Source: Pseudobacteriovorax antillogorgiicola | Lineage (GTDB): Bacteria > Bdellovibrionota_B > Oligoflexia > Oligoflexales > Oligoflexaceae | Reading direction: 5' to 3' | DNA length: 64,000 nt | Assembly (NCBI RefSeq): GCF_900177345.1 | Contig: NZ_FWZT01000003.1 | Coordinates: forward strand, 1-64,000 | Program-made: the position numbers and the translations under genes | Notes under the pieces: model-generated | What the model was told of the DNA's origin: nothing | The model's database searches: none | The model's input: the letters and a program-made list of their open reading frames with translations, nothing else | In this document: positions 1-64,000 of the stretch, piece by piece | Numbering within the stretch: position 1 is the stretch's first letter | How the letters are laid out: each line of letters opens with the position of its first letter

Positions 1-97
1 AAATAAAACTGAAACCATATTTCGAACCCGAATACTCAGGTCGACTAATACATTAGGAGCGAAAAAAATCTAGAAGTTAAGTTTTAGGGTAGCTTGT

Positions 98-1834
98 CTA
101 ATAAAATTTCGGATTTGGGTTATCAACATGAAAAACAGGTGACGCTGCCTGCAATAGTTTTTTATCCTTTTCTGGATGTCCAACCATCTCTTCTAACATT
201 GCCTTATAGGGAGCCCAGTAGGGAGGGATCGTTTCTTGAAAGGTAAAAAGGTTGGAAACCCCAACATAGTCCACCGCGCACTTATATAGGTCAGGGGTGA
301 ATGTAATTCCAGCTAGTGTCGCATAGCCGCCGTAACTGGCACCATATATAGCAACCCGCTCTCGATCCGCGTAGCCCTCATTAATCAGCCACTTAACCCC
401 ATCAGTAATGTCATCTTGCATGGATCGCCCCCACTCTTTGAATGACATTTCCCAGAATTTTCGTCCGTAGCCGGTGGAGCCCCTAAAGTTCATTTGAAGA
501 ACACCGTATCCACGATTGGCTAGAAATTGGACCTCCCGATTGTAGCCCCAACGATCGCGGGCCCAGGGACCGCCATGAGGATTAATCACGAAAGGCAGAT
601 TCCTCGGATTCTTCCCCACCGGAAGGGTCAAGTAACCATGGATTTTGACTCCATCGCGGGCTGTATAGGTGATTGGCTTCATTTCAGCCATATACTTTTC
701 CTTTAGCCAAGGGGAAACCTCAGCAATCTTTTTCAGCTGGTCCGATGATTTGCGATAGAGATAGTAGGCACCTAATGAGCGATCGCTAAAAGAACGAACC
801 ACATAAACAGATTCATCCCTGTCATAACTAGAGATACCAACGACGTACTTTGGCAGCTTAGATTCGATGGACTTTCTGACCTTTTTCCACTCATCGTCAA
901 AGTAAGTCCATTTAGGCTTGTCTTCATAGGCCATTGCAGCAATAAGGCGCTTCTTTTTCTTACTATAGACCAGTCTCTCGACATCAACCTTCGGAGATTC
1001 AAAGATGAGTTTGGTCTCAAGTGCTTTTTCTGGATCAAACTCAAAGTAGGCTAATTTATCGCGGTTTCGATTCGAAGCAACGATCAGCTTTTTATTATCG
1101 AAGGTGAAAAGAATTGGTGCAATAGACTCTTTAAAGTTTGTGGTAAGGAGCCTCTGGAACTTTTCTTTTTCAGACTTACGATAGAATAGTGAGGTGTTCA
1201 CGCCATCCGTAGATGAGGCTACGCGCAATTGGCCTTTATGATCGGTTAGATATCCGGTGTACATTCCAGGGTTTTCCAAGATCAGAGTCTTTTTCCCGGT
1301 ATGGACATTCACTCTAAACACGTCGAAAATTTCTCTTTTTCGCTCATTTAAGCCCACTATAATGTGAGATTCATCGATTTGATCTAAGGCATCGATGAGT
1401 TGGGTTTTAACCCCTTTAATTTGGGTAAGAGGTGTTTCCTTTCCGGTTTTAGGATCAACAGCGGTGAGGAAGAAGTTTTCGTCACCGCCATTGTCACGGA
1501 TATAAATAATTTTGCCTGCTTTCCAAAAAAACGTATTTATATCCCGATCGGTAATCGAGGTGAGACGCTTACTGTCAGTAAAATCTGAAACCGGTGATAC
1601 GAAGATGTTCATCCGGTTTTGATGTTCCTTTAAAAAGGCCAGATACTTACCATTCCCAGAAATTTGATACTGATTCACTTCTGGATTTCTAAAAAAGTCT
1701 TTCAGATCGACTAAAGGGGGCTGTTTTTGTCCCTTCAGTGGACTGTTGATCTCATCATTTTTAGAGCTTGCACATGAGACAGCTAATGCTAACCATGACA
1801 TACAAATAAATTTATTCTTCCAATGACTTAACAA
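98..1834 (-). CDS. S9 family prolyl-oligopeptidase-like lipoprotein, C-terminally truncated
   Basis: Exported serine peptidase of the S9 (acylaminoacyl-peptidase/DPP-like) family: a beta-propeller-like N-terminal half followed by an alpha/beta hydrolase domain. The nucleophile motif YGASYGGY is clear, with Ser about residue 500 of 578. I place the start at the TTG at 1834, because GAGGAG lies six bases upstream. This gives MLSHWKNKFIC and then a lipoprotein signal with lipobox LAVSC. An upstream ATG at 1858 has no ribosome site. The protein stops just after SPVFHVDN. Full-length relatives continue for roughly 100 more residues carrying the catalytic Asp (HGxxDxxV region) and His. None of the three minus-strand frames in bases 1-97 restores this part. 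The gene therefore looks broken or rearranged at its 3' end, and the product is probably inactive unless it has another role. Confidence 0.8.
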   Translation of the reverse strand: MLSHWKNKFICMSWLALAVSCASSKNDEINSPLKGQKQPPLVDLKDFFRNPEVNQYQISGNGKYLAFLKEHQNRMNIFVSPVSDFTDSKRLTSITDRDINTFFWKAGKIIYIRDNGGDENFFLTAVDPKTGKETPLTQIKGVKTQLIDALDQIDESHIIVGLNERKREIFDVFRVNVHTGKKTLILENPGMYTGYLTDHKGQLRVASSTDGVNTSLFYRKSEKEKFQRLLTTNFKESIAPILFTFDNKKLIVASNRNRDKLAYFEFDPEKALETKLIFESPKVDVERLVYSKKKKRLIAAMAYEDKPKWTYFDDEWKKVRKSIESKLPKYVVGISSYDRDESVYVVRSFSDRSLGAYYLYRKSSDQLKKIAEVSPWLKEKYMAEMKPITYTARDGVKIHGYLTLPVGKNPRNLPFVINPHGGPWARDRWGYNREVQFLANRGYGVLQMNFRGSTGYGRKFWEMSFKEWGRSMQDDITDGVKWLINEGYADRERVAIYGASYGGYATLAGITFTPDLYKCAVDYVGVSNLFTFQETIPPYWAPYKAMLEEMVGHPEKDKKLLQAASPVFHVDNPNPKFY

Positions 1835-1977
1835 TGTTTTCTCCTCTACAGCAATCATGCCGTAGAGTGTAAGATACAAATTATGAGAGCTAGATAAGGT
1901 CTATGTCACATTAATAATTCGAATCTCTCATGGTTTCTCAGCCACTAAAGGCCTGAAATATTTGTAAGGCCCTAGGC

Positions 1978-3960
1978 TTAGCTAGCTTCTTTGAGGACAA
2001 CAGTCATGGTCGTCCCATGGTCATTAGGGTGATCCTCTTCATCTTTCGAATCAATTCTTAGCTGACCGCCGTATTTTTCTACATAAGATTTAACAATGGT
2101 CATACCGAAACCGGTCCCCTTTTCTCCCTCGGTACCCTGTCGACTTGTGGGCTTACCCACTTCAAAAAGATCCGTAAGCAGCTTATCGGGTATACCGATC
2201 CCTTGATCGATAAGACGGATAGCGATCCCATGATCCTTTTCTCTTGAAACCACAATAACGATCTTACCACCATGAGGACTAAACTTTATAGCATTTGACA
2301 TAAGATTGTTCAGGACTTCGTTGACAAGACTAACTTTCTCAGCCATGGCAATGAAATCCTGCTCGTCTGAAAAGGTCACGTCTAAACTGATTTCTTTCTT
2401 TGCTAAGCGTTCTTCAAAGGCAAAGCACATGTCATCCAAGGCTTCTCGCAAGTTGATAGGAACCAGATCCATAGCCTCTTTGCCGTCTTTAATAGCCTGC
2501 ATATGCTTGATGTGGTTTAGTATTCTTTCTTGGGTTTCAACCGCACGGATAATCTTGAGAATCAACCTTTGGCCCGCACTATCATCTTCTGGAACCCGAC
2601 GACTCAAAAGCTCAGCGGCACCAACGATAATCGAAAGAGGGTTGGCGATATCATGGGAGATCACCTTCACCAGTTGCTTGGTTTCCTGGACCTGAGCCTT
2701 TAATTCCTGATTGGTATCATCTAAACTCTTAGTTTTTTCGTCCACCTGCTCTTGCAAGTCTCTTGAAAGATAGGTCACCTGTTTAAGTGAAAGTGCATGA
2801 AAGTAGCCTTGCAGGAGCGACTGCGTAATGACAAAGCAAATTGAAAAATAGGGAGTAAGATAGGCACTATTGATGACTCTCTCGTTATAGAGAATATCGT
2901 TCACTACTCCTAGGGTCAAAATAACGAAACTGATCAACGAAGCCATGCCACCTGCTTCACGATTTTTAGTTGCAACCCACAAGCGACTCACAACATGAAA
3001 GACGGTGAGCGAAATATAGGTCTGTAGGGCGTATACAAAGGCGGTGTAGACTTGAGGTTGGAAATAGAGGCCCAGGCATAGTAGGGTAAAACCCATGACT
3101 GAATAGATCCGCAAAACAATTTTATATCGGAAGGGGTAAAGAGTATCGATATAAAAGAAAAACAACCAGGGTATGATCACACTTGTCAGATAACGCGTTC
3201 GATGGCGGCTTATATAACTCATATATTCAGAAGAATTGATGTCGGATACAGCAAGGATGCTGGAGTGATTGATAAAAAAAGCTAAACAGATCAGCCCCCA
3301 CCATAAATTTTCCCGTGAGCGTGGCCGCTGAATAAATAAGCCGAGATGATAGATCCCAAACATCAGTAGAATGCCAAAGATCGCCCCACCCAATAGATTT
3401 TGCTTGGTTTCGTATAGGTTAATATAGGCCGGTGACGCTAGGGTTACCGAATCACGAATGCCACTGCGACTGTGGGTCGCATTCGACACCTGAATAATGA
3501 GCAACAGCTCGGATTCATCGGGAACGATGACCTCATTCACTTCCAGATAGCTCGGTTCCGATCGCAATGGATCAGAATCGACCCTTCCCGACGCCCCTAC
3601 CATCTGGACCCTATCACGGCTTTTTATAAAATAGCGCCCACTCGTATAGACGTTAGGAATCATAACACCTAGCTCGCGATCTGTTTGCAAACCACGAATC
3701 ACAGCAACAAAGGTACCAACAAAAGATTGCCCCACAGGCACGATAGAGTCTTGAGGAATATCGACGACGTCCCAAGCCTGAAGATTTTGATAGTCCACAT
3801 CCTGGGGGTCGACGAGTTCACCACGCTTCAAGTACCAATGTCCATCAAGATAGAGGGGCTCGTCTTGCGTCCAAGAGCTTGCATCGAACACCTGCGCCAT
3901 GACAAGATCTGCTAACAGAAGGCAAACCAAGCTCAACAAGATGTGACAACGTGCAGTCAA
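1978..3960 (-). CDS. 7TMR-DISM-type sensor histidine kinase
   Basis: Membrane sensor kinase of 660 residues. It has a signal peptide (cleavage near VMA-QVF), a periplasmic domain of about 150 residues resembling the 7TMR-DISM extracellular sensor, seven hydrophobic segments (about residues 190-385), a coiled coil, an HisKA dimerisation helix with phospho-acceptor His436 in SHDIANP, and an HATPase domain with N (NEVLNNLMSNAIKFS), G1 (DQGIGIP) and G2 (GTGFGMTIV) boxes. The start is TTG at 3960, forming a TTGA overlap with the stop of the glutamine amidotransferase gene, so the two are probably translated together. No response regulator lies next to it, so the output partner is unknown. The function call is secure; the ligand is not visible. 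Confidence 0.88.
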   Translation of the reverse strand: MTARCHILLSLVCLLLADLVMAQVFDASSWTQDEPLYLDGHWYLKRGELVDPQDVDYQNLQAWDVVDIPQDSIVPVGQSFVGTFVAVIRGLQTDRELGVMIPNVYTSGRYFIKSRDRVQMVGASGRVDSDPLRSEPSYLEVNEVIVPDESELLLIIQVSNATHSRSGIRDSVTLASPAYINLYETKQNLLGGAIFGILLMFGIYHLGLFIQRPRSRENLWWGLICLAFFINHSSILAVSDINSSEYMSYISRHRTRYLTSVIIPWLFFFYIDTLYPFRYKIVLRIYSVMGFTLLCLGLYFQPQVYTAFVYALQTYISLTVFHVVSRLWVATKNREAGGMASLISFVILTLGVVNDILYNERVINSAYLTPYFSICFVITQSLLQGYFHALSLKQVTYLSRDLQEQVDEKTKSLDDTNQELKAQVQETKQLVKVISHDIANPLSIIVGAAELLSRRVPEDDSAGQRLILKIIRAVETQERILNHIKHMQAIKDGKEAMDLVPINLREALDDMCFAFEERLAKKEISLDVTFSDEQDFIAMAEKVSLVNEVLNNLMSNAIKFSPHGGKIVIVVSREKDHGIAIRLIDQGIGIPDKLLTDLFEVGKPTSRQGTEGEKGTGFGMTIVKSYVEKYGGQLRIDSKDEEDHPNDHGTTMTVVLKEAS

Positions 3961-4817
3961 GCGTCGTCCCTCCCTGCCGAGCGACCATAAGTCATCATCA
4001 TTGTTTGATCAGTAGCAAGGATGGCGCCAGGCAGCATCTCTTGCCAGAGGTTCTCACCATCGATCTGCTCCGAGGAGAACAAAAGATGGTTGACATACCC
4101 TGACCGACTTGGAGACTCACAAACTTCGTTAAAGCTGGGGCAGCTCTCCCGATCCGGGCATTTATTCTTGTAGGTGGAGTACCATAACGGTTGCCCACCG
4201 TGGTGGGCCGCCATGGCCTCTCCATTTGTGATGATAAACGTAAGGTAAGTTAAGCTGGGTTTACTGTGCTGTCGTTCGTAGGGGCCGATAATGTCGCAAA
4301 TCTTATTGACCGCAATCTTGATCGCTGCCACCAACGTCGTTGCTGTTATAGATCTCTCACGGAGGCTAACCTTGCGAGCAAGTTCTGCGAGGATAATAAA
4401 GAAAATAACTTCACTATCTGTATTACCTAGAATAAAGCGCCTCATTCCCATGGGAATCAAAGCCAATAGCTCATCTCGATAGGAATCGAATTGATTGATA
4501 TTGCCATTGTGGGCAAAGACCCATTTGCCATATTGAAAGGGATGAGTGTTCGCGACATTAACGGTTCCTAAAGTAGCCTTTCGCAGATGGGCGAGAACAG
4601 TTTGCGATGCAACAAGGCCACTGACCTTTTGAAAGAGGTGATCGTTGATTGCCGACGACTCCGACTTCATGACATGAGGGGAGCCTTCAATGTAATAGGC
4701 TACCCCCCAACCATCAGGATGATCGGAACTAAGGGTCATAAACGAATTTTCTGCTCCCACGAGAGAGCTGTGTACCTGGCTCTGGATCACGGAGCGAAAG
4801 CCAAACAAGCGACACAT
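3957..4817 (-). CDS. class II glutamine amidotransferase (YafJ-like)
   Basis: 286-residue Ntn-hydrolase glutamine amidotransferase. It begins MCRLFGFRS, so the N-terminal nucleophile Cys2 is exposed after Met removal. The glutamine-binding signatures HLRKATLG, NTHPF and FAHNGNI follow. There is no synthase domain, as in YafJ/Egt-type stand-alone amidotransferases, so the acceptor of the ammonia is unknown. AGGAG lies seven bases before the ATG. It overlaps the downstream sensor kinase by four bases (TTGA) and lies 47 bases after the formyl-THF cyclo-ligase gene, so the three probably form one transcript. In some bacteria related proteins modify small thiols or amino-sugar compounds; nothing here shows which applies. 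Confidence 0.88.
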   Translation of the reverse strand: MCRLFGFRSVIQSQVHSSLVGAENSFMTLSSDHPDGWGVAYYIEGSPHVMKSESSAINDHLFQKVSGLVASQTVLAHLRKATLGTVNVANTHPFQYGKWVFAHNGNINQFDSYRDELLALIPMGMRRFILGNTDSEVIFFIILAELARKVSLRERSITATTLVAAIKIAVNKICDIIGPYERQHSKPSLTYLTFIITNGEAMAAHHGGQPLWYSTYKNKCPDRESCPSFNEVCESPSRSGYVNHLLFSSEQIDGENLWQEMLPGAILATDQTMMMTYGRSAGRDDA

Positions 4818-4864
4818 ATATAGACTCCTGGTGCTTTCCTACTGGTCGGAAGAATCTTGAAAAA

Positions 4865-5431
4865 CTAAAGGTTTAAAGATGTTAGGCCGGATGAGAGGCA
4901 AGCGAACTGAATGGGTTGATCATAAGGCTCTGCCGGAACCCGGCTGATAAACTGCTTATCAAAAACTGGACAAATAGTGGTCAAATCTGGGTGTTTAGCT
5001 AAAAAGCGATCATAGAAACCGCCGCCATAGCCAAGGCGATAGCCTCTTTTATCAATCGCCAAGCACGGCACTAGAACGATGTCGCCCGTTGCTGGCTCGA
5101 CAGTAGCGGTGTCTCTAGGTTCTAGGATTCCGACACGGTTTTCATTAAAAACCCCATCTTTGGGCCATTCGAAAAACTCCATGATTCCGGCCTTCCAATC
5201 TAGAACCTTAGGCACCGCAAGACTGAGCCCCGATTGCAAACACATCTGGTGCACAGGCTCTAGGTCAAGCTCATCTTGGACTGCAAGATAGCTGAGAATG
5301 CGCCCCTTGTGATTTCGATCTAAAAGGTAAGAGATGAGATGCTTATGGATCGCAGTTTCTTGGTCCTTGCGTTGGGGCAGTGTCTTTCTGAGGACACGCA
5401 TGTCATTTCGTAGCTGCTGCTTTTTATCCAT
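4865..5431 (-). CDS. fau: 5-formyltetrahydrofolate cyclo-ligase
   Basis: Cytosolic ATP-dependent enzyme converting 5-formyl-THF to 5,10-methenyl-THF in one-carbon metabolism. At 188 residues it has the normal family length. The C-terminal signature RLGYGGGFYDRFL (ATP/Mg-binding loop) is intact. The N-terminal basic segment (KQQLRNDMRVLRKTL) and the VLVPCLAIDKRGYRLG stretch match the family. The start ATG is preceded by an AGGAGG-like site. Neighbours on the same strand are the amidotransferase downstream and oligoendopeptidase F upstream, 59 bases away. Confidence 0.93.
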   Translation of the reverse strand: MDKKQQLRNDMRVLRKTLPQRKDQETAIHKHLISYLLDRNHKGRILSYLAVQDELDLEPVHQMCLQSGLSLAVPKVLDWKAGIMEFFEWPKDGVFNENRVGILEPRDTATVEPATGDIVLVPCLAIDKRGYRLGYGGGFYDRFLAKHPDLTTICPVFDKQFISRVPAEPYDQPIQFACLSSGLTSLNL

Positions 5432-5490
5432 GATTCCTCCTGACTCAATATAGCGAGCCAGGAAGGAATTGCAATGGGAGGATGAACAGC

Positions 5491-7350
5491 CTAGCTATTC
5501 GCCTTCTTGTCTTGGAGAATTTTTTCCATCTCTTTCATATACTCATTCGCCTTATTGATCATCGGTGTGTAGGCGTCTGGCTTCGTCATATCGAGGCCTG
5601 CATCGATGAATAACTCATGAGGATATTTCGAGCCACCGGCACCTAGCATCGTCAGGTACCGGTCCAAGGCTTCCTTGTCACCAGCTAGAATCTTTTCTGC
5701 AAAGTTGAAAGCCGCTGCAATCGAGGTGGAATAAGTATAAACGTAGAAGCCGTAGTAGAAGTGGGGAACGAACGCCCATTCAGTGTGGTAGCTGGGGTCA
5801 ATGTGAACAACACCCTCTTTATGACCATAGTAACGCTGTAGGATGTTCCCGTAGATCTCTGAAATTTTCTGCCCAGAAAGAGCCTCACCCTTCTCCACGG
5901 CATCATGTAGCTTCAGCTCAAACTCAGCAAACTGAGTTTGTCTGAAAAACGTGGTTCTCAAAAAGTTCATTGCATAGTCTAAGTAGAAGAGTCGCTCGCC
6001 ATCAGTTTTCGCGTTCTTCAAACTATGATCCAATAGCAGTACCTCATTGACGATTGCCGCAGTTTCCGCCACAAATGTCGCGTAGCGAGCTTTTGCAAAG
6101 TCTTGCTTCTCATTGCTCAGGACAGAATGTAAGGCGTGACCCCATTCATGGGCATAGGTCGAAGCAGAGTTATAATCATCCTGGTGATTTAAGAAAACAT
6201 AGGGATGAACATCATACGCAACACCACTCATGAACGCGCCACCACGCTTGCCCTTTCTTGGGTAAAGATCCATCCATGCCTTGCCTGTCGCATCTTTCAA
6301 GCGCTCTTGATAGTCACCCCCTAAAGGAGCCACTGCCGCTAGCAGATCCTTTCGAGACTGATCGATAGTGTAGTCTTTGTCGATCTTAAGCAGGGTGGGA
6401 TATAAATCATGGTACTCCATGGTTTTCAAACCCATGATGTCTTTCTTTAACTTCAGGTAACGATGAAGGGTAGGAAGATTTTTTTCCACTTGGCTTACTA
6501 GGTTGCGATAAACTTCTTCAGGAAGTTGGTTGCTACCGAGGGCAGCGCTTAGGGCATTCGGGTAGTTTCTTATTTTGGCAGTGGTCACACGATTCTGGAC
6601 ACTTTGATAGAGGGTCAAGCCAAAGGTTCTCTCGTACTGCTTTAGAGTACTATAGAACGCTTCAAAAACCATTTTCCGATCATCTCTGTTTTTAGACTGC
6701 CGAACCTTGCCATAACCAGCAGCGTTGGCTACCACCTTCGACCCGTCGCTCAAGGTGACGGTAGGATACTCAATATCAGCGTTCGATAGCATGCTATAGA
6801 CGCCAACAGAGCCTCCAGCAAGTGGTTGCATCGCCGATAGAATCTTCTCTTCTTTCTGGCTCAAAATATGCTTCGCCTGAATTCTCGCATTTCGTAAATA
6901 CTGATCGAATGCTTTGAGTTTCTTATTTTCAACTAAAAAGCGCTTCAATTTCGTTTCGGGTAGAGTCGCCAACTCTGGCTCGACAAAGGCAAACTGGGTT
7001 TGGATATCTCGACTCAAGCTTTGGGTTAGCTGACTTTGTTCGATATGGGTCCTGTTCTGACTGTCGCTAGCCATTTGCAAACTCGCCCAAGTCGAAATCC
7101 GGTAAAGTTCCTTACGAACACCCGATATTTTGCTGAGGCAAGAGTAAAGGTTCTTAGAATTCGCGAGCATCGTCCCCTTGCAGCTATCCACTTGTTTAGC
7201 GTCACCCTTGACTTCGTCTATTGCTTTCAGCCAAGCGCTTTTAGATGGGTAAAGCTCGGTGAGATCCCACTCGGGTCCTTTTGTTTCGGCCCATGCCGGA
7301 CTGCTTGCACTCGCAACAATGGCGATGGAGCATAAAAACTTTGGTATCAT
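5491..7350 (-). CDS. pepF: secreted oligoendopeptidase F (M3B family)
   Basis: Zinc oligopeptidase of the M3B/PepF family, 619 residues. The metal site HEWGH (His401 to His405) sits in the usual STYAHEWGHALHS context, and the third-ligand region ETAAIVNEV follows about 30 residues later. Unusually for PepF, which is normally cytosolic, the protein begins with a clear Sec signal peptide (MIPKFLCSIAIV..., cleavage near AWA-ET), so it should act in the periplasm or outside the cell on short peptides. It has AAGGGG before the ATG and a plausible promoter just upstream (7371-7399), so it probably starts its own transcript, which could continue into the folate gene. Confidence 0.92.
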   Translation of the reverse strand: MIPKFLCSIAIVASASSPAWAETKGPEWDLTELYPSKSAWLKAIDEVKGDAKQVDSCKGTMLANSKNLYSCLSKISGVRKELYRISTWASLQMASDSQNRTHIEQSQLTQSLSRDIQTQFAFVEPELATLPETKLKRFLVENKKLKAFDQYLRNARIQAKHILSQKEEKILSAMQPLAGGSVGVYSMLSNADIEYPTVTLSDGSKVVANAAGYGKVRQSKNRDDRKMVFEAFYSTLKQYERTFGLTLYQSVQNRVTTAKIRNYPNALSAALGSNQLPEEVYRNLVSQVEKNLPTLHRYLKLKKDIMGLKTMEYHDLYPTLLKIDKDYTIDQSRKDLLAAVAPLGGDYQERLKDATGKAWMDLYPRKGKRGGAFMSGVAYDVHPYVFLNHQDDYNSASTYAHEWGHALHSVLSNEKQDFAKARYATFVAETAAIVNEVLLLDHSLKNAKTDGERLFYLDYAMNFLRTTFFRQTQFAEFELKLHDAVEKGEALSGQKISEIYGNILQRYYGHKEGVVHIDPSYHTEWAFVPHFYYGFYVYTYSTSIAAAFNFAEKILAGDKEALDRYLTMLGAGGSKYPHELFIDAGLDMTKPDAYTPMINKANEYMKEMEKILQDKKANS

Positions 7351-7370
7351 GTTATTCCCCTTGATAGCAT

Positions 7371-7399
7371 GTCATATTGATTGTGAAGATACTTGCCAA
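7371..7399 (-). promoter_or_regulatory. probable sigma70-type promoter of pepF
   Basis: On the minus strand TTGGCA (7399-7394) and TATGAC (7376-7371) are separated by exactly 17 bases and lie about 20 bases upstream of the pepF ATG. This was judged by eye only. Confidence 0.4.
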
Positions 7400-7552
7400 G
7401 CCGCAAAATAGTCGCCTGCCCGTCTGTTTCATAACATGTATAAAATTAAGCATTCCTAAGGCTTTAGGCAATGAGCCAGAGATCACAGCCCACTTTCACT
7501 GAGGGAGCGACACACTTTTCAGACTGAATGAGTGGGTAATCTTCAGGGCTGG

Positions 7553-7588
7553 GATAAAAAAAGCTCCCACCAAAACTGATAGGAGCTT
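7553..7588 (-). terminator. rho-independent terminator after the acidic membrane protein gene
   Basis: Minus-strand hairpin AAGCTCCT/GGGAGCTT (arms within 7561-7588) followed directly by a run of T (7562-7555). It lies 24 bases after the stop of the gene at 7612-8640 and closes the envelope block. Confidence 0.8.
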
Positions 7589-7611
7589 AGATATATTATA
7601 AAACAAAGGGC

Positions 7612-8640
7612 TTATTGAACGGAGACATTCCGGATATATTGCCATTCCCAACGACCTGAAACCTCTGAGAAAGCTCCGACGCGAATATCGTAAGATCCTG
7701 GGGAAACTCCCTGAAGAGCGACACTGGTTCCTGAAGTGCCAAAGCGATGCTGTGGTTGCGCGAAGCTGGCACCTGCTGCGACCATTTCTACGGAGTAACG
7801 CGCTATTTTATCCCCAGCCTGCCAGGCAACCACACCGCCGTTGGCAGCTAGACTCCCCCCTTCTGCCGGCTGCGAAACAGGGAAGCTTCGCCGCTCAGGG
7901 GCCATAACTCTAAACATTCGCACTTCACTCGCGCCATCAGCGTTAACCACTTGCCAGTACCAGGTACCAGGATAAGGATGTTCTAAAGCATAATAAGTCG
8001 CACCGTTGAGAGGTACTGACTTACTCAATGGCTGCATATTCGGGCTTCGTGAAAAGTTGATCCTATCTGCTGGACCTTCCCAAGTGAACTCTGCTGGCGC
8101 CATGGTTTCATCGTACGGTCGCCGAGCCCCGCTCTGAGGCGCGACCAAGGTGAAGTCGCCGGTCGAGACCGGAGCTTCAGCCGCAGCTTCCATTCCTGCC
8201 ATGTCGTCCATACCCTCTTCCATGGGCGCCTCTCCAGACATATCTTCTTCCATCGGGGCATCGTCTTCAGCCATATTTTGGTCTTCATCATCGATCATCC
8301 CAACATCATCAAGATCTTCCGCGTCTTCTGGGAAAGCATCATCTGCCATCTCATCTGCGAATTCATCTTCGAAGGGATCACTGCCTGGATCGGTCATAAT
8401 ATAAGCGATGGCTGAAAGGGCTAGGATGACGACGGCACCAATCGCTATGTACTTGGTGCGATTCTCAGAGCTAAAGCTACTGCTCTTAAAGATCTGAGAT
8501 ACTGCATTGGTGTTTGTACCAAAGTCGCTTGAAAACTCTCCCTTCAAATCCCCTGTAAACGGATTCGTGCTGGCCTGAGTATCCGGGCTTGTGTTGGTAT
8601 TAAAAGCTACGTTCGAATTCGGATCGTTATTATCGTTCAT
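7612..8640 (-). CDS. membrane-anchored protein with acidic linker and C-terminal beta-rich domain, unknown function
   Basis: Not recognised. I choose the ATG at 8640 (MNDNNDPNSN), preceded by GGAG; 342 residues. It has a cytosolic Asn/Asp/Thr-rich N-terminus, one transmembrane segment (YIAIGAVVILALSAIAYIM, about residues 66-84), then about 65 residues dominated by Asp, Glu, Ala and Met (DDEDQN, PMEEDM, GEAPMEEGM). The C-terminal 160 residues hold two similar-looking beta-sandwich-type units, each with a Trp motif (TFEWEG-like and WYWQVVN; later WEWQYIRN). The layout suggests an inner-membrane anchor presenting a periplasmic binding domain on a charged spacer. It lies 131 bases downstream of msbA on the same strand, so a role at the envelope is possible but is inference. 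Confidence 0.75.
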   Translation of the reverse strand: MNDNNDPNSNVAFNTNTSPDTQASTNPFTGDLKGEFSSDFGTNTNAVSQIFKSSSFSSENRTKYIAIGAVVILALSAIAYIMTDPGSDPFEDEFADEMADDAFPEDAEDLDDVGMIDDEDQNMAEDDAPMEEDMSGEAPMEEGMDDMAGMEAAAEAPVSTGDFTLVAPQSGARRPYDETMAPAEFTWEGPADRINFSRSPNMQPLSKSVPLNGATYYALEHPYPGTWYWQVVNADGASEVRMFRVMAPERRSFPVSQPAEGGSLAANGGVVAWQAGDKIARYSVEMVAAGASFAQPQHRFGTSGTSVALQGVSPGSYDIRVGAFSEVSGRWEWQYIRNVSVQ

Positions 8641-8771
8641 CCCCGACTCCATAGAGAGACAATGAATCACTCGACTCAATACAAGAGGCTCCAAGAGAAT
8701 GCCCCTATAACAAGTGTAGTCTAATGCGCCATGTCATTTCAATATGGAGGGAAATATTTGCAGCCCTGGGA

Positions 8772-10595
8772 TCAGTCATGAGCGGTCTGGAGGTAGTCCT
8801 CATAGCGTTTGTCGGCCATCAGGCTCTCGTGAGACCCATTCAAAATGATTCGCCCACTCTCCACAAACCAAACTTCGTCAAACAAAGAAAGCCATCGGAG
8901 TCGATGAGTGATAAACAGTAGCCCAACTTGATCATCCTTCGCTTTTTTAATGGCCAGCTTGGTGATGGTCTCCTCATTGCTGGCATCGACAGCCGAGGTT
9001 GCTTCATCCATCACTAAAAAGGAACGTTGGCGTAGCAATGCCCGGCAAAGAACCAAACGTTGCAACTGTCCACCGGAAAAATTTGAACGAACAGACGCAA
9101 CGGGGCTATCAAGCCCATCGGCTAAGGACTCAATCAAATCTTTCAAGCTCAGTTGCTCTAAAAGTTGCCACATTTCATGATCACTAGCCGGAGCGGGAAG
9201 ACCGTAATTAAGGTTCGCTCGAATGGTGTCAGAGAAGAAAAATGGCCGCTGGCTGACAAATGAACACTCTTGGGCAAGATCTTCCCAGCTGCAATCATCA
9301 CATTCCCAGGTAAGCGGCTTGATTAATCCCACAAGTGATTTGATGAGGGTGCTTTTGCCAGAACCACTGGGCCCGACAATAGCTACCGTCTTGCCACGAA
9401 CCAAGTGTAGATCTTCGCAAACGATCGCAGCCACTTGGTTATAACCACTTCGAAGGGTTCTAATTTGGATGGCATCAGGGACGGGGCGACCCTGATGGTG
9501 CAGCCTACTATCCTCGAATTGGGACGCTAGCTGAAAGATCGAAAGGCTTTCTTTAAGGGCTCCTGCGGTTTCTTGAATCCGAGCGAACTGCTCCCCCAAA
9601 ACTTTAAGAGGCTTCAAAAGAAGGCCCAATGCACCAAAAAATTGAATGAGTTCCGCAGGGCCAAAATCGGGAATCCAAATGCTTTGTGCCATCAGAAAAA
9701 GAACGACAGCAAAGATGACAAAGCCACTAAACTCCGTTGCAGGACCCATTACAGCCCGTAAAAAGATACTTTTGCGGATCATCTTGTAGTAGTCATCATT
9801 GAGGCGATCGAATAGCTCCAGCTCTCGCCTTTCACCACCCTGCGCACGAATAAAGTTAAATCGTTGCCTCAATGACAGAATACGAGCAGACATGCCTGCC
9901 AACCGCCTTTGCCAAGCATCTGCATAGGCAGATATCTTGCGTCCCTTTCTCCCTAGATAGACGAAGAAAAATGGAGAAAGCAGCAACAGCACCAATGCGG
10001 TAGGCCAGTGGAGCAAAAACATTACGAAAAATGCCGAGACGATCAATACCGAGTCTTTGACCACACTTGATAGAACCTCGGAAAATCGCGATTGGAGATA
10101 AAGAACATCGTTCATGACCAATGACATCCAATCACCAGGCATCCGGCGAGAAATTTCGCTATATGGCATCCCTACTACAGCAGCAAACAAGCGGTCTCGG
10201 TAACGCTTGGCAACATGAAATGCCAAAGCCTGCTGGTTGTAATGGAAAAAAAAGGAAGATAGGCCTTTTACCAGAGCTGCAACAAACATGGCCGCGGGCA
10301 CACCGTAGGTTAACTGCTGCCGCTCGATCGTAATACCACCAAGTCTTGGTATGACTTCCATGATGCTTTCTGGCAGCAGGGCACTTAAATGAATCATCCC
10401 CGCTTCAACACCAAGCCCGAACAGGCCCTTGAAAAATGGCCCCACTAGCAGAATCAACAGACTCTGGGAGCTTGAGAGCCCGAGAAGTGCAACGATGATA
10501 ATAAAAACACGACTGGGTTGATCAAATATAGGGGAAATAAAAAGCGCCCGAAATCTCTCACGGGCGCTACCTGGCAATCTTAAGTTGGATATCAT
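8772..10595 (-). CDS. msbA: MsbA-like lipid A/lipid ABC exporter (fused permease-ATPase)
   Basis: Half-transporter of 607 residues that dimerises in the inner membrane. It has six transmembrane helices (about residues 30-330) and a C-terminal ATPase with Walker A GPSGSGKST, signature FSGGQLQR, Walker B FLVMDEATS and switch His in FITHRL. Its start overlaps the stop of lpxB by an ATGA, tying it to the lipid A genes and supporting flipping of lipid A core as its job. Homologous exporters of peptides or other lipids share the architecture, so the substrate is inferred from context. Confidence 0.85.
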   Translation of the reverse strand: MISNLRLPGSARERFRALFISPIFDQPSRVFIIIVALLGLSSSQSLLILLVGPFFKGLFGLGVEAGMIHLSALLPESIMEVIPRLGGITIERQQLTYGVPAAMFVAALVKGLSSFFFHYNQQALAFHVAKRYRDRLFAAVVGMPYSEISRRMPGDWMSLVMNDVLYLQSRFSEVLSSVVKDSVLIVSAFFVMFLLHWPTALVLLLLSPFFFVYLGRKGRKISAYADAWQRRLAGMSARILSLRQRFNFIRAQGGERRELELFDRLNDDYYKMIRKSIFLRAVMGPATEFSGFVIFAVVLFLMAQSIWIPDFGPAELIQFFGALGLLLKPLKVLGEQFARIQETAGALKESLSIFQLASQFEDSRLHHQGRPVPDAIQIRTLRSGYNQVAAIVCEDLHLVRGKTVAIVGPSGSGKSTLIKSLVGLIKPLTWECDDCSWEDLAQECSFVSQRPFFFSDTIRANLNYGLPAPASDHEMWQLLEQLSLKDLIESLADGLDSPVASVRSNFSGGQLQRLVLCRALLRQRSFLVMDEATSAVDASNEETITKLAIKKAKDDQVGLLFITHRLRWLSLFDEVWFVESGRIILNGSHESLMADKRYEDYLQTAHD

Positions 10596-11773
10596 GCGCT
10601 TTGAGCACCTTTACTGCGTTTTTTCAAATTCCATTGGACAATCGATTGGCCAATGATGTCTGCCGCGTTCTCAGCGGCAAAGCCCTTAAGTTTTTTACGC
10701 AAAACTTTCAATTTATCAACTGCAAGGTCTCGCTTGGCATCATCTGTGATCCAATCAAGAAGCTGACGAGCCACAGGGCCGGGATCAGTCCCGATGTGAA
10801 CATCAGGGCCAAGCTGCGACTTAGCAACTTGATTGGCAAGACATACCGGCTCTTGGCGCTGATCCCCGTGATAGCAGGCAACAAAGGGAATACGACTGAG
10901 CCCAGCCTCAAGAGAGCTTGCACCGATGCCAGTCATAGCCACCCTAGACAGGGATAAAAGCTCTAAACTCATGCCTTCGACCATAGTGAAATTGCCATAG
11001 GTCATGATTTTTTTGCCAGTGCCTGGCAATGAGGCGAGCTTTATTTTTTTGGGATCAAATAGCTTTGCTTGAGCTTTTTGGTAGAGATACGCTGTGAGTG
11101 GCACAACAAATTGCATCTGGGGCAATTCTTTGCGGATGTGGGCGCTAATCTCCTCCATAAATGGCAGAATGGTGCGGGCTGATTCCAAATGGGACCCAGG
11201 GAGAAAGCTCATCAACATCTGATCAGGGTCGAGCCCCAAGGCTTCTGCACTAACTTTCACACGATCCACTCGATCTCGGTGAGGAGAGCCGATGAAGTCA
11301 TACTCCACTCCCGCGTCAGCCACAATTTTCTCGCACTCGGGGAACATGCCCAGAACCGCGCTCAAAACCCCTTTCAGGTCTTCTGCGGTAACTCCCTGCC
11401 AGCCACTCATAGGCGTCATCCCATAAACAACAACTGGGATCGCACGACTTTTAAAATATTTTGCCAGATGGTGGTGAAATGGAGAGTAGCCAACAAGAAT
11501 CGCGACTTGGGGGGCTAATTGATCGATCTCGTCAATGATCGTCTCGGCTAGTTTCTTACTCTCTGCAGTGACCAGGCCGTCCTCATGTAGCCGGTGATCC
11601 ATACAGTCTTTCAAATTTGAAATATTAGGAATTCTTGTTCTCTCGGTTGCAGCCCCTGTGATCCCGTAACCCTCTACCTTACTGTATCGCTCCCGAATGG
11701 CTAAAACCAGCTCGGCCGCAAGAACATCCGCTGATGGTGAGCGACCAGAAATAAAATAGGTAGGTCGTTTCAA
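10592..11773 (-). CDS. lpxB: divergent lipid-A-disaccharide synthase (LpxB-like)
   Basis: GT19-type glycosyltransferase expected to join UDP-2,3-diacylglucosamine and lipid X. The start is a TTG at 11773: GAGGAG sits seven bases upstream, and the codon overlaps the lpxA stop as TTGA. C-terminal family landmarks are visible (FLPGSHLES, TMVEGMSLELL, GASSLEAGLSRIPFVACY). The N-terminal half is unusual: the usual GEASGD loop reads GRSPSADV, and the conserved WAW region reads MTPMSGW. Position between lpxA and msbA supports the assignment. It could still be a relative with an altered acceptor. Confidence 0.78.
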   Translation of the reverse strand: MKRPTYFISGRSPSADVLAAELVLAIRERYSKVEGYGITGAATERTRIPNISNLKDCMDHRLHEDGLVTAESKKLAETIIDEIDQLAPQVAILVGYSPFHHHLAKYFKSRAIPVVVYGMTPMSGWQGVTAEDLKGVLSAVLGMFPECEKIVADAGVEYDFIGSPHRDRVDRVKVSAEALGLDPDQMLMSFLPGSHLESARTILPFMEEISAHIRKELPQMQFVVPLTAYLYQKAQAKLFDPKKIKLASLPGTGKKIMTYGNFTMVEGMSLELLSLSRVAMTGIGASSLEAGLSRIPFVACYHGDQRQEPVCLANQVAKSQLGPDVHIGTDPGPVARQLLDWITDDAKRDLAVDKLKVLRKKLKGFAAENAADIIGQSIVQWNLKKRSKGAQSA

Positions 11774-12591
11774 CGACAAACTCCTCTTTCGCTGCTGCGC
11801 AGAAAGTCAAGGAAAACGGATCGTTCTTCTGCATCCTCAACGTCCTGGACAATTTTCTCAATGGCATCTTCGAGTGTCAGGTTATCATTATAGAGGATTT
11901 TGAACATATTTTTAACAAGGGAAATCCGCTCTCGTGGCATACCTGAGCGGCGAAGGCCAACGACATTCAGGCCGCTGATCCGGGCGCGATCCCCTTGTAC
12001 CATGCAATAGGGAGGAACATCTTGCACTACGATGGCCCCAGCTGCGATCATAGCCCGATCGCCAAAGCGGCAAAATTGATGAGCTCCAGACATACCGCCG
12101 AAGACAACTTGGTTGCCAATGACCACATGACCTGCTAGCTGAACGCCATTCGCAAAAACACAGTTACTGCCAATATGGCAGTCATGAGCAACATGGGAAT
12201 AGACCATGATTAAGTTATTGTCGCCCATGGTGGTCTCACCGCCACCGCCGACGGTCCCACAAGAAATATTGACATACTCGCGAATATTATTATTTTTACC
12301 AATCTTGACGATGGTCTCTTCACCCTCGTACTTGAGGTCCTGAGGATCTGATCCTACTGTGGCAAATGGGAAGATTCGACTTGCCTCGCCAACGGTGGTC
12401 GTACCAGAGATGATAGCTCCCGCTCCAATCTGAACGTTTTTCCCCAGGGAGACCCGCGGGCCAACAATGGCATTCGGCCCTATCACAACACCCCGATCCA
12501 ACTGAGCTTCCTTTGCTACAATGGCGCTTGGGTGGATCTGTGTATCTCCGACTCGGCTGGTCTGAGGTTCAAAGCTTGAATAATCGAACAT
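11770..12591 (-). CDS. lpxA: acyl-ACP--UDP-N-acetylglucosamine O-acyltransferase
   Basis: First enzyme of lipid A synthesis: it transfers a 3-hydroxyacyl chain from ACP to UDP-GlcNAc in the cytosol. At 273 residues the length is normal. It consists of left-handed beta-helix hexapeptide repeats (IHPSAIV, VIGPNAIVGP and so on), with the catalytic-His region in VYSHVAHDCHIGSN and GAHQFCRFG, then an alpha-helical C-terminus. AGAAGGG precedes the ATG. It is the first gene of an lpxA-lpxB-msbA string joined by TTGA and ATGA overlaps. A 251-base gap separates it from fabZ. Confidence 0.96.
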   Translation of the reverse strand: MFDYSSFEPQTSRVGDTQIHPSAIVAKEAQLDRGVVIGPNAIVGPRVSLGKNVQIGAGAIISGTTTVGEASRIFPFATVGSDPQDLKYEGEETIVKIGKNNNIREYVNISCGTVGGGGETTMGDNNLIMVYSHVAHDCHIGSNCVFANGVQLAGHVVIGNQVVFGGMSGAHQFCRFGDRAMIAAGAIVVQDVPPYCMVQGDRARISGLNVVGLRRSGMPRERISLVKNMFKILYNDNLTLEDAIEKIVQDVEDAEERSVFLDFLRSSERGVCR

Positions 12592-12621
12592 CCTGATACC
12601 CTTCTTTAAGTGCTCTTTTTT

Positions 12622-12655
12622 CTCTAAAAAGAAAAGACTCCGAATATAAGGAGCC
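12622..12655 (-). terminator. terminator-like hairpin between fabZ and lpxA
   Basis: Minus-strand GGCTCC (12655-12650), an 8-base loop, GGAGTC (12641-12636) with one G-T pair, then TTTTCTTTTT. It lies 30 bases upstream of lpxA and would end or attenuate transcription arriving from fabZ. Confidence 0.6.
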
Positions 12656-12842
12656 TTTTCTTGCTTTGCAATGACGAATTGGTTACGGAAACATGATCAT
12701 ATGCCTCTTTAGTACATCAGTACTGATCTACTCTTCAGCAGCTGGAATCGGCTAAAACTCCACTTTTGCTTCTAAAACCAACTCGCCCTTTCCGTCTCAG
12801 CGGTGTCACACCACCCCGACTCTATTTCAAGACAGACGCCAA

Positions 12843-13367
12843 CTAAGCCAATTTAGCTGTAAACTTAGCGATCGCAGCCATTTCTCCATTCACAGATGCT
12901 TCACCGGAGAACCAGAAGAAGTCCTTGCGGGACTTTAACAACTTCACATCAAGCTCTAAGACATCACCTGGAACGACCATGCGGCGGAAGCGACTTTCGG
13001 TGACTTCCGTGAGTAAACAGGTATCGCAGGCTTCGCCTTTGCTTACCTTCCCAAGAATGGCTGATGCCTGCGCCAACGCTTCGATCATGAGAACCCCTGG
13101 CATGACAGGGTTCCCAGGAAAATGACCCTGCAATATAGGCTCACATACTGATACTGCCTTACAGCCTTTGATAAAGTCGTAAGCTTTGTAGTCGTGAACC
13201 CGATCGATCAATAGGAACGGGTAGCGGTGTGGCAGATGTCGTTGAATTTCAATTACATCCATAGAGTTAGGAACACTCATTGCCGACTCCGCATTCTTGG
13301 TTCCTCCAACGATAGGTTCATGAATCCTGGAACCACTCGATCCCGGTTGGACCGTCATATCAGCCAT
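12843..13367 (-). CDS. fabZ: 3-hydroxyacyl-ACP dehydratase FabZ with N-terminal extension
   Basis: Hot-dog-fold dehydratase of fatty acid elongation. Catalytic-site motifs HRYPFLLIDRV and GHFPGNPVMPGVLMIEALAQ (active-site His and Glu) are intact. At 174 residues it is about 25-30 residues longer than usual; the extra part is a Ser/Gly-rich N-terminal tail. The ATG at 13367 has AAGGAGGG eight bases upstream, which supports the extended start. It is co-directional with ompH and bamA upstream, with 37 bases between ompH and fabZ. Confidence 0.94.
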   Translation of the reverse strand: MADMTVQPGSSGSRIHEPIVGGTKNAESAMSVPNSMDVIEIQRHLPHRYPFLLIDRVHDYKAYDFIKGCKAVSVCEPILQGHFPGNPVMPGVLMIEALAQASAILGKVSKGEACDTCLLTEVTESRFRRMVVPGDVLELDVKLLKSRKDFFWFSGEASVNGEMAAIAKFTAKLA

Positions 13368-13404
13368 TTACTTAACCCTCCTTGGAGCCTTCAGTCATAG
13401 ATAT

Positions 13405-13983
13405 CTACTTTTTAGCAGACTTGCTTTTATTCGATGCTTTACCGAATTTTTCTACGACCTCTTTGGTTAAGTCAACCGGATCTTTCAAATAAAGTAAACC
13501 GGCGCTATTGGCCTCAAAGACCATCTCATAGCCACGGCTTTTAGCTAGATCATTAACGAACCGACTGACGGATACGGCAATTTTTTGTGTTGCCATTTGT
13601 TCCTTTCGCTTGATCTCCTGCTGGAACTGCATCTCGTCATTACGAAGAGCCATAAACTTTTGCTGAAACTCCATTTGCTTCTTCTTTCGAGCCTCTTCAC
13701 TAAGGAGCGGCGACTGCTCTTGCCAATCCTTGTTCATTTTATCAAGCTCTTGCTTACGACCCAAAAGTTCTTTCTCTTTGGCTTTGATCTCTTTTTCAAG
13801 GTCAGCCCGCGCTTTCTTGCCTTCCTCTACATTGAGAATCACTGCTTGCATGTCAACAACAGCATAGCGAGCGCTCTTAGGAGAATTCGCGACAGACACT
13901 CCGTTGGTAGCCCCTAAGGCGATTGTCAACAACACAGCCAAACGACCAACCCAAACAGATTCCATAATCTTCGCAACTTTCAT
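13405..13983 (-). CDS. periplasmic chaperone of the OmpH/Skp family
   Basis: 192-residue exported protein with a signal peptide (about residues 1-32, cleavage near VANS), a beta strand with the family start YAVVDMQAVI, a long charged coiled coil (about residues 50-140, KARADLEKEIKAKEKELL and following) and a C-terminal strand with EMVFEANSAGLLYL. Skp holds unfolded outer-membrane proteins for delivery to BamA, and the gene lies 18 bases after bamA, as in many Gram-negatives. AAAGGTG lies before the ATG. Confidence 0.9.
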   Translation of the reverse strand: MKVAKIMESVWVGRLAVLLTIALGATNGVSVANSPKSARYAVVDMQAVILNVEEGKKARADLEKEIKAKEKELLGRKQELDKMNKDWQEQSPLLSEEARKKKQMEFQQKFMALRNDEMQFQQEIKRKEQMATQKIAVSVSRFVNDLAKSRGYEMVFEANSAGLLYLKDPVDLTKEVVEKFGKASNKSKSAKK

Positions 13984-14001
13984 CGAGACACCTTTCTAAT
14001 A

Positions 14002-16308
14002 TTAATATCCTAAGTAGAAAATAAATTCTAAATCACCAAGATCCCCATCGACAATAGGGTAAGCCCACTCAAATCGGAATGGCGCTACAGGTGTGATCCA
14101 TCGGAAACCAAATCCAACATCACTAGAGAAGTCCTTAAACTCCACCGGCTCGTCCTCGGAATAAACCCGCCCCGTATCGTAGAACAGTAGTCCCTTAATA
14201 TTTGCCTGCTGGATCACAGGGAAGAAGTACTCCAATTGGAAAAGCGCCTGCTTGTTACCACCATAGGCCACCTCACTAGGGAATCCACCTGGAGCGCGAA
14301 TAATAGTAAACTTTTGACCTACCGACCGATAATCGTAACCGCGAAGGTTTTCAGGACCACCTAAAACGTACCGCTCAAATAAAGGTATCTGTTCGTCGCC
14401 CATTGGCCATAAAAAGCCAAACAAGCTGTGAAACTTGAAGTAAGTCCGATAGGTGTCGGTAAAATCGATGGGGAAATAATAGGCACCGTCGAACAAAGTC
14501 TCGTAGTAATTCCGATCGCCGCCGAGCAAGCCGCCGGTAATTTCCTGACTTAAACGGACACTGGAACCTTCGGAAGGATCGATATAGTTGTTGGTATCAT
14601 TACGAGAAAGACTCAGGACAACAGAGTGAGACTGACCGTCCTGATCGAAGTTACGAAGAATGAAGACATCTGAGTCCTGCGTAATCTTGGTGAATTTTAC
14701 AGCTATGGCGGCACGAATCAGTTCGATAATTCTTCGACCAACAGAAACGCTCACTCCATTGCGAGACTCTTGCACCTGAACACCGTCAGAAGTCAGAAGT
14801 CGCACCTCGTTTCTGGTAAAGCCATTGACGCCAAAAGACCAGTAAGAATCGTTAACTCTGGGGTTTCTGAAGCCAAGCTCAAGAGAGTAGTTATTCCCAC
14901 CGTTCCATCGCCCCGTAAAACTGGTTTTCCAACCATAGCCACTTTGGTTTTCCTCACTATAACGCCCTTGACCGAAGAAGCGGTTTTCATCGCTATCGGA
15001 ACTCGGACTAAAGCCCAAAGCAGCTTGCAACTGACCGGTTGGCTTTTCCTTCACTCTAAACTTGTAGTTCAGCACATTGGCTTTTTCAGGGTCGCGCTTC
15101 TTAATCGTTTGAACTTCCTCGAAGAAACCCAAACGTTCGATATTTCGCTTTGATAAGTTGAGTCTGGTACCGCTATAGAGCTCCCCATCTGTAACCTCAA
15201 GCTCTCGTCGGATGACGTTATCGCGGGTCTTTGTGTTTCCAACGAAGGTAAACTCACCAAAGTAGACTTTTTCACCCTTATCAATGTCGTAGACCAGGTG
15301 AACGAGCTTCTTCTCGCGATCGAATCGTGGTTTTGGATTCACGTCAGCAAAGGCATACCCCTTATCACCATAGCGATCGATGAGCATCTCGATATCTTTG
15401 CGGAAAAGGCTAAAGCGGAATAAATCACCATCTTTCAACTGCATCCAATCTCGTAGCTCGTCCTTTTCGTAGAGCAAGTCCCCTGCAAAATCAATCGAGC
15501 CGATACTGTATTGAATACCCTCTTCTACCTCGAAAGTGATTCGCACAAACTCTCGATCGGAATCCATAACCGTGACTGGCTTAGCGACTTTAACCTCAGC
15601 AAAGCCTTGATCTTTGTATAGGTAGGCCATGAACTCAGTATCACGCTTAAGAAAATCGTCATTGTATACAGAACCCGGTGCCGAGAACGTTGAACTGCGG
15701 GTATAGGGCTGGGAAAAGAACTGATTGATAAGCTCACTATCGGAGAAGTATTCGTTGCCCAAGATGTGCACATCGCCGACCAGGACTTTACCACCTTCGT
15801 CGACTATGATTTCAAGCTTCACCTGCTGGGGGTTGTCTGGCACTGGCACCAGTTTGAAACTAGCCTTTGCTAGGTAAAACCCCTTCTCTAGATAGGCTTT
15901 TTCGATCATCCGCACATCGTTGGTTATGGCGCCTTCGTCAACGATGGTAAACAGCTCTGTCTCCATCTTTTCCTTGAAGTCGTCTTCACCCAGTTCATCC
16001 ATCCCGATGTAGACAATCTCAACTACGGACGGTTTTTCCTTAACCTCAATGATAACTTCAACACCACCGGAAACCTTATCTTTGTAGAATCGAACGTCCG
16101 AGAAATAACCTAGATCATAAAGAGAAAGGATATCATCACGAACCACTGCCGAGGATAAGCCCTTCCCGACTTGGGTTTGCAGGATTGTAAGAATCGCTTC
16201 CGATTCCACCTTTGCATTACCTCTAACTGTCATCTTCTTGATGATTTCGGCTGCTGTCGCCGACATAGGGACGAGGAGGAGAAGTAAACCAATTATAAGA
16301 CGTTTCAC
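14002..16308 (-). CDS. bamA: outer membrane protein assembly factor BamA
   Basis: Omp85-family insertase. The start is the GTG at 16308: GGAGGG lies five bases upstream and the codon overlaps the lolD stop as GTGA. This gives a clean signal peptide (VKRLIIGLLLLLVPMSATAA). A longer frame starting at 16425 has no such support. 768 residues: five POTRA repeats (about residues 24-345; first EIIKKMTVRGNAKVESE) and a C-terminal 16-strand barrel. The L6 motif is LRGY in GGPENLRGYDYRS. The protein ends in a Tyr rather than the commoner Phe or Trp. It folds and inserts outer-membrane proteins, together with the adjacent Skp homologue. Confidence 0.95.
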   Translation of the reverse strand: MKRLIIGLLLLLVPMSATAAEIIKKMTVRGNAKVESEAILTILQTQVGKGLSSAVVRDDILSLYDLGYFSDVRFYKDKVSGGVEVIIEVKEKPSVVEIVYIGMDELGEDDFKEKMETELFTIVDEGAITNDVRMIEKAYLEKGFYLAKASFKLVPVPDNPQQVKLEIIVDEGGKVLVGDVHILGNEYFSDSELINQFFSQPYTRSSTFSAPGSVYNDDFLKRDTEFMAYLYKDQGFAEVKVAKPVTVMDSDREFVRITFEVEEGIQYSIGSIDFAGDLLYEKDELRDWMQLKDGDLFRFSLFRKDIEMLIDRYGDKGYAFADVNPKPRFDREKKLVHLVYDIDKGEKVYFGEFTFVGNTKTRDNVIRRELEVTDGELYSGTRLNLSKRNIERLGFFEEVQTIKKRDPEKANVLNYKFRVKEKPTGQLQAALGFSPSSDSDENRFFGQGRYSEENQSGYGWKTSFTGRWNGGNNYSLELGFRNPRVNDSYWSFGVNGFTRNEVRLLTSDGVQVQESRNGVSVSVGRRIIELIRAAIAVKFTKITQDSDVFILRNFDQDGQSHSVVLSLSRNDTNNYIDPSEGSSVRLSQEITGGLLGGDRNYYETLFDGAYYFPIDFTDTYRTYFKFHSLFGFLWPMGDEQIPLFERYVLGGPENLRGYDYRSVGQKFTIIRAPGGFPSEVAYGGNKQALFQLEYFFPVIQQANIKGLLFYDTGRVYSEDEPVEFKDFSSDVGFGFRWITPVAPFRFEWAYPIVDGDLGDLEFIFYLGY

Positions 16309-17003
16309 CAAGACCCTCCAAGTTCCTTGATTGCCCCATCCTCCATTATGACGTGGTCGGGCAACCTTTTGGCAAGCTCCATATCGTGGGTCACTAACAA
16401 CATTGTCACACCATTTTTTCGACATAATTCCAACAACAGTCCTTCCACAGTTTCAGCGCTCTTCTTATCTAAGTTGCCCGTAGGCTCGTCAGCTAATAAT
16501 ACAGGTGGCTCCATGAGAAGAGCGCGAGCAATCGCAACCCTTTGCTGCTCACCACCCGACAATTCGGCAGGCCTATGATCGATCCGTTGACCGAGTTCAA
16601 CCGACTCAAGCAGAAACCTTGCTCGTTTAGCAACAGCCTGCTTGACGCCCCCTGCCACAAGTCCCGGCATCATAACATTTTCCAATGCAGAAAACTCCGG
16701 TAAAAGGTTGTTCATCTGGAAGACAAAACCCACTGTCCGATTGCGATAGTAGGATGCCACCTGGTCGCTCACCGTCGAAACGTCCTTACCATCGAGAATC
16801 ACTTGACCTGCTGTGGGTCGATCCAACGTTCCTGTGACGTGGAGCAGAGTACTTTTTCCCGACCCAGAGCGACCGGTAACAGAAACAACCTGCCCTTTTT
16901 TTATCTTCAAACTGACGTCTCGCAGAGCTTGAACCTTCTGCTTAGTCAATTCGTAGGTCTTATGGATGTTGTTAAGTTGAATAATTGGATGATTAGAACT
17001 CAC
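16305..17003 (-). CDS. lolD: lipoprotein-releasing ABC transporter ATPase LolD
   Basis: Cytosolic ATPase of the LolCDE-type complex that extracts outer-membrane lipoproteins from the inner membrane. At 232 residues it has the usual length. Walker A GRSGSGKST, Q-loop FQMNNLLPEFSALENV (typical of the LolD/MacB/FtsE group), signature LSGGEQQRVAIARAL, Walker B VLLADEPTGNLD and H-loop VTHD are all present. It overlaps lolC (ATGA) upstream and bamA (GTGA) downstream, so it is translationally coupled on both sides. Confidence 0.94.
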   Translation of the reverse strand: MSSNHPIIQLNNIHKTYELTKQKVQALRDVSLKIKKGQVVSVTGRSGSGKSTLLHVTGTLDRPTAGQVILDGKDVSTVSDQVASYYRNRTVGFVFQMNNLLPEFSALENVMMPGLVAGGVKQAVAKRARFLLESVELGQRIDHRPAELSGGEQQRVAIARALLMEPPVLLADEPTGNLDKKSAETVEGLLLELCRKNGVTMLLVTHDMELAKRLPDHVIMEDGAIKELGGSW

Positions 17004-18301
17004 GAATACCTCAACCCCGAAGACGGATTTTGTCTAGACGCTGTAAGCGCAGGATACAAAGCTCCTAGCACTGTCAGCATAAATGCCATAATACAAATCA
17101 CAGCATACTCGAATGGCAAAAACTTAACTGGTAGGCCGCGAATCGAATTTAGATTGGCAGGCATATCAATGTAGCGAGACTCATGAAGAATAAAACAGAC
17201 CCCAAGCCCCAGAGCAAGACCAAGTAGTATGCCCAAAAAGCCGATAGTTCCCCCTTGGAACATATACAGACGAGCAATATCCTTCTGCGTCATCCCCAAG
17301 GAACGCATCAAACAGACTTGGGTTTTCTTGTGAAAGACCGTCATCATCATAGTTCCAGAAATAGAAAACACAGCGACCAAAACGATCAGCATAAGGATGG
17401 CACCCATCGTGTACTTTTCGAGCTGGAGTGCGAAAAGAAGGGCACTATTTGCATCCTTCCAAGTTCTGAAATTTAACTGCCCAAACTGTGCCTTGAGTCG
17501 ACTCACAATACCATCAACATCGTAGGGGTCATCCGCATTCACAGCAATGCCAGTCACAAAGTTTTCAATGTCCAAGTAAGGGTCATAATCAGGCATAAAC
17601 TTGCGACCCTCCTCTAGGCGAACCACCGCCCACTTTGAATCGTAGGTGAAGATGCGACTGCGAAAAATAGCGGTCACAACGTAGGTTCTAGTAATCGTTC
17701 CACCTGAAAAAAGCACAGCACCTGATGCTGCCTGGGGAGATAATATCGTAACCTCATCACCTAAATCGGCCCCGAGCTGACCAGCAACCCCTTCACCAAG
17801 CATAATGCCGGGGAAGCTCGACCGATTTTCTTCTAGGCTGAGCAAAGGCCTGTGATTCTCGTTGATACTTTCAAGGTCACCATCAACAACAGTTTCGTGA
17901 AAGGCCCACATGGAATTGTCAAATTTTGTATCGACTCCAACCAGATTGACCGCAGCTAAGTGCTTGCCTTGTTTGATGACAACATCCCCTTGGGTAAAAG
18001 GAGAAAAACCATGGCCATCACGAATAGCTGTTTTCAGTTGATCGAGGGGCACATCGTTCAGGCTAAAACCAAGGATTGGATTTTCAGCGAGGATTTCGAG
18101 ATGAGGCTGCCCGCGGAGCATCTTACCTTTTAAATCCTGTTCGAACCCTCCCATCACCGATAAAACGATAATCAATGCCGCCACACCTAAGGTCACGCCG
18201 AGGATTGAAAAAACAGTCATAAAGGAGAGGCCTTGCTTTGATCGCGACGCGATCAATTGCCTCCACGCTGCCCACTGTAGAAATTTTAGTTTTGATCCCA
18301 T
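17000..18301 (-). CDS. lolC: lipoprotein-releasing ABC transporter permease, LolC/LolE type
   Basis: Inner-membrane permease with the LolC/E layout: one transmembrane helix near residue 20-45, a large periplasmic MacB-like domain (about residues 50-270), then three transmembrane helices in the FtsX domain. I start at ATG 18301 (MGSKLKFLQWAAWRQLIASR). A TTG at 18310 has a better-spaced GGAG, so the true start may be three codons earlier. Only one permease gene is present, not separate lolC and lolE, so a homodimer (LolF-like arrangement) is likely. It is the first gene of the envelope block. Confidence 0.9.
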   Translation of the reverse strand: MGSKLKFLQWAAWRQLIASRSKQGLSFMTVFSILGVTLGVAALIIVLSVMGGFEQDLKGKMLRGQPHLEILAENPILGFSLNDVPLDQLKTAIRDGHGFSPFTQGDVVIKQGKHLAAVNLVGVDTKFDNSMWAFHETVVDGDLESINENHRPLLSLEENRSSFPGIMLGEGVAGQLGADLGDEVTILSPQAASGAVLFSGGTITRTYVVTAIFRSRIFTYDSKWAVVRLEEGRKFMPDYDPYLDIENFVTGIAVNADDPYDVDGIVSRLKAQFGQLNFRTWKDANSALLFALQLEKYTMGAILMLIVLVAVFSISGTMMMTVFHKKTQVCLMRSLGMTQKDIARLYMFQGGTIGFLGILLGLALGLGVCFILHESRYIDMPANLNSIRGLPVKFLPFEYAVICIMAFMLTVLGALYPALTASRQNPSSGLRYS

Positions 18302-18362
18302 GACCGCCAATACAACTCCGACACTAAATAGTTCCCGTGAGGCACCAAGAAGACCTTGAGTG

Positions 18363-18392
18363 ATAATATGTTGGTTTCCCAACAATTTTCAA
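18363..18392 (-). promoter_or_regulatory. probable promoter of the lolC-lolD-bamA operon with palindrome in spacer
   Basis: Minus strand TTGAAA (18392-18387), an 18-base spacer and TATTAT (18368-18363), about 60 bases upstream of lolC. The spacer contains GTTGG-GAAA-CCAAC, a perfect 5-base inverted repeat that could be an operator. Confidence 0.45.
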
Positions 18393-18703
18393 TATAAGCT
18401 TGCATAATTGCCACTACTTTTCGATGTTTTTTTTCTTGATACCGCCCTTTTTACCGGCCCAGCCCAGTTAACCCTCAGTCAAATTCTTTCCCGCAAGAAA
18501 TCCACTTCTTGGCTAGTTTCGCCTTTTTGCCGTGTCCGAAATCACCCCGCGAAGGAGCGCCACACCTCTGACGATCAGGGCTCTTATCTCGTATTTTCAT
18601 AAGAGAATCAGGGCGCTACATTTTACGGCATAGTACTGGCTCAAGGGGATTGCTAGTTTTTGACGAAAGGGAACTGAACTTGAACCACAGGGAAATCTTG
18701 GAC
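18393..18703. other. divergent intergenic region between lolC and the epimerase gene
   Basis: No gene seen. It contains an inverted repeat CTCTTAT (18581-18587) / ATAAGAG (18599-18605), flanked by two copies of TCAGGGC (18575-18581 and 18608-18614), roughly 100 bases before the epimerase start. This could be a regulatory site or leader hairpin for the plus-strand gene. Confidence 0.35.
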
Positions 18704-20089
18704 ATGAAAATACTGGTGACGGGGGCAACAGGGCTTATCGGCAGCATGCTATGCCGTAAGCTATGCCAAGAAGGGCATGAAGTACGAATCCTATCGCGGC
18801 GCAAGGACCCTAGCTTTCACGGGCTACCGGTTCGAGCATTTCAATGGAAAAACCCACAAGACAGGCCACCGAGAGAAGCCTTCGAAGAGTTAGACTCGGT
18901 CATAAATCTCATGGGCGAGCCCATCCTTGGGGGAATTTACACGAAAGCCAAGGAGAAGGCTATTTGGGATTCCCGCGTGCTTGCGACTCAACAGATTGCT
19001 AAGGCTTTGAAGGACGCTGGAAGCAATCTAAAGTCGTATGTCGGCGCATCGGCGATTGGCTATTACCCGTTCACATCAAGCACACAGAGGGAAGGCATGC
19101 CCGCAGGAGACCACAATCTCGCGAGGCTTTGCCAGGCATGGGAAGCTGCTCACAAACAGGTCAATCAGTGTGAACACCAAAGCATCGTTCGCATCGGTCT
19201 CGTGCTAAGCGCAATGTCACCGATGTTTCAAGCGACCATCCGATCTGGGCTCTGGCACACCTTGCCACAGTTCGGCTCAGGAGATCAGTATCAGAGCTGG
19301 ATTCACATCGATGATCTAACAAATCTCTTTTTAGAAGCGTGTCATGGACGAATCGAAGGAGAGATCAACGGGGTAGCTGGCGCCACCACCAGCCGTGAAC
19401 TAAACGAGCAGATGGGATCTTACTTTAGAGGCCCCATGATCAAGATTCCCGTGCCGAGCTTTATTCTGAAAGCTGTGGCAGGCCCTCCGGCCGATGTTTT
19501 GGTCAAGGGCCAGAGAATCGAATCGACTGCTTTGACTAAAAGCAAATTTAAGCTCCGATACACCGACGCTAACCTCGACGCAGCTTTAAAAAATTGTCTA
19601 AACCTCAGTAAGAATCCGAGAACAGGCGTACTAGAACCCTGCTTTCGATTTGAAGCGTTTCAATACCTTCCGAAGGACACAGAGGTGGTCTGGCCATTTT
19701 TTAGCGACCCGTACAACCTAGAAAAAATCACGCCAAAAATGCTAAAGTTCCATATCACTAACATCAACACCAAAGAAATTCAGGCTGAAAGTTTGATCGA
19801 ATATAAGTTACGGCTGAGAGGAATACCCATTCGCTGGAAAACTCTGATCGAGTCTTACGACCCGAATAAGAGCTTTGTGGACACACAGCTGAAGGGACCC
19901 TACAGAATTTGGCACCACACCCACACGTTCGAGTCTTGCGGCCAAGGCACTCTCATGACAGATCGGGTCAACTATCAACTGCCACTGCTGCCATTCGGCA
20001 TGGTCGCACTGCCCATTATTGCCAAGGATATTAAGGAGATATTCAACTATCGGCAGACCGTTATCAAAGATATTTTCAAAGTCGCTTAA
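18704..20089 (+). CDS. TIGR01777-family NAD(P)-dependent epimerase fused to an SRPBCC domain
   Basis: Two-domain cytosolic protein of 461 residues. Residues 1-300 are an SDR/epimerase of the YfcH/SDR39U1 group: Rossmann motif VTGATGLIG, then LMGEPILGGIY and SAIGYYP typical of the family. Residues about 310-461 form an SRPBCC (START-like ligand-binding) domain (YLPKDTEVVWPFFSDPYNLEKITP). Such fusions are known in several phyla; the reaction is uncharacterised. The start is MKILVTGATG at 18704; the frame is open further upstream but lacks a convincing ribosome site. It is single, ends at a strong terminator, and is transcribed divergently from lolC. Confidence 0.85.
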   Translation: MKILVTGATGLIGSMLCRKLCQEGHEVRILSRRKDPSFHGLPVRAFQWKNPQDRPPREAFEELDSVINLMGEPILGGIYTKAKEKAIWDSRVLATQQIAKALKDAGSNLKSYVGASAIGYYPFTSSTQREGMPAGDHNLARLCQAWEAAHKQVNQCEHQSIVRIGLVLSAMSPMFQATIRSGLWHTLPQFGSGDQYQSWIHIDDLTNLFLEACHGRIEGEINGVAGATTSRELNEQMGSYFRGPMIKIPVPSFILKAVAGPPADVLVKGQRIESTALTKSKFKLRYTDANLDAALKNCLNLSKNPRTGVLEPCFRFEAFQYLPKDTEVVWPFFSDPYNLEKITPKMLKFHITNINTKEIQAESLIEYKLRLRGIPIRWKTLIESYDPNKSFVDTQLKGPYRIWHHTHTFESCGQGTLMTDRVNYQLPLLPFGMVALPIIAKDIKEIFNYRQTVIKDIFKVA

Positions 20090-20123
20090 AGACGTCCCAA
20101 TAGCGGATCAGCCGCACCTTGCT

Positions 20124-20149
20124 GCCTCCCTCTCGGGAGGCTTTATTTT
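20124..20149 (+). terminator. rho-independent terminator after the epimerase gene
   Basis: GCCTCCC (20124-20130), TCTC loop, GGGAGGC (20135-20141), then TTTATTTT. It is a strong hairpin 35 bases after the stop. Confidence 0.9.
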
Positions 20150-20212
20150 CCTAGTCTCCCCTCCGTTCGTTTCCGAAACTCAATAAGTAGCCTTAAACTT
20201 AAGGATTTTTGT

Positions 20213-20944
20213 TTGGTGAAACTCAAAATTTACACCATTCTCCTATTGAATTTGATTGCCAGCCTTCCAAGCTTTGGTGAGACTTTAGGCGTCTTTACAT
20301 CAAGCATGACCCAAGCTCGGCAACTGAAGCGCAACTTAAGGCAAGACCCCCTACTCAAAGACCATCGCATACTAGTCTTCTCTCGCCAGCGAGACTTCGA
20401 TCGAGCGGCAAAGTTCGAGAAGTTTGATTTCACCATCTTACCCTCTCGATATCCCGTTAGATCGGACCAATATGAGGCCTTGTTTCAATTGACTAGGCAG
20501 GGAGCTGCTACGTTTCGATATCAAATTATCACCTTGGAAGAGCGTTGGCGGGATATCAAGAGCTCTCCGCCAATCCTTGGAGCTTTCGATGAGTTGGGCC
20601 GACGCAACATGAATCAATTCGCGAAATCTATTTTCCCGAAATACCAATTCAAGCGAATTAAGCTCAGCGGCAAGCTCAAGGATTTATACCCCATGTTAGC
20701 CTTAGGTAATGTGGAAGTCATCATGATCGATCCCCAGGTTTTAGAAACCATCCGCAAAGATTCAAAGGCCACGCCGATCTTAATCGATCAATCGGAGCCT
20801 GTGGCTCTGCCAAAGATCTTTGTTAAGAAGGGCCATAAAAGCCCTCTCAATACCACTCTTGCAAACCTTAAAAAAGCAACCCTTCAAGCCTTAGGGGTGG
20901 ATGATCTGAAGCGGATCACATCCGAAGGAGGGACATCACGATGA
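20213..20944 (+). CDS. periplasmic solute-binding-like protein (sensor accessory)
   Basis: 243-residue exported protein with signal peptide (cleavage near SFG-ET), resembling a small type-2 periplasmic binding protein (PhnD/SBP-like: phosphate/phosphonate or amino-acid-type fold). The start is TTG at 20213 or GTG at 20216, with AAGGA 7-10 bases upstream. It overlaps the next gene by ATGA. No permease or ATPase is nearby. Instead it is followed by a second binding protein and a kinase, so it most likely presents a ligand to the kinase rather than feeding a transporter. Family assignment is by overall pattern only. Confidence 0.7.
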   Translation: MVKLKIYTILLLNLIASLPSFGETLGVFTSSMTQARQLKRNLRQDPLLKDHRILVFSRQRDFDRAAKFEKFDFTILPSRYPVRSDQYEALFQLTRQGAATFRYQIITLEERWRDIKSSPPILGAFDELGRRNMNQFAKSIFPKYQFKRIKLSGKLKDLYPMLALGNVEVIMIDPQVLETIRKDSKATPILIDQSEPVALPKIFVKKGHKSPLNTTLANLKKATLQALGVDDLKRITSEGGTSR

Positions 20945-21930
20945 GAACACTCCAGCGACTCATTACTACTTGCTTATTGCTGACTGCAGGCATAGTAATA
21001 CTCGCGCCTCAAGCTCTCTACAGCGATACGAAGCCGACAATACTTGTTGTTCGTCAACAACAACAATTATTCGAAGACTTCTACAAGATATTAGAAGTCG
21101 AGCTAGGTTCGTATCAACTCCATGATTTTATTCTTAAACCAAAACCGGACTACGATCGATTCAAAGCGGAAATCAACCAACGAAAGCCACAGCTACTGAT
21201 TCTGCTGGATAACACCTCAATTGACTTCGCCCAGCGTTATAACAGAAAGGCAGCGAATCCCATTTTTGCGGTGGCGACTATGGGATTAAATCTCAAACAT
21301 GTCCTGCAAGCTTCAAATTTCATTTCAGGGGTCGCCTTTGAGGTGCCTATTTACACATCGATTGTAGCCTTGCGATCCATCAGTAAGAAGCCTATCCGGC
21401 GAGTGCTCACCGTTTATCGCAAGGATGAATTTGCAGCCTTTATTGCCGATGCACGACACCAACTGAAGCGGGAGCAGATCATTCTATCTGGATTCGCAGT
21501 TGATCAATATATGGGAAATAGCGAGTCACTGAACCGCGCCCTCAAGAAAACCCTTCGTACCCGTCACGGCAAAAAACAATTCGATGCAATATGGGTGATG
21601 TCCGACAACCGCCTAATGAATCGCAATAACTTTCGCGACCTTTGGCTTCCTAAAGCTCAGGAACTGGACATTCCCTTTGTTTGCGGCTTGAAGTACCTCG
21701 CAAAGCCAGATCTCGACTTCTGTACCTTCGCAGCAACCCCAGACCTCAAAGATCTCGGTGCCCAGATTGCCGACCAGGTACTTCTCATACTAGATGAAGG
21801 TCACCACCCCAAGGAACTTGGTGTTGAGTATCTGCTCTCCCCTCAATTTACCATCAATAAGCGTAAGGCTCAGGCCATCGACTTCGAATTCTCGGTGGAA
21901 CAGGAAGGCTCGATCGAGGTGGTCGAATGA
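20941..21930 (+). CDS. ABC_sub_bind-type periplasmic binding protein
   Basis: 329 residues, signal peptide to about residue 28, then a type-1 periplasmic binding fold of the ABC_sub_bind (TrpX-like) group. Visible features are TILVVRQQQQLFEDFY at the first strand, PQLLILLDNTS, the hinge AVATMGLNLKHVLQ, and DAIWVMSDNRLM with PFVCGLKYLAKPD in the second lobe. It overlaps both neighbours by ATGA, so the trio is translated as a unit. Members of this family usually serve ABC importers, but many stand-alone copies work as sensors upstream of kinases; context favours sensing here. Confidence 0.78.
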   Translation: MRTLQRLITTCLLLTAGIVILAPQALYSDTKPTILVVRQQQQLFEDFYKILEVELGSYQLHDFILKPKPDYDRFKAEINQRKPQLLILLDNTSIDFAQRYNRKAANPIFAVATMGLNLKHVLQASNFISGVAFEVPIYTSIVALRSISKKPIRRVLTVYRKDEFAAFIADARHQLKREQIILSGFAVDQYMGNSESLNRALKKTLRTRHGKKQFDAIWVMSDNRLMNRNNFRDLWLPKAQELDIPFVCGLKYLAKPDLDFCTFAATPDLKDLGAQIADQVLLILDEGHHPKELGVEYLLSPQFTINKRKAQAIDFEFSVEQEGSIEVVE

Positions 21931-24521
21931 TGAGCCTTTCGAACTCGATCCGAGCGAAGACTATCGGTTTTGCACTTTCGGTGGTGTTGCTCTCGACCCT
22001 TTTTATTTCTGTGGGCCTATATTTTTCCATAAGTCAGCTGGTAGAACAATTTAGCGATGAATCAAGCAAACAATTTCAACTTATGGAAAATCAATTGCTC
22101 GCCGGGTCGGAAGAAACTCGTGCGAAGATAAAGGCTATTTTTGAAGAGCAAGCCCTAAGGAAGGCCAAGAACACCATCATTCGCGACGCTCTCGTCCTGA
22201 AGGTCCCTTTTTTAGAAAACTCCCACTCCTCCATCAATACCTATCTTGACGAAATTGTAGCGATCGACGCAGATATCGTATCGGCACTGTTTTTCTCAGT
22301 AGAGGATGGGCGGGCAAAGGCTTGGTTTCTTAAACAAGCGAACCTCACACAACCGATTAGCTACCAAACCCTCTATGATCAGGACTCTAAGGCCTGGATT
22401 TCCTACGACGAGCAAGGGCGCGAGTTTCTGCGGGTTCCTGACCACACCGCACCGCAAATTATGGCAAGTCAGGGACTGTCGATGCATCGTCGAACCCTTA
22501 AACTGGAGCAAAGCGGTCCGCCAATTCCAGTTTATGAGATCTCGATTCCAGTTTTTGAGGGAGAAAAAGATGATCTTCGTGAACTTATGGAGGATGGTGA
22601 GCCCATTGGTTTCCTAAGGTATCACTACTCCTTAGCAGGACTGCAAACTGCTGTTCAAACGGAAAAACAGCTGGCACAAAATAAATTACAGGATCTACAA
22701 AACAGGATTGCCAACATAAAACGTTCGTCTGTTGATGCAACTCAAGAATCAATCCGCAACTCCATCATCCTGACCCTTGTGGTCTTAGGTGGCGCTGTGA
22801 CCGTTGCAATCTTCATTAGCTTTTTGATGTCTCGTCGATTTATAGAGCCGATTCTAAATTTGCAACAAGCTGCACAGCGAATCTCAGAAGGGAACTACCG
22901 TGATAGCATTGTTCCTGAAACACAAGACGAGTTAGGTTCGCTCGCTGCATCCTTTGAGAAAATGAGAATTGAAGTCAAGGACTACACAGAAAACCTTCAA
23001 ACTATGGTCGATGAAAGGACTCACTGGCTTAATGAGACCCTGATGGAACTAGCAAAAACAAATCGTAGTATGAAAGTTCTTTTGGATCACATCAACCAAG
23101 GCGTTTTCGTGATAGGACGTCGTTACAAGGCTCTCGACGAGCACTCGCACAAGCTATGCCTGATTCTAGAGACAGACTTGATTGCAGGAGAAACCATAGA
23201 TAGCCTGCTTCTTGACCACTCAAATCTTAGACCTGAAGCAAAATTGGCCGTCCGTTCATTGCTAAACGCCTCTCTCAATGAAAATACATTAAACTTTGTC
23301 GCCAATGCCCACATATTACCCAAAGAGATCATTTACCAACGGGGTGACAGCTCAAGCAAAATTATCGAAATCGAGTGGAATATGATCGAAGATGATAGCG
23401 ACTGCGTTGCTGCTATTCTGGTGACCGTGCACGACGTTACCGAGTTAAGACAGCTACAACGTGAAAGCGTCGAGAAGCAAAAGGTTATTCAATACATCGA
23501 AGAGATGATTGAAACAGAAAGCCGTTCATTCATAACCTTTATTGACCAAGCTATTCATACTTTGCATCATGCATTGCAAGTCATTTCAGAGAGTAGCACA
23601 CCCTCGTTACAGGATGCTAAAACCATCTTTCGTCAGCTTCATACAATTAAAGGTAACGCCGCAACTATCGGCCTTCGCATCTTATCCCAAGTGGTTCACG
23701 AAGCGGAGATTCCGTTCAAGCGAATTATCGATGGCCAAACCACCACGCGGGAGGATATTCTCCCTGCCATGAGAGACGTTTCACACTGCCTGGAGGAGTA
23801 TAGCCGTATTCACAATGAAGTTTTAAAGCGAGATAGTGGATTAGAAGGCTATGATGATCTTAAGCTACAATCTGTGACTCTTTTGCTCGAACTCAATCAT
23901 TGGCAGGATATTGACTACCAGATGCTCGATGAAGTCATTCATGGCCAAAAGATCTATACAGCAATTCTCGCGCCGTACTGCAAACGTTTGATCGACGCCC
24001 ACCGTGCATCCGATCGAGTTACCGTGCATTGGCAGGCACCCTTTCCTATTTTCCTTGAGGCCCATCGCTACTTTAAAGTCAGAGATTGCCTGACTCACCT
24101 GATTCGTAACTCTATCGATCATGGGCTCAGTAAATCCGACGACGATCAGCAAATCGTGGTATCGATCACATTCGAGCCCTATGATCATTTTTTGCGAATT
24201 CACTACCGGGATGATGGACAAGGAATTTCTCTTCGGCAAATTAGGGCCAAAGCCGAAGAGCGCCGTCTAGCATTAGATCAGAGAAGTCTTCAGGAAGTAG
24301 CAGACTTAATTTTTGAACCTGGTTTTAGCACCAGTGATACTGCTACTGATGTTTCGGGCCGTGGCATGGGCATGGACATCGTGCGACACGAACTAGAGTC
24401 TCTGGGAGGCTCTATTGCCGTTAAAGTGGATGAGAATACGGCCGAAGATCGACTTCCCATCCACTTTCAAATGACTATTCCACTGCACGCGAGCAATGAC
24501 CACCATCAAAAAAGCTCTTAA
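21927..24521 (+). CDS. CheA-like hybrid sensor kinase with HAMP, PAS-like and Hpt domains
   Basis: 864-residue membrane kinase. TM1 is about residues 10-32, a large periplasmic domain runs from about 33 to 280, TM2 about 283-305 is followed by a HAMP domain and a coiled coil, and a PAS-like region spans about 380-510. An Hpt domain follows with phospho-acceptor His572 in FRQLHTIKGNAA, then a CheA-type HATPase (LIRNSIDHGL, DDGQGIS, GRGMGMDIV). The receptor-coupling CheW-like (P5) domain of true CheA is missing. It is coupled by ATGA to two periplasmic binding protein genes, which probably dock on its extracytoplasmic domain. No receiver is encoded in the operon; the convergent regA gene downstream has its own kinase. 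Confidence 0.88.
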   Translation: MMSLSNSIRAKTIGFALSVVLLSTLFISVGLYFSISQLVEQFSDESSKQFQLMENQLLAGSEETRAKIKAIFEEQALRKAKNTIIRDALVLKVPFLENSHSSINTYLDEIVAIDADIVSALFFSVEDGRAKAWFLKQANLTQPISYQTLYDQDSKAWISYDEQGREFLRVPDHTAPQIMASQGLSMHRRTLKLEQSGPPIPVYEISIPVFEGEKDDLRELMEDGEPIGFLRYHYSLAGLQTAVQTEKQLAQNKLQDLQNRIANIKRSSVDATQESIRNSIILTLVVLGGAVTVAIFISFLMSRRFIEPILNLQQAAQRISEGNYRDSIVPETQDELGSLAASFEKMRIEVKDYTENLQTMVDERTHWLNETLMELAKTNRSMKVLLDHINQGVFVIGRRYKALDEHSHKLCLILETDLIAGETIDSLLLDHSNLRPEAKLAVRSLLNASLNENTLNFVANAHILPKEIIYQRGDSSSKIIEIEWNMIEDDSDCVAAILVTVHDVTELRQLQRESVEKQKVIQYIEEMIETESRSFITFIDQAIHTLHHALQVISESSTPSLQDAKTIFRQLHTIKGNAATIGLRILSQVVHEAEIPFKRIIDGQTTTREDILPAMRDVSHCLEEYSRIHNEVLKRDSGLEGYDDLKLQSVTLLLELNHWQDIDYQMLDEVIHGQKIYTAILAPYCKRLIDAHRASDRVTVHWQAPFPIFLEAHRYFKVRDCLTHLIRNSIDHGLSKSDDDQQIVVSITFEPYDHFLRIHYRDDGQGISLRQIRAKAEERRLALDQRSLQEVADLIFEPGFSTSDTATDVSGRGMGMDIVRHELESLGGSIAVKVDENTAEDRLPIHFQMTIPLHASNDHHQKSS

Positions 24522-24527
24522 CTGAAC

Positions 24528-25079
24528 TTAGCGATTCGGTGGGAACTTTTTAAGCTTTCGCTGCAAGCTTTGGCGACGAATTCCCAACCAGTCAGCGGCG
24601 TGGGTAATGTTGCCATTGCATTTAGCAAGAACATACTCGATGTATTCGCTCTCACGCCTAGCAAGGCTAATGCGCTCACCAGACTCTGTCTCGTTCTTAA
24701 CGGGATCGTCCTCTTCCACAACATCCAAAAGCGCGTCTACCACCTGGTCCATAGAAACTGGCTTCGTTAGGTAGTTCGCAGCACCAAATTTCATTGCTTC
24801 TACCGCTGTGGAAATGGTTCCATAGCCAGTAAAGAGAACAACCCGCATGTCGGGGCGACCTTCTTTGAGCCGTTTCAAACATTCAAGACCAGAGTCCTGA
24901 TTAAGTCTCAGATCAACTAAGCCATACTGAGTGGATTCCAGCCTATCTTTGTCGAGGTTTTTCCAATTATCAGACCCATAAGCCTCAAAGCCTCGCGCTC
25001 CGAGTTCAAGGATAAGGCTCTCGCGAAAATCCTCATCGTCCTCTAGAACCAACAATTTTGGTCTTGCATTATCTTCCAT
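24528..25079 (-). CDS. regA: RegA/ActR/PrrA-type response regulator
   Basis: 183-residue DNA-binding response regulator. The receiver domain has an acidic pocket (EDDED), phospho-Asp56 (VDLRL), Thr in LFTGYGT and Lys in LTKPVS. A short linker leads to a Fis-type helix-turn-helix at the C-terminus (NITHAADWLGIRRQSLQRKL), the hallmark of the RegA family. The start is ATG 25079 with GAGGAAG five bases upstream; the longer frame to 25115 lacks a site. It overlaps the regB-like gene by 11 bases. RegA relatives control redox-linked genes such as respiration and electron sinks. Confidence 0.88.
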   Translation of the reverse strand: MEDNARPKLLVLEDDEDFRESLILELGARGFEAYGSDNWKNLDKDRLESTQYGLVDLRLNQDSGLECLKRLKEGRPDMRVVLFTGYGTISTAVEAMKFGAANYLTKPVSMDQVVDALLDVVEEDDPVKNETESGERISLARRESEYIEYVLAKCNGNITHAADWLGIRRQSLQRKLKKFPPNR

Positions 25080-26433
25080 AATTCTTCCTCGATATTCTAA
25101 ATGAAATCCTTGCACCTTTATCTAAATTTTCGACGTCCAAGCGCCCACCAAGCAATTGGCTAATAAGCTGGGCATGATAGATTCCAAGCCCACTTCCGCC
25201 AACTTTTTGAGAGTTAAAAGGTTCGCCAAAATATTCCAAAACTTCTGGAGGAAACCCAGGGCCTTCGTCGTCGATTGAAAATGTGATGTACTTATCATCG
25301 TGGCTCAACGACAGGCGTACACAACCGCACTTATCATCCATGGCTTCGGCGGCGTTATCCAATAGATCTAGTACCACCTGGGTGACAGCACCAACAGGCA
25401 GTGCCACCATGTAGGTCGGAAAATCATGAGACCGTATCCGAATCCGACCATTGTTCTCGCTTCTAAGCCAAGAGTCAGCGGTTTCATCGATCAACTTACC
25501 GAAATCAACCGTTTCCAAAACTGTTTTCTCAGGATCTACCTGGATATCCGCCAGCTTTTTCAACGCTGACTGTGCTTTCTTCAGAGAAACCTGAATCGAT
25601 TCGATATTGTCGATGAGGTCATCATCGGTGCCTTCATAATCCCGCTTAATTCGGTCGAATCTGATGCCAATGTTATTGAGCGGAGTCGCAAGCTGATGGC
25701 AAACGCCAGACGATATGGCTCCAATCGCACGCAATCGATCCATGCGCAACCGGGCTCGCTTTAGATGCTCCACCTGCTCGCCCTGCTGAAAAAGCTTCGT
25801 AATCAACGATCCACAAATCATCATTAAGCTCACTCCGACCACAGATTCGACCACCATGTCAACGAATGGCTGGGTCCAGGGAACGGCGTTGGGAATGTCC
25901 CTTCGAAACACTTTTTGTAGCAGAACAATGTCGACGATTAACACCGATCCATAGATCATCGAGTGCTGTGATCGCAAGGCCATCGACGCGAGCGTCGCGT
26001 AAATAAAGATCAGAGAGCTAAATGGATTATTCCAACCGCCTGTCATGGCGAGTAGAGTTGATAATTGGATCAGATCGAAATATAGGCCGACAAGTACCAG
26101 CTGCCTTGGATGGAAGTCCCAAGGTGAATCTTTCCTATAAATGTAATTAAAGATCACATTGTATAGAGGAACCAAGCCCATCACGAAAATGTACCAGAGA
26201 ATATTGCTCTGATCGACAAAGCCGAGAAGCAGTGCAGGAATAAGACTGATAAACTGCAATATACTCACCAACCACCGTAGGCGAGTAAACCATTGCAGCA
26301 AATCGATATCTTCACCAGGATTCTTGAGCTGTTCCAGCCAACGTTTCAACCGCAAGCTCCTTTCCGCATCGTCTTCAACTTCCGCACTCCCCACTGGAAG
26401 CCCCATCTTAGCAAGAGTCAATTGTTTCCCCAA
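25069..26433 (-). CDS. regB: RegB/PrrB-type redox sensor histidine kinase
   Basis: 454-residue membrane kinase with six hydrophobic segments (about residues 48-215), a phospho-acceptor His246 in the box GVCHQLATPLNNI and an HATPase domain (LDLLDNAAEAMDD, DDEGPGFP, GGSGLGIYHA). The heptapeptide GGWNNPF (residues 132-138) matches the GGXXNPF quinone-binding motif of RegB, so it probably reads the redox state of the quinone pool. I see no Cys in the linker after the His box, where RegB carries its redox Cys, so that second input may be absent. The start is TTG at 26433 or ATG at 26406; neither has a clear ribosome site. Confidence 0.87.
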   Translation of the reverse strand: MGKQLTLAKMGLPVGSAEVEDDAERSLRLKRWLEQLKNPGEDIDLLQWFTRLRWLVSILQFISLIPALLLGFVDQSNILWYIFVMGLVPLYNVIFNYIYRKDSPWDFHPRQLVLVGLYFDLIQLSTLLAMTGGWNNPFSSLIFIYATLASMALRSQHSMIYGSVLIVDIVLLQKVFRRDIPNAVPWTQPFVDMVVESVVGVSLMMICGSLITKLFQQGEQVEHLKRARLRMDRLRAIGAISSGVCHQLATPLNNIGIRFDRIKRDYEGTDDDLIDNIESIQVSLKKAQSALKKLADIQVDPEKTVLETVDFGKLIDETADSWLRSENNGRIRIRSHDFPTYMVALPVGAVTQVVLDLLDNAAEAMDDKCGCVRLSLSHDDKYITFSIDDEGPGFPPEVLEYFGEPFNSQKVGGSGLGIYHAQLISQLLGGRLDVENLDKGARISFRISRKNYGR

Positions 26434-26719
26434 TGTTAAATTCGAGCCTAATCGAATAAAGCACGAGTGGCTTGGTTACGTGCGTCCACACACAATTCTA
26501 TATATGTAAACCTAGTCGTCATCGGTGCTTTCGAGAGACTGGTTTCCGACGGAAGCAACGAACCTCTCTTTCGGAGAGGCACGTCAGTTAAAGAGCTTTA
26601 CGGTGCACAGACGCACCGGTCGAACCAGCTTTCCCCGTTTTTATAGACGATTAACCGCTCAGGGACAGCGCCTCCTATTGTGGCCACCAGTCCATACGAC
26701 ATACTCAGCGTGAGAGCTT
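26434..26719. other. divergent intergenic region between regB and the exonuclease fusion gene
   Basis: No convincing gene. The stretch contains a cluster of inverted repeats at 26539-26628, described separately. Open frames here on the minus strand run into the exonuclease gene and look like shadows. Confidence 0.4.
26539..26628. other. multi-stem inverted-repeat element, possible structured RNA
   Basis: Outer arms CTGGTT (26539-26544) and AACCAG (26623-26628) enclose three hairpins: TCC-GAC-GGA (26545-26553), CCTCTC (26563-26568) with GAGAGG (26574-26579), and CGGTGC (26601-26606) with GCACCG (26613-26618). Read on plus it would be a separate RNA or upstream element. Read on minus it would sit in the 5' leader of regB. 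It matches no riboswitch family I know. Confidence 0.35.
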
Positions 26720-26748
26720 TTGCCAAGTCACTAAGTTTTCTGTAGGAT
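26720..26748 (+). promoter_or_regulatory. probable sigma70-type promoter of the exonuclease-GIY-YIG gene
   Basis: TTGCCA (26720-26725), a 17-base spacer and TAGGAT (26743-26748), 35 bases before the start codon. Confidence 0.5.
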
Positions 26749-26783
26749 CTTACTATCGATGACTCTCTCGGAGCGCAGACTCC

Positions 26784-28454
26784 ATGACCTGCCAACCATA
26801 TCTTTACTTCGATTGCCAAACGACCCATGCCAGCCCGAAGCATGGCAGGATACTTGAGGCAGCCTGGGCTGTAGGAGATGAAAAAGGTGCCGTTGTTTCT
26901 GGAACACAGCAATGCGCTCTTATCGGCGACCAGCCGCCGCAAATCACGGGACAAATTCGAAAGCTTACAGGTATCGAAGTGGATGCCTGGAACCACGAAA
27001 CGGCAATTTCTGAGGATGACTTAGCAAACACAATTGGTCGCAAGCTCAAAGAAAACCCCAGGCTGACTATTGTGATTCACTACGCTCAGTTTGAGCGCCG
27101 CTTTCTCCAGGGCCTGCTACCCGATCTCGATTGGTCGCAGCTAAACATTCTATGCAGCCACCGTTTTTCAAAGCTGCTGATTCAGAACCTGCCGTCTTAT
27201 AGCCTCCGCGCTGTGGCAGGATTCCTCGGCCACTCCATGGAAGAAAAAAAACGCTCTAATGACCACCTCAACGGCACTGTAATCGTGTGGCAAGAGCTAC
27301 TTCGACGCATGGCCAGCCTTGGAATAAGCCCTCACGACTTCCAAAAACTTATGGCAAAGAAATCTATCCAGCGAGTTCAGCCCGCGATCAAGAAATTCGG
27401 TCAGATCATATCTCCAGAAATTCGACTCGGAGTCCCAAGCACCCCAGGAATCTATCGATTCTACGACCGATCACGGCGGGTCTTATATGTGGGGAAAGCC
27501 AAAAACCTCAAGAATCGGGTCAACTCCTACTTTCGCGGACGAACCAGCAAGGGCAGCCGTTTGAACGAGATGTTGAGTCAGGTTCAAGGCCTTGATTGGT
27601 TGGAAGCAAGGAGCGAGTTTGAAGCTCTGCTCCTTGAAAACCGAACCATAAAAACCTACGAGCCCCCTTACAATAGACAGCTAAAAACAGAGCAACGGAC
27701 GATTACCCCATTGACCAGCCAAGAACTCGGCCTAACAAAAACATCGGCTATCACTGTGGGCTATTTCACAGGGCTCGAACAAAAAACAAGGTTTGTGACT
27801 CTCTGGCACTTTATGGGACATTGCACCAATACCATCCAAAATGATTTCACCTTGCCCTGGCCCGTAGCAGGCACTGATGATCAAGATGCCTTCATTCACG
27901 AGACCCTACGGCTACTCCATGGCAAACTATCGGCTTTGACCACAACTGGTCGTCATAAAGAAATGCTTGCTGCATGGCGCAAGTATCGCATCGATCACCA
28001 ACGAGAACTGGAAGACAAGAAGCAAAAGACGAAAGCTGACGAGATCGAAATTGAACCGAAGATTCCAGACCAAAAGCAGCAAGCCCCGACTGCAGACGAA
28101 TATAGCGAACAGCTTTGGCAATGGCTCCTGCAAACCTTACATCGCTGCCGACAAACCCTCATCTATCGGCAACTCAATCACAGCCATTGGATATTTGAAA
28201 GGAAGACTGGTGGTTGGGCAGATTTAAGAGTCGGACAAGGCCAATTTGAAATTCACTATCCTGCTAAAAAGCCAGCGATTCCAAACTCCCCAAAAGCTCC
28301 CTTGGCGCAGCCTCTGTCAGTGACGAGCTACGATCAGGGAGCCCTTTTGTACCAGCATATGAGGCGGCTATGGAGGCATGGCCAAGACTTTCATATTGCC
28401 CTTCCTTACCAATCACCCATCACGCCCTCATCCGTAGCCACTTTCTTGGCTTAA
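26784..28454 (+). CDS. DnaQ-like exonuclease / UvrC-type GIY-YIG nuclease fusion
   Basis: 556-residue fusion resembling the Cho-like proteins that join a DEDDh exonuclease to the N-terminal nuclease of UvrC. Residues 1-180 have the exonuclease fold, but the motifs are altered. Motif I reads D10-C-Q12 instead of DxE, motif II has Glu104 where Asp is usual (HYAQFERRF), and motif III keeps Asp160 without the usual His (KKRSNDHLNG). Residues 215-300 are an intact GIY-YIG domain: PGIY (222-224), YVGKAKNLKNR (YVG 235-237, Arg245) and EFEALLLE with the metal Glu. The rest (300-556) is a family-specific tail with a basic, Gln/Lys-rich linker. It probably makes an incision in damaged DNA; the exonuclease half may be inactive. 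Confidence 0.85.
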   Translation: MTCQPYLYFDCQTTHASPKHGRILEAAWAVGDEKGAVVSGTQQCALIGDQPPQITGQIRKLTGIEVDAWNHETAISEDDLANTIGRKLKENPRLTIVIHYAQFERRFLQGLLPDLDWSQLNILCSHRFSKLLIQNLPSYSLRAVAGFLGHSMEEKKRSNDHLNGTVIVWQELLRRMASLGISPHDFQKLMAKKSIQRVQPAIKKFGQIISPEIRLGVPSTPGIYRFYDRSRRVLYVGKAKNLKNRVNSYFRGRTSKGSRLNEMLSQVQGLDWLEARSEFEALLLENRTIKTYEPPYNRQLKTEQRTITPLTSQELGLTKTSAITVGYFTGLEQKTRFVTLWHFMGHCTNTIQNDFTLPWPVAGTDDQDAFIHETLRLLHGKLSALTTTGRHKEMLAAWRKYRIDHQRELEDKKQKTKADEIEIEPKIPDQKQQAPTADEYSEQLWQWLLQTLHRCRQTLIYRQLNHSHWIFERKTGGWADLRVGQGQFEIHYPAKKPAIPNSPKAPLAQPLSVTSYDQGALLYQHMRRLWRHGQDFHIALPYQSPITPSSVATFLA

Positions 28455-28606
28455 CCGCCACTTTTACGTATATTCCTGCACAAGAAGTTGGTGAATTGCT
28501 GATATTTCCGAATTAATTCCATAGAGAAGCTTCCTACCTTCGGACTTTCTATGATATTGACTTTAGTCAAGTTGATACTGAACCCTGACGGAGGCGTTAA
28601 TTAGGC

Positions 28607-31033
28607 ATGTCTGTGAAGAATTCTGAGTACGATCATAAAGCGATCGAATCACGGTGGCAAAAATTTTGGCTTGAAAACAAGACATTCAAGACCTCGGATG
28701 ATAGAAGCAAACCAAAGTACTACGTTCTGGATATGTTTCCCTACCCCTCTGGTTCTGGCTTGCACGTTGGTCACCCGGAAGGCTACACAGCTACAGATAT
28801 CGTCGCCCGATACAAGCGAATGAAAGGGTTCAATGTTCTCCACCCAATGGGCTGGGACGCCTTCGGACTACCTGCCGAACAGCACGCAGTAAAAACCGGA
28901 ACTCATCCCAAGGACACGACCAAAACCAATGTGGATAACTTTCGTCGTCAGATTCAATCGATAGGCCTGTCCTACGATTGGGATCGCGAGATCAACACCA
29001 CCGATGAAAAGTATTATAAGTGGACCCAATGGATCTTTTTGAAGCTCTACGAACAAGGGCTTGCCTACCAGTCTTGGGAGCCAGTGAACTGGTGCCCGGC
29101 GCTGGGTACAGTGCTTGCCAACGAAGAGGTCATCGACGGCAAGTCTGAAGTCGGAGACTTCCCTGTTATCAAAAAGCCGATGCGCCAGTGGGTACTCAAA
29201 ATCACAGCTTACGCAGAGAAGCTCCTTGAAGACCTTGACCTGTTGGATTGGCCCGAGTCCATCAAAGACATGCAACGTAATTGGATAGGTAAAAGCGTCG
29301 GCGCAGAAGTAAAGTTTGCCGTAAAAGGCTGTGACTCAGATTTCACTGTTTTTACTACCCGGCCGGATACGCTGTTCGGAGCTACCTTCTGTGTGCTTGC
29401 TCCGGAGCATAGCCTAGTGAAAAAGATTAGTAGCGCAGAACAACGCTCGGTGGTGGAAGATTATGTCACGCAGGCTCAAAATCGTTCTGAACGAGATCGC
29501 ATGACTTCGACTGAGAAGACAGGAGTTTTCACTGGGGCCTATGCAATCAATCCCGCTAATGGCGAAGAGCTACCGATCTACATTGCTGACTATGTCATCG
29601 CAAGCTATGGCCACGGAGCGATCATGGCTGTTCCTGGCCACGATGAGCGTGATCATGAGTTCGCAAAAAAGTACAACATCGCCATCAAGCGAGTTCTTGA
29701 AGGTGGACCTGAAAATATCGAAGACGAAGCTCATGTTGGCGACGGCACCATCGTCAACTCAGATTTCTTAAATGGCAAGTCAAAAGACGATGGTATTGCC
29801 GCCATGAGCCAGTGGCTTGAAGATAAGTCTCTCGGTAAGAAAACTGTAACTTACAAGCTTCGTGACTGGCTGTTCTCCCGGCAACGTTACTGGGGAGAGC
29901 CGATGCCAATTGCCCTCGACAAAGATGGCAAAGAGGTGGCTGTTGAAGAATCTGAACTACCCATTGTTCTTCCTGATATGAGCGAATTCAAGCCAACAGG
30001 TGATGGTGAGCCGCCATTGGCCAATGCCAAAGAATGGCTCACTTACGAAAAAGATGGCAAAACCTACACTCGCGAAACCAATACGATGCCTCAGTGGGCA
30101 GGATCGTGCTGGTACTACCTACGATACATCGATCCTAACAACGATGAAGCGCCTTGGGGTAAGGAAAAAGAAAACTACTGGATGCCAGTAGATCTTTATG
30201 TGGGTGGCGTCGAGCATGCTGTACTTCACCTACTCTATGCCCGATTCTGGCATAAGGTCTTGTATGACCTTGGTCTTGTCTCCACTAAAGAGCCCTTCCA
30301 GAAGCTAGTCAATCAGGGCATGATCCTTGGCGAAAATGGCGAAAAGATGTCCAAGAGCCGAGGCAATGTCGTAAACCCCGATGATGTGATTGAACAGTGG
30401 GGAGCCGATGCGTTCAGACTCTATGAAATGTTCATGGGTCCTTTAGAAGCAACGAAACCTTGGAAAACTGATGGGATCAACGGCACTTCACGCTTTATCA
30501 AACGCCTTTGGCGATTGCTAGTTGATGACGATGGTCACGCCAAGCAAACCCAGGGTAGCGAGTCGGAAGCCTTCACAAAAGCACTTCACAAAACCATCAA
30601 AAAGGTGAGTGAAGACACCGAAGCGATGGCTTTTAATACCGCGATTTCTGCCATGATGGAGCTAAGCAACCTAGCCTATAAAGAGGATGCGGGAATTCGT
30701 CGGGAAAGCGCCGAAACCATGATTCGCCTCATTAGTCCTTATGCGCCACATGTTGCAGAGGAGCTATGGTCTCTCTACGGACACGACGAGAGCATCAGCT
30801 ACGAGCCGTGGCCACAATACGATCCTGCCTTGTGTGTAGAGAACTTGGTCACCGTTTCACTGCAAGTCAACGGTAAATTTCGAGGCACCATTGAAGTTGC
30901 CAAGGATGCGGCCCAGGATGAAGTCCTTGCGATGGCTAAGGCTGTACCCGCTGTCGCTAAGTTTCTAGATGGTAAGGAGATCAAGAAAGAGATCTTTGTA
31001 CCAGGAAAGATTGTGAACTTTGTCGCCAAATAG
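28607..31033 (+). CDS. leuS: leucyl-tRNA synthetase
   Basis: Class I aminoacyl-tRNA synthetase charging tRNA-Leu; 808 residues, slightly shorter than the E. coli enzyme. The HIGH motif appears as HVGH in [15 protein letters not shown]. The editing (CP1) domain has the Thr-rich site [14 protein letters not shown] and the conserved Asp loop GHDERD. The KMSKS loop is in [10 protein letters not shown]. Anticodon-binding and C-terminal domains follow ([14 protein letters not shown]). The start ATG is about 14 bases after GGAGG. The gene ends at a perfect 9-base-pair hairpin. It appears to be monocistronic. Confidence 0.97.
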
Positions 31034-31040
31034 GCTACTA

Positions 31041-31063
31041 GGATAGGAGATCGACTCCTATCC
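31041..31063 (+). terminator. stem-loop after leuS
   Basis: GGATAGGAG (31041-31049), 5-base loop, CTCCTATCC (31055-31063): a perfect 9-base-pair hairpin eight bases after the stop. It is followed by TCACCCCCC, not a T run, so it is either a weak terminator or an RNA-stability element. Confidence 0.5.
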
Positions 31064-31217
31064 TCACCCCCCAAGCCAATGACTTCAATCTAACAACATG
31101 GTGCTCCTTCTTGCCAATAGAGAAGCCTAGACGCATCTTATCCTTCACTGAGTCTGGCAAGGTTTGAAGGCTCATGATATGCTGCCGGAGAAGCCTTTAC
31201 CTGGAGAATTGTGAGCT

Positions 31218-33122
31218 ATGAAGCAAACCGGAACTCTTACTGTAATCATTTCTATGGCTGTTGGGATTTTTGGCCAGACACTGGCCTCGCACTTAAAGAT
31301 CCCTGCGATCATCCTACTTCTATTCCTTGGGGTCTCAATCGGTCCCGATGGACTTGGGTTGATTGACCCATCACGACTCGGCAATCTTTTAGCAACCATC
31401 GTTGGTTTCGCAGTGGCTGTCATTCTTTTCGAAGGGGGACTCCAACTTGAAGTACGACGACTTAGGCGACAGGCCACTGTCATCCAAAGGCTGATAGGCT
31501 CAGGAGCGATCATCACTGCTGTCCTAGCATCTCTGACTTGCTATTATATCATGGGCTGGGAGTGGCAGATTTGCCTTCTCTTCGGAACACTTGTCATCGT
31601 AACAGGCCCCACTGTCGTCACTCCACTGCTGAGGCGTATCAAAGCAAATCGCCGCCTCCATACCATTTTAGAGGCAGAGGGTGTGCTTATCGACCCCGTT
31701 GGAGCGATCATTGCTGTGGCGGCATTAGATTTCGTCATCGGCAGTCAAGCGACCGATGCCTTCTGGGATACCATGTTATTTCTGATCTCTACCTTGGCCT
31801 TTGGCTTTTTAGCGGGAGTGGCAGGTGGCTTTCTCATTGGCTACTCCTTAAAACTGAACAAGCTCATCCCCCGAGATCTAGAAAACATGTATACGCTGGC
31901 TCTTGTGATTCTACTCTTCGAGGTATGTAATCAGGTGCTTCACGAAAGTGGGATCATGGCAGTGACCGTAGCCGGAATCATTGTTGGTAATATGAAACTA
32001 CCAGCCACCCACCGGCTGTTGCATTTCAAAGAACAGCTTACCATTATGTTAATTGGCTTCCTATTCGTTCTCCTAGCTGCGGATATTCGCATGGTAGATG
32101 TCATAGCCTTGGGTTGGCCAGGAATCGGCGTCGTGCTGAGCTTGATCTTTATCGTCCGCCCCATAAACGTTCTCTGGTCCGCCCGTGGGAGCCGCCTCAG
32201 CTGGAATGAAAGACTGTTTATGTGTTGGCTAGCACCGCGAGGAATCGTCGCCGCTGCTGTTGCATCCCTATTTGCCTTTGACTTAAGTCGAGCCGAAATC
32301 GGCGGGGGCACAGAGATGAGAGCGCTGGTATTTTTGGTCATTGCCTCTACAGTTGTGATGCAAGGCCTAAGTGCGGGGCCTATCGCCTCGTTGCTCAAGG
32401 TGAGGCGTAAGAGCAATTGGGGCTACGTAATCATCGGAGCCAACCAGGTTTCGCGGGTACTAGCTAAAATTCTATCGTTTAACAAAGAAGATGTTGTGCT
32501 GGTCGATTCTAATAGCGCTAGTTTCTACGAAGCATCTGAAGAGGGCTTTCGAGTGATCTATGGCAATGCATTGGAGGAATCGGTTCTTATGAGAGCAGGT
32601 ATTGATGTGCGGCGCTCTGTGATCGCTTCTACGCCGAACAATGACCTCAATATCATGGCCCTAAAGCGGACCAAGGATTTTGACCACAATATCCGCGTGT
32701 GCATCGCCACCCAGCGGAACTCGCATGTGGACGAAAAGGTTGTAAAATCTATGGAGGCTCGAACCTTGTTCGGTTGCCGGACCGATTTTAACCTATGGCT
32801 CCATCGAATTTCTCAAGGCACAGCAGTGGTCTGGAAACTACGGACAGAGCAAGGCGCTAAGTTCAAACTCTCGTCAGATAATATTGCAGATGGCCCCAAC
32901 AACGATCGCTCCGTCTTGTTTCTGGCCGCCAAACCGAAGGGATATTGGGAGCCAGCATTCGATGGCATGGAAATCGGGGAAAACCAAGAACTCTTCGCAT
33001 TAGTTTACACCGATCTTACAGAAGAAAACGTCCTTGACTGGCTCGCCGAGTATAAAATATCACGCCTTGAAGCTACTAAGATCGATGACTTAAAGTTGGT
33101 TTCTCCGGAATCGGATCACTAA
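31218..33122 (+). CDS. CPA1-family cation:proton antiporter with C-terminal RCK-like domain
   Basis: 634-residue inner-membrane antiporter. About 12 transmembrane helices (residues 5-385) carry family landmarks such as LFLGVSIGPDGLGL, VILFEGGLQLE, GTLVIVTGPTVVTPLLRR and a second GIIVGN region. A cytosolic TrkA-N/RCK-like domain begins near residue 400. Its nucleotide loop reads VIIGANQVSR instead of GxGxxG, although the following acidic strand end (VVLVDSNSAS) is kept, so nucleotide binding may be changed. It likely exchanges Na+ or K+ for protons. A GGAG lies about 11 bases before the ATG. Confidence 0.88.
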   Translation: MKQTGTLTVIISMAVGIFGQTLASHLKIPAIILLLFLGVSIGPDGLGLIDPSRLGNLLATIVGFAVAVILFEGGLQLEVRRLRRQATVIQRLIGSGAIITAVLASLTCYYIMGWEWQICLLFGTLVIVTGPTVVTPLLRRIKANRRLHTILEAEGVLIDPVGAIIAVAALDFVIGSQATDAFWDTMLFLISTLAFGFLAGVAGGFLIGYSLKLNKLIPRDLENMYTLALVILLFEVCNQVLHESGIMAVTVAGIIVGNMKLPATHRLLHFKEQLTIMLIGFLFVLLAADIRMVDVIALGWPGIGVVLSLIFIVRPINVLWSARGSRLSWNERLFMCWLAPRGIVAAAVASLFAFDLSRAEIGGGTEMRALVFLVIASTVVMQGLSAGPIASLLKVRRKSNWGYVIIGANQVSRVLAKILSFNKEDVVLVDSNSASFYEASEEGFRVIYGNALEESVLMRAGIDVRRSVIASTPNNDLNIMALKRTKDFDHNIRVCIATQRNSHVDEKVVKSMEARTLFGCRTDFNLWLHRISQGTAVVWKLRTEQGAKFKLSSDNIADGPNNDRSVLFLAAKPKGYWEPAFDGMEIGENQELFALVYTDLTEENVLDWLAEYKISRLEATKIDDLKLVSPESDH

Positions 33123-33139
33123 CAAACGTTAAACAGGGG

Positions 33140-35104
33140 CTAGGAGGCTTGGCGAAAGTCGTTCTCCAACCCCACACGAGGCTCTCTGATCTTACTCTTA
33201 GGTTTTGAATGGTGTGGTGGCTTAGGAGGAGGTTTTGTCGCTTGTTTTCCAGGTTGAGGCTTTCCACCGAGAACCGCACACTCAAGCTTGCCAAGTTCCC
33301 TGCTCATATACTGCGCCTGTCGATCGAGCTGCAACGAAGCAGAGGCTGTTCGATCGGCAATCTCTGAGTTTTCCATAGTAGCACTATCAATCTCATCCAT
33401 AGCCTGCGATATGTTTTGAATCCCTTCAGCCTGCTCCCGCGAGGCCTCTAAGATCTCTTCCATGGATCGATTCACATGGGTTGCGTGGTCAACAACTTCG
33501 GCAAGAATGGACTCACAACGATCTGATATTCCTGCACCAGCATCAACTTTGGCACTGGTTTCAGCCATCACTTTCGTAAGAGACGCTCTAGATTCCTGCA
33601 CTATCTGATCAACATCTTCCTGGCTTTGCTGGAGAAGGCTGCTGATATCCTTGGCTGCCTTGCCACTTAAAGTCGCCAGATTGCCAATTTCCTGAGCTAC
33701 CACAGCGAAGCCAAGCCCTTCTTTTCCAGCGCGAGCCGCCTCAACGGATGCATTGAATGATAGCAGCTTGGTTTGAAAGACGATGTCATTTATCACACCA
33801 GTTTTACTGCGGATCTCATGAATGATCTTGACAGTCTGACTCATTCGATCATTATTTTTGCTCGACTGTTCACTCAATTGTTCAAGAGACGACTTGATCT
33901 CTAACATGGACTGCCGCATTTCTGCGACCACCTCTCGCCCTTCATGGGAAATGTCGTGACTCGTTTTGGAATTCTGGGCGGCTTTCTCCGCATGATCCAG
34001 TGACCTCCGAACCATTGCCGTGATCTCGTTCAGAGTGGCCACGGTTTCTTGTATGGCAGACCCTTGCTCAACCACAGCACTGCTCAAGACTCGGGATGCA
34101 TCTCCAAGCTCTGAACTGGATTGACGATTCGCTCGATTGGCCTTTCGAAGCTTCCGGCTGGTAACACCAAGGTCTTTGACAATGCGCATCACGGCAATAG
34201 TGGATAGAATTGAAATCACAAGTATCAAAACAACGATGAATACATAAAAAATCTCAAGCTGAACCTTCAGAGCTTGATTTTGAACAATTCTATTTTCCGC
34301 AAACTCGTGGACGTCAGTTCTGATTTGCTTCAAGTTGTTGATGAGCTGACGACGCTTTTCGACAAGCCCCTCGTGCGCCCGACGCAGATCACCATGGTTT
34401 TTTTTCAGTCGATTCAACTGTTCTAAATAGCCTTGACTGAGGCGCTTCAGCTGCCGACGCTCTCCCCGTGAAAATGTGTAGTCCTGAGACAAGAAGCTCT
34501 GGAATCGCTTACCAAGAGATTCAGCTTGTATGAACCACTTGTCATCTCGAAATATTTGAAAATTCTTTTCTTGCTCTCTCATCCGCAAAAGATGAACCAA
34601 TGCCTGGTTCTTGCGCCAAGACTGGCTCTTTTCAATAGCCCTTGCCATGCTGCTTGCTGATTTCGTAAGCGCACCTATCAGCCCTTCGTCTAGGCTGCCT
34701 TCAAGGTCCTTATATTGAATTTGATTACTGATAATCTCACGGTAGGCCTGAGACGCTTTTGCGAATGACTGGATGTAGACTTGATTGATTCCGTTTTGCC
34801 GATCTTCGCTGAGAATTTCAATGGCATGGTTTATCTTGGAAAAGTGGTTCTCGATAACCCCTAGGCGCTGCTCCAACCGCGCACCGTCTGTTGCTAACTC
34901 TAGTGCTTGAACTTCGTGGAGACTCGACTCGATAATCGCCAGCTCAGAACTCGCCAACTCGACTTCGATAATTGTACTTTCATAGGCATCCGACAGCTCC
35001 AACGAGTACCAAACCCCAAGAACTGCGCCTATAATTGAAAACCCACTCAGACAAAGTAGTGAAAAACCTACTTTCCGGCTGAGAGACCAAGATCTTACAG
35101 ACAT
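33140..35104 (-). CDS. methyl-accepting chemotaxis protein
   Basis: Chemoreceptor of 654 residues from the ATG at 35104, which has GGAGGG just upstream. TM1 is about residues 10-32, a helical periplasmic sensor of about 230 residues is rich in coiled-coil heptads, and TM2 is about 263-285. It has a long signalling coiled coil whose hairpin tip reads EIGNLATLSGKAAKDISSLL. The C-terminus is a Pro/Lys-rich tail (KPPPKPPHHSKPKSK) without a CheR-binding pentapeptide. It couples to CheA/CheW, encoded elsewhere. Upstream on the same strand lies a solute-binding protein that might present its ligand. Confidence 0.9.
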   Translation of the reverse strand: MSVRSWSLSRKVGFSLLCLSGFSIIGAVLGVWYSLELSDAYESTIIEVELASSELAIIESSLHEVQALELATDGARLEQRLGVIENHFSKINHAIEILSEDRQNGINQVYIQSFAKASQAYREIISNQIQYKDLEGSLDEGLIGALTKSASSMARAIEKSQSWRKNQALVHLLRMREQEKNFQIFRDDKWFIQAESLGKRFQSFLSQDYTFSRGERRQLKRLSQGYLEQLNRLKKNHGDLRRAHEGLVEKRRQLINNLKQIRTDVHEFAENRIVQNQALKVQLEIFYVFIVVLILVISILSTIAVMRIVKDLGVTSRKLRKANRANRQSSSELGDASRVLSSAVVEQGSAIQETVATLNEITAMVRRSLDHAEKAAQNSKTSHDISHEGREVVAEMRQSMLEIKSSLEQLSEQSSKNNDRMSQTVKIIHEIRSKTGVINDIVFQTKLLSFNASVEAARAGKEGLGFAVVAQEIGNLATLSGKAAKDISSLLQQSQEDVDQIVQESRASLTKVMAETSAKVDAGAGISDRCESILAEVVDHATHVNRSMEEILEASREQAEGIQNISQAMDEIDSATMENSEIADRTASASLQLDRQAQYMSRELGKLECAVLGGKPQPGKQATKPPPKPPHHSKPKSKIREPRVGLENDFRQAS

Positions 35105-35351
35105 CTTTCCCTCCAGCCCCAATTGTCGGTGCGCTCGGAGAAAACTTAATTCGTTCGATTGTCTACAGAAGTTTTCACCACTTAGTCGAATTCGAGACAG
35201 GTTTGGATCATTCTCAAAACCTAAGCCAATTCCCTAGCCTTAGGATACCCACGAGAGGTAGATCTATTGAGGTATCCATGAATGCAAGGCCGAATTCTTA
35301 CCAAATCGGACCAAACCCTATAGTTTTAGTGACGACCGGTGGGGCGTTAAT
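35105..35351. other. intergenic region upstream of the chemoreceptor
   Basis: No gene. It has an inverted repeat GGATACC (35243-35249) / GGTATCC (35271-35277) with a 21-base loop; it could end the binding-protein transcript or be an operator. I could not identify a flagellar-type promoter. Confidence 0.3.
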
Positions 35352-36137
35352 CTACTGAGTCGGAACCTTGAATTCCTTTAGAATTGCAGCATACTCGCCT
35401 GATTTTCGCATACCCGCTAAGGCCTCGTCGAAGGCTTCTAATATTTTTTTGCTATGTGGCTTCGCCTTGGGTGCTAACAGAAATAGGTCATTTACTTTTA
35501 CTGGTGGCTTCAAGTACTTAAAGTCGCCCTGCTTTAGGCTTTGATTTCGATCAATTTCGTATTCAAGAACACCCTCTGCCATGACAATCAAGTCCACTCG
35601 CCCCCTGTGGAGAACCTCTAGATTCTTGGACGGGTCTAAGGCTACCCGCTTCTGCAAAAAACTCGCCCGATCAAACTCTTCGCTTGTTGCATACCCTTTA
35701 CTCACACCTATTTTATATGGTGTTAGGTCTTTCAAGTCCTTCCATTTCGAACGCCCTAAGCCTTTTTTAGCTACAAAAAACGTATTGACTCTAAAAAATG
35801 GCTGGGAATAGAGGAAATCCTCTTCCCGCTCTTTCGTATAATATGCCGCGACAAGAACGTCTCGTTTGCCCTTTTCCGTGAGCTTAATCGCTCGCGACCA
35901 GTCGAGATACTCAATTTTTGCTTGGTAACCCGCTTTTTGAAATGCAGTCAGAACAATTTTACCTAAAAACCCCTGCTCAGGAATATTGTCTGCCATATAT
36001 GGAGCCCAGTTGGTTGTCACCAATCGTAGCTCCTGATCTTGAGCCTCGGCCGCACCAACCCATAAAAGGCATATAACGAGCCCCAAGGCTTTGGTTCGGC
36101 AAGGCAAGTGGTCGAGAAATGAAGCAAGGTATTCCAT
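35352..36137 (-). CDS. periplasmic amino-acid-type solute-binding protein (SBP_bac_3)
   Basis: 261-residue exported protein of the SBP_bac_3 family. The start ATG at 36137 has AGGGG upstream; the signal peptide is long, with cleavage near AEA-QDQE. The mature part opens LRLVTTNWAPYMADN, then EQGFLGKIVLTAFQKAGY, the typical ligand-pocket Arg in DYLDWSRAI and LTPYKIGVSKGYAT. No ABC permease or ATPase adjoins it. It lies 247 bases upstream of a chemoreceptor gene on the same strand, so a sensory role is possible. Confidence 0.85.
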   Translation of the reverse strand: MEYLASFLDHLPCRTKALGLVICLLWVGAAEAQDQELRLVTTNWAPYMADNIPEQGFLGKIVLTAFQKAGYQAKIEYLDWSRAIKLTEKGKRDVLVAAYYTKEREEDFLYSQPFFRVNTFFVAKKGLGRSKWKDLKDLTPYKIGVSKGYATSEEFDRASFLQKRVALDPSKNLEVLHRGRVDLIVMAEGVLEYEIDRNQSLKQGDFKYLKPPVKVNDLFLLAPKAKPHSKKILEAFDEALAGMRKSGEYAAILKEFKVPTQ

Positions 36138-36201
36138 GATTCTAACCCCTAGTCGATGTAGCAAAAAACAGGTTGCCCTATCAATATACCATGAACATCG
36201 C

Positions 36202-36981
36202 TCACAACAGCTTCCTTAGGTCAGGAATAAATGCTGGTGTCGTCTTCATATACTCTTCAAACCCAGGCTTGGTTTTCTTGAGTCGCTTTTCCAATAAGTC
36301 AACTCCCGATACTTTTCTTAAAAATATACTCATGATGAGTGGACCGAAGAATGTAAGGTAGCCGCCACTTGCCAAAGCCAAGACATAGTAGCCCCACCAA
36401 AGTAACCCATCTCCAAAGTAATTGGGATGCCGGGTCAAGGCCCACAAGCCTGAATCGAGAACCTGCCCCTTGTTTTCAGGGTTCGCCTTGAAGGCCTTAA
36501 GCTGACGGTCACCGACCACTTCAAATCCAAAACCTAGCAACCAGATAATCGAACCCAGAATAACCAACCAGCTGTGATCCTCGCTTAAATCTTGTGTCAT
36601 GGTCCAAAAAAGAGGTGCTGATATCACAACCGACAAAAGCCATTGAAAGGCAAAGATATAAACTAGGCTCTTCCACCAAAAACCAGGGCTATTCCGCTCC
36701 CTCATCGCCTGATAGCGATAGTCCTCGCCTTTGCCAATGCTTCGCACCGCTATATGGTAGCTGAGGCGAAGCCCCCAAAGGGTTACTAAGGTAATCATTA
36801 CGAACTGACTTAAACTAGGCAAGCTCCAATGCCAAAAAGCGACTTGAGCATGAACCACAAAAGATAAGCCCCAAATAGAATCGATAATACTGGCGTCTTT
36901 TTTAATGAGACTCACCAACCAACACAAAAAGAACAGGGCTGCGGAACTTAGAACGCAATCTAATAGCAAGTCGCCACTCAT
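36202..36981 (-). CDS. DUF1295 family membrane protein (steroid 5-alpha-reductase-like)
   Basis: 259-residue integral membrane protein with about seven hydrophobic helices. The C-terminal part has the DUF1295/isoprenylcysteine-methyltransferase-like signature ALTRHPNYFGDGLLWWGYY and ends in GVDLLEKRLKKTKPGFEEYM. ATG 36981 is chosen because GGAG sits at the right distance inside the longer frame (which starts at 36996). The enzymatic reaction of bacterial members is not established; a reductase or methyltransferase acting on a lipid is the usual guess. Confidence 0.87.
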   Translation of the reverse strand: MSGDLLLDCVLSSAALFFLCWLVSLIKKDASIIDSIWGLSFVVHAQVAFWHWSLPSLSQFVMITLVTLWGLRLSYHIAVRSIGKGEDYRYQAMRERNSPGFWWKSLVYIFAFQWLLSVVISAPLFWTMTQDLSEDHSWLVILGSIIWLLGFGFEVVGDRQLKAFKANPENKGQVLDSGLWALTRHPNYFGDGLLWWGYYVLALASGGYLTFFGPLIMSIFLRKVSGVDLLEKRLKKTKPGFEEYMKTTPAFIPDLRKLL

Positions 36982-37241
36982 GAAGCACTCCATCAAGTTG
37001 ATCCGTTATGAGCCGGCTCAAAAAACTCCCTTCCCATTGATCACACAGGATTCAAAGCCAAATCGGAGCGGAGTTTACAGAGGTAATTGAGCACCGAAGC
37101 ATCGTGATGACCAAGATCGATTGACTGTGAAGTTAATTTTGAGCCCGACTCTATTGTTTTACAGAATTAAGGAAAGGCCCGCAAGGATTGCAAACATGCG
37201 GCACGTATGAAAAAAAGGAGGCGTTTAGGAAAATAAGCTGC

Positions 37242-37271
37242 GGGAAATCCCTAGCTAGAGTAGGATTTCCC
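37242..37271 (-). terminator. inverted repeat overlapping the end of the small secreted-protein gene
   Basis: GGGAAATCC (37242-37250) / GGATTTCCC (37263-37271), a perfect 9-base-pair stem with a 12-base loop that contains the stop codon. On minus it is followed by GCAGCTTATTTT, so it may be a terminator or mRNA-end structure. Confidence 0.45.
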
Positions 37272-37497
37272 CATTAGGATTATAGCCTGCGCAGATGGTT
37301 TCATCAGCAACTTGGTTTGCTGGTAGAGGTAACTCGGTTCCGGAATTCACAAATTCGCAACTTTCACTTTCAGCATTAAAATACACCAACTCAGCTTGGA
37401 CATTAGTTGGTTCAGCGAATGCGAGTTCGACTACATAATCTTTGCAAAGTAATGCCACGGCCGCATCAAGCACGGCAAAAGCCACTAGCTTTCTCAT
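37255..37497 (-). CDS. small hypothetical protein, possibly exported
   Basis: 80 residues with no recognised family. GGAG lies nine bases before the ATG, and the frame ends at a perfect hairpin, which supports a real gene. The N-terminus (MRKLVAFAVLDAAVALLCKDYVVELAFAEP) is hydrophobic but interrupted by Asp and Lys, so signal-peptide function is doubtful. The remainder is acidic with two more Cys (SCEF and ICAGY). A stop codon directly precedes the ATG in frame. About 43 open codons with no usual start lie before that, so a broken longer gene is an alternative. Confidence 0.45.
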   Translation of the reverse strand: MRKLVAFAVLDAAVALLCKDYVVELAFAEPTNVQAELVYFNAESESCEFVNSGTELPLPANQVADETICAGYNPNGEILL

Positions 37498-37649
37498 CTA
37501 TATTTTCTCCGATGTTTTGCTTACTAACCCGATCGGAGCCTTGTTCAGAACGACTAAGGAAATGTGGTATCTATCTGTAACAGCTAGTGTTTCGGGTACT
37601 AATTTTTCTTCGCTGAACTCTTCTAAAATGTGAAAAACGTTACGCTAAA

Positions 37650-38417
37650 TCAGAATTCATCCTTTTTTTTACGAATCGCTGCGAAAACATCCGTTTCCGA
37701 CGTCACCCTCAGACCGAGTGAGCTGGCTAGATTGCTATCATCAGCCCTGAGAAAGGGATTGAGCTGCTTCTCTCGGCCCAGAATACAGGGAATGCTGGGT
37801 CTGTTACTAGCCCTAAGCTGATGCACTTCTTGGGCATAGCCTTTCAGAGCAGCGGAATCTGGTTCGAGGCTTAAAGCGAACTTTGCATTAGCGGCTGTAT
37901 ACTCATGGGTGCAATACACCCTAGTTTGGTCTGGTAAGTCTCTAATTTTCTTTAGGCTGGCCCACATCTGATGAGGACTTCCTTCAAACAGCCGACCGCA
38001 ACCTAGTGAAAATAAGGTGTCACCGGAAAAAAGTGCCTTTTCAGATTCAACCCAGAAGGCAATATGCCCAACGGTATGACCAGAAACCTCAATCACTTCA
38101 GCTTCCACAGCTCCCAAGGTGAGTCGGTCACCCTCCGACAGCTTGTGCTTGATGTTTGGGATGCGTTTATGATCTTCCTTAGACCCCCAAACATCAGCAT
38201 CGAAACGGTCGACCAATGCCTTTATCCCGCCGGTATGATCCCAATGGTGGTGGGTCACCCAAATCGCGTCCAACCCCCAACCTTGATTGTCGAGGAAGGA
38301 CTCAACAGGCTCAGCTTCAGCAGGATCAACCACTGCACAGCACCCTGTTTCTGAGTCTCTGAGAATATAAATATAGTTGTCTTCAAGCACCGGGAGCTGG
38401 TAAACGTCAAGCGACAC
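37650..38417 (-). CDS. gloB: hydroxyacylglutathione hydrolase (glyoxalase II)
   Basis: Metallo-beta-lactamase-fold thioesterase that hydrolyses S-lactoylglutathione in methylglyoxal detoxification. At 255 residues it has the standard length. The binuclear metal motif THHHWDHTGG, the later His in SGHTVGHIAF, Asp in LFSGDTLFSLGCGRLFEG and His in THEYTAANAKFA are all present, as is the substrate-binding C-terminal end (RPSIPCILGREKQLNPFLR). It lies 60 bases downstream of the LysR gene on the same strand. Confidence 0.95.
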   Translation of the reverse strand: MSLDVYQLPVLEDNYIYILRDSETGCCAVVDPAEAEPVESFLDNQGWGLDAIWVTHHHWDHTGGIKALVDRFDADVWGSKEDHKRIPNIKHKLSEGDRLTLGAVEAEVIEVSGHTVGHIAFWVESEKALFSGDTLFSLGCGRLFEGSPHQMWASLKKIRDLPDQTRVYCTHEYTAANAKFALSLEPDSAALKGYAQEVHQLRASNRPSIPCILGREKQLNPFLRADDSNLASSLGLRVTSETDVFAAIRKKKDEF

Positions 38418-38477
38418 AGGACCTCCTTATCTTTCAGCAATCGGCCCACATTCTGAACGAAAAAAGAGTGTTTGTCA

Positions 38478-39368
38478 TCAGGCCAAAGCATGGCACACTC
38501 TTGCGTCGGCACTAAAGCTTAAAGTTTCTAGCTGACTCCAGAGGCTTTGCGCAGCTTCCCGAAGCAATTCGTGACGATTGCGATATAAAAAGAAACTAAC
38601 CTCAACTGGCTTGGAAATATCCAGCAACATCAGACTACCGACACGCAAGTCGTGAGCTACTTTGTAATGGGGTACAAAACCCCAGCCTAAGCCTTCTCGA
38701 ATAAGCTCTAGCTGAGATGACATCTGGTTCACCTGCCAAAGTTTGCCAGGCTGCATCCTATTGTAATCACCATCCAAATCTGGCGTAGATTTCTGATGAT
38801 CCAAAGTGATTTGTGGCAGTGACTCTGCCCACAGGTGATTCGATAGAGGGCAATGGGGCACCGCTACCGGCACCAAGTCGATCGAGCCCCAAGGCAGCAC
38901 TTCGAGCCCTTCAACCAGGTGCTTGTGATGGCTAATACCGATGTCAAATTCCCTGGCCAGGAGACTTCTCACGATTGTTTCCGAGTCAGAGACATTTAGA
39001 TCCAAGCTGACTTCCGGAAACTGATGAGTCACATTTGAAAAAACCCGTGAAAGGGGCTTGAGTGGGCATAAACTGCTAACGCGAAGCCGCAGTTCTCGCT
39101 CCTGAGATTGGGCCAACCCTCGACAAAAACGCTCCAGATTGTCGGACTCCTCAACCAATGCTAAGGCTCGCTGATAGAGCATACGGCCTTCGGCTGTTAG
39201 TTCGGAGCGATGACGGTTGCGATCGAACAACTTAAAGCCAAGTTCATCCTCAAGAGCCTTGATTGCGTAGCTAACCGCAGATTGCGCTCGATGGAGTCTC
39301 TCCGCAGCCCCCCGGAAGCTTCCTGTATCGATGATACACAAAAGCACCTTGAGCTGGTCCAAAGTCAT
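38478..39368 (-). CDS. LysR-family transcriptional regulator
   Basis: 296 residues. The N-terminal winged helix-turn-helix is canonical (FRGAAERLHRAQSAVSYAIKALEDELGFKLFDR); the C-terminal LysR substrate-binding domain runs from about residue 88. The start ATG at 39368 has GGAGGG five to six bases upstream. It is followed by gloB on the same strand, so it could regulate glyoxalase or an unlinked target; the effector is unknown. Confidence 0.92.
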   Translation of the reverse strand: MTLDQLKVLLCIIDTGSFRGAAERLHRAQSAVSYAIKALEDELGFKLFDRNRHRSELTAEGRMLYQRALALVEESDNLERFCRGLAQSQERELRLRVSSLCPLKPLSRVFSNVTHQFPEVSLDLNVSDSETIVRSLLAREFDIGISHHKHLVEGLEVLPWGSIDLVPVAVPHCPLSNHLWAESLPQITLDHQKSTPDLDGDYNRMQPGKLWQVNQMSSQLELIREGLGWGFVPHYKVAHDLRVGSLMLLDISKPVEVSFFLYRNRHELLREAAQSLWSQLETLSFSADARVCHALA

Positions 39369-39662
39369 AGAATCCCTCCGAAACAGTTGTATCCACCTAA
39401 AATAATTGAACACAAATTTCCAAATGGAAGGAAACATCTGGCCTTTATCTTATATTTATTGACATACTTTAAATATCTATTGTCCTTTCATCACGACGGA
39501 AAAAGAGCTATATATTTCATAGGGTATGTCGTTTTAGGAACAGAAATCGAGGGATTGAAGAAAGATGATCTTGACATTTATAGGCATCCCACTTATTTTG
39601 GGCACCTCTAAGACTAAATAAGTCATTAAGACTCCATCACTTGGTAGGGAAGTGATGATTTT
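39369..39662. other. intergenic region upstream of the LysR gene
   Basis: A+T-rich, about 290 bases. It contains a plus-strand 18-codon frame (39565-39621, MILTFIGIPLILGTSKTK) and ends at a plus-strand terminator that serves no listed gene, suggesting a small unannotated plus-strand transcript. TTGACA occurs at 39459-39464, without a matching -10 box. Confidence 0.3.
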
Positions 39663-39694
39663 GGGGAAAGCGCGATAAGCGCTCTCCCTTTTTT
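39663..39694 (+). terminator. rho-independent terminator without an assigned gene
   Basis: GGGGAAAGCGC (39663-39673), GATAA loop, GCGCTCTCCC (39679-39688), one A-C mismatch, then TTTTTT. The T run is on plus, so it faces away from both minus-strand neighbours. Confidence 0.65.
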
Positions 39695-39766
39695 GTTTCT
39701 GCTTTTCGGGCTAATCTTAATCGCTTTGATAAGCCTAAAGCCCTCTCGCCACCTAGAGTTCTACAG

Positions 39767-39925
39767 CTACTTTTTAGCAATGATCCAGACTGCGTGTACA
39801 ATACCAGGAATATAGCCAAGCAATGTTAAAATAATATTGATCCAAAAGTGCTTTCCTAGGCCGACTTGAAGAAAAACTCCAAGTGGAGGTAAGATAACCG
39901 CAAATATAATTCTAATCAGGTCCAT
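39767..39925 (-). CDS. Pmp3/YqaE family small membrane protein
   Basis: 52-residue protein, too short for a long-ORF scan, found by translating the gap. It reads MDLIRIIFAVILPPLGVFLQ at the start, then a GLGKHFWINIILTLLGYIPG core and ends in HAVWIIAKK. Two transmembrane helices with the family motifs LPPLGVFLQ, FWINIILTLLGYIPGIVHA are diagnostic of the Pmp3/YqaE stress-related proteolipid family. AAGGGGTG precedes the ATG at 39925 by about five bases. Family members are linked to salt and cold stress and membrane potential; the mechanism is unclear. Confidence 0.93.
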   Translation of the reverse strand: MDLIRIIFAVILPPLGVFLQVGLGKHFWINIILTLLGYIPGIVHAVWIIAKK

Positions 39926-40167
39926 ACATCACCCCTTAGTGATTTTTGTTAAAGTCGTTTCACTCGCCCTGTCTCTGCAAGCTCTATACCTGAGTCAGAA
40001 TATGTCAAATAAACATTCGATCCAAACGGAAGATGCAATCGGATTTGGGCAAGGTCAATTCCATTCTCTGCTATGTTGAAAGCAAACGCCACAAGTCTCG
40101 CGCTTGCTTGCTTAATCCTCATTTGCTAGTTATCGAAATTGATTTCAATAACTACACGCAGATAGAT

Positions 40168-41562
40168 ATGACACTCATACCAACAGAAACAGAAGTCAAA
40201 GACATTCCGGGCCCCAGACCATTCCCGCTTATTGGGCACATCCCCTACGTTTTAAGTAGCAACCCTTTTGAGCGAATGATCCAGCTTTGTCGTCGCTATG
40301 GTGGACTCTTTCGCCTACAGCTGTATGAAGACAGTGTCGTAGTTGTGACCGACAGTGACATTGTTGAAGAACTGCTCGACGAGAATCGCTTTGAAAAGAG
40401 GGTTGTCGGAATACTTGACTCAATCCGCCCCATAGCTGGTGACGGCCTCATCACAGCGAGAAATGATGAAGAGAACTGGGCACGGGCACATAGAGTTCTA
40501 AAGCCCGGATTTGGCCGTCGAGCTATGAGCCACTATCTCCCCGTGATGATCCAGACCACCCGAAAGCTGGTGGATCGCTGGGCCAAGCTAGAGGGAGAAT
40601 GGTTGGACGTGAACACCGATTTTACACGACTCACTATTGAGATTATCGGTTTATGTGGCTTCAACTATAGCTTTAACTGCTTCGAAAAAGAACGTTTAGA
40701 TGAGTTCATCGAAACCATAGATTCCATACTCAGTGAAGCAACGATAAGCCATCAGCTACCGCCATTTATTAATCGATTAAGGCCAGGCGCAAACAAGCGA
40801 ATGCGATTAAACCAAGAGGCCACAGCTAAGATTTTCGATCGTATCGTAAAAGAACGACAAGCAAAGGGGGAATGGAATCATCACGACTTCCTCGCTATGA
40901 TGCTTCACGGACGGGATCCGAAGGATGGTTCGCAATTGAGTGAAGAAAACATTCGCTACCAGTTGATTAGCTTTTTGATCGCAGGCCACGAAACCACTCG
41001 CAGCTTATTATCGTTTACCCTCTTTTTTCTAAGCAAGCATCAAACAGTCTTAGACCGGGCAAGGACTCTAGTGGACCAGGTTTTTGCCGAGGGTGATCGA
41101 GATCTAAGCTTTCAAGATCTGAGCCGTCTATCGTACCTCCAACAAATTTTGAATGAGAGTCTACGACTGTGGTCGACTGCTCCGGCATTCATGGTTGGCC
41201 CAAAGGAAGAAACCATACTGAGGAACGGCTATCGAGCCCGTAAAAACGATACGTTTTTTATTTTCTTAGCTGGCCTGCACCGAGACCCTAAAATTTGGGG
41301 TCAAAATCCAGAACGATTCGATCCTGATCGCTTTGCCCCGGAAGCAGTTCGTGTTAGACCAGCCCATGGCTATCGCCCGTTTGGTAACGGGAAGAGATCT
41401 TGCATTGGTCAACACTTTGCCATGACAGAGGCCCAGATTGCACTAGCTTACATTCTGTATTTCTTCGATATCGAGGGAGACCCTTGTTACGAACTTAAAA
41501 TTGATCATAGCCTTACCATTAAGCCAAAGAATTTCTATTGTCGAGTGCGTAAGCGCCGATGA
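40168..41562 (+). CDS. cytochrome P450, CYP102-like heme domain without reductase
   Basis: 464-residue P450 from the ATG at 40168 (the open frame reaches back to 40033). The I-helix motif is FLIAGHETT, the K-helix ExxR is ESLRLWS and the heme loop is FGNGKRSCIGQHFA with Cys412 as thiolate ligand. The sequence closely follows the heme half of CYP102/BM3-type fatty acid hydroxylases (IGLCGFNYSFN, ENIRYQLISFLIAGHETT), but the reductase half is absent, so an external redox partner is needed. None is encoded nearby. A fatty acid or other lipid substrate is a reasonable inference. Confidence 0.93.
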   Translation: MTLIPTETEVKDIPGPRPFPLIGHIPYVLSSNPFERMIQLCRRYGGLFRLQLYEDSVVVVTDSDIVEELLDENRFEKRVVGILDSIRPIAGDGLITARNDEENWARAHRVLKPGFGRRAMSHYLPVMIQTTRKLVDRWAKLEGEWLDVNTDFTRLTIEIIGLCGFNYSFNCFEKERLDEFIETIDSILSEATISHQLPPFINRLRPGANKRMRLNQEATAKIFDRIVKERQAKGEWNHHDFLAMMLHGRDPKDGSQLSEENIRYQLISFLIAGHETTRSLLSFTLFFLSKHQTVLDRARTLVDQVFAEGDRDLSFQDLSRLSYLQQILNESLRLWSTAPAFMVGPKEETILRNGYRARKNDTFFIFLAGLHRDPKIWGQNPERFDPDRFAPEAVRVRPAHGYRPFGNGKRSCIGQHFAMTEAQIALAYILYFFDIEGDPCYELKIDHSLTIKPKNFYCRVRKRR

Positions 41563-41827
41563 TCAACGCCTACAAACACGGACTAAGATCGAACTGACCA
41601 TAATTTTCTCAGGCCTTGCTGAGCCATTTCTCACAATAAGCGGGTTATTGGGCTAATTTGCGTCACAACAATCGGGGTAAGGAAGGTATGACTACAATTC
41701 TTACCCAGCTTTTAAGTGAAACTCGCCGTTTGCCGTCAAGAACATAGATGGTACATTGTGTGCAGCAGAACAGTTAACCGAGACTTAATTGGATAGAGAA
41801 CTGATCCTTTAACAGAAGGCCAATACC
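41563..41827. other. intergenic region after the P450 gene
   Basis: No gene. It has a small hairpin CAATAA-GCGGG-TTATTG and a spaced inverted repeat GGTAAG / CTTACC; no T-run terminator was seen. Confidence 0.3.
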
Positions 41828-43087
41828 ATGTCTCGATTCATACTTAGAAACACTGCATTTACAACAATTGCGATTGCAACCCTTCTCATCGGACCGCCTC
41901 TTGTTCAGCAATGTGGCTCCGAAGAATTGACTGGAAACTCTACTAATGCTGAGGGGGTCTTCACCCAAATCAACATACCGCTCGTAGTTCAGCCGCAAGA
42001 TGAACTACATCCTAGTATCGAATTAAGCCTAAAGTTTCGGTTGGTGTCATGTAATTCAGGTGCCTCTTACGACGATATTAATGATGCAGAAACTGAGGCC
42101 GTCACAGTCTTTGAAAGTGATCAGCGTTGCAGAGTTGAGCTCTATAATGTCGCATTGCAAGGCGTTGATCTTGTAGCTTTAGAGCCGTTTACCGACTTTG
42201 CTGAGGGGGACCAAGCCACCTACGCGACTCCTACCGACGACTTAATAAAATTTCAGGTACTATCTCAGTTGAGTAGTCCTGTTTTACCTAGTGATAGTGT
42301 CTACTATTCGTTTAATATGTCTTTTGTCGACGACCCTATGGAGGCACCGCAAGATGCGGAGGAGGTGCTTTCTAATGAGTCTCCCAACACGACAATGCCT
42401 CCTGAACCTGAGGACCCATCTGTCGACGAATACCTTCTTGTAAAAGAAGCTCGAATTCAAATCGGACAATCGGAAAAAACCAAGGTCTATGATTTTTATC
42501 ACTATGGCCGTGTCTGGTGGATCGATAGTGACAACGACTCAGTGGCTGACACTTGCCAAACAGTCGCAAATGGGCTGGTGATTTTGGATCACGACCTTCC
42601 GGTAACTGCTGAATACGGCTATGAGAGCGCATCGTGTTATGCAATAAATGTTTCCAAAGAAATTGATCAAAGCCCTTGGAACCCAAGAGGCTCTCAGCAA
42701 CAAGGAAGAGATCTGCAATCTAGCTTTCTCAAGGGCATTGATATCAATAAGATTGAAGGTAAACAGTTAAAATATTTTTTTCAGTTAGTACGAAAGAGTG
42801 AACAGCTCTATCGAAAATTTAGCCGGCTGCTCCGTAAGCAAGCTGAGATCTTAGCGCTCAAGTCTGAGATCACCTCTCAAAAGAGCTATTCTGAGCTTAG
42901 AAAGATGACGGGGCATCAGAGAAAAAGCCTTGGATTTGAGTCGGATTATCGTATCTATAAACGTATTGACAGGCTAGAAAAACGTTGCGCAAGGATCAAG
43001 GCCGCGATCCAAAAGAACATGGATCGAGCAAACCGCTTGAGACATAAGCTTGGAGCGGACTTCTTAGTAGCTGACGCAATTCTCTAA
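41828..43087 (+). CDS. exported hypothetical protein with C-terminal coiled coil
   Basis: 419 residues, family not recognised. The signal peptide (MSRFILRNTAFTTIAIATLLIG) is followed by VQQCGSEE, a poor lipobox, so lipid anchoring is possible but uncertain. The middle (about residues 45-270) is an acidic, beta-rich domain with a Cys pair and an aromatic segment (YHYGRVWWIDSDNDSVADTC, which resembles a calcium-type DxDxD loop). The last 130 residues are highly basic and helical (RKSEQLYRKFSRLLRKQAEIL), a likely coiled coil. It is monocistronic by appearance. Confidence 0.75.
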   Translation: MSRFILRNTAFTTIAIATLLIGPPLVQQCGSEELTGNSTNAEGVFTQINIPLVVQPQDELHPSIELSLKFRLVSCNSGASYDDINDAETEAVTVFESDQRCRVELYNVALQGVDLVALEPFTDFAEGDQATYATPTDDLIKFQVLSQLSSPVLPSDSVYYSFNMSFVDDPMEAPQDAEEVLSNESPNTTMPPEPEDPSVDEYLLVKEARIQIGQSEKTKVYDFYHYGRVWWIDSDNDSVADTCQTVANGLVILDHDLPVTAEYGYESASCYAINVSKEIDQSPWNPRGSQQQGRDLQSSFLKGIDINKIEGKQLKYFFQLVRKSEQLYRKFSRLLRKQAEILALKSEITSQKSYSELRKMTGHQRKSLGFESDYRIYKRIDRLEKRCARIKAAIQKNMDRANRLRHKLGADFLVADAIL

Positions 43088-43345
43088 GTCTGATGGGTAC
43101 GTTGTCTCGTCAATGCTTAAAATTATTTAGTGTATAAGTACGGAGGCATTGCCCATGGCGGCAGGGGTGTCTTTCTGAGCAAGTTGGGTTTCTTTGGTTT
43201 AACGCGCAGTTGGGTCAGTCTGTTAGGTGGCATGTCCCAGAGCCCTTATTTAGTCCTGATCCATAAAGGAATACACTAAGAAGTCATTTATTCTTTGCCC
43301 AATTCCTGCTACGTAAATTTCATGGAGAAAAGAAAGCAATCATAA

Positions 43346-44962
43346 ATGACGAGCATTCCCATGGACTCGATACTTCTTACCATACACCCACAAGACCCGC
43401 TGTGGTTAATCATCGCTTTTTTATGCGGCCTTCTAGCAACTTTACTTAAACTTCCTCCGTTGGTTGGCTTTCTTATCGCTGGATTTATCCTGAACGTATT
43501 TGGAGTCAAGGAAAGTGAGTTCCTTCGCATTACGGCTGATTTAGGAATCACGCTCTTACTATTTACCCTCGGGCTTAAACTTAAGCTAAGATCCCTATTA
43601 GCGAAAGAAGTCTGGGGGGTGGCAGCAAGCCATTTGGTAATCATGACGCTGACCATGGCTGGATTCTTAGCCATTCTGCACCTAATTTTCGAATTCAAAT
43701 TCGATACACCCACTGCATTTTTGCTTGGCTTCGCACTCTCGTTTTCCAGTACAGTTTTCGCAGTCAAAGTGCTCGACGAAATGGGGGCGGCTAGCACACG
43801 GCACAGCAACGTATCCATTGGTGTCCTAATCGTCCAAGATATTGCAGCTGTTGCCTTCCTTGCGATTTCAGCTGGCAAATGGCCTAGTCCGTGGGCTCTG
43901 GCACTGGCTTTATTAATTCCCCTAAGACACTTTCTGCATTTTCTCTTGGATCGCTCCGGTCATGGTGAACTCCTGTTGTTATTTGGGATGACGCTAGCTG
44001 TCGGCGGTGCAGATTTGTTCGAATATGTTGATATAAAGGGAGACCTTGGCGCTCTCATTATAGGCATACTTTTTTCCGGCCACCCCAAGTCCGAGGAGCT
44101 ATCCAAGGGACTCCTTGGGTTCAAAAACTTGTTTCTCGTGGGATTCTTTTTAACAGTTGGTATGACAGCATTACCGGGCTTGCAAGAGCTTCTGATTGCA
44201 ATATGCATCCTAATGGTTCTACCTCTAAAGACCGTGCTATACTTTATCCTATTTTCGATCTTTGGTTTGCGTTCTCGAACGTCATGGCAATCTTCACTTA
44301 ATCTCGCCAATTTCAGCGAGTTTGGACTCATAGTAAGTGCGATTGCTATGGCTAATGGCTGGCTCTCACCTTCATGGATGGCTGTCTTTGCAATCGTTCT
44401 TTCATTTTCATTTATCATATCAGCTCCCTTAGCAACAGGTGGCGACGATTTATACAACCGCTGGAACCACCTATTCAAGCGATTCAATCAAGAGCTTGCG
44501 GACCCACCTCTCAAGCAAGCGATTCCCCCCGAAGCAAGGCTATTGGTAATCGGAATGGGTCGTGTAGGAACATCTATTTATGAGTACATCGAAGAACACC
44601 TCCCCAATCAAGTACTGGGGCTCGACACTGACGAGACAAAAAACCAAGAACATTGCAGTGCAAAGCGCCAAGTCATCATTGGTGACGGCACAAATCCCGA
44701 TTTTTGGCTCCAGAACCATCAACTATTGGGGCAGATACACTGGGTCATCCTAGCTCTACCTTCACCACAAGCTAATGTTTCTGCAGCCCAGCGCCTCCGT
44801 GAAAATCATTATACCGGACAAGTTGCAGCAACAATTCGCTATGAAGACGAAGCTCCACCTCTAATTGATCAAGGGGTGGTCTTTGCGTTCGACATTCACG
44901 GTGAAGCGGGACGAGGGTTTGCTGCAGACTTTCTCAAGCGAATCGATGCACTTGCCACCTAA
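43346..44962 (+). CDS. KefB/KefC-type monovalent cation:proton antiporter (CPA2)
   Basis: 538-residue inner-membrane protein. Twelve or so helices span residues 15-370 with CPA2 landmarks: LLKLPPLVGFLIAGFILN, TLGLKLKLRSL, FALSFSSTVFAVKVL and LIVQDIAAVAFL. A cytosolic TrkA-N domain begins near residue 395 with an intact GMGRVG nucleotide loop and an acidic strand end (LGLDTDETKN). It is likely a K+ or Na+ efflux system gated by nucleotide or thiol adducts; no KefF/G ancillary gene is near. Start ATG 43346; an in-frame ATG at 43361 is an alternative. Confidence 0.9.
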   Translation: MTSIPMDSILLTIHPQDPLWLIIAFLCGLLATLLKLPPLVGFLIAGFILNVFGVKESEFLRITADLGITLLLFTLGLKLKLRSLLAKEVWGVAASHLVIMTLTMAGFLAILHLIFEFKFDTPTAFLLGFALSFSSTVFAVKVLDEMGAASTRHSNVSIGVLIVQDIAAVAFLAISAGKWPSPWALALALLIPLRHFLHFLLDRSGHGELLLLFGMTLAVGGADLFEYVDIKGDLGALIIGILFSGHPKSEELSKGLLGFKNLFLVGFFLTVGMTALPGLQELLIAICILMVLPLKTVLYFILFSIFGLRSRTSWQSSLNLANFSEFGLIVSAIAMANGWLSPSWMAVFAIVLSFSFIISAPLATGGDDLYNRWNHLFKRFNQELADPPLKQAIPPEARLLVIGMGRVGTSIYEYIEEHLPNQVLGLDTDETKNQEHCSAKRQVIIGDGTNPDFWLQNHQLLGQIHWVILALPSPQANVSAAQRLRENHYTGQVAATIRYEDEAPPLIDQGVVFAFDIHGEAGRGFAADFLKRIDALAT

Positions 44963-45177
44963 ACTGTAGTGAGGTCCAAGGAGCTGGTGGAGGTTCCGGT
45001 GGAATCAGCTCATCATTGGCTATAGAATAGCAATCGCCCTTGAACAGCTAGGTGTCACTGAGTAGTTCTAATGTACTTCGAATGGTCGAATGCCATAATG
45101 AACCTTGAAAATCGAAGCAATTTAGTCAGGCAGATTATACCAAAGCCGGGGGCTGGTAAACGATCCTACCTCAATGA

Positions 45178-46071
45178 CTAATTCACAGAGATCAGTAGAA
45201 TCTTCGCGTCTTTGCGAAATTCTGTAGATTTGGTCTTTCCCTTATATACCCCTGCTAACCCACGCGGAGCCGTAACTCTAAAGAATATCCCCATATCTGT
45301 CTTGGGAAATTCTAAGTACTCTCTACTCTCCATCTCCGGATAGTAAGTTAGGACTGGAGGTCCTAGGATTTTTGCAGCCTTGTCAACTTTCATACCTACA
45401 TGGACCCCCTTGTACTTAAACTTGGGGCTAAAAACTCTAATTGAATCTATAATCGAATCTTTTTTGATGGACTCAAGACTGTTGACTTTTTCAAAAGTAA
45501 AGCCAAATAGGCTTTGCCCCCCAAGCTGAACCGATACTCCAGGAATATCGACCCCTAGTTCTTGCAGCTTTAACTCTGCATCTTTCGGCAAGAACCTCTT
45601 GGCCTGTATGAGTGTCCAGCCAACTTTAATACCATCTACAGTTCCGACACTGATCTCGTAACTTAACTTTCTGGGAGTCATTGAATCTTCAAACTTTGTC
45701 AATATTTGTGTCTCTAAAACCTTGAGCTGTTGCTTGGCAAGCGCTTCCTTCACAGCTCCTATCTTTTTATCGACAAACTTAAAATCAACGTCACCTCCAA
45801 ACTTAATGGCCTTTCTTAGGCTTTTCTTGGCCCGCTCAATATGTAGTAAAGCTCTTAGGTATTCTGATGCTGCTCCGTATCCAAAGGTTCCATACATTTC
45901 ATTATTTTGAAGCTTATCGACTTCGTCGAGATAGCTTTCTACCTTATCCCAGTCCTGGTTGTGAAAGGCCTTCTCAGCTAGCTCTAAGTTTTTCTTTGCT
46001 GGCGCATATCCATTTGCGAGCAGAAGGTTTGTCGATACTGAAAGAAAAAACAACAGTATGCTACTTTTCAT
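45178..46071 (-). CDS. exported hypothetical protein with N-terminal helical repeat region
   Basis: 297 residues, signal peptide to about residue 20 (LLLANG). Residues 22-150 are helical with TPR-like periodicity (LELAEKAFHNQDWDKVESYLDEVDKL). The second half contains two similar units, IKVGWTLIQAKRFLPKDAEL and VHVGMKVDKAAKILGPPVL, a pattern seen in short beta-alpha repeats (G-V/I-G-M/W then helix). Function unknown. It stands alone, convergent with the antiporter gene and divergent from the lipoprotein operon. Confidence 0.72.
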   Translation of the reverse strand: MKSSILLFFLSVSTNLLLANGYAPAKKNLELAEKAFHNQDWDKVESYLDEVDKLQNNEMYGTFGYGAASEYLRALLHIERAKKSLRKAIKFGGDVDFKFVDKKIGAVKEALAKQQLKVLETQILTKFEDSMTPRKLSYEISVGTVDGIKVGWTLIQAKRFLPKDAELKLQELGVDIPGVSVQLGGQSLFGFTFEKVNSLESIKKDSIIDSIRVFSPKFKYKGVHVGMKVDKAAKILGPPVLTYYPEMESREYLEFPKTDMGIFFRVTAPRGLAGVYKGKTKSTEFRKDAKILLISVN

Positions 46072-46448
46072 ATAAAATCTCAGCTGTTGGTGAACGCCAT
46101 GCGTACTGGTAATATGCTAACAGCTCTATGACTCTTCGAAAAGAACTATGGATCGAAGATGGAAAGGTGGAAACACCTGACCAAAATGTTCAACCATCGT
46201 AGAAACACTTATGTTAATACTCCCATAAAAGCTTTTCATCAGTTTTTAGTGAGTGCCCTTCTTTCCTGCCTTTCCATCGTATTAGTAAGCTGTTAGGGAT
46301 CTATCATATCAAACAAGACACGATCATCCGCTATTAGGGGCTCCAAAAGCTCCTTAATCCTTGCCAAAAAGGAAGAAGAATCTTTTGATGGGTTCCGATA
46401 CCCCTAAGCAACGCCAAGGCTTCTAGAATGCCATTCACAGGACTTGTT
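46072..46448. other. intergenic region before the lipoprotein/HEAT operon
   Basis: About 375 bases without a credible gene. It has a small hairpin AGGTG-GAAA-CACCT (46165-46178); otherwise I see nothing definite. Confidence 0.3.
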
Positions 46449-48785
46449 ATGCATCTTTATCATCTCTTATCAGTCTCTCTGCTCAGCACAGCATTGGTTA
46501 TAAGCTGTGATCGGGGTGGCAGCGACTCGTCTCCTTGCCCTGACGACCAAGTCCTACTCAACGATGTTTGTCAGCCAGCCGAAGCAGTCACAGAAGAAGC
46601 ACTTCGCCTCACTAAAGTGCGAATGACCTACCTGAATGTCCTCTACGATCTTTCGCAGCCATTTTATTTAAACAATACAATTCCCATAGAATTTGGGCTC
46701 ACAGCTCAAAGTAACGACAACGCCAATCCTGGGAGAAAAGATATTCCTGTTCTATTTTCATTTATCGAAGCAGAGCCGGAAGACCCTGACAATGTGAAGG
46801 GCTGCGCATCCAACGCAATCGTTGTTGATGTAGTGGGAGATGGTCAAGAGAAGGTGGTCAAAGCCAATATATGGCCTACCACCCAATGCGGGTTCGTGGG
46901 TCCAGAAGGCAAAAAAATGCATATGAGAGTCAGTTTCGATTCAGGAGGAACCGATAGCCAGGAACTCGACTTTCCTGAGCTAACTCTTACTCCAGAGCTA
47001 GCAAGTCAAGAGGATAATGCCCTCTGCCGGAAAACACTTGACCCCAATGCTGAAGATCCAGGTATCGGCTGTTCCTATGAGTTAGAGCTTCGCGCCCTAC
47101 CAGTCGTGGATGGTAAAACTGCTGTGGATATCCGCTATACGAGCTTTACCTCAGAGTCCTCTGTGGCAGTATTCACACCAAACTCGACATCCCTACGAAA
47201 GTCTGGTTTTTCGCTGACTCAAGAAGAACCAATCGATGAGACTGAAACCACAGATCCCAATGCTAACCCCGAAGAAACAGGCCAGGAATTGGATCAATTA
47301 GCCGGGGACAGTGAGTCTGAGGTTGTCGATTCAGTCGCTGCGATAAACGACGGCTCGCAATCTGAGAACTTACAAGCTGCCGTCGTGGTTCAATCAGTTT
47401 TCATACTCAACGGACGTGATCCTTATGTAACTAATATTGACCGCTCTTTAGTTCGACCCGAGGACGAGCAGGAGATCCCAGGTATCAAAGAAGACCTAAC
47501 ATTTGATAAGAGTGAGGAAGAGCTCGCGAGCTTAGATGCCCTCCCCTCATCAGCCGAGATAAGATTTTCAATGGCGCCTACAGATGACCAAAGTAGTTTC
47601 TTAGCTCTCACAGTTAGCAATCCCGCCGACGAAAGTGGAGAACGACTAGCCGCAGCTCCTTTGAATAATCTAAACCCAGGCACAAAAAATACATTCTCTC
47701 ATGAGCTTCATATAGAGGGAGATCTTCTAGCAGCAGTCAGTGCCGGAGGTCCTTGGGCTGGCAAAAAGGACTTTACGATTCAGTCCTGCTTTGAAGCTTC
47801 TTTCGAGCAAGACGGAAATCAAGGTGAATTCAATATCAATGATTGCCAGACCATTCAGGTAGTTCTAATCCAAAGGGAAGCAAATACACTGGGAGCCTCA
47901 GAAGCGGAGCTTGGGCGAGACTTGGCAAGAAACCTAGGCAATTCTAATCGCGTCGCCCTCAGATCCGAGTTTCGCAATAATAACACTTTGAATTTAGAGA
48001 CCATTAGTAGCGAAAATACAGCGTCAGCCAAAGTGGTTGGGAATATTGGCCGAAGATTTGCCGTTACGATATCAAAGGCCTTCGCCAACCAAAGCTACAC
48101 TTTCTCCGAAGATATCGTAAAGACTCATGTGGGAGTCGATGCTTTTGGCAAACGGATATTCAATTATGTGGAAGAAAGTAGTCCGAATGATGAAACTCCA
48201 GACGAGAGTGGGAGAGCTAAAAAGAGCAAGAAGGAAGATCAAAAGTTTAGAGCAGCCAAAGCCTTAAAGCTCCCGACCCTGCGAGTTCCTGTTGGCCCGG
48301 TAGTCTTGTTCTTGAAGGCTCGCGTTGGTGGAAACATGGGGATCACAGCTGATTTCGAGCTCACCGCAACAACCGACCAAACCCTGTGTAAAGAGCACCT
48401 TGTCACGGATAGTAGTTTAAATCGCTGTGCCATTCTAAGTGCCAAAACAGAGCCCTCGTTCTCCTTCAATGCTAGTATTAGGGGAGGAGTTCGCCTAGGC
48501 CCCATAAGTGCCGGTATTGTGGCGAGAGTTCGCATCCTATCAACCACACTACCACTCACGGCATCCCTAGCTTGGGCTCAGAATCAAGCTGGCCAAAGCC
48601 TTATCAGTAGTAAGGCCCTTTGGGTGACCTCTACAAGGTGGCTGGAGGTTCGTATCGATGCCTTTGCAAGATTGCGGTTTTTCTTTTTTAGAGTCACAAT
48701 TACCGTAAACGTCTACCGCTACCAAACCCGCCCACTTCGTATGACCTTACTCAATAGAAGTTTGGAAACGGTGGCCTTGGAGTAG
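46449..48785 (+). CDS. large lipoprotein of unknown function
   Basis: 778 residues from the ATG at 46449, which has AGGA about six bases upstream. The lipoprotein signal has lipobox VISC; the residue after Cys is Asp, which in E. coli would favour inner-membrane retention. The protein is acidic, beta-rich and has a disordered Thr/Glu/Asp stretch (about residues 255-290). The last 200 residues are more basic with aromatic strands (LRFFFFRVTITVNVYRYQTRP). No family recognised. It is followed after 15 bases by the HEAT-repeat gene, so the two probably work together. Confidence 0.75.
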   Translation: MHLYHLLSVSLLSTALVISCDRGGSDSSPCPDDQVLLNDVCQPAEAVTEEALRLTKVRMTYLNVLYDLSQPFYLNNTIPIEFGLTAQSNDNANPGRKDIPVLFSFIEAEPEDPDNVKGCASNAIVVDVVGDGQEKVVKANIWPTTQCGFVGPEGKKMHMRVSFDSGGTDSQELDFPELTLTPELASQEDNALCRKTLDPNAEDPGIGCSYELELRALPVVDGKTAVDIRYTSFTSESSVAVFTPNSTSLRKSGFSLTQEEPIDETETTDPNANPEETGQELDQLAGDSESEVVDSVAAINDGSQSENLQAAVVVQSVFILNGRDPYVTNIDRSLVRPEDEQEIPGIKEDLTFDKSEEELASLDALPSSAEIRFSMAPTDDQSSFLALTVSNPADESGERLAAAPLNNLNPGTKNTFSHELHIEGDLLAAVSAGGPWAGKKDFTIQSCFEASFEQDGNQGEFNINDCQTIQVVLIQREANTLGASEAELGRDLARNLGNSNRVALRSEFRNNNTLNLETISSENTASAKVVGNIGRRFAVTISKAFANQSYTFSEDIVKTHVGVDAFGKRIFNYVEESSPNDETPDESGRAKKSKKEDQKFRAAKALKLPTLRVPVGPVVLFLKARVGGNMGITADFELTATTDQTLCKEHLVTDSSLNRCAILSAKTEPSFSFNASIRGGVRLGPISAGIVARVRILSTTLPLTASLAWAQNQAGQSLISSKALWVTSTRWLEVRIDAFARLRFFFFRVTITVNVYRYQTRPLRMTLLNRSLETVALE

Positions 48786-48800
48786 CTAGGGAGGAAAGCC

Positions 48801-50636
48801 ATGAGAGATGCTACGAAATACATCGCATATACCATCCCAATTGTGATTTTAGTCGCAATTGGATTCTTGGTTCTTGAGTTCCCCCCCAAAAATAATGAGA
48901 TTCAACCGAAACCTAAAGGGCAACTCATCTGCAATTTTTCAAAGGGTGACCGTAGTGCGTTCCGATTTGAGTCAAAAGTTGCCGCTAATAATTCTCAAGT
49001 TAAACCCAGTGCAGAAGACTTCCTCCGGATGACAATATCTTTGGATGTGATTGAAAATCATAAAACCTACGCCGACCTACACCTTCGCTTCGGCGATCTG
49101 GAGCTAAAGCAGGACCTGACCCATCCAGAAGAACGAATCCTTGGCAATTTCAATGAAGGCATCGTGATGCGAATTGGCAGCGATTGCCGAATTCATAAAC
49201 TAGGTTTTCCAAAAGAGTGGCAAGCTTCTACTAGGCAGTTTCTTGCGTCTCAGCTAAAAACACTTGAATTCGTTCTGCCAGCTGATCAAACCACCAAAAT
49301 CTGGAATGTGAGGCAGAAAGATAGCGTCGGTTACTATTTAGCTCAATATGAGGCGCGCCCCCTTGAGCAAAAGTACAAAATCATTCGCATAGGAAAAAAT
49401 TACGAAACCCAGGACATGCAACACTACTTTGGCGTCAGCTTTCGCGTGCTTGATAGTCAGGGAGAAGCCATCCTAGACCCTGGCGGAACGTGGTGGGCTC
49501 AGGTCACTGGCACCATGAGTATGGTCCTCCATACCGCTGAACAAGAAAAAATCGATTTACTTATGACCTATCAACTCGCAAGGAATCCAGATCTATACAA
49601 AATTGCTAGCAATACCGTTCTAGCAGTAAACGACTTCGACTTCCGAGAGCCCAATAGCCTTGATCAGAAAGAGAAGGAAGGCCCTGTATCAGGCCTAGAA
49701 AAAATCACCTTTTCAGAGATTAGGGAGAAGTTTTCTGGTTTGTTAAAGGGAGATGAAAAGGACTACATCAATAGCGCAGAGCATCTCGCAGACTGGCTTC
49801 GAACAAACCCGAAAGAAACGTCTAAGATTCTTCAAGCACTGAGGAGGCAGGAGTTTTCAGAAGATGAAAAGCCAGCTGTGTTCCTCGCCTTAGAATTAGC
49901 GGGTACTACAGAATCTAAGCAAGTCCTAATTGCCGTTGTAGAGGACAGTCAGTTCAAAGAACTTGATCGAGCTCAGGCGATTTCTGCTCTCGCTGACCAT
50001 GGAGAACCCTCGCTAGAAGTAACCCAATTGGTTATGAACTATGCGACCGACTCTTCTTCTAGGATGCTATCTGTAGTAAGCCTGTTAGCAGTTGGGTCCA
50101 TCGGGGATCGAAGTCGTGCCCAACATCAAGAAGTCGCTCAAACTGTTCAGACTTACCTAAAATCTCGTCTCGATGACGCTCAAGGCGTGAGTGAAGAAGT
50201 CAATGTACTCGATGCTATTGGTAATAGTGGTGACAATAAGTTCGATAACGATCTTAGAAAGCGACTGGACCACAAGCAACCGAGCATTCGAGCCAGTGCA
50301 GCCCTAGCCTATCGAAATATGGAGCCTGTTGTCGGAGAAACGGTAATCGTGAAGTCTCTGAATCAGGAACCTCACCCAGACGTTAGACTCTCTATGGTTG
50401 AAGCCTTACATACGTTAAAAGTCAAGTCACCAAAAGCTTTGGCAGCAGGGGCAAAATCCCTTGAAAAGGAAACGTCTAAGAAGGTAAAAACTCAGCTAGT
50501 TAATTGGCTCGGTTCCGCTAAATCTGAAACTGTGGCTAAGAACGCTTTAGTGGAAGCGTTTCATCGAGAAACCAATACTGACATTAAGCAGCATATTGGT
50601 CGCTATCTAAGTGCTAAGGATCTGCTTCGCAAGTAA
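48801..50636 (+). CDS. membrane-anchored HEAT-repeat protein
   Basis: 611 residues: an N-terminal transmembrane anchor (IPIVILVAIGFLVLEF), a beta-rich domain of about 250 residues, then an alpha-helical part from about residue 340 built of HEAT-like repeats (AVFLALELAGTTESKQVLIAVVED, SIRASAALAYRNMEP, DVRLSMVEALHTLKV). The order of a beta-sheet lipid-binding-like domain followed by helical repeats recalls the vitellogenin N-terminal lipoprotein fold, but that is only a suggestion. AGGGAGGAAAGCC lies before the ATG. It lies 15 bases downstream of the large lipoprotein gene and forms an operon with it. Confidence 0.75.
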   Translation: MRDATKYIAYTIPIVILVAIGFLVLEFPPKNNEIQPKPKGQLICNFSKGDRSAFRFESKVAANNSQVKPSAEDFLRMTISLDVIENHKTYADLHLRFGDLELKQDLTHPEERILGNFNEGIVMRIGSDCRIHKLGFPKEWQASTRQFLASQLKTLEFVLPADQTTKIWNVRQKDSVGYYLAQYEARPLEQKYKIIRIGKNYETQDMQHYFGVSFRVLDSQGEAILDPGGTWWAQVTGTMSMVLHTAEQEKIDLLMTYQLARNPDLYKIASNTVLAVNDFDFREPNSLDQKEKEGPVSGLEKITFSEIREKFSGLLKGDEKDYINSAEHLADWLRTNPKETSKILQALRRQEFSEDEKPAVFLALELAGTTESKQVLIAVVEDSQFKELDRAQAISALADHGEPSLEVTQLVMNYATDSSSRMLSVVSLLAVGSIGDRSRAQHQEVAQTVQTYLKSRLDDAQGVSEEVNVLDAIGNSGDNKFDNDLRKRLDHKQPSIRASAALAYRNMEPVVGETVIVKSLNQEPHPDVRLSMVEALHTLKVKSPKALAAGAKSLEKETSKKVKTQLVNWLGSAKSETVAKNALVEAFHRETNTDIKQHIGRYLSAKDLLRK

Positions 50637-50681
50637 ATTAGAATCGTGCATTCATAAGCTAGCTCTACCATGTGTGACGTA

Positions 50682-50721
50682 CCCTAGGCACTGTTTAAAA
50701 TACTATTTAAACAGCCTAGGG
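50682..50721. terminator. long stem-loop between convergent genes
   Basis: CCCTAGG + CA + CTGTTTAAA pairs with TTTAAACAG + CCTAGGG: 16 base pairs with a 2-base bulge and a 6-base loop. It lies between the HEAT gene and the small peptide gene, which converge. There is no T run, so it could be a two-way terminator of an unusual kind or a cruciform site. Confidence 0.5.
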
Positions 50722-50732
50722 CAACGCTGAGC

Positions 50733-50981
50733 TTAGATGCAAAGCAATCCAGGTGCAGTTTTATCCTTATCCTTTACAATTTGAGAATCAGTGCTATCGC
50801 CTACACCCATCCCCAGGCTTACAAGAGTATCAAAGATGTCAGATATTCCTGGCTCTGACGGGTTCTCAGTGATGGGACCAGGATCAACACTCATCGGACA
50901 ACCACCATGGGCTGCTGATGAGAGGCTTACTGCTGCGAGTAGACTAGTAGCTGCTAGAAGTGAAGGTTTGTTCTTTTTCAT
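50733..50981 (-). CDS. small secreted two-cysteine protein at the end of the biosynthetic operon
   Basis: 82 residues. It has a strong signal peptide (KKNKPSLLAATSLLAAVSLSSAAHG) and GGAG five bases before the ATG. The predicted mature form is about 56 residues, acidic, Gly/Pro/Asp-rich, with one Cys near each end (GGCPMS and GLLCI). No family recognised. It lies 47 bases after the aminotransferase gene with a hairpin between them, so it may be the last gene of the operon or have its own promoter. It might be a secreted product, a partner or a precursor peptide; the Sec-type signal argues against a classical cytosolic RiPP leader. Confidence 0.6.
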   Translation of the reverse strand: MKKNKPSLLAATSLLAAVSLSSAAHGGCPMSVDPGPITENPSEPGISDIFDTLVSLGMGVGDSTDSQIVKDKDKTAPGLLCI

Positions 50982-51002
50982 ATTTACTCCATAACATTAT
51001 AT

Positions 51003-51019
51003 CCAAGCCCAATGCTTGG
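51003..51019 (-). promoter_or_regulatory. hairpin between the aminotransferase and the small secreted-protein gene
   Basis: CCAAGC (51003-51008), CCAAT loop, GCTTGG (51014-51019), 9 bases after the aminotransferase stop, followed on minus by ATATAATG. It could be a processing or attenuation site setting a different level for the last gene. Confidence 0.4.
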
Positions 51020-51028
51020 AAGATAAAA

Positions 51029-52597
51029 TTAAATTACAACACGTAGCTTATCAAACGCTCTTTTTTGTTCGTTGATATCGATTGAAACTGTCGACCTCAT
51101 AATTGCATCCTTGAAGCAAAATGTCAGGATTCCAGGGAATAGAGCTACTCCTGATAATTCTAAAATTTCCTTAAAGCAATGATAAGAATCGTTCCAACGG
51201 CTCATCTCAAAGGCGATATTGATTGAGTACCTGGGTTTGAATACTTCCGCACCCATTTCATTAAATTGACAAGTAGCGAAATCCCTTAGATTTAGAATTG
51301 TATCTGTTCGGATATTGCGTTGACTTTGATAGGAATCAAAAGCTCTTTTAATATGATCCAACGAGAAGCCATAGGAATCTTCAAACTCATTGAGTTCATG
51401 AATTCCTGGTGAATAAGTGCCTTCGAGAATCCATCGTTCAAAGCGAATCATAACCTCTAGTAACGTAAAAAATATAGATGGCGGGCACCCATAGCTTGTA
51501 GACGCATGCTCATAGTAGGATCGAATCAAATCTTCATCAGCAATAATCCATCCGAGTTTCAACCCGGGTACCGACCATTGCTTCGATGCACTTGAAACTC
51601 TAACGACATTGGCTCGCGATCTCTGCTGACACAGAGCTTTGGTCTCACCGGCCCATTCGTGGCACTCGTCGAGTATCACTATGGTAGAAGGATCTGTCGC
51701 GTCAATCAGCCGAGCAAGATCCTCTTCCTCAATACATGCTCCCGTGGGATTGATCACAGTTTGTATCATCACCAATGGGGTATCAGGGCTCAGCGCTTCA
51801 ATGAGAGAGTCGACCAGAACTCTACCATCTTGAGACTTAAGAGGAACTAACCTCACACTAGTTCGACGTGCAATTGATTCAACTAAGGGAGGATAGTTTG
51901 GTATTCCACAGAGAGAATCTTCCTTAAACTGATGTCCACCCATAGTCAAAAAATCAACTAGGGCATTTACACCTGAGGTTGCTCCCATATTGACTGCGAA
52001 GTTTCTTTCACTGTAGTTTGCACCTCTGACACGAAAATTTTCGTATCTGGCGAGTGCTTCACGAGCTGACTCTCTTCCTAAACTATCAGCATAGCCGTAC
52101 CAATCCCTGTCCAATGCATAAGTGATACATTGCTTAAGAACATCAGGCAGCCCCCACAACTCCTCATTTACTGAGCCATTAGACAGGATGATATGATCAT
52201 CACTTTTCAAATCCCCATAAAGCTCGTCCCTAAAAAACATATTAAACAGTTCTTTAACAAGCTTGGTTGTGGATCGAGATCTAAAAACCCATTGAGGATC
52301 AAGATCTCTCTTCGAGCGACTTTCTCGCCAGAGGCCTTGCAGATGCTGATAGCGGGAGCGCGTTCCCAATTCTGCTTCGACCCGTGATCGCCACATATTT
52401 CTTAGCTGTATAGGGTCTTCGGGGTTTTCAACTCGATTGAAAATCTCAAGAGTCGCTTCATCGATGCTAGGATCGAATATTTTGGAATCAAAGTATGATT
52501 TAGACTCACGAGCACTCAAACCACCACATTCGAAATTCTGATCTCTGCCCGGGTCGTCAAACTCAATATTACCAAATAATATTGGATAGTTATTCAT
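51029..52597 (-). CDS. class I/II PLP-dependent aminotransferase-like enzyme
   Basis: 522-residue fold-type I PLP enzyme. The Schiff-base Lys is about residue 339 in SSASKQWSVPG; the Asp of the PLP ring contact is in VILDECHEW, the Asn in INPTGACI, and GATSGVNAL is the cofactor phosphate loop. It carries an N-terminal region of about 120 residues before the usual WYGYADSLGRESAREAL start of the fold, longer than typical aminotransferases. It starts four bases after the cupin gene. In this setting it may transaminate or cyclise an amino acid; capreomycidine synthase-type chemistry is one possibility because a TauD-like oxygenase is in the same operon. Confidence 0.85.
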   Translation of the reverse strand: MNNYPILFGNIEFDDPGRDQNFECGGLSARESKSYFDSKIFDPSIDEATLEIFNRVENPEDPIQLRNMWRSRVEAELGTRSRYQHLQGLWRESRSKRDLDPQWVFRSRSTTKLVKELFNMFFRDELYGDLKSDDHIILSNGSVNEELWGLPDVLKQCITYALDRDWYGYADSLGRESAREALARYENFRVRGANYSERNFAVNMGATSGVNALVDFLTMGGHQFKEDSLCGIPNYPPLVESIARRTSVRLVPLKSQDGRVLVDSLIEALSPDTPLVMIQTVINPTGACIEEEDLARLIDATDPSTIVILDECHEWAGETKALCQQRSRANVVRVSSASKQWSVPGLKLGWIIADEDLIRSYYEHASTSYGCPPSIFFTLLEVMIRFERWILEGTYSPGIHELNEFEDSYGFSLDHIKRAFDSYQSQRNIRTDTILNLRDFATCQFNEMGAEVFKPRYSINIAFEMSRWNDSYHCFKEILELSGVALFPGILTFCFKDAIMRSTVSIDINEQKRAFDKLRVVI

Positions 52598-52601
52598 CTC
52601 C

Positions 52602-53291
52602 TCACCTACTACCTTGATTCATGAGGAAAGTCCCACTGTACATTGGATGCTGGTTCTCAAAGCTTGATGCACTTGAAAATACATGTAGTGGAATAACCAC
52701 CAGTGACTCGTCAAATGGTGTTTCAAAATGATGTGGGCACATAGGTTCTAGGATACAAACCTTGCCAGGAATCAGCTCTTCTCGATGCTGCTTTCCTTCC
52801 ATTCCAACTATACTCACCCCTTTACCCTTTAAAACATAGACCACACGCACAGTGGAATGAATGTGGTGAGCCTGTTCAGCGCTATGGGCGGGAATATTTA
52901 AGTATTGGAGGGTTGGATCTCCTGGTCTAGGTGGATAGATTAACTGTTTAGTTGAGCAACCGTTAACATATGGCAAGTGGGGAAGTCCCTCAATTGAAAC
53001 AGTCTGATCTGGTGGCATGAACCCCCGGATTACAATTCCCCAATGGGATGATGTAATTTTTTTAGGCCCTTTATGAACCGATACATTCTGCTTCTTATCA
53101 TCGAGCAAATAGACGCAATCACCTTTTTCGACAGTGATAGTGTGCTCTCCAATATAGGTAGAGAAATGATAGAGGTGATCGCTAGGGGCTTCAAAGATGT
53201 CGCTCTCTCCAGGAGCCCAGTAGTGAGCTTTGTATAGGGCCTTAATATCTTCTTCATCTTTGGTCGATTTCAATGTTCGAATCTGCTTCAT
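52602..53291 (-). CDS. cupin-domain protein
   Basis: 229 residues. The C-terminal half holds a cupin with the metal motif QAHHIHSTVRVVYVLKGKG and the second motif LIPGKVCILEPMCPHHFET (His and Glu ligands), typical of small-molecule isomerases, dioxygenases or cyclases. The N-terminal half may be a second, degenerate cupin (HFSTYIGEHTITVEKGDCVYL). It is in the operon between the AMP-ligase (68 bases) and the aminotransferase (4 bases). Substrate unknown. Confidence 0.82.
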   Translation of the reverse strand: MKQIRTLKSTKDEEDIKALYKAHYWAPGESDIFEAPSDHLYHFSTYIGEHTITVEKGDCVYLLDDKKQNVSVHKGPKKITSSHWGIVIRGFMPPDQTVSIEGLPHLPYVNGCSTKQLIYPPRPGDPTLQYLNIPAHSAEQAHHIHSTVRVVYVLKGKGVSIVGMEGKQHREELIPGKVCILEPMCPHHFETPFDESLVVIPLHVFSSASSFENQHPMYSGTFLMNQGSR

Positions 53292-53359
53292 CCTATGGCT
53301 TCCTATGATTTTATTAACTATGCTAAGAGAGGATCATTTTTTTCAGACTTAGGTGAACG

Positions 53360-54841
53360 CTACATCAAATGCCTTCGCAAGACCTTTCCCGTTGGAGTTC
53401 TGGGAATCCTATCAACCTTCCTATAAAGGCTGGGATATACGTTTTTGGGAAAGTAGGATTCTAGCGCTTTCTCGAAAGTGTTCTTATCAATTTCATTTTT
53501 AGAGACATATAGAACAGTTATTTTATCTACACCGGACTGCGATCTTTCAGAAACACAAATTACATCATCTAAATCAACCCTGTTCCTCAGCAAGTGCTCG
53601 ATTTCCTCCAGAGACACCGTAAAACCATCGATTTTCGCGATATTCTTTACCCGACCAGTGATGTGAATAAATTTTTTGCCGGACTGTGCGTCTAGGGTAT
53701 AGTACCCCAAATCTTGACTGTGGAAATAGCCAGCTGTGAAACATTTCTTATTCTCAATGTCATTTTTGTAGTAGCCGTTCATAATCGATTGTCCTCGCAT
53801 ACATATTTCCCCAATCGTATTTGGCCCTAGCTCTCTACCACTATTATCAAGAATAAATACATCAACTCCACTGATTGCTGTACCTATTGACGGAATCTCG
53901 TTTTCAAGAATAAGGTCTTCATACTGTTCTTGAGAGGTATTAGGAGGAATCATTGTCGTAAAGTTTATAGTTTCGGAAAGGCCGTAGGCCTGCAAAACTC
54001 TTTTCCCATAGCGCGACCATATCTTCCTAGCGGTGACCCGAAACAAGGGTGCAGCTGCACTTACGAAATAGCCCAACTTATCGAGCTGCGTAGAGCTTGG
54101 AGCCTCGGCTAGAACTTCCAATATACTAGGAACTACACTACCAATATCAGGCTCAAACTTTTCGACTGCATGGATATAGCCAAATAGGGAGAATTTTGGC
54201 AATAAGATACTGTGGGCCCCAGAATAGAAGCTTCCCAATACCGTAAAGTGAAAGCCATTGACATGATGTAGCGGAAGACAAGTTAGAATCCTTTTACCTT
54301 CCAAACTATGACATTGTTTGAGCCCTTCAGCATTTGCCAGACTCTGTCGCATACTCTGACCAACTATCTTAGAACTCGCTGTAGATCCAGAAGTTGCGAA
54401 GTAGAAACAGTCCTTATCTTGATCTTCTGTATCTAGCCGAGGTTCAACAAACTTTTCTAGCTGATCAATGGCAGGGATACGAATCAAACTACATTCCACT
54501 CCGGAAGTATCAACATCTCTAGAACATAGTATATGACGAATTCTTAATTTAGATGTGATTTCACGAAGCCTTGCCTGAGGAGTCTTCGGGTCAATAAATA
54601 GAATCGGTACATTAAGTCTCATGACAGCGAATATAGTGTAGATGGACTCTGAATCAAAATGGGGCATAATTGCCAAAGCCTGCTTTGAGTCCTTCAACAT
54701 TGGCTTTAGCCATGCAGCAACTCTCAAAGATCCCCAGTATAAATCGGAGTAACTGACAGACCTTGTCTGATGTTCATCCAATATAGTTATGAATGTTCCA
54801 TTTTCGTTTTCCAGAAGTCGATTTTCCAAAAGAGAGGCCAT
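53360..54841 (-). CDS. AMP-forming acyl/aminoacyl ligase (adenylation enzyme)
   Basis: ANL-superfamily enzyme. P-loop-like core FATSGSTASSKIVG, A5-type YGLSETINFT, A7/A8 region DLGYYTLDAQSG and TGRVKNIAKIDGF, and the C-terminal catalytic Lys in TPTGKVLRR are all visible. I use ATG 54841 (MASLLENRLL). The frame opens at a TTG at 54922 inside the acp gene, with no clear ribosome site for either. It is likely to load a carboxylic or amino acid onto the acyl carrier protein encoded just upstream. It has no condensation or thiolation domain of its own. Confidence 0.87.
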   Translation of the reverse strand: MASLLENRLLENENGTFITILDEHQTRSVSYSDLYWGSLRVAAWLKPMLKDSKQALAIMPHFDSESIYTIFAVMRLNVPILFIDPKTPQARLREITSKLRIRHILCSRDVDTSGVECSLIRIPAIDQLEKFVEPRLDTEDQDKDCFYFATSGSTASSKIVGQSMRQSLANAEGLKQCHSLEGKRILTCLPLHHVNGFHFTVLGSFYSGAHSILLPKFSLFGYIHAVEKFEPDIGSVVPSILEVLAEAPSSTQLDKLGYFVSAAAPLFRVTARKIWSRYGKRVLQAYGLSETINFTTMIPPNTSQEQYEDLILENEIPSIGTAISGVDVFILDNSGRELGPNTIGEICMRGQSIMNGYYKNDIENKKCFTAGYFHSQDLGYYTLDAQSGKKFIHITGRVKNIAKIDGFTVSLEEIEHLLRNRVDLDDVICVSERSQSGVDKITVLYVSKNEIDKNTFEKALESYFPKNVYPSLYRKVDRIPRTPTGKVLRRHLM

Positions 54842-54893
54842 AGTTTGTGAGCCTAGCCTTTGGATATGTGAGTCACACTTTCGAAGATCTGAA

Positions 54894-55142
54894 TCAAACA
54901 GATCGTTTTTGCAAGTCTTCAATGATATTTACCACACTAGCGATTGATTTGAAATTGTCAGAGTGCAAAGTCTCTAGAGGAAAACGAATACCCATTTCTG
55001 ATTCTAGTAAACTTATGAACCTCACCATTTTTAGTGATGTCATACCAACACTAGTAAGATCTCTATCAAGATCGTTCGCAGATAAAGATTCAGGGCGCTC
55101 CCCTATGACTCGATCTACAATATCTATAATCTGTTGCTGCAT
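54894..55142 (-). CDS. free-standing acyl/peptidyl carrier protein
   Basis: 82 residues, four-helix carrier fold. The phosphopantetheine Ser is Ser36 in VGMTSLKMV; Thr replaces the common Asp before the Ser. It is acidic, with a typical third-helix region (FPLETLHSDNFKSIASVVNIIEDL). GGAGGGG lies six bases before the ATG, which directly abuts the stop codon of the PaaK-like gene (TAGATG). It carries the intermediate of this pathway and should be activated by a phosphopantetheinyl transferase encoded elsewhere. Confidence 0.9.
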   Translation of the reverse strand: MQQQIIDIVDRVIGERPESLSANDLDRDLTSVGMTSLKMVRFISLLESEMGIRFPLETLHSDNFKSIASVVNIIEDLQKRSV

Positions 55143-56480
55143 CTAAAGCCCCTCCAGAAACTGATACCTAGAATGCTTCTTAACTTCATCAAACTCCACT
55201 CTCTGAACCTCGATATGGACTTCGCATTCCATGCGGTCTTTAAGATAGTCTTCAACTTTCTGGAGGAGACCATCAGTACGCTTCCCATACTGAACTTCAA
55301 CCAATAGTTTCATCGACTCAACTTGCGATATTCTAAACTCGTCGATGGGAAACAAGCTTGTTAGATTACCAAGACCTTTGGGAGAATATTCGAAAGAACC
55401 GAACCTAAAATTCTTTAGGACACGGCCGTCGAGCTTCTTGATGCTATAACCTTGAAATCCACAATTGCATTCACCATACTCAACGGTGCCGATATCACCT
55501 GTTCGGTACCTAAGTAGAGGCATGGCATCGTTGTAGACCGACGAGACTAAAATCTCTCCCTCGCCCTCTTGTGCAACCAGACCATCGCTCCTTTCAACTT
55601 CAACCAGAACTTGTTCATGCAGTATATGCATACTATTTTTGAGGTGACATTCGATGGCTACCGGACCAACCTCACTTAGCCCATAAGAATCATAGACTGG
55701 AGTCTCAAAAACACACTCAATAAATTGCCTTAGATCATCTGAAAGCTCTGATGAACAGGAAATAAAGCCTGCAACGTCTTTAAATGAGGCTCTTTGCGAT
55801 ATACTTGCTCTCTCTGCAATGTACTTCAATATGCGAGGAGATGATGAAATAATCGCAGGAGGTCTTTTTTCCACAACTTCAAAGAATCGATTAAGACTCA
55901 ATTCATCCTGATCGCGAATTGTTGGACGAAGTATGAGGCCGACAATATCTCCTGGGCACGGCCAAACTCGGTTTGGAAAGTTATCTCCACCTTGTAATGC
56001 CGCGCAGAAAACATCCCGCGATAAGATTGACTCATTTAAAATCCCTAGCCTGACAGCAAACTTTATTAGTATATAGACCTGGAACTCCATAAAAAATTCA
56101 GGCGAATAGTAGCTCGTGAGAGGTTTGCCAGTGGTACCAGAAGTGGGGCGCAGCCACAACTGATCTCTCGAATACTTTGGATTAAGATATGCTGCGATAT
56201 TTTCCCTGAGATCTTTTTTGCTTGTGAATGGTATCGTCTCTCGGTAGTTCTCACTGTGCCATTCTACTGATCGGTAAGCACTCACTAGAGAACTAACATT
56301 AGCCATTTCAGATCTATGCTTTAACCATTGATCGCCTACTATCTGATTCGCACTCTCACAGAACTTTGTAAGATTTTTCCGCATACTATCTTGCAGACCT
56401 AAAAGTTCGCGATATTCGTTCAAATGAAAGACATAGTGACGAAAATCACTTAAAAAATCACTCAGCGCAAGCCTATTCAT
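55143..56480 (-). CDS. PaaK-like AMP-forming ligase
   Basis: 445-residue adenylate-forming enzyme of the phenylacetate-CoA ligase group. Motifs: RPTSGTTGKPLTSYY (nucleotide loop), VYDSYGLSEVGPVAIEC (A5-like), RYRTGDIGTVEYGECNCG (Asp contacting ribose) and KKLDGRVLKNF (hinge). The C-terminal catalytic-Lys part is short. It overlaps the GNAT gene by ATGA and abuts acp. Such stand-alone ligases often activate aryl acids in antibiotic and siderophore pathways; the substrate here is unknown. Confidence 0.85.
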   Translation of the reverse strand: MNRLALSDFLSDFRHYVFHLNEYRELLGLQDSMRKNLTKFCESANQIVGDQWLKHRSEMANVSSLVSAYRSVEWHSENYRETIPFTSKKDLRENIAAYLNPKYSRDQLWLRPTSGTTGKPLTSYYSPEFFMEFQVYILIKFAVRLGILNESILSRDVFCAALQGGDNFPNRVWPCPGDIVGLILRPTIRDQDELSLNRFFEVVEKRPPAIISSSPRILKYIAERASISQRASFKDVAGFISCSSELSDDLRQFIECVFETPVYDSYGLSEVGPVAIECHLKNSMHILHEQVLVEVERSDGLVAQEGEGEILVSSVYNDAMPLLRYRTGDIGTVEYGECNCGFQGYSIKKLDGRVLKNFRFGSFEYSPKGLGNLTSLFPIDEFRISQVESMKLLVEVQYGKRTDGLLQKVEDYLKDRMECEVHIEVQRVEFDEVKKHSRYQFLEGL

Positions 56481-56989
56481 GTCATCATTCTTTCATCGAT
56501 TATTCGTCTTTCAAGGTAAACCATCTTTTTATCTATCTCTGATGAGTATATCTTCCTAAAACCTACTTCAAGCATGATTTCTGTAAAATTTCTGTTCACT
56601 GCTCGGGTTTCAGTTCTTACCGTCTCAGATTTGAACCCCCGTGCAAGCTTGAATGATTTCCGAAAGCACTGCATCGTGACAAAACATTTTTCCATGTTTG
56701 AAAGCCTAGGATTGACAATAGTGCGGCCTAAGTACATTGGATTATTGAGTTTGGTAAAGTATGAAACCATATCTTGGTTGAATACTGGATAGGTTGTTAA
56801 GGTAAAACTTCCCAGCCATTCGTCTTCACTTTCAAGAAGGTATACCGCCCCTTCTTCAACACGCTTGCGAGTTGATTCAAAGCGGCGTTTCGGGGTACCA
56901 TTCATTACACTTGACAGTGATCTATCACTTTCAATCAATAATCTATGTATCTGATGAGGATCTGTTGCCCTTGACCAATTTAGATTCAC
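56477..56989 (-). CDS. GNAT-like acetyltransferase
   Basis: 170 residues. The pattern of an N-terminal helix pair, central strand (GAVYLLESEDEWLGSFTLTTY), CoA-loop-like helix and C-terminal strand near VGFRKIYSSEIDKKMVYLERR fits the GNAT fold, but no textbook Q/RxxGxG/A loop is obvious, so the call is tentative. The start is GTG at 56989 with GAGGA six bases upstream. It lies 13 bases after the TauD-like gene and overlaps the PaaK-like gene by four bases. Confidence 0.6.
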   Translation of the reverse strand: MNLNWSRATDPHQIHRLLIESDRSLSSVMNGTPKRRFESTRKRVEEGAVYLLESEDEWLGSFTLTTYPVFNQDMVSYFTKLNNPMYLGRTIVNPRLSNMEKCFVTMQCFRKSFKLARGFKSETVRTETRAVNRNFTEIMLEVGFRKIYSSEIDKKMVYLERRIIDERMMT

Positions 56990-57002
56990 GTTTAGTCCTC
57001 GA

Positions 57003-57830
57003 TCAGCGCATTTTTATTCGCATTAGATGTCTAGTATTAGTTTTATCAGATCTCGCCAACACCGTCCGACCATGCATCCACCGTCTGTTATCGATCACTA
57101 AAAGTAGATTCTTCTGCCACTTTAGATAAAAAGGATCTTGTCGATACATATTGAATACTAGCTCTTCAATAGCTTGATTAATGATTTCAGGATTACGTAT
57201 ATCTTTGCCTAGGTATCTCCAGGGCATAGATTGAAGATAGAAGTCGCGAAATGCTAAATGTGTTCCTTCTAAGATACAGCTAGTACCCGGATAATCATAC
57301 TGAAGTTGAGAAAGGATACCTCTCGTCGCTTCAGATAGATTTTTTAAGACATCTAAAACCGGTCTTAAGAGAGTATACGCTGAGTTGTTGGAGCATGAAT
57401 CCTTGCAATAGAGCATGAGGTAGTTCGGTTTTAAGGAATCAGGACTCGCCGATGACTCTGTATGTAGCGTGATGAAGTCACCAGAGAAAGGCTGCAAATT
57501 AAAATCTTTAGTGCTGGATAAGCTGTTCCGAATATTCAGAACATATCGTTGAGATACATGATCTTTAACCCTAGGGTTTAACTCTTCAATGGGACTTCCC
57601 CATTCCTGAGCAAACTCTATCAATTCATGAGTACTAGGGGGTTTATCTAAGTTCAAAAGCAAAACACCTTGTTTATGGAGCAGAGTTTTAAATTCTGTTA
57701 CTCTGCTCATTCCTGCATCCAGGATCTTCAGATCCTGATTCAGAATACGCTCTGCTGTGGTTCTAGTCAGTATTCGCATTCTCGCTTCATGGTTCGATAA
57801 CGAGCTACATTTATAGTTTCCAGTGATCAT
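57003..57830 (-). CDS. TauD/clavaminate synthase-like Fe(II)/2-oxoglutarate oxygenase
   Basis: 275 residues. The iron-binding triad is His123 and Glu125 in LHTESSASP plus His253 in NRRWMHGRT, with the 2-oxoglutarate Arg near residue 267 (TNTRHLMRI). An HxE rather than HxD motif is characteristic of the amino-acid hydroxylases AsnO, VioC and relatives, so hydroxylation of a free or carrier-bound amino acid is a good guess. It is the first gene of the minus-strand operon. Start ATG 57830; ATG 57779 is an alternative, and both have weak ribosome sites. Confidence 0.85.
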   Translation of the reverse strand: MITGNYKCSSLSNHEARMRILTRTTAERILNQDLKILDAGMSRVTEFKTLLHKQGVLLLNLDKPPSTHELIEFAQEWGSPIEELNPRVKDHVSQRYVLNIRNSLSSTKDFNLQPFSGDFITLHTESSASPDSLKPNYLMLYCKDSCSNNSAYTLLRPVLDVLKNLSEATRGILSQLQYDYPGTSCILEGTHLAFRDFYLQSMPWRYLGKDIRNPEIINQAIEELVFNMYRQDPFYLKWQKNLLLVIDNRRWMHGRTVLARSDKTNTRHLMRIKMR

Positions 57831-57960
57831 CTGATACCATCTTCAAGGAATAGCTTATTCGCTTAAAAGCAAACTCATCTTTTCATCTTTCTGAATCAAC
57901 AAGTGCAAAGTAGGATGAGGATGGCAGCAAAGCTAGGCTTTATTTAGAAAGATGTTCACC

Positions 57961-57987
57961 TTCTGTACTCAATTTGGGTACACAGAA
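57961..57987. promoter_or_regulatory. operator-like inverted repeat in the divergent promoter region
   Basis: TTCTGT (57961-57966) and ACAGAA (57982-57987) enclose two GTAC tetramers. It lies in the 253-base gap between the two divergent arms of the cluster, so it is positioned to control both. No regulator gene is in the cluster. Confidence 0.35.
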
Positions 57988-58083
57988 TACTAAGTTGAGA
58001 AAACAGTTTAGTGACTTTCGAACGAAACTTAGGTAGTAAAGCTTTAAGGTCGCGATCTTGCTACACACCTTTTGGGGACGATG

Positions 58084-59178
58084 ATGAAGCAATTGGAAAC
58101 CTGCCAAAAGCAGGCATTGGAGGCGGTGCGCTATTATGCTGAGGAAAAGAAAGCTGATTCAATCGATATCCTGCAGCATATTTCCAACATGGCGAATATT
58201 TCCTTCACTAATATAGAACGGTTCATCACTCAACTACAGACCCGAGCCTGTATCGCTCTTCACTTCCACCCAGATAGACTCGATAAGCGATCTCTTGCAG
58301 TGATAGAAGGGCTTCTCAATGATGGATCTTACCAAAGCCAGTTCGAAACTGGCATTTCCAACGGTGGTGTCACCGCACACTCAGGAGGCGCTAGGTATAG
58401 CTTTGAAAACAAACTATTCAATGGCGCCTACGAAGGATCCCTTCCTTCATCACGACCCAAATATGGAGCACTGGATCTGAAATTCTTTCCAGACGGACCC
58501 GCACCCCGTTTTGGTTCGTGTTACCTATTGCTTAAACCTCATATGAATCAATACGCAAGCTTTACCTTCTTAGATTCATTTCTCATCCCAAAAGGTAGAG
58601 CCAGTGGTAATCAATGGCATTGCCTCGTGAGCGAGCTACTGACAGAGATTTTTACCCGCGAGCATTGTGTAGGTAAATCAAATATAAGGGTCCATGAAGC
58701 GCTATCAATGATTGATAAACAGCTTATGTCGTCCTATGATGACAGCTATTTTATGCAAGCAAACAGCAGCAATCTCGATCATTATATTGAAGCTCAGGTT
58801 CATTGTGATATTGACATCAAGACTGATGTCCTAGCAATTGTTTGCGACAGATCCTTTCAATATTCGGAGTCAGCTCCACTACTAGATCTTTTTAGTCAGC
58901 AATTTAATATCGACCTATTTTGGCACAAAGGCTTTCAGCTTCCTATTGATCAAATTCCAGATAACTTTCGCGGCAATGCTATGCCAACTCTGGCAAGAAA
59001 GATCACCAAGGGTTCCCTTTCAGCAAGAGACTTTGGCTGGATTAGTCGAGAGCATAGGTTATCAAAAGATGAGGTCATTCGTGATTTTGGAGCTTACGAC
59101 CCACTACAATCGATAAAATATCTTTGGCATATTTTAGTTCGGTTTGGATCTGGTTTTCAGGAACCTAGTAAAGATTAA
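58084..59178 (+). CDS. DUF3626 family protein
   Basis: 364 residues matching the DUF3626 pattern: ALHFHPDR near the start, FETGISNGGVTA, LFNGAYEG, RPKYGALDLKFFPDGPAPRFGSCYLLL, a Ser/Thr-Phe segment, and DYYIEAQVHCDIDIKTDVLAIVCD-like strands later. The function of this family is unestablished; conserved His, Asp and Glu residues suggest a metal-dependent or transferase enzyme, which is inference. ATG 58084 is five bases after GGGGA; ATG 58081 and TTG 58072 are in frame. It is divergent from the biosynthetic operon and shares its promoter gap. Confidence 0.88.
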   Translation: MKQLETCQKQALEAVRYYAEEKKADSIDILQHISNMANISFTNIERFITQLQTRACIALHFHPDRLDKRSLAVIEGLLNDGSYQSQFETGISNGGVTAHSGGARYSFENKLFNGAYEGSLPSSRPKYGALDLKFFPDGPAPRFGSCYLLLKPHMNQYASFTFLDSFLIPKGRASGNQWHCLVSELLTEIFTREHCVGKSNIRVHEALSMIDKQLMSSYDDSYFMQANSSNLDHYIEAQVHCDIDIKTDVLAIVCDRSFQYSESAPLLDLFSQQFNIDLFWHKGFQLPIDQIPDNFRGNAMPTLARKITKGSLSARDFGWISREHRLSKDEVIRDFGAYDPLQSIKYLWHILVRFGSGFQEPSKD

Positions 59179-59189
59179 TCCCCATGACA

Positions 59190-59251
59190 GATTCAACTTT
59201 GTATACCTTGACAAGAGCATAATACAGTTGAATCGATGACATTATTCAACT
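59190..59251. promoter_or_regulatory. repeated ATTCAACT element upstream of the second oxygenase gene
   Basis: GATTCAACT (59190-59198) and its inverse AGTTGAATC (59226-59234) are a perfect 9-base pair, and a third partial copy TTCAACT (59245-59251) follows 18 bases before the ATG at 59269. It contains TTGACA at about 59208. It is either an operator set or a terminator of the DUF3626 gene. Confidence 0.4.
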
Positions 59252-59268
59252 ATTAGCGAGTACTTACT

Positions 59269-59853
59269 ATGACAGAAATTGCAAAAGATATCTATTTGGT
59301 GGATGCGGTTCTTAGCAAGACTGAATGCCAGGAGCTAATTGACCGCAGTGAAACACTTGGATTTGAACCATCGGAACTCTGCACATCCTGTGTTCCGACA
59401 CGATCTGGTATTCGAAATAATGATCGTGTTGAGTTTGAAGATGAAACACTGGCCAAGACCCTTTGGAATCGATGTAAAGCAAATCTACCGAAAATATTTC
59501 ACAACAACGATATAAAAGGGTTGCATGAGAACTTTCGGTTTTATAGATATGAACCAGGTCAGTCGTTCAAACCTCATACTGATAATCCTATCGAATCTCA
59601 TCCGCAGTACACATCTCGCTACACCTGCCTATTTTACCTGAATGACGATTTTGATCAGGGGGAAACAGTTTTCTATAATGAGAGATTCTTTAGTGGAGAA
59701 AGAAGGGCAGATCATACGGTTCCCCCAAGGCAGGGAACTTGTCTGATTTTTAAACACGACTTATGGCATGAAGGTCGAACTCCTGATCAGAATCCTAAGT
59801 ATGTTCTGCGAACAGATATACTCTACAAGGGTGACCAGGACGTAAGACTCTAA
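59269..59853 (+). CDS. prolyl-4-hydroxylase-like Fe(II)/2-oxoglutarate oxygenase
   Basis: 194-residue enzyme of the P4H-like (2OG-FeII_Oxy) group. Iron ligands are His103 and Asp105 (FKPHTDNP) and His167 (DLWHEGR), with the co-substrate Arg/Lys near residue 181 (YVLRTD). The jelly-roll strands YTCLFYLNDDFDQGETVFY are typical. Relatives hydroxylate peptidyl proline, free amino acids or nucleic-acid bases. It converges with the ClC gene so closely that the two stop codons overlap (59850-59853). Confidence 0.88.
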   Translation: MTEIAKDIYLVDAVLSKTECQELIDRSETLGFEPSELCTSCVPTRSGIRNNDRVEFEDETLAKTLWNRCKANLPKIFHNNDIKGLHENFRFYRYEPGQSFKPHTDNPIESHPQYTSRYTCLFYLNDDFDQGETVFYNERFFSGERRADHTVPPRQGTCLIFKHDLWHEGRTPDQNPKYVLRTDILYKGDQDVRL

Positions 59854-61607
59854 TAGATCCCGCGAAGGTTCAACTGGTTCTGATACAGCTGCAGAAGCTC
59901 CTGCCGATAAAGCCCTCCGAGCAAACGGGGATTCTCTCGGCTTTCTACGACGGGCAAATAGCTGTAGTCACCATCGGTGATGGTCTCAAATGCAACGTAA
60001 AGGCTCTGATCTGGCGTTACAACTTCAGCATCGGGGTCCATGAGGTCTCTTGCTGTAATTCCTTTGGCATCATGATCTTGATGCATCAAACTTGCACTGC
60101 TTATGACTCCTAGCAGCGTGTTTTTTCGGTCAACAACTGGCAGTGTGCGCCTAGGGATGTTTCTCATGGTAGATACTATATCGCTATATGAAGCATCAAC
60201 ATCGATGGCGTCGCTCTCTCGTTTCATCGCTTCATTTACAAGAATGGATTGCAGAACTCCAATATCGCGCCCCCACTGCAAGTTGATTCCCTTGCGGAGC
60301 AGTTTAAGAGTATAGATGCTGCCCTTTTGCAGATGATTATGAACTGCCATGGAGAAGCCGCAGGCCATGATCAAAGGCAACACGATCTCATAGTCGTTAG
60401 TTAGCTCAAAGATCATAAAAATCGCAGTCATGGGTGCTTGGGTCGTGGCTGCTACGATAGCGCCCATGGCAACAAGCGCGTAGCCTCCCGGATGATCCGC
60501 CAAACCAGGCCAAAGTCGATTGACCAAGATTCCAAATGGTCCGCCGACGGCTCCGCCGATGACCAGCGATGGTGCAAAGACTCCCCCCGAAGCTCCTAGG
60601 GAAAGACTTAAGGATGTGAACAGAATTTTAAATGCAACCAAGATCAACCCCAGCCACATGATCCGATCAAAGTCGCTTGGGGTAATTTTGACAAAACTTT
60701 GGATAACAGGCCAAGTGTTAGGACCAGCAACCTCAGGAATAAAGAGAAGTGTCACTCCCATGATTGATCCACCCATAGCTCCTTTTAGACATCGAGGAAA
60801 CGGAAGCTTGCTGGCTTTATCTTCCAAAAAGTATAGTGTACGAGTATAAGCGAGTCCCACTAGTCCGACAATGGCACCAAGGAAGCAATAGAGTAATATC
60901 TCACTAGGGCTCTGTAAGATGAACTTAAACTCCGAGAAGAGTGCATGATTATTGCCTGCGATACTCCTCGTGATGACGGTCGCAATCATCGCAGAAAATA
61001 TGATTGGGCTAAGATACACAAGGCTGAGATTTCCAACGACGAGCTCCAATGCGAATGCTGTACCAGCTAACGGCGCGTTGAAAGTGGCAGCGATTCCAGC
61101 AGCGGTGCCGCAACCGACAGCCAACTTCATCCGCTTACGGTTGAATCGAAGAACTTGACCAAAACAAGAGCCCAGTGTTGCTCCGATCAGAGCTGTGGGA
61201 CCCTCGCGCCCCACTGAAAAACCCCCGCCTATAGAAAGAGTGGAACAGAGAAACTTAACCAACCCAACTTTTGGTTTGATCACGCCATCGTGGGAAACGA
61301 CTGCATTCATAATCTCTGGAACACCATGGCCTTCGGCTTCCGGAGCAAAACGCTCAGTTATATAGGCAACCAGTATCCCACAGACTGTGGGAATCATGAT
61401 GGTGAAACCTATATTTCTAGCTGTAAGCCCCTCTGCTTCAATTGCTGCCAACCAGGGCAAAATCAAATATTCACTCGCTTCGAGAATCGCGTAGTGGAAT
61501 ACTACAGCCGCCAAACCAGCAGCACAGCCAATGATTCCGCCTAAGATAAGATAGCGAAGTCCGAATTCTTTTCCTTTTTTGTTAAAGAACGACGTCAAAT
61601 AGTTCAT
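59850..61607 (-). CDS. ClC-family chloride channel/transporter with CBS domains
   Basis: 585 residues from the ATG at 61607 (MNYLTSFFNKK); the frame is open to 61808, and ATG 61658 is an alternative. The membrane part has the three ion-path motifs EGHGVPE (GxGxP), GREGP with the gating/proton Glu, and GGVFAPS (GxFxP). Glu in GREGP suggests exchanger-type gating is possible. Two CBS domains follow (about residues 455-585; MKRESDAIDVDASYSDIV and DLMDPDAEVVTPDQSLY), which may sense adenosine nucleotides. It helps set chloride and pH balance. Confidence 0.93.
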   Translation of the reverse strand: MNYLTSFFNKKGKEFGLRYLILGGIIGCAAGLAAVVFHYAILEASEYLILPWLAAIEAEGLTARNIGFTIMIPTVCGILVAYITERFAPEAEGHGVPEIMNAVVSHDGVIKPKVGLVKFLCSTLSIGGGFSVGREGPTALIGATLGSCFGQVLRFNRKRMKLAVGCGTAAGIAATFNAPLAGTAFALELVVGNLSLVYLSPIIFSAMIATVITRSIAGNNHALFSEFKFILQSPSEILLYCFLGAIVGLVGLAYTRTLYFLEDKASKLPFPRCLKGAMGGSIMGVTLLFIPEVAGPNTWPVIQSFVKITPSDFDRIMWLGLILVAFKILFTSLSLSLGASGGVFAPSLVIGGAVGGPFGILVNRLWPGLADHPGGYALVAMGAIVAATTQAPMTAIFMIFELTNDYEIVLPLIMACGFSMAVHNHLQKGSIYTLKLLRKGINLQWGRDIGVLQSILVNEAMKRESDAIDVDASYSDIVSTMRNIPRRTLPVVDRKNTLLGVISSASLMHQDHDAKGITARDLMDPDAEVVTPDQSLYVAFETITDGDYSYLPVVESRENPRLLGGLYRQELLQLYQNQLNLRGIY

Positions 61608-61958
61608 GGTGTCCGTTTTTCTGAAGTGGAGTGAATGGAAGACAGCCTTAAGGGCCATTGTCAAGTGCCTAACATAACTGCAGGCGCTACGCAATAATGA
61701 GCTGAAACTTACTGTCATGATTTTTTTGGCGACTGGAGGCCATCCGCAGGGCCAATAAACGACCTTCGGCCCAGAGCCGAGAACCACAATGGAGTAATGC
61801 CACCCCATAACTCTCCCACTCCAGGCTTAGCATCAATTACCCCAAGGCCTTACCTACATTTTTCGTGACGAAGGAGAGCTTACCCCCTATAATCGGCTCA
61901 AGGGCAGCCTGCGAAAAACCGATAGGCGAACGGAACTAAGCTGCTTAACAGAGGCACG
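61608..61958. other. region between the ClC start and a small plus-strand gene
   Basis: About 350 bases. The first 200 remain open in frame with ClC but look non-coding in style. No definite promoter or RNA seen. Confidence 0.3.
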
Positions 61959-62243
61959 ATGATTCAGCTTTTTCGAACAATCACGGCAATCATCCTGGTT
62001 CTTGCAAGCCAGGCTTCAGTGCCAACAGACTCTTTCGAAGAGCTTTTCTACCTTGAGTTAACATCATACGACTCTAAAACGGATGTTGGTCCAGATCATC
62101 TTGAAGACGATATTTTGGGCACCAATATCCTGGCTGCGCCTGAACTTTGCTTCCGCGGCTTAGGGATTCCAGAGTACAGTTCTCCAATAGTGTATTCCCA
62201 ATCATGTCGGCGCCTATCGATCCGAGCCCCACCTAAATCCTAA
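61959..62243 (+). CDS. small exported hypothetical protein
   Basis: 94 residues with a good signal peptide (MIQLFRTITAIILVLASQASVP) and GAGG about four bases before the ATG. The mature part is acidic at first (FEELFYLELTSYDSKTD) and has two Cys (ELCFRG and SQSCRR). No family recognised. It is followed 119 bases later by a small membrane-protein gene. Confidence 0.5.
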   Translation: MIQLFRTITAIILVLASQASVPTDSFEELFYLELTSYDSKTDVGPDHLEDDILGTNILAAPELCFRGLGIPEYSSPIVYSQSCRRLSIRAPPKS

Positions 62244-62362
62244 TCGAAACATTGTTTTTTTGTCTCATTGGGTTTGAAACATCAGCAATTTAGGGCAGAT
62301 GAGCCTTGCTGAGCCCAATCGTATACCCGTTGCGAAAAATCTTATGGATTTAAGGATATTAT

Positions 62363-62686
62363 ATGAAGAAGAATCTTTCACCGATGGTGTTTTGGCCTAT
62401 ATTCCTAATATTAATGGCACTTCTGGGAGCAGACTACTACCTACACGGCTCCGTCGCGCTGGATCACGTGGTTCTGGCTTCAGCCCTGATCACCGCCTTT
62501 TTAGTAATACTATCGGACACCTTAGTGCTCAGGTCATCGGTATTTCTCGCAGTCCTTCTAGGGTTGATTGTAATCCAGTTAAGTGGGCTACCTCCCCTAT
62601 TGGAGACAAATATGACTGCGTTTCTTTCCGCTTTGATCATGGGAGCAACGGCTTTCTTAGCTGACTCTGCGCGACAGCTTTCCTAG
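62363..62686 (+). CDS. small membrane protein of unknown function
   Basis: 107 residues, three to four hydrophobic helices (MVFWPIFLILMALLGADYY, VVLASALITAFLVILSD, VFLAVLLGLIVIQLSG, FLSALIMGATAFLAD). AAGGA lies six bases upstream of the ATG. Hydrophobic throughout, no charged motif, family not recognised. The gene ends at a perfect 10-base-pair hairpin. Confidence 0.72.
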   Translation: MKKNLSPMVFWPIFLILMALLGADYYLHGSVALDHVVLASALITAFLVILSDTLVLRSSVFLAVLLGLIVIQLSGLPPLLETNMTAFLSALIMGATAFLADSARQLS

Positions 62687-62694
62687 TTTATCTA

Positions 62695-62718
62695 GAACAC
62701 GCTCTCCCGAGCGTGTTC
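62695..62718. terminator. bidirectional terminator-like hairpin
   Basis: GAACACGCTC (62695-62704), TCCC loop, GAGCGTGTTC (62709-62718): a perfect 10-base-pair stem between the convergent small membrane gene and the DUF1993 gene. T runs are weak on both sides. Confidence 0.6.
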
Positions 62719-62757
62719 TCACCTTACAAGATCTGGTCCGTGCGACTAACCCACAAT

Positions 62758-63267
62758 TTATTTGAGAGCACCGAGAAAGTCTCCCTTACCAAGCTCAACC
62801 CCATTATGACGAAGAATGTTGTAGGCAGTGGTTATATGAAAGTAAAAATTGGGTAGCAAGAAGGAAAGAAGAAATGACTGGCCCTGAAAGGTCATTGTTT
62901 CTTTGCGAAGAGGCACTTCGATAACTCTTGCTTCAGAGCCATCGATCTGGTCTGGAGTGAAGTCACTAATGTAGCTCTTGGCATCATTCACCCTATCGAT
63001 GAGGTCTTGAAAGCTGGTCTCGTTATCCTCCCGTTTGCTTGGCTCCACCCCAGCGAGTCTCGCAATCCCCCGTCGCGGTATGTCGGTTCCAATCTGAACC
63101 TGTCTCAACAGTGGAAACATATTAGGGTAGAGACGACTACCAAGGAGAACGGAAGGATCGATGCCCTTGGCATCAGCATACTCCTGGCCTTTATTCAAGA
63201 TATTGATGAGGTTGGCAAACCCATGGATAACCGGCGGCACAGAAGCTTGGTACATAGATAGTGTCAT
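62758..63267 (-). CDS. DUF1993 family protein
   Basis: 169 residues, matching DUF1993: MTLSMYQASVPPVIHGFANLINIL at the start, VLLGSRLYPNMFPL, VQIGTDIPRRGIARLAG and a C-terminal FLLPNFYFHITTAYNILRHNGVELGKGDFLG. The conserved His in the last motif and the helical pattern suggest a small four-helix bundle, but the role is unknown. ATG 63267 is preceded by GGAG, better than the ATG at 63282. Confidence 0.9.
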   Translation of the reverse strand: MTLSMYQASVPPVIHGFANLINILNKGQEYADAKGIDPSVLLGSRLYPNMFPLLRQVQIGTDIPRRGIARLAGVEPSKREDNETSFQDLIDRVNDAKSYISDFTPDQIDGSEARVIEVPLRKETMTFQGQSFLLSFLLPNFYFHITTAYNILRHNGVELGKGDFLGALK

Positions 63268-63353
63268 CGTAGATTGCTCCATCTTGTTTTTAAAACCCTA
63301 TCTTAGGCCCCTTCCGTTACCAACGCAATCAGCCATTGCAATGCACAAGCACA

Positions 63354-63378
63354 GGGAAAAGCACACTTTGCTTCTCCC
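63354..63378. terminator. hairpin between the Bax-inhibitor and DUF1993 genes
   Basis: GGGAAAAGC (63354-63362) / GCTTCTCCC (63370-63378) with one mismatch. The T-rich tail (CTTTTCTTT) is on plus, although both flanking genes are on minus, so its role is unclear. Confidence 0.35.
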
Positions 63379-63385
63379 CTTTTCT

Positions 63386-64000
63386 TTAGTCACGGCTTTG
63401 CAACTTAGACAAGAGTCTCAGGATTTCTAGATATAACCAGATGAGAGTGACAAGCAAGCCAAATGCACCGAACCACTCCATGTATTTTGGAGCACCGCTT
63501 TCGGCACCTGCTTCAATAAAATCGAAGTCCATGACAAGATTCAATGCTGCAATGACCACAACGAATAAACTGAAACCGATTCCTATGGCTCCTGACTCAT
63601 GGATATAAGGGACTGTAACACCAAAAAACCCTAAAATAATCTGCAGCAAGTAAAACAAGGCGATACCACCAGTAGCAGCTGTAATTCCCAACTTGAAATT
63701 TTCCGTCGCCTTGATCAAACCAGATTTATAAGCCATCAGAAGGGCAATAAACACCATCATCGTGAGCCCTACCGCCTGAACGACAATTCCAGGGAACCTA
63801 AGCTCAAACATTGCTGAAATACCACCAAGAAATAGCCCTTCAAGACCCGCATAGAGAGGCACTGTATATGGCGACCACTGCTTCTTGAATATGGTAACCA
63901 GGGCAACGATAAACCCTCCAATCGAACCTCCCCAGATATAGCCCATAGGAGGGACTGGTTCCGCCTGACCGAAAAAACGCTCCCAGACAAACATGGCGGC
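63386..64000 (-). CDS. Bax inhibitor-1/YccA family membrane protein (N-terminus outside window)
   Basis: At least 204 residues, six or seven transmembrane helices, with the family features LYAGLEGLFLGGISAMFE, a FPGIVVQAVGLT segment, the SALNLVMDFDFIE-like stretch LNLVMDFDFIEAGAESGAP and a C-terminal WLYLEILRLLSKL end. Proteins of this class usually have 30-40 more residues before the VPPMGYIWGG region, and the frame is open to the window edge, so the true start lies beyond 64000. Members influence membrane-protein turnover and ion leakage; the function in this organism is unknown. Confidence 0.88.
   Translation of the reverse strand, partial: AAMFVWERFFGQAEPVPPMGYIWGGSIGGFIVALVTIFKKQWSPYTVPLYAGLEGLFLGGISAMFELRFPGIVVQAVGLTMMVFIALLMAYKSGLIKATENFKLGITAATGGIALFYLLQIILGFFGVTVPYIHESGAIGIGFSLFVVVIAALNLVMDFDFIEAGAESGAPKYMEWFGAFGLLVTLIWLYLEILRLLSKLQSRD

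Follow-up and report, generated by a model that had tools for sequence, protein, structure and literature searches.

Three translationally coupled genes of Pseudobacteriovorax antillogorgiicola encode two periplasmic binding proteins of unlike folds, SBP2 and SBP1, together with a CheA-type Hpt kinase, and the best explanation is that Oligoflexia related to Pseudobacteriovorax have a duplicated module for envelope sensing, of which this trio is one copy. The trio lies in the window analysed here, a stretch of 64,000 nucleotides from contig NZ_FWZT01000003.1. In our analysis, the trio is best read as a kinase that is fed by binding proteins and signals to an unlinked receiver, a reading that we regard as moderately probable.

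Organization of the trio

As shown in Table 1, the open reading frames and the overlap coordinates agree in joining the three genes by two ATGA overlaps, as an earlier reading of this DNA from its letters (the sequence-only reading) had described. The start of SBP2 may equally be GTG 20216, which is just as good as TTG 20213, and inspection of the sequence located an AGGAGG 5' of SBP1. The hairpin found between the upstream gene and the trio is suggestive of a terminator that may separate the two, in a consensus scan that is weak, with five sites found compared with a shuffled mean of 4.5.

Table 1. Positions of the trio genes and of the features assigned to them on contig NZ_FWZT01000003.1
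Feature	Position	Strand	Basis
Terminator-like hairpin between upstream gene and trio	20124..20141	+	Consensus scan
SBP2 gene	20213..20944	+	ORF, 243 aa, start TTG 20213
ATGA overlap SBP2/SBP1	20941..20944	+	Sequence
SBP1 gene	20941..21930	+	ORF, 329 aa
ATGA overlap SBP1/kinase	21927..21930	+	Sequence
Kinase gene	21927..24521	+	ORF, 864 aa
Kinase sensor region, residues about 37-274, predicted periplasmic	22035..22748	+	AlphaFold2 and structure match
Kinase HAMP, residues 300-349	22824..22973	+	Pfam
Kinase Hpt, residues 534-595	23526..23711	+	Pfam
His572 in HTIKG, predicted phosphoacceptor	23640..23642	+	Motif; alignment
CheA-type HATPase_c, residues 719-836	24081..24434	+	Pfam; partial match to NCBIfam CheA models

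Structures and families of the two binding proteins

SBP2 begins with an N-terminal hydrophobic signal-like segment and has no match in Pfam. An AlphaFold2 model built from eight homologues (pLDDT 80.6, pTM 0.71) and its structure matches bear out the type II fold that had been proposed for it. PtxB, ArrX, AioX and PhnD stood high among the Foldseek matches of the model, with a best E of 1.2e-10, and in a second structure comparison the PhnD-like proteins reached Z values of 15-16.5 over 211-219 residues, whereas other type II proteins remained well below this set at a Z of about 11. For AioX and ArrX, the Z values were 15.2-16.2, with 211-217 residues aligned and an rmsd of 3.3-4.2. By its model, SBP2 belongs with the PhnD-like type II periplasmic binding proteins, PtxB, ArrX and AioX being the nearest. 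PhnD-like proteins have a conserved SxSG oxyanion motif, which appears to be replaced in SBP2 by a conserved DExGR stretch. Searches of the PDB sequences gave no match to the SBP2 profile at E <= 1 and nothing convincing with the single sequence. The pocket residues listed for AioX in the accessible part of PMC5908839 include Cys106, which has no counterpart in SBP2, a protein that contains no cysteine, and arsenite sensing by SBP2 by analogy with AioX is thus not supported.

SBP1 resembles an ABC_sub_bind-like type I periplasmic binding protein. With regard to the earlier assignment to type-1 ABC_sub_bind, the family profile matched PDB entry 3lft (E 1.1e-5), and the Pfam score against PF04392 ABC_sub_bind (23.5 bits, E 3.8e-5) falls just under the curated cut-off of 25.9.

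Structure of the kinase and its sensor

The kinase has two hydrophobic windows, one with starts at 10-21 and the other at 275-285, and the AlphaFold2 model of its first 300 residues (pLDDT 84.8) has long helices around one Cache-like domain; both agree with the proposed periplasmic sensor, itself a prediction. The best match of the sensor model was the extracellular domain of WalK, with a Z of 12.7, an rmsd of 2.4 and 143 aligned residues, and further matches were CitA (Z 11.3) and DctB (Z 10.6), Foldseek's own matches being weaker. For the sensor, the prediction is one Cache/PDC domain carried by long helices that link it to the membrane. A search of the PDB sequences with the sensor profile was uninformative, its one match being an engineered protein.

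The HAMP domain, the Hpt domain with His572 and the CheA-type ATPase described in the sequence-only reading are upheld by Pfam matches and by the intact CheA-like N and G boxes (724, 762 and 811). The PAS-like region that it placed in the kinase is not: Pfam gave no PAS match at E <= 0.1, and one paralog gave a PAS_4 score of 20.2 bits, under the cut-off of 23.1. In its Hpt phosphoacceptor and ATPase boxes the trio kinase is like CheA, whereas it differs from CheA in having its own membrane sensor and HAMP and in having neither a CheW-like domain (PF01584), as had been noted before, nor a match to H-kinase_dim (P3, PF02895). No receiver domain was found in the kinase and no response regulator was found linked to it; the nearest receiver gene (24528-25091, Response_reg and HTH_8) is convergent and stands beside its own histidine kinase.

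Recurrence of the trio in related genomes

A first search covered 38 genomes, namely the P. antillogorgiicola assembly (G000) and relatives, and a profile search covered 58 genomes, for which the class and the phylum are the same set. SBP1 was found at nine places and SBP2 at eight in the 38 genomes, all in one set of four genomes. Strong matches to the SBP1, SBP2 and sensor-domain profiles were confined to G000, G001, G003 and G022, four of the 58 genomes: SBP1 was matched three, three, two and one times, SBP2 three, three, one and one times, and the sensor domain four, two (one of them in two pieces), one and one times, respectively. Marginal SBP1 matches occurred in two other genomes (E 9e-5 and 3e-4). 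The trio copies of G000 are C3, which is that of the window, C6 and C13.

SBP2 adjoins SBP1 in all eight places, often overlapping or abutting, and the pair is located directly 5' of six of the eight sensor-family kinases, including G001:C87, in which a 153-aa ORF lies between the pair and the kinase. The trio, for which a search in other genomes had been proposed, recurs as diverged copies, and homologous kinases are not always found without the binding proteins. The sensor kinase of G000:C16 has no adjacent binding-protein gene, and G022 has kept both its sole pair and its sole sensor kinase, on separate contigs. An adjacent kinase is absent from three of the nine SBP1 loci (G001:C65, G003:C180 and G022:C151). 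Because the copies are about 25-35% identical to one another, they are old duplicates or orthologues. In distance matrices of seven sets, in which the distances are near saturation, SBP2 and the sensor showed no co-divergence (r -0.10), and SBP1 and the sensor a weak correlation (r 0.47, a value reached in 249 of 5040 permutations).

Homology was not supported for the small ORFs 3' of SBP1 in G001:C87 and G022. In one scan with narrow peptide patterns, the kinase alone had no relative in the named genomes outside the phylum; with similarly narrow patterns, three SBP1 sequences matched only Pseudobacteriovorax sp. DT_89 (G001) among the named genomes, and a scan of plasmids gave no relatives.

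Exchange of the kinase half and the kinase repertoire

At G003:C2, the SBP2 and SBP1 genes precede a kinase in which a sensor of the trio family is followed by HAMP-HisKA-HATPase-REC-HATPase. The presence of this sensor on a HisKA hybrid kinase means that the binding proteins track the sensor domain and not the CheA-type transmitter. The input module, consisting of the sensor and both binding proteins, is the conserved unit, and the kinase half has been exchanged in one relative. In a tree of 78 transmitter halves, those of the trio kinases did not form one clade: the node at which they join takes in the entire tree.

The kinase repertoire of G000 is large, with about 70 CheA-type kinases without CheW beside about 100 HisKA matches. 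The genome has 85 Hpt and 104 HisKA matches, and a profile search of the stretches around the Hpt sites gave 84 kinase-like ORFs, 75 of them above 100 bits. Among the 74 C-terminal kinase halves scanned, Hpt was matched in 63, CheW in five and H-kinase_dim in three. CheW is missing from 69 of these 74 CheA-type kinases, so a CheA-like kinase without CheW is the norm in G000 and is not the novelty of the trio.

A same-strand binding-protein gene lies within 150 bases of at least six of the 75 kinases, a lower bound as selected neighbours only were scanned. These are the three trio copies, C5 and two kinases with SBP_bac_3 downstream; a seventh fell below the cut-off. The C5 operon (L149, G000:C5:134500-146500, 2829-7934), with SBP_bac_8 upstream of an Hpt/CheA-type kinase and Peripla_BP_4 downstream, is a second type II, kinase and type I unit, built from unrelated families. 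G001 contains an SBP_bac_1-kinase pair (L060 364-4334). 7TMR-DISM sensors occur within or beside Hpt kinases at L127 5014-6940, L126 13113-15128 and L132 3149-5116, and these cases include one SpoIIE phosphatase domain and one weak guanylate-cyclase match.

TonB-dependent receptors, the PnrA-like protein and permeases

A TonB-dependent receptor adjoins five of the nine SBP1 loci, being located beside SBP2 at G000:C6, G000:C13, G001:C65 and G001:C87, and convergent and just 3' of the kinase at G001:C91. The receptor gene at G001:C87 is a plug-bearing ORF of 283 aa only, and the sensor kinase at the same locus is split into two ORFs (L060 7710-10297 and 12538-13389), reflecting either decay or an assembly error. 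A third binding protein, which is PnrA-like (PF02608, Bmp), is found at G000:C6, G001:C65 and G003:C180, the last of which has SBP1 and lacks SBP2. Across the four genomes, PF02608 has four strong matches, and the remaining one, at G000:C37, also adjoins a TonB receptor; here (L171, G000:C37:15000-30000, 6551-9776) the PnrA-like protein and a receptor of the type seen at the trio loci occur without SBP1, SBP2 or kinase, and the downstream genes look phage-like by eye. The window copy has neither a TonB receptor nor a PnrA-like protein, and one has to go about 79 kb beyond the kinase to reach the closest plug match of the contig.

A general linkage between TonB receptors and CheA-type kinases is weak (nine of 34 plug matches within 5 kb compared with 4.0 expected, P 0.015), and the adjacency reported here is based on the SBP1 loci. 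TonB-dependent receptor genes also lie 5' of Hpt kinases on the same strand at L145 5323-11680 and L083 1258-6601, and at L145 an SBP_bac_3-like gene, below the cut-off, lies between the two.

No permease was identified among the ORFs examined at the SBP1 loci. BPD_transp_2, the family from which permeases for binding proteins of the PnrA and PF04392 types would be expected, was matched twice in G000 (on contig C33 in both cases, at a distance from the trio loci), eight times in G003, twice in G022 and not at all in G001, which is 94% complete and has three SBP1 copies and one Bmp; the argument from permease absence holds fully for G001 only.

Comparison with known systems

LuxP is a type I binding protein. 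In LuxP-LuxQ, as in the proposed reading of the trio, a binding protein signals to a sensor kinase with a periplasmic PDC/Cache sensor, but LuxQ has tandem PDC domains, whereas the trio has one predicted Cache domain and an added type II protein (PMC8534201, in the part available). In the AioX-AioS-AioR and ArrX systems, a PhnD-like type II binding protein is encoded with a sensor histidine kinase (accessible text of PMC5908839); the trio differs from these in the additional type I protein, the CheA-type Hpt kinase, the lack of a linked response regulator and the cysteine-free SBP2. CuaD-CuaS-CuaR and other two-SBP three-component systems share with the trio two SBP genes encoded with a sensor kinase, but in those systems an ABC importer uses one of the SBPs and the kinase has a linked response regulator, and for the trio neither importer nor linked regulator was found (PMC10384115, sections on these systems). 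As far as the literature cited here describes them, SBP-kinase systems mostly consist of one sensory binding protein and one kinase. The trio has the coupled binding-protein and membrane-kinase genes of SBP-dependent three-component systems, with a sensor predicted to lie between two TM helices; a linked response regulator is usual in such systems, but not universal.

The sequence-only reading had called the arrangement uncommon. This stands for the coupling of two unlike folds to a kinase, but not for the CheA-derived kinase, nor for the number of binding proteins: two-SBP systems are known that divide sensing and delivery to an importer between the two SBPs (PMC10384115, same sections), and therefore a second SBP near a kinase is nothing new in itself. 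What differs here is that two unlike folds are translationally coupled to a kinase, that neither a permease nor a linked response regulator was identified, and that TonB receptors occur at related loci. No published account of the arrangement was found among the open-access papers listed in literature searches.

Proposed mechanism and alternative explanations

The trio is suggestive of a permease-less multi-binding-protein sensor, a module of the cell surface, and the mechanism proposed here is based on its anatomy and on the related systems named above. A solute would enter the periplasm, at several paralogs via the TonB-dependent receptor, and would be captured by SBP2, by SBP1 or by both. 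The loaded binding protein would dock on the dimer of the Cache sensor, in rough analogy to the action of LuxP on LuxQ and the presumed action of AioX on AioS, the HAMP domain would carry the signal on to the CheA-type ATPase, the ATPase would phosphorylate Hpt His572, and the phosphoryl group would then pass from His572 to a receiver. This receiver is taken to be unlinked because the kinase has none of its own and the closest receiver gene is part of a separate convergent HK/RR pair. The two folds may correspond to two ligands, as in the dual-ligand sensor of the sequence-only reading, or to a sensor accompanied by a scavenger or adaptor; one or other of the proteins could serve uptake or act as an adaptor.

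That the genes are chance neighbours of a common kinase type is hardly credible: G000 has 75 similar kinases, several with other secreted neighbours, but in three genomes, and at low identity, the same two SBP families accompany the same sensor family, a recurrence in diverged paralogs that goes beyond chance. A sensory module is favoured by the signalling proteins AioX and ArrX among the top matches of the SBP2 fold and by the C5 operon in the same genome. Counting against it are the SBP1 loci without a kinase, the G000:C16 kinase without a binding protein, and the distances to the sensor, uncorrelated for SBP2 and weakly correlated for SBP1. Cache domains often bind ligands themselves, and direct binding by the Cache domain of the trio kinase would likewise count against a binding-protein-fed sensor. 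In an alternative explanation, the binding proteins would belong to TonB-linked uptake, with the kinase regulating this route and sensing its signal directly through the Cache domain. In favour of it are the receptors at five of the nine SBP1 loci, the three loci without a kinase and the finding that AgtS bound neither neighbouring SBP, from which adjacent sbp and kinase genes may be functionally unlinked (PMC11113362, as far as its accessible text goes). We consider such an uptake route unlikely, as no permease was identified at the SBP1 loci and BPD_transp_2 is absent from G001, a TonB receptor is missing from the surroundings of the window copy, and the sensor domain and the SBP pair share one genome distribution.

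A tentative but quite possible alternative is that a single binding protein is the co-sensor, the other scavenging solutes, delivering to the first or having lost its ligand. One sensing and one uptake SBP are described for loci of Ruminiclostridium, C. beijerinckii and G. stearothermophilus (PMC10384115, in the same sections), SBP1, unlike SBP2, weakly tracks the sensor, and G003:C180 combines SBP1 with Bmp and dispenses with SBP2. However, SBP2 stands beside SBP1 wherever it was found, and the precedents have the ABC importer that the SBP1 loci appear to lack. Decidedly improbable, in our estimate, is a trans-envelope module in which the TonB receptor would admit the signal, two to three unlike binding proteins (PhnD-, ABC_sub_bind- and PnrA-like) would combine their ligands on one Cache sensor, and this sensor would be plugged onto exchangeable Hpt/CheA or HisKA hybrid kinases, the binding proteins serving signalling alone, as a coincidence detector and not for transport.

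In conclusion, a binding-protein-fed kinase with an unlinked receiver is the reading that we retain for the trio. From the kinase-half swap in G003 it is evident that inheritance of the input side is modular. A recurrent unit of two unlike SBPs, often with an outer-membrane receptor and with no identified permease, would allow tests of how proteins that bind solutes in the periplasm turn into mere signalling components, and of how one Cache sensor integrates signals.
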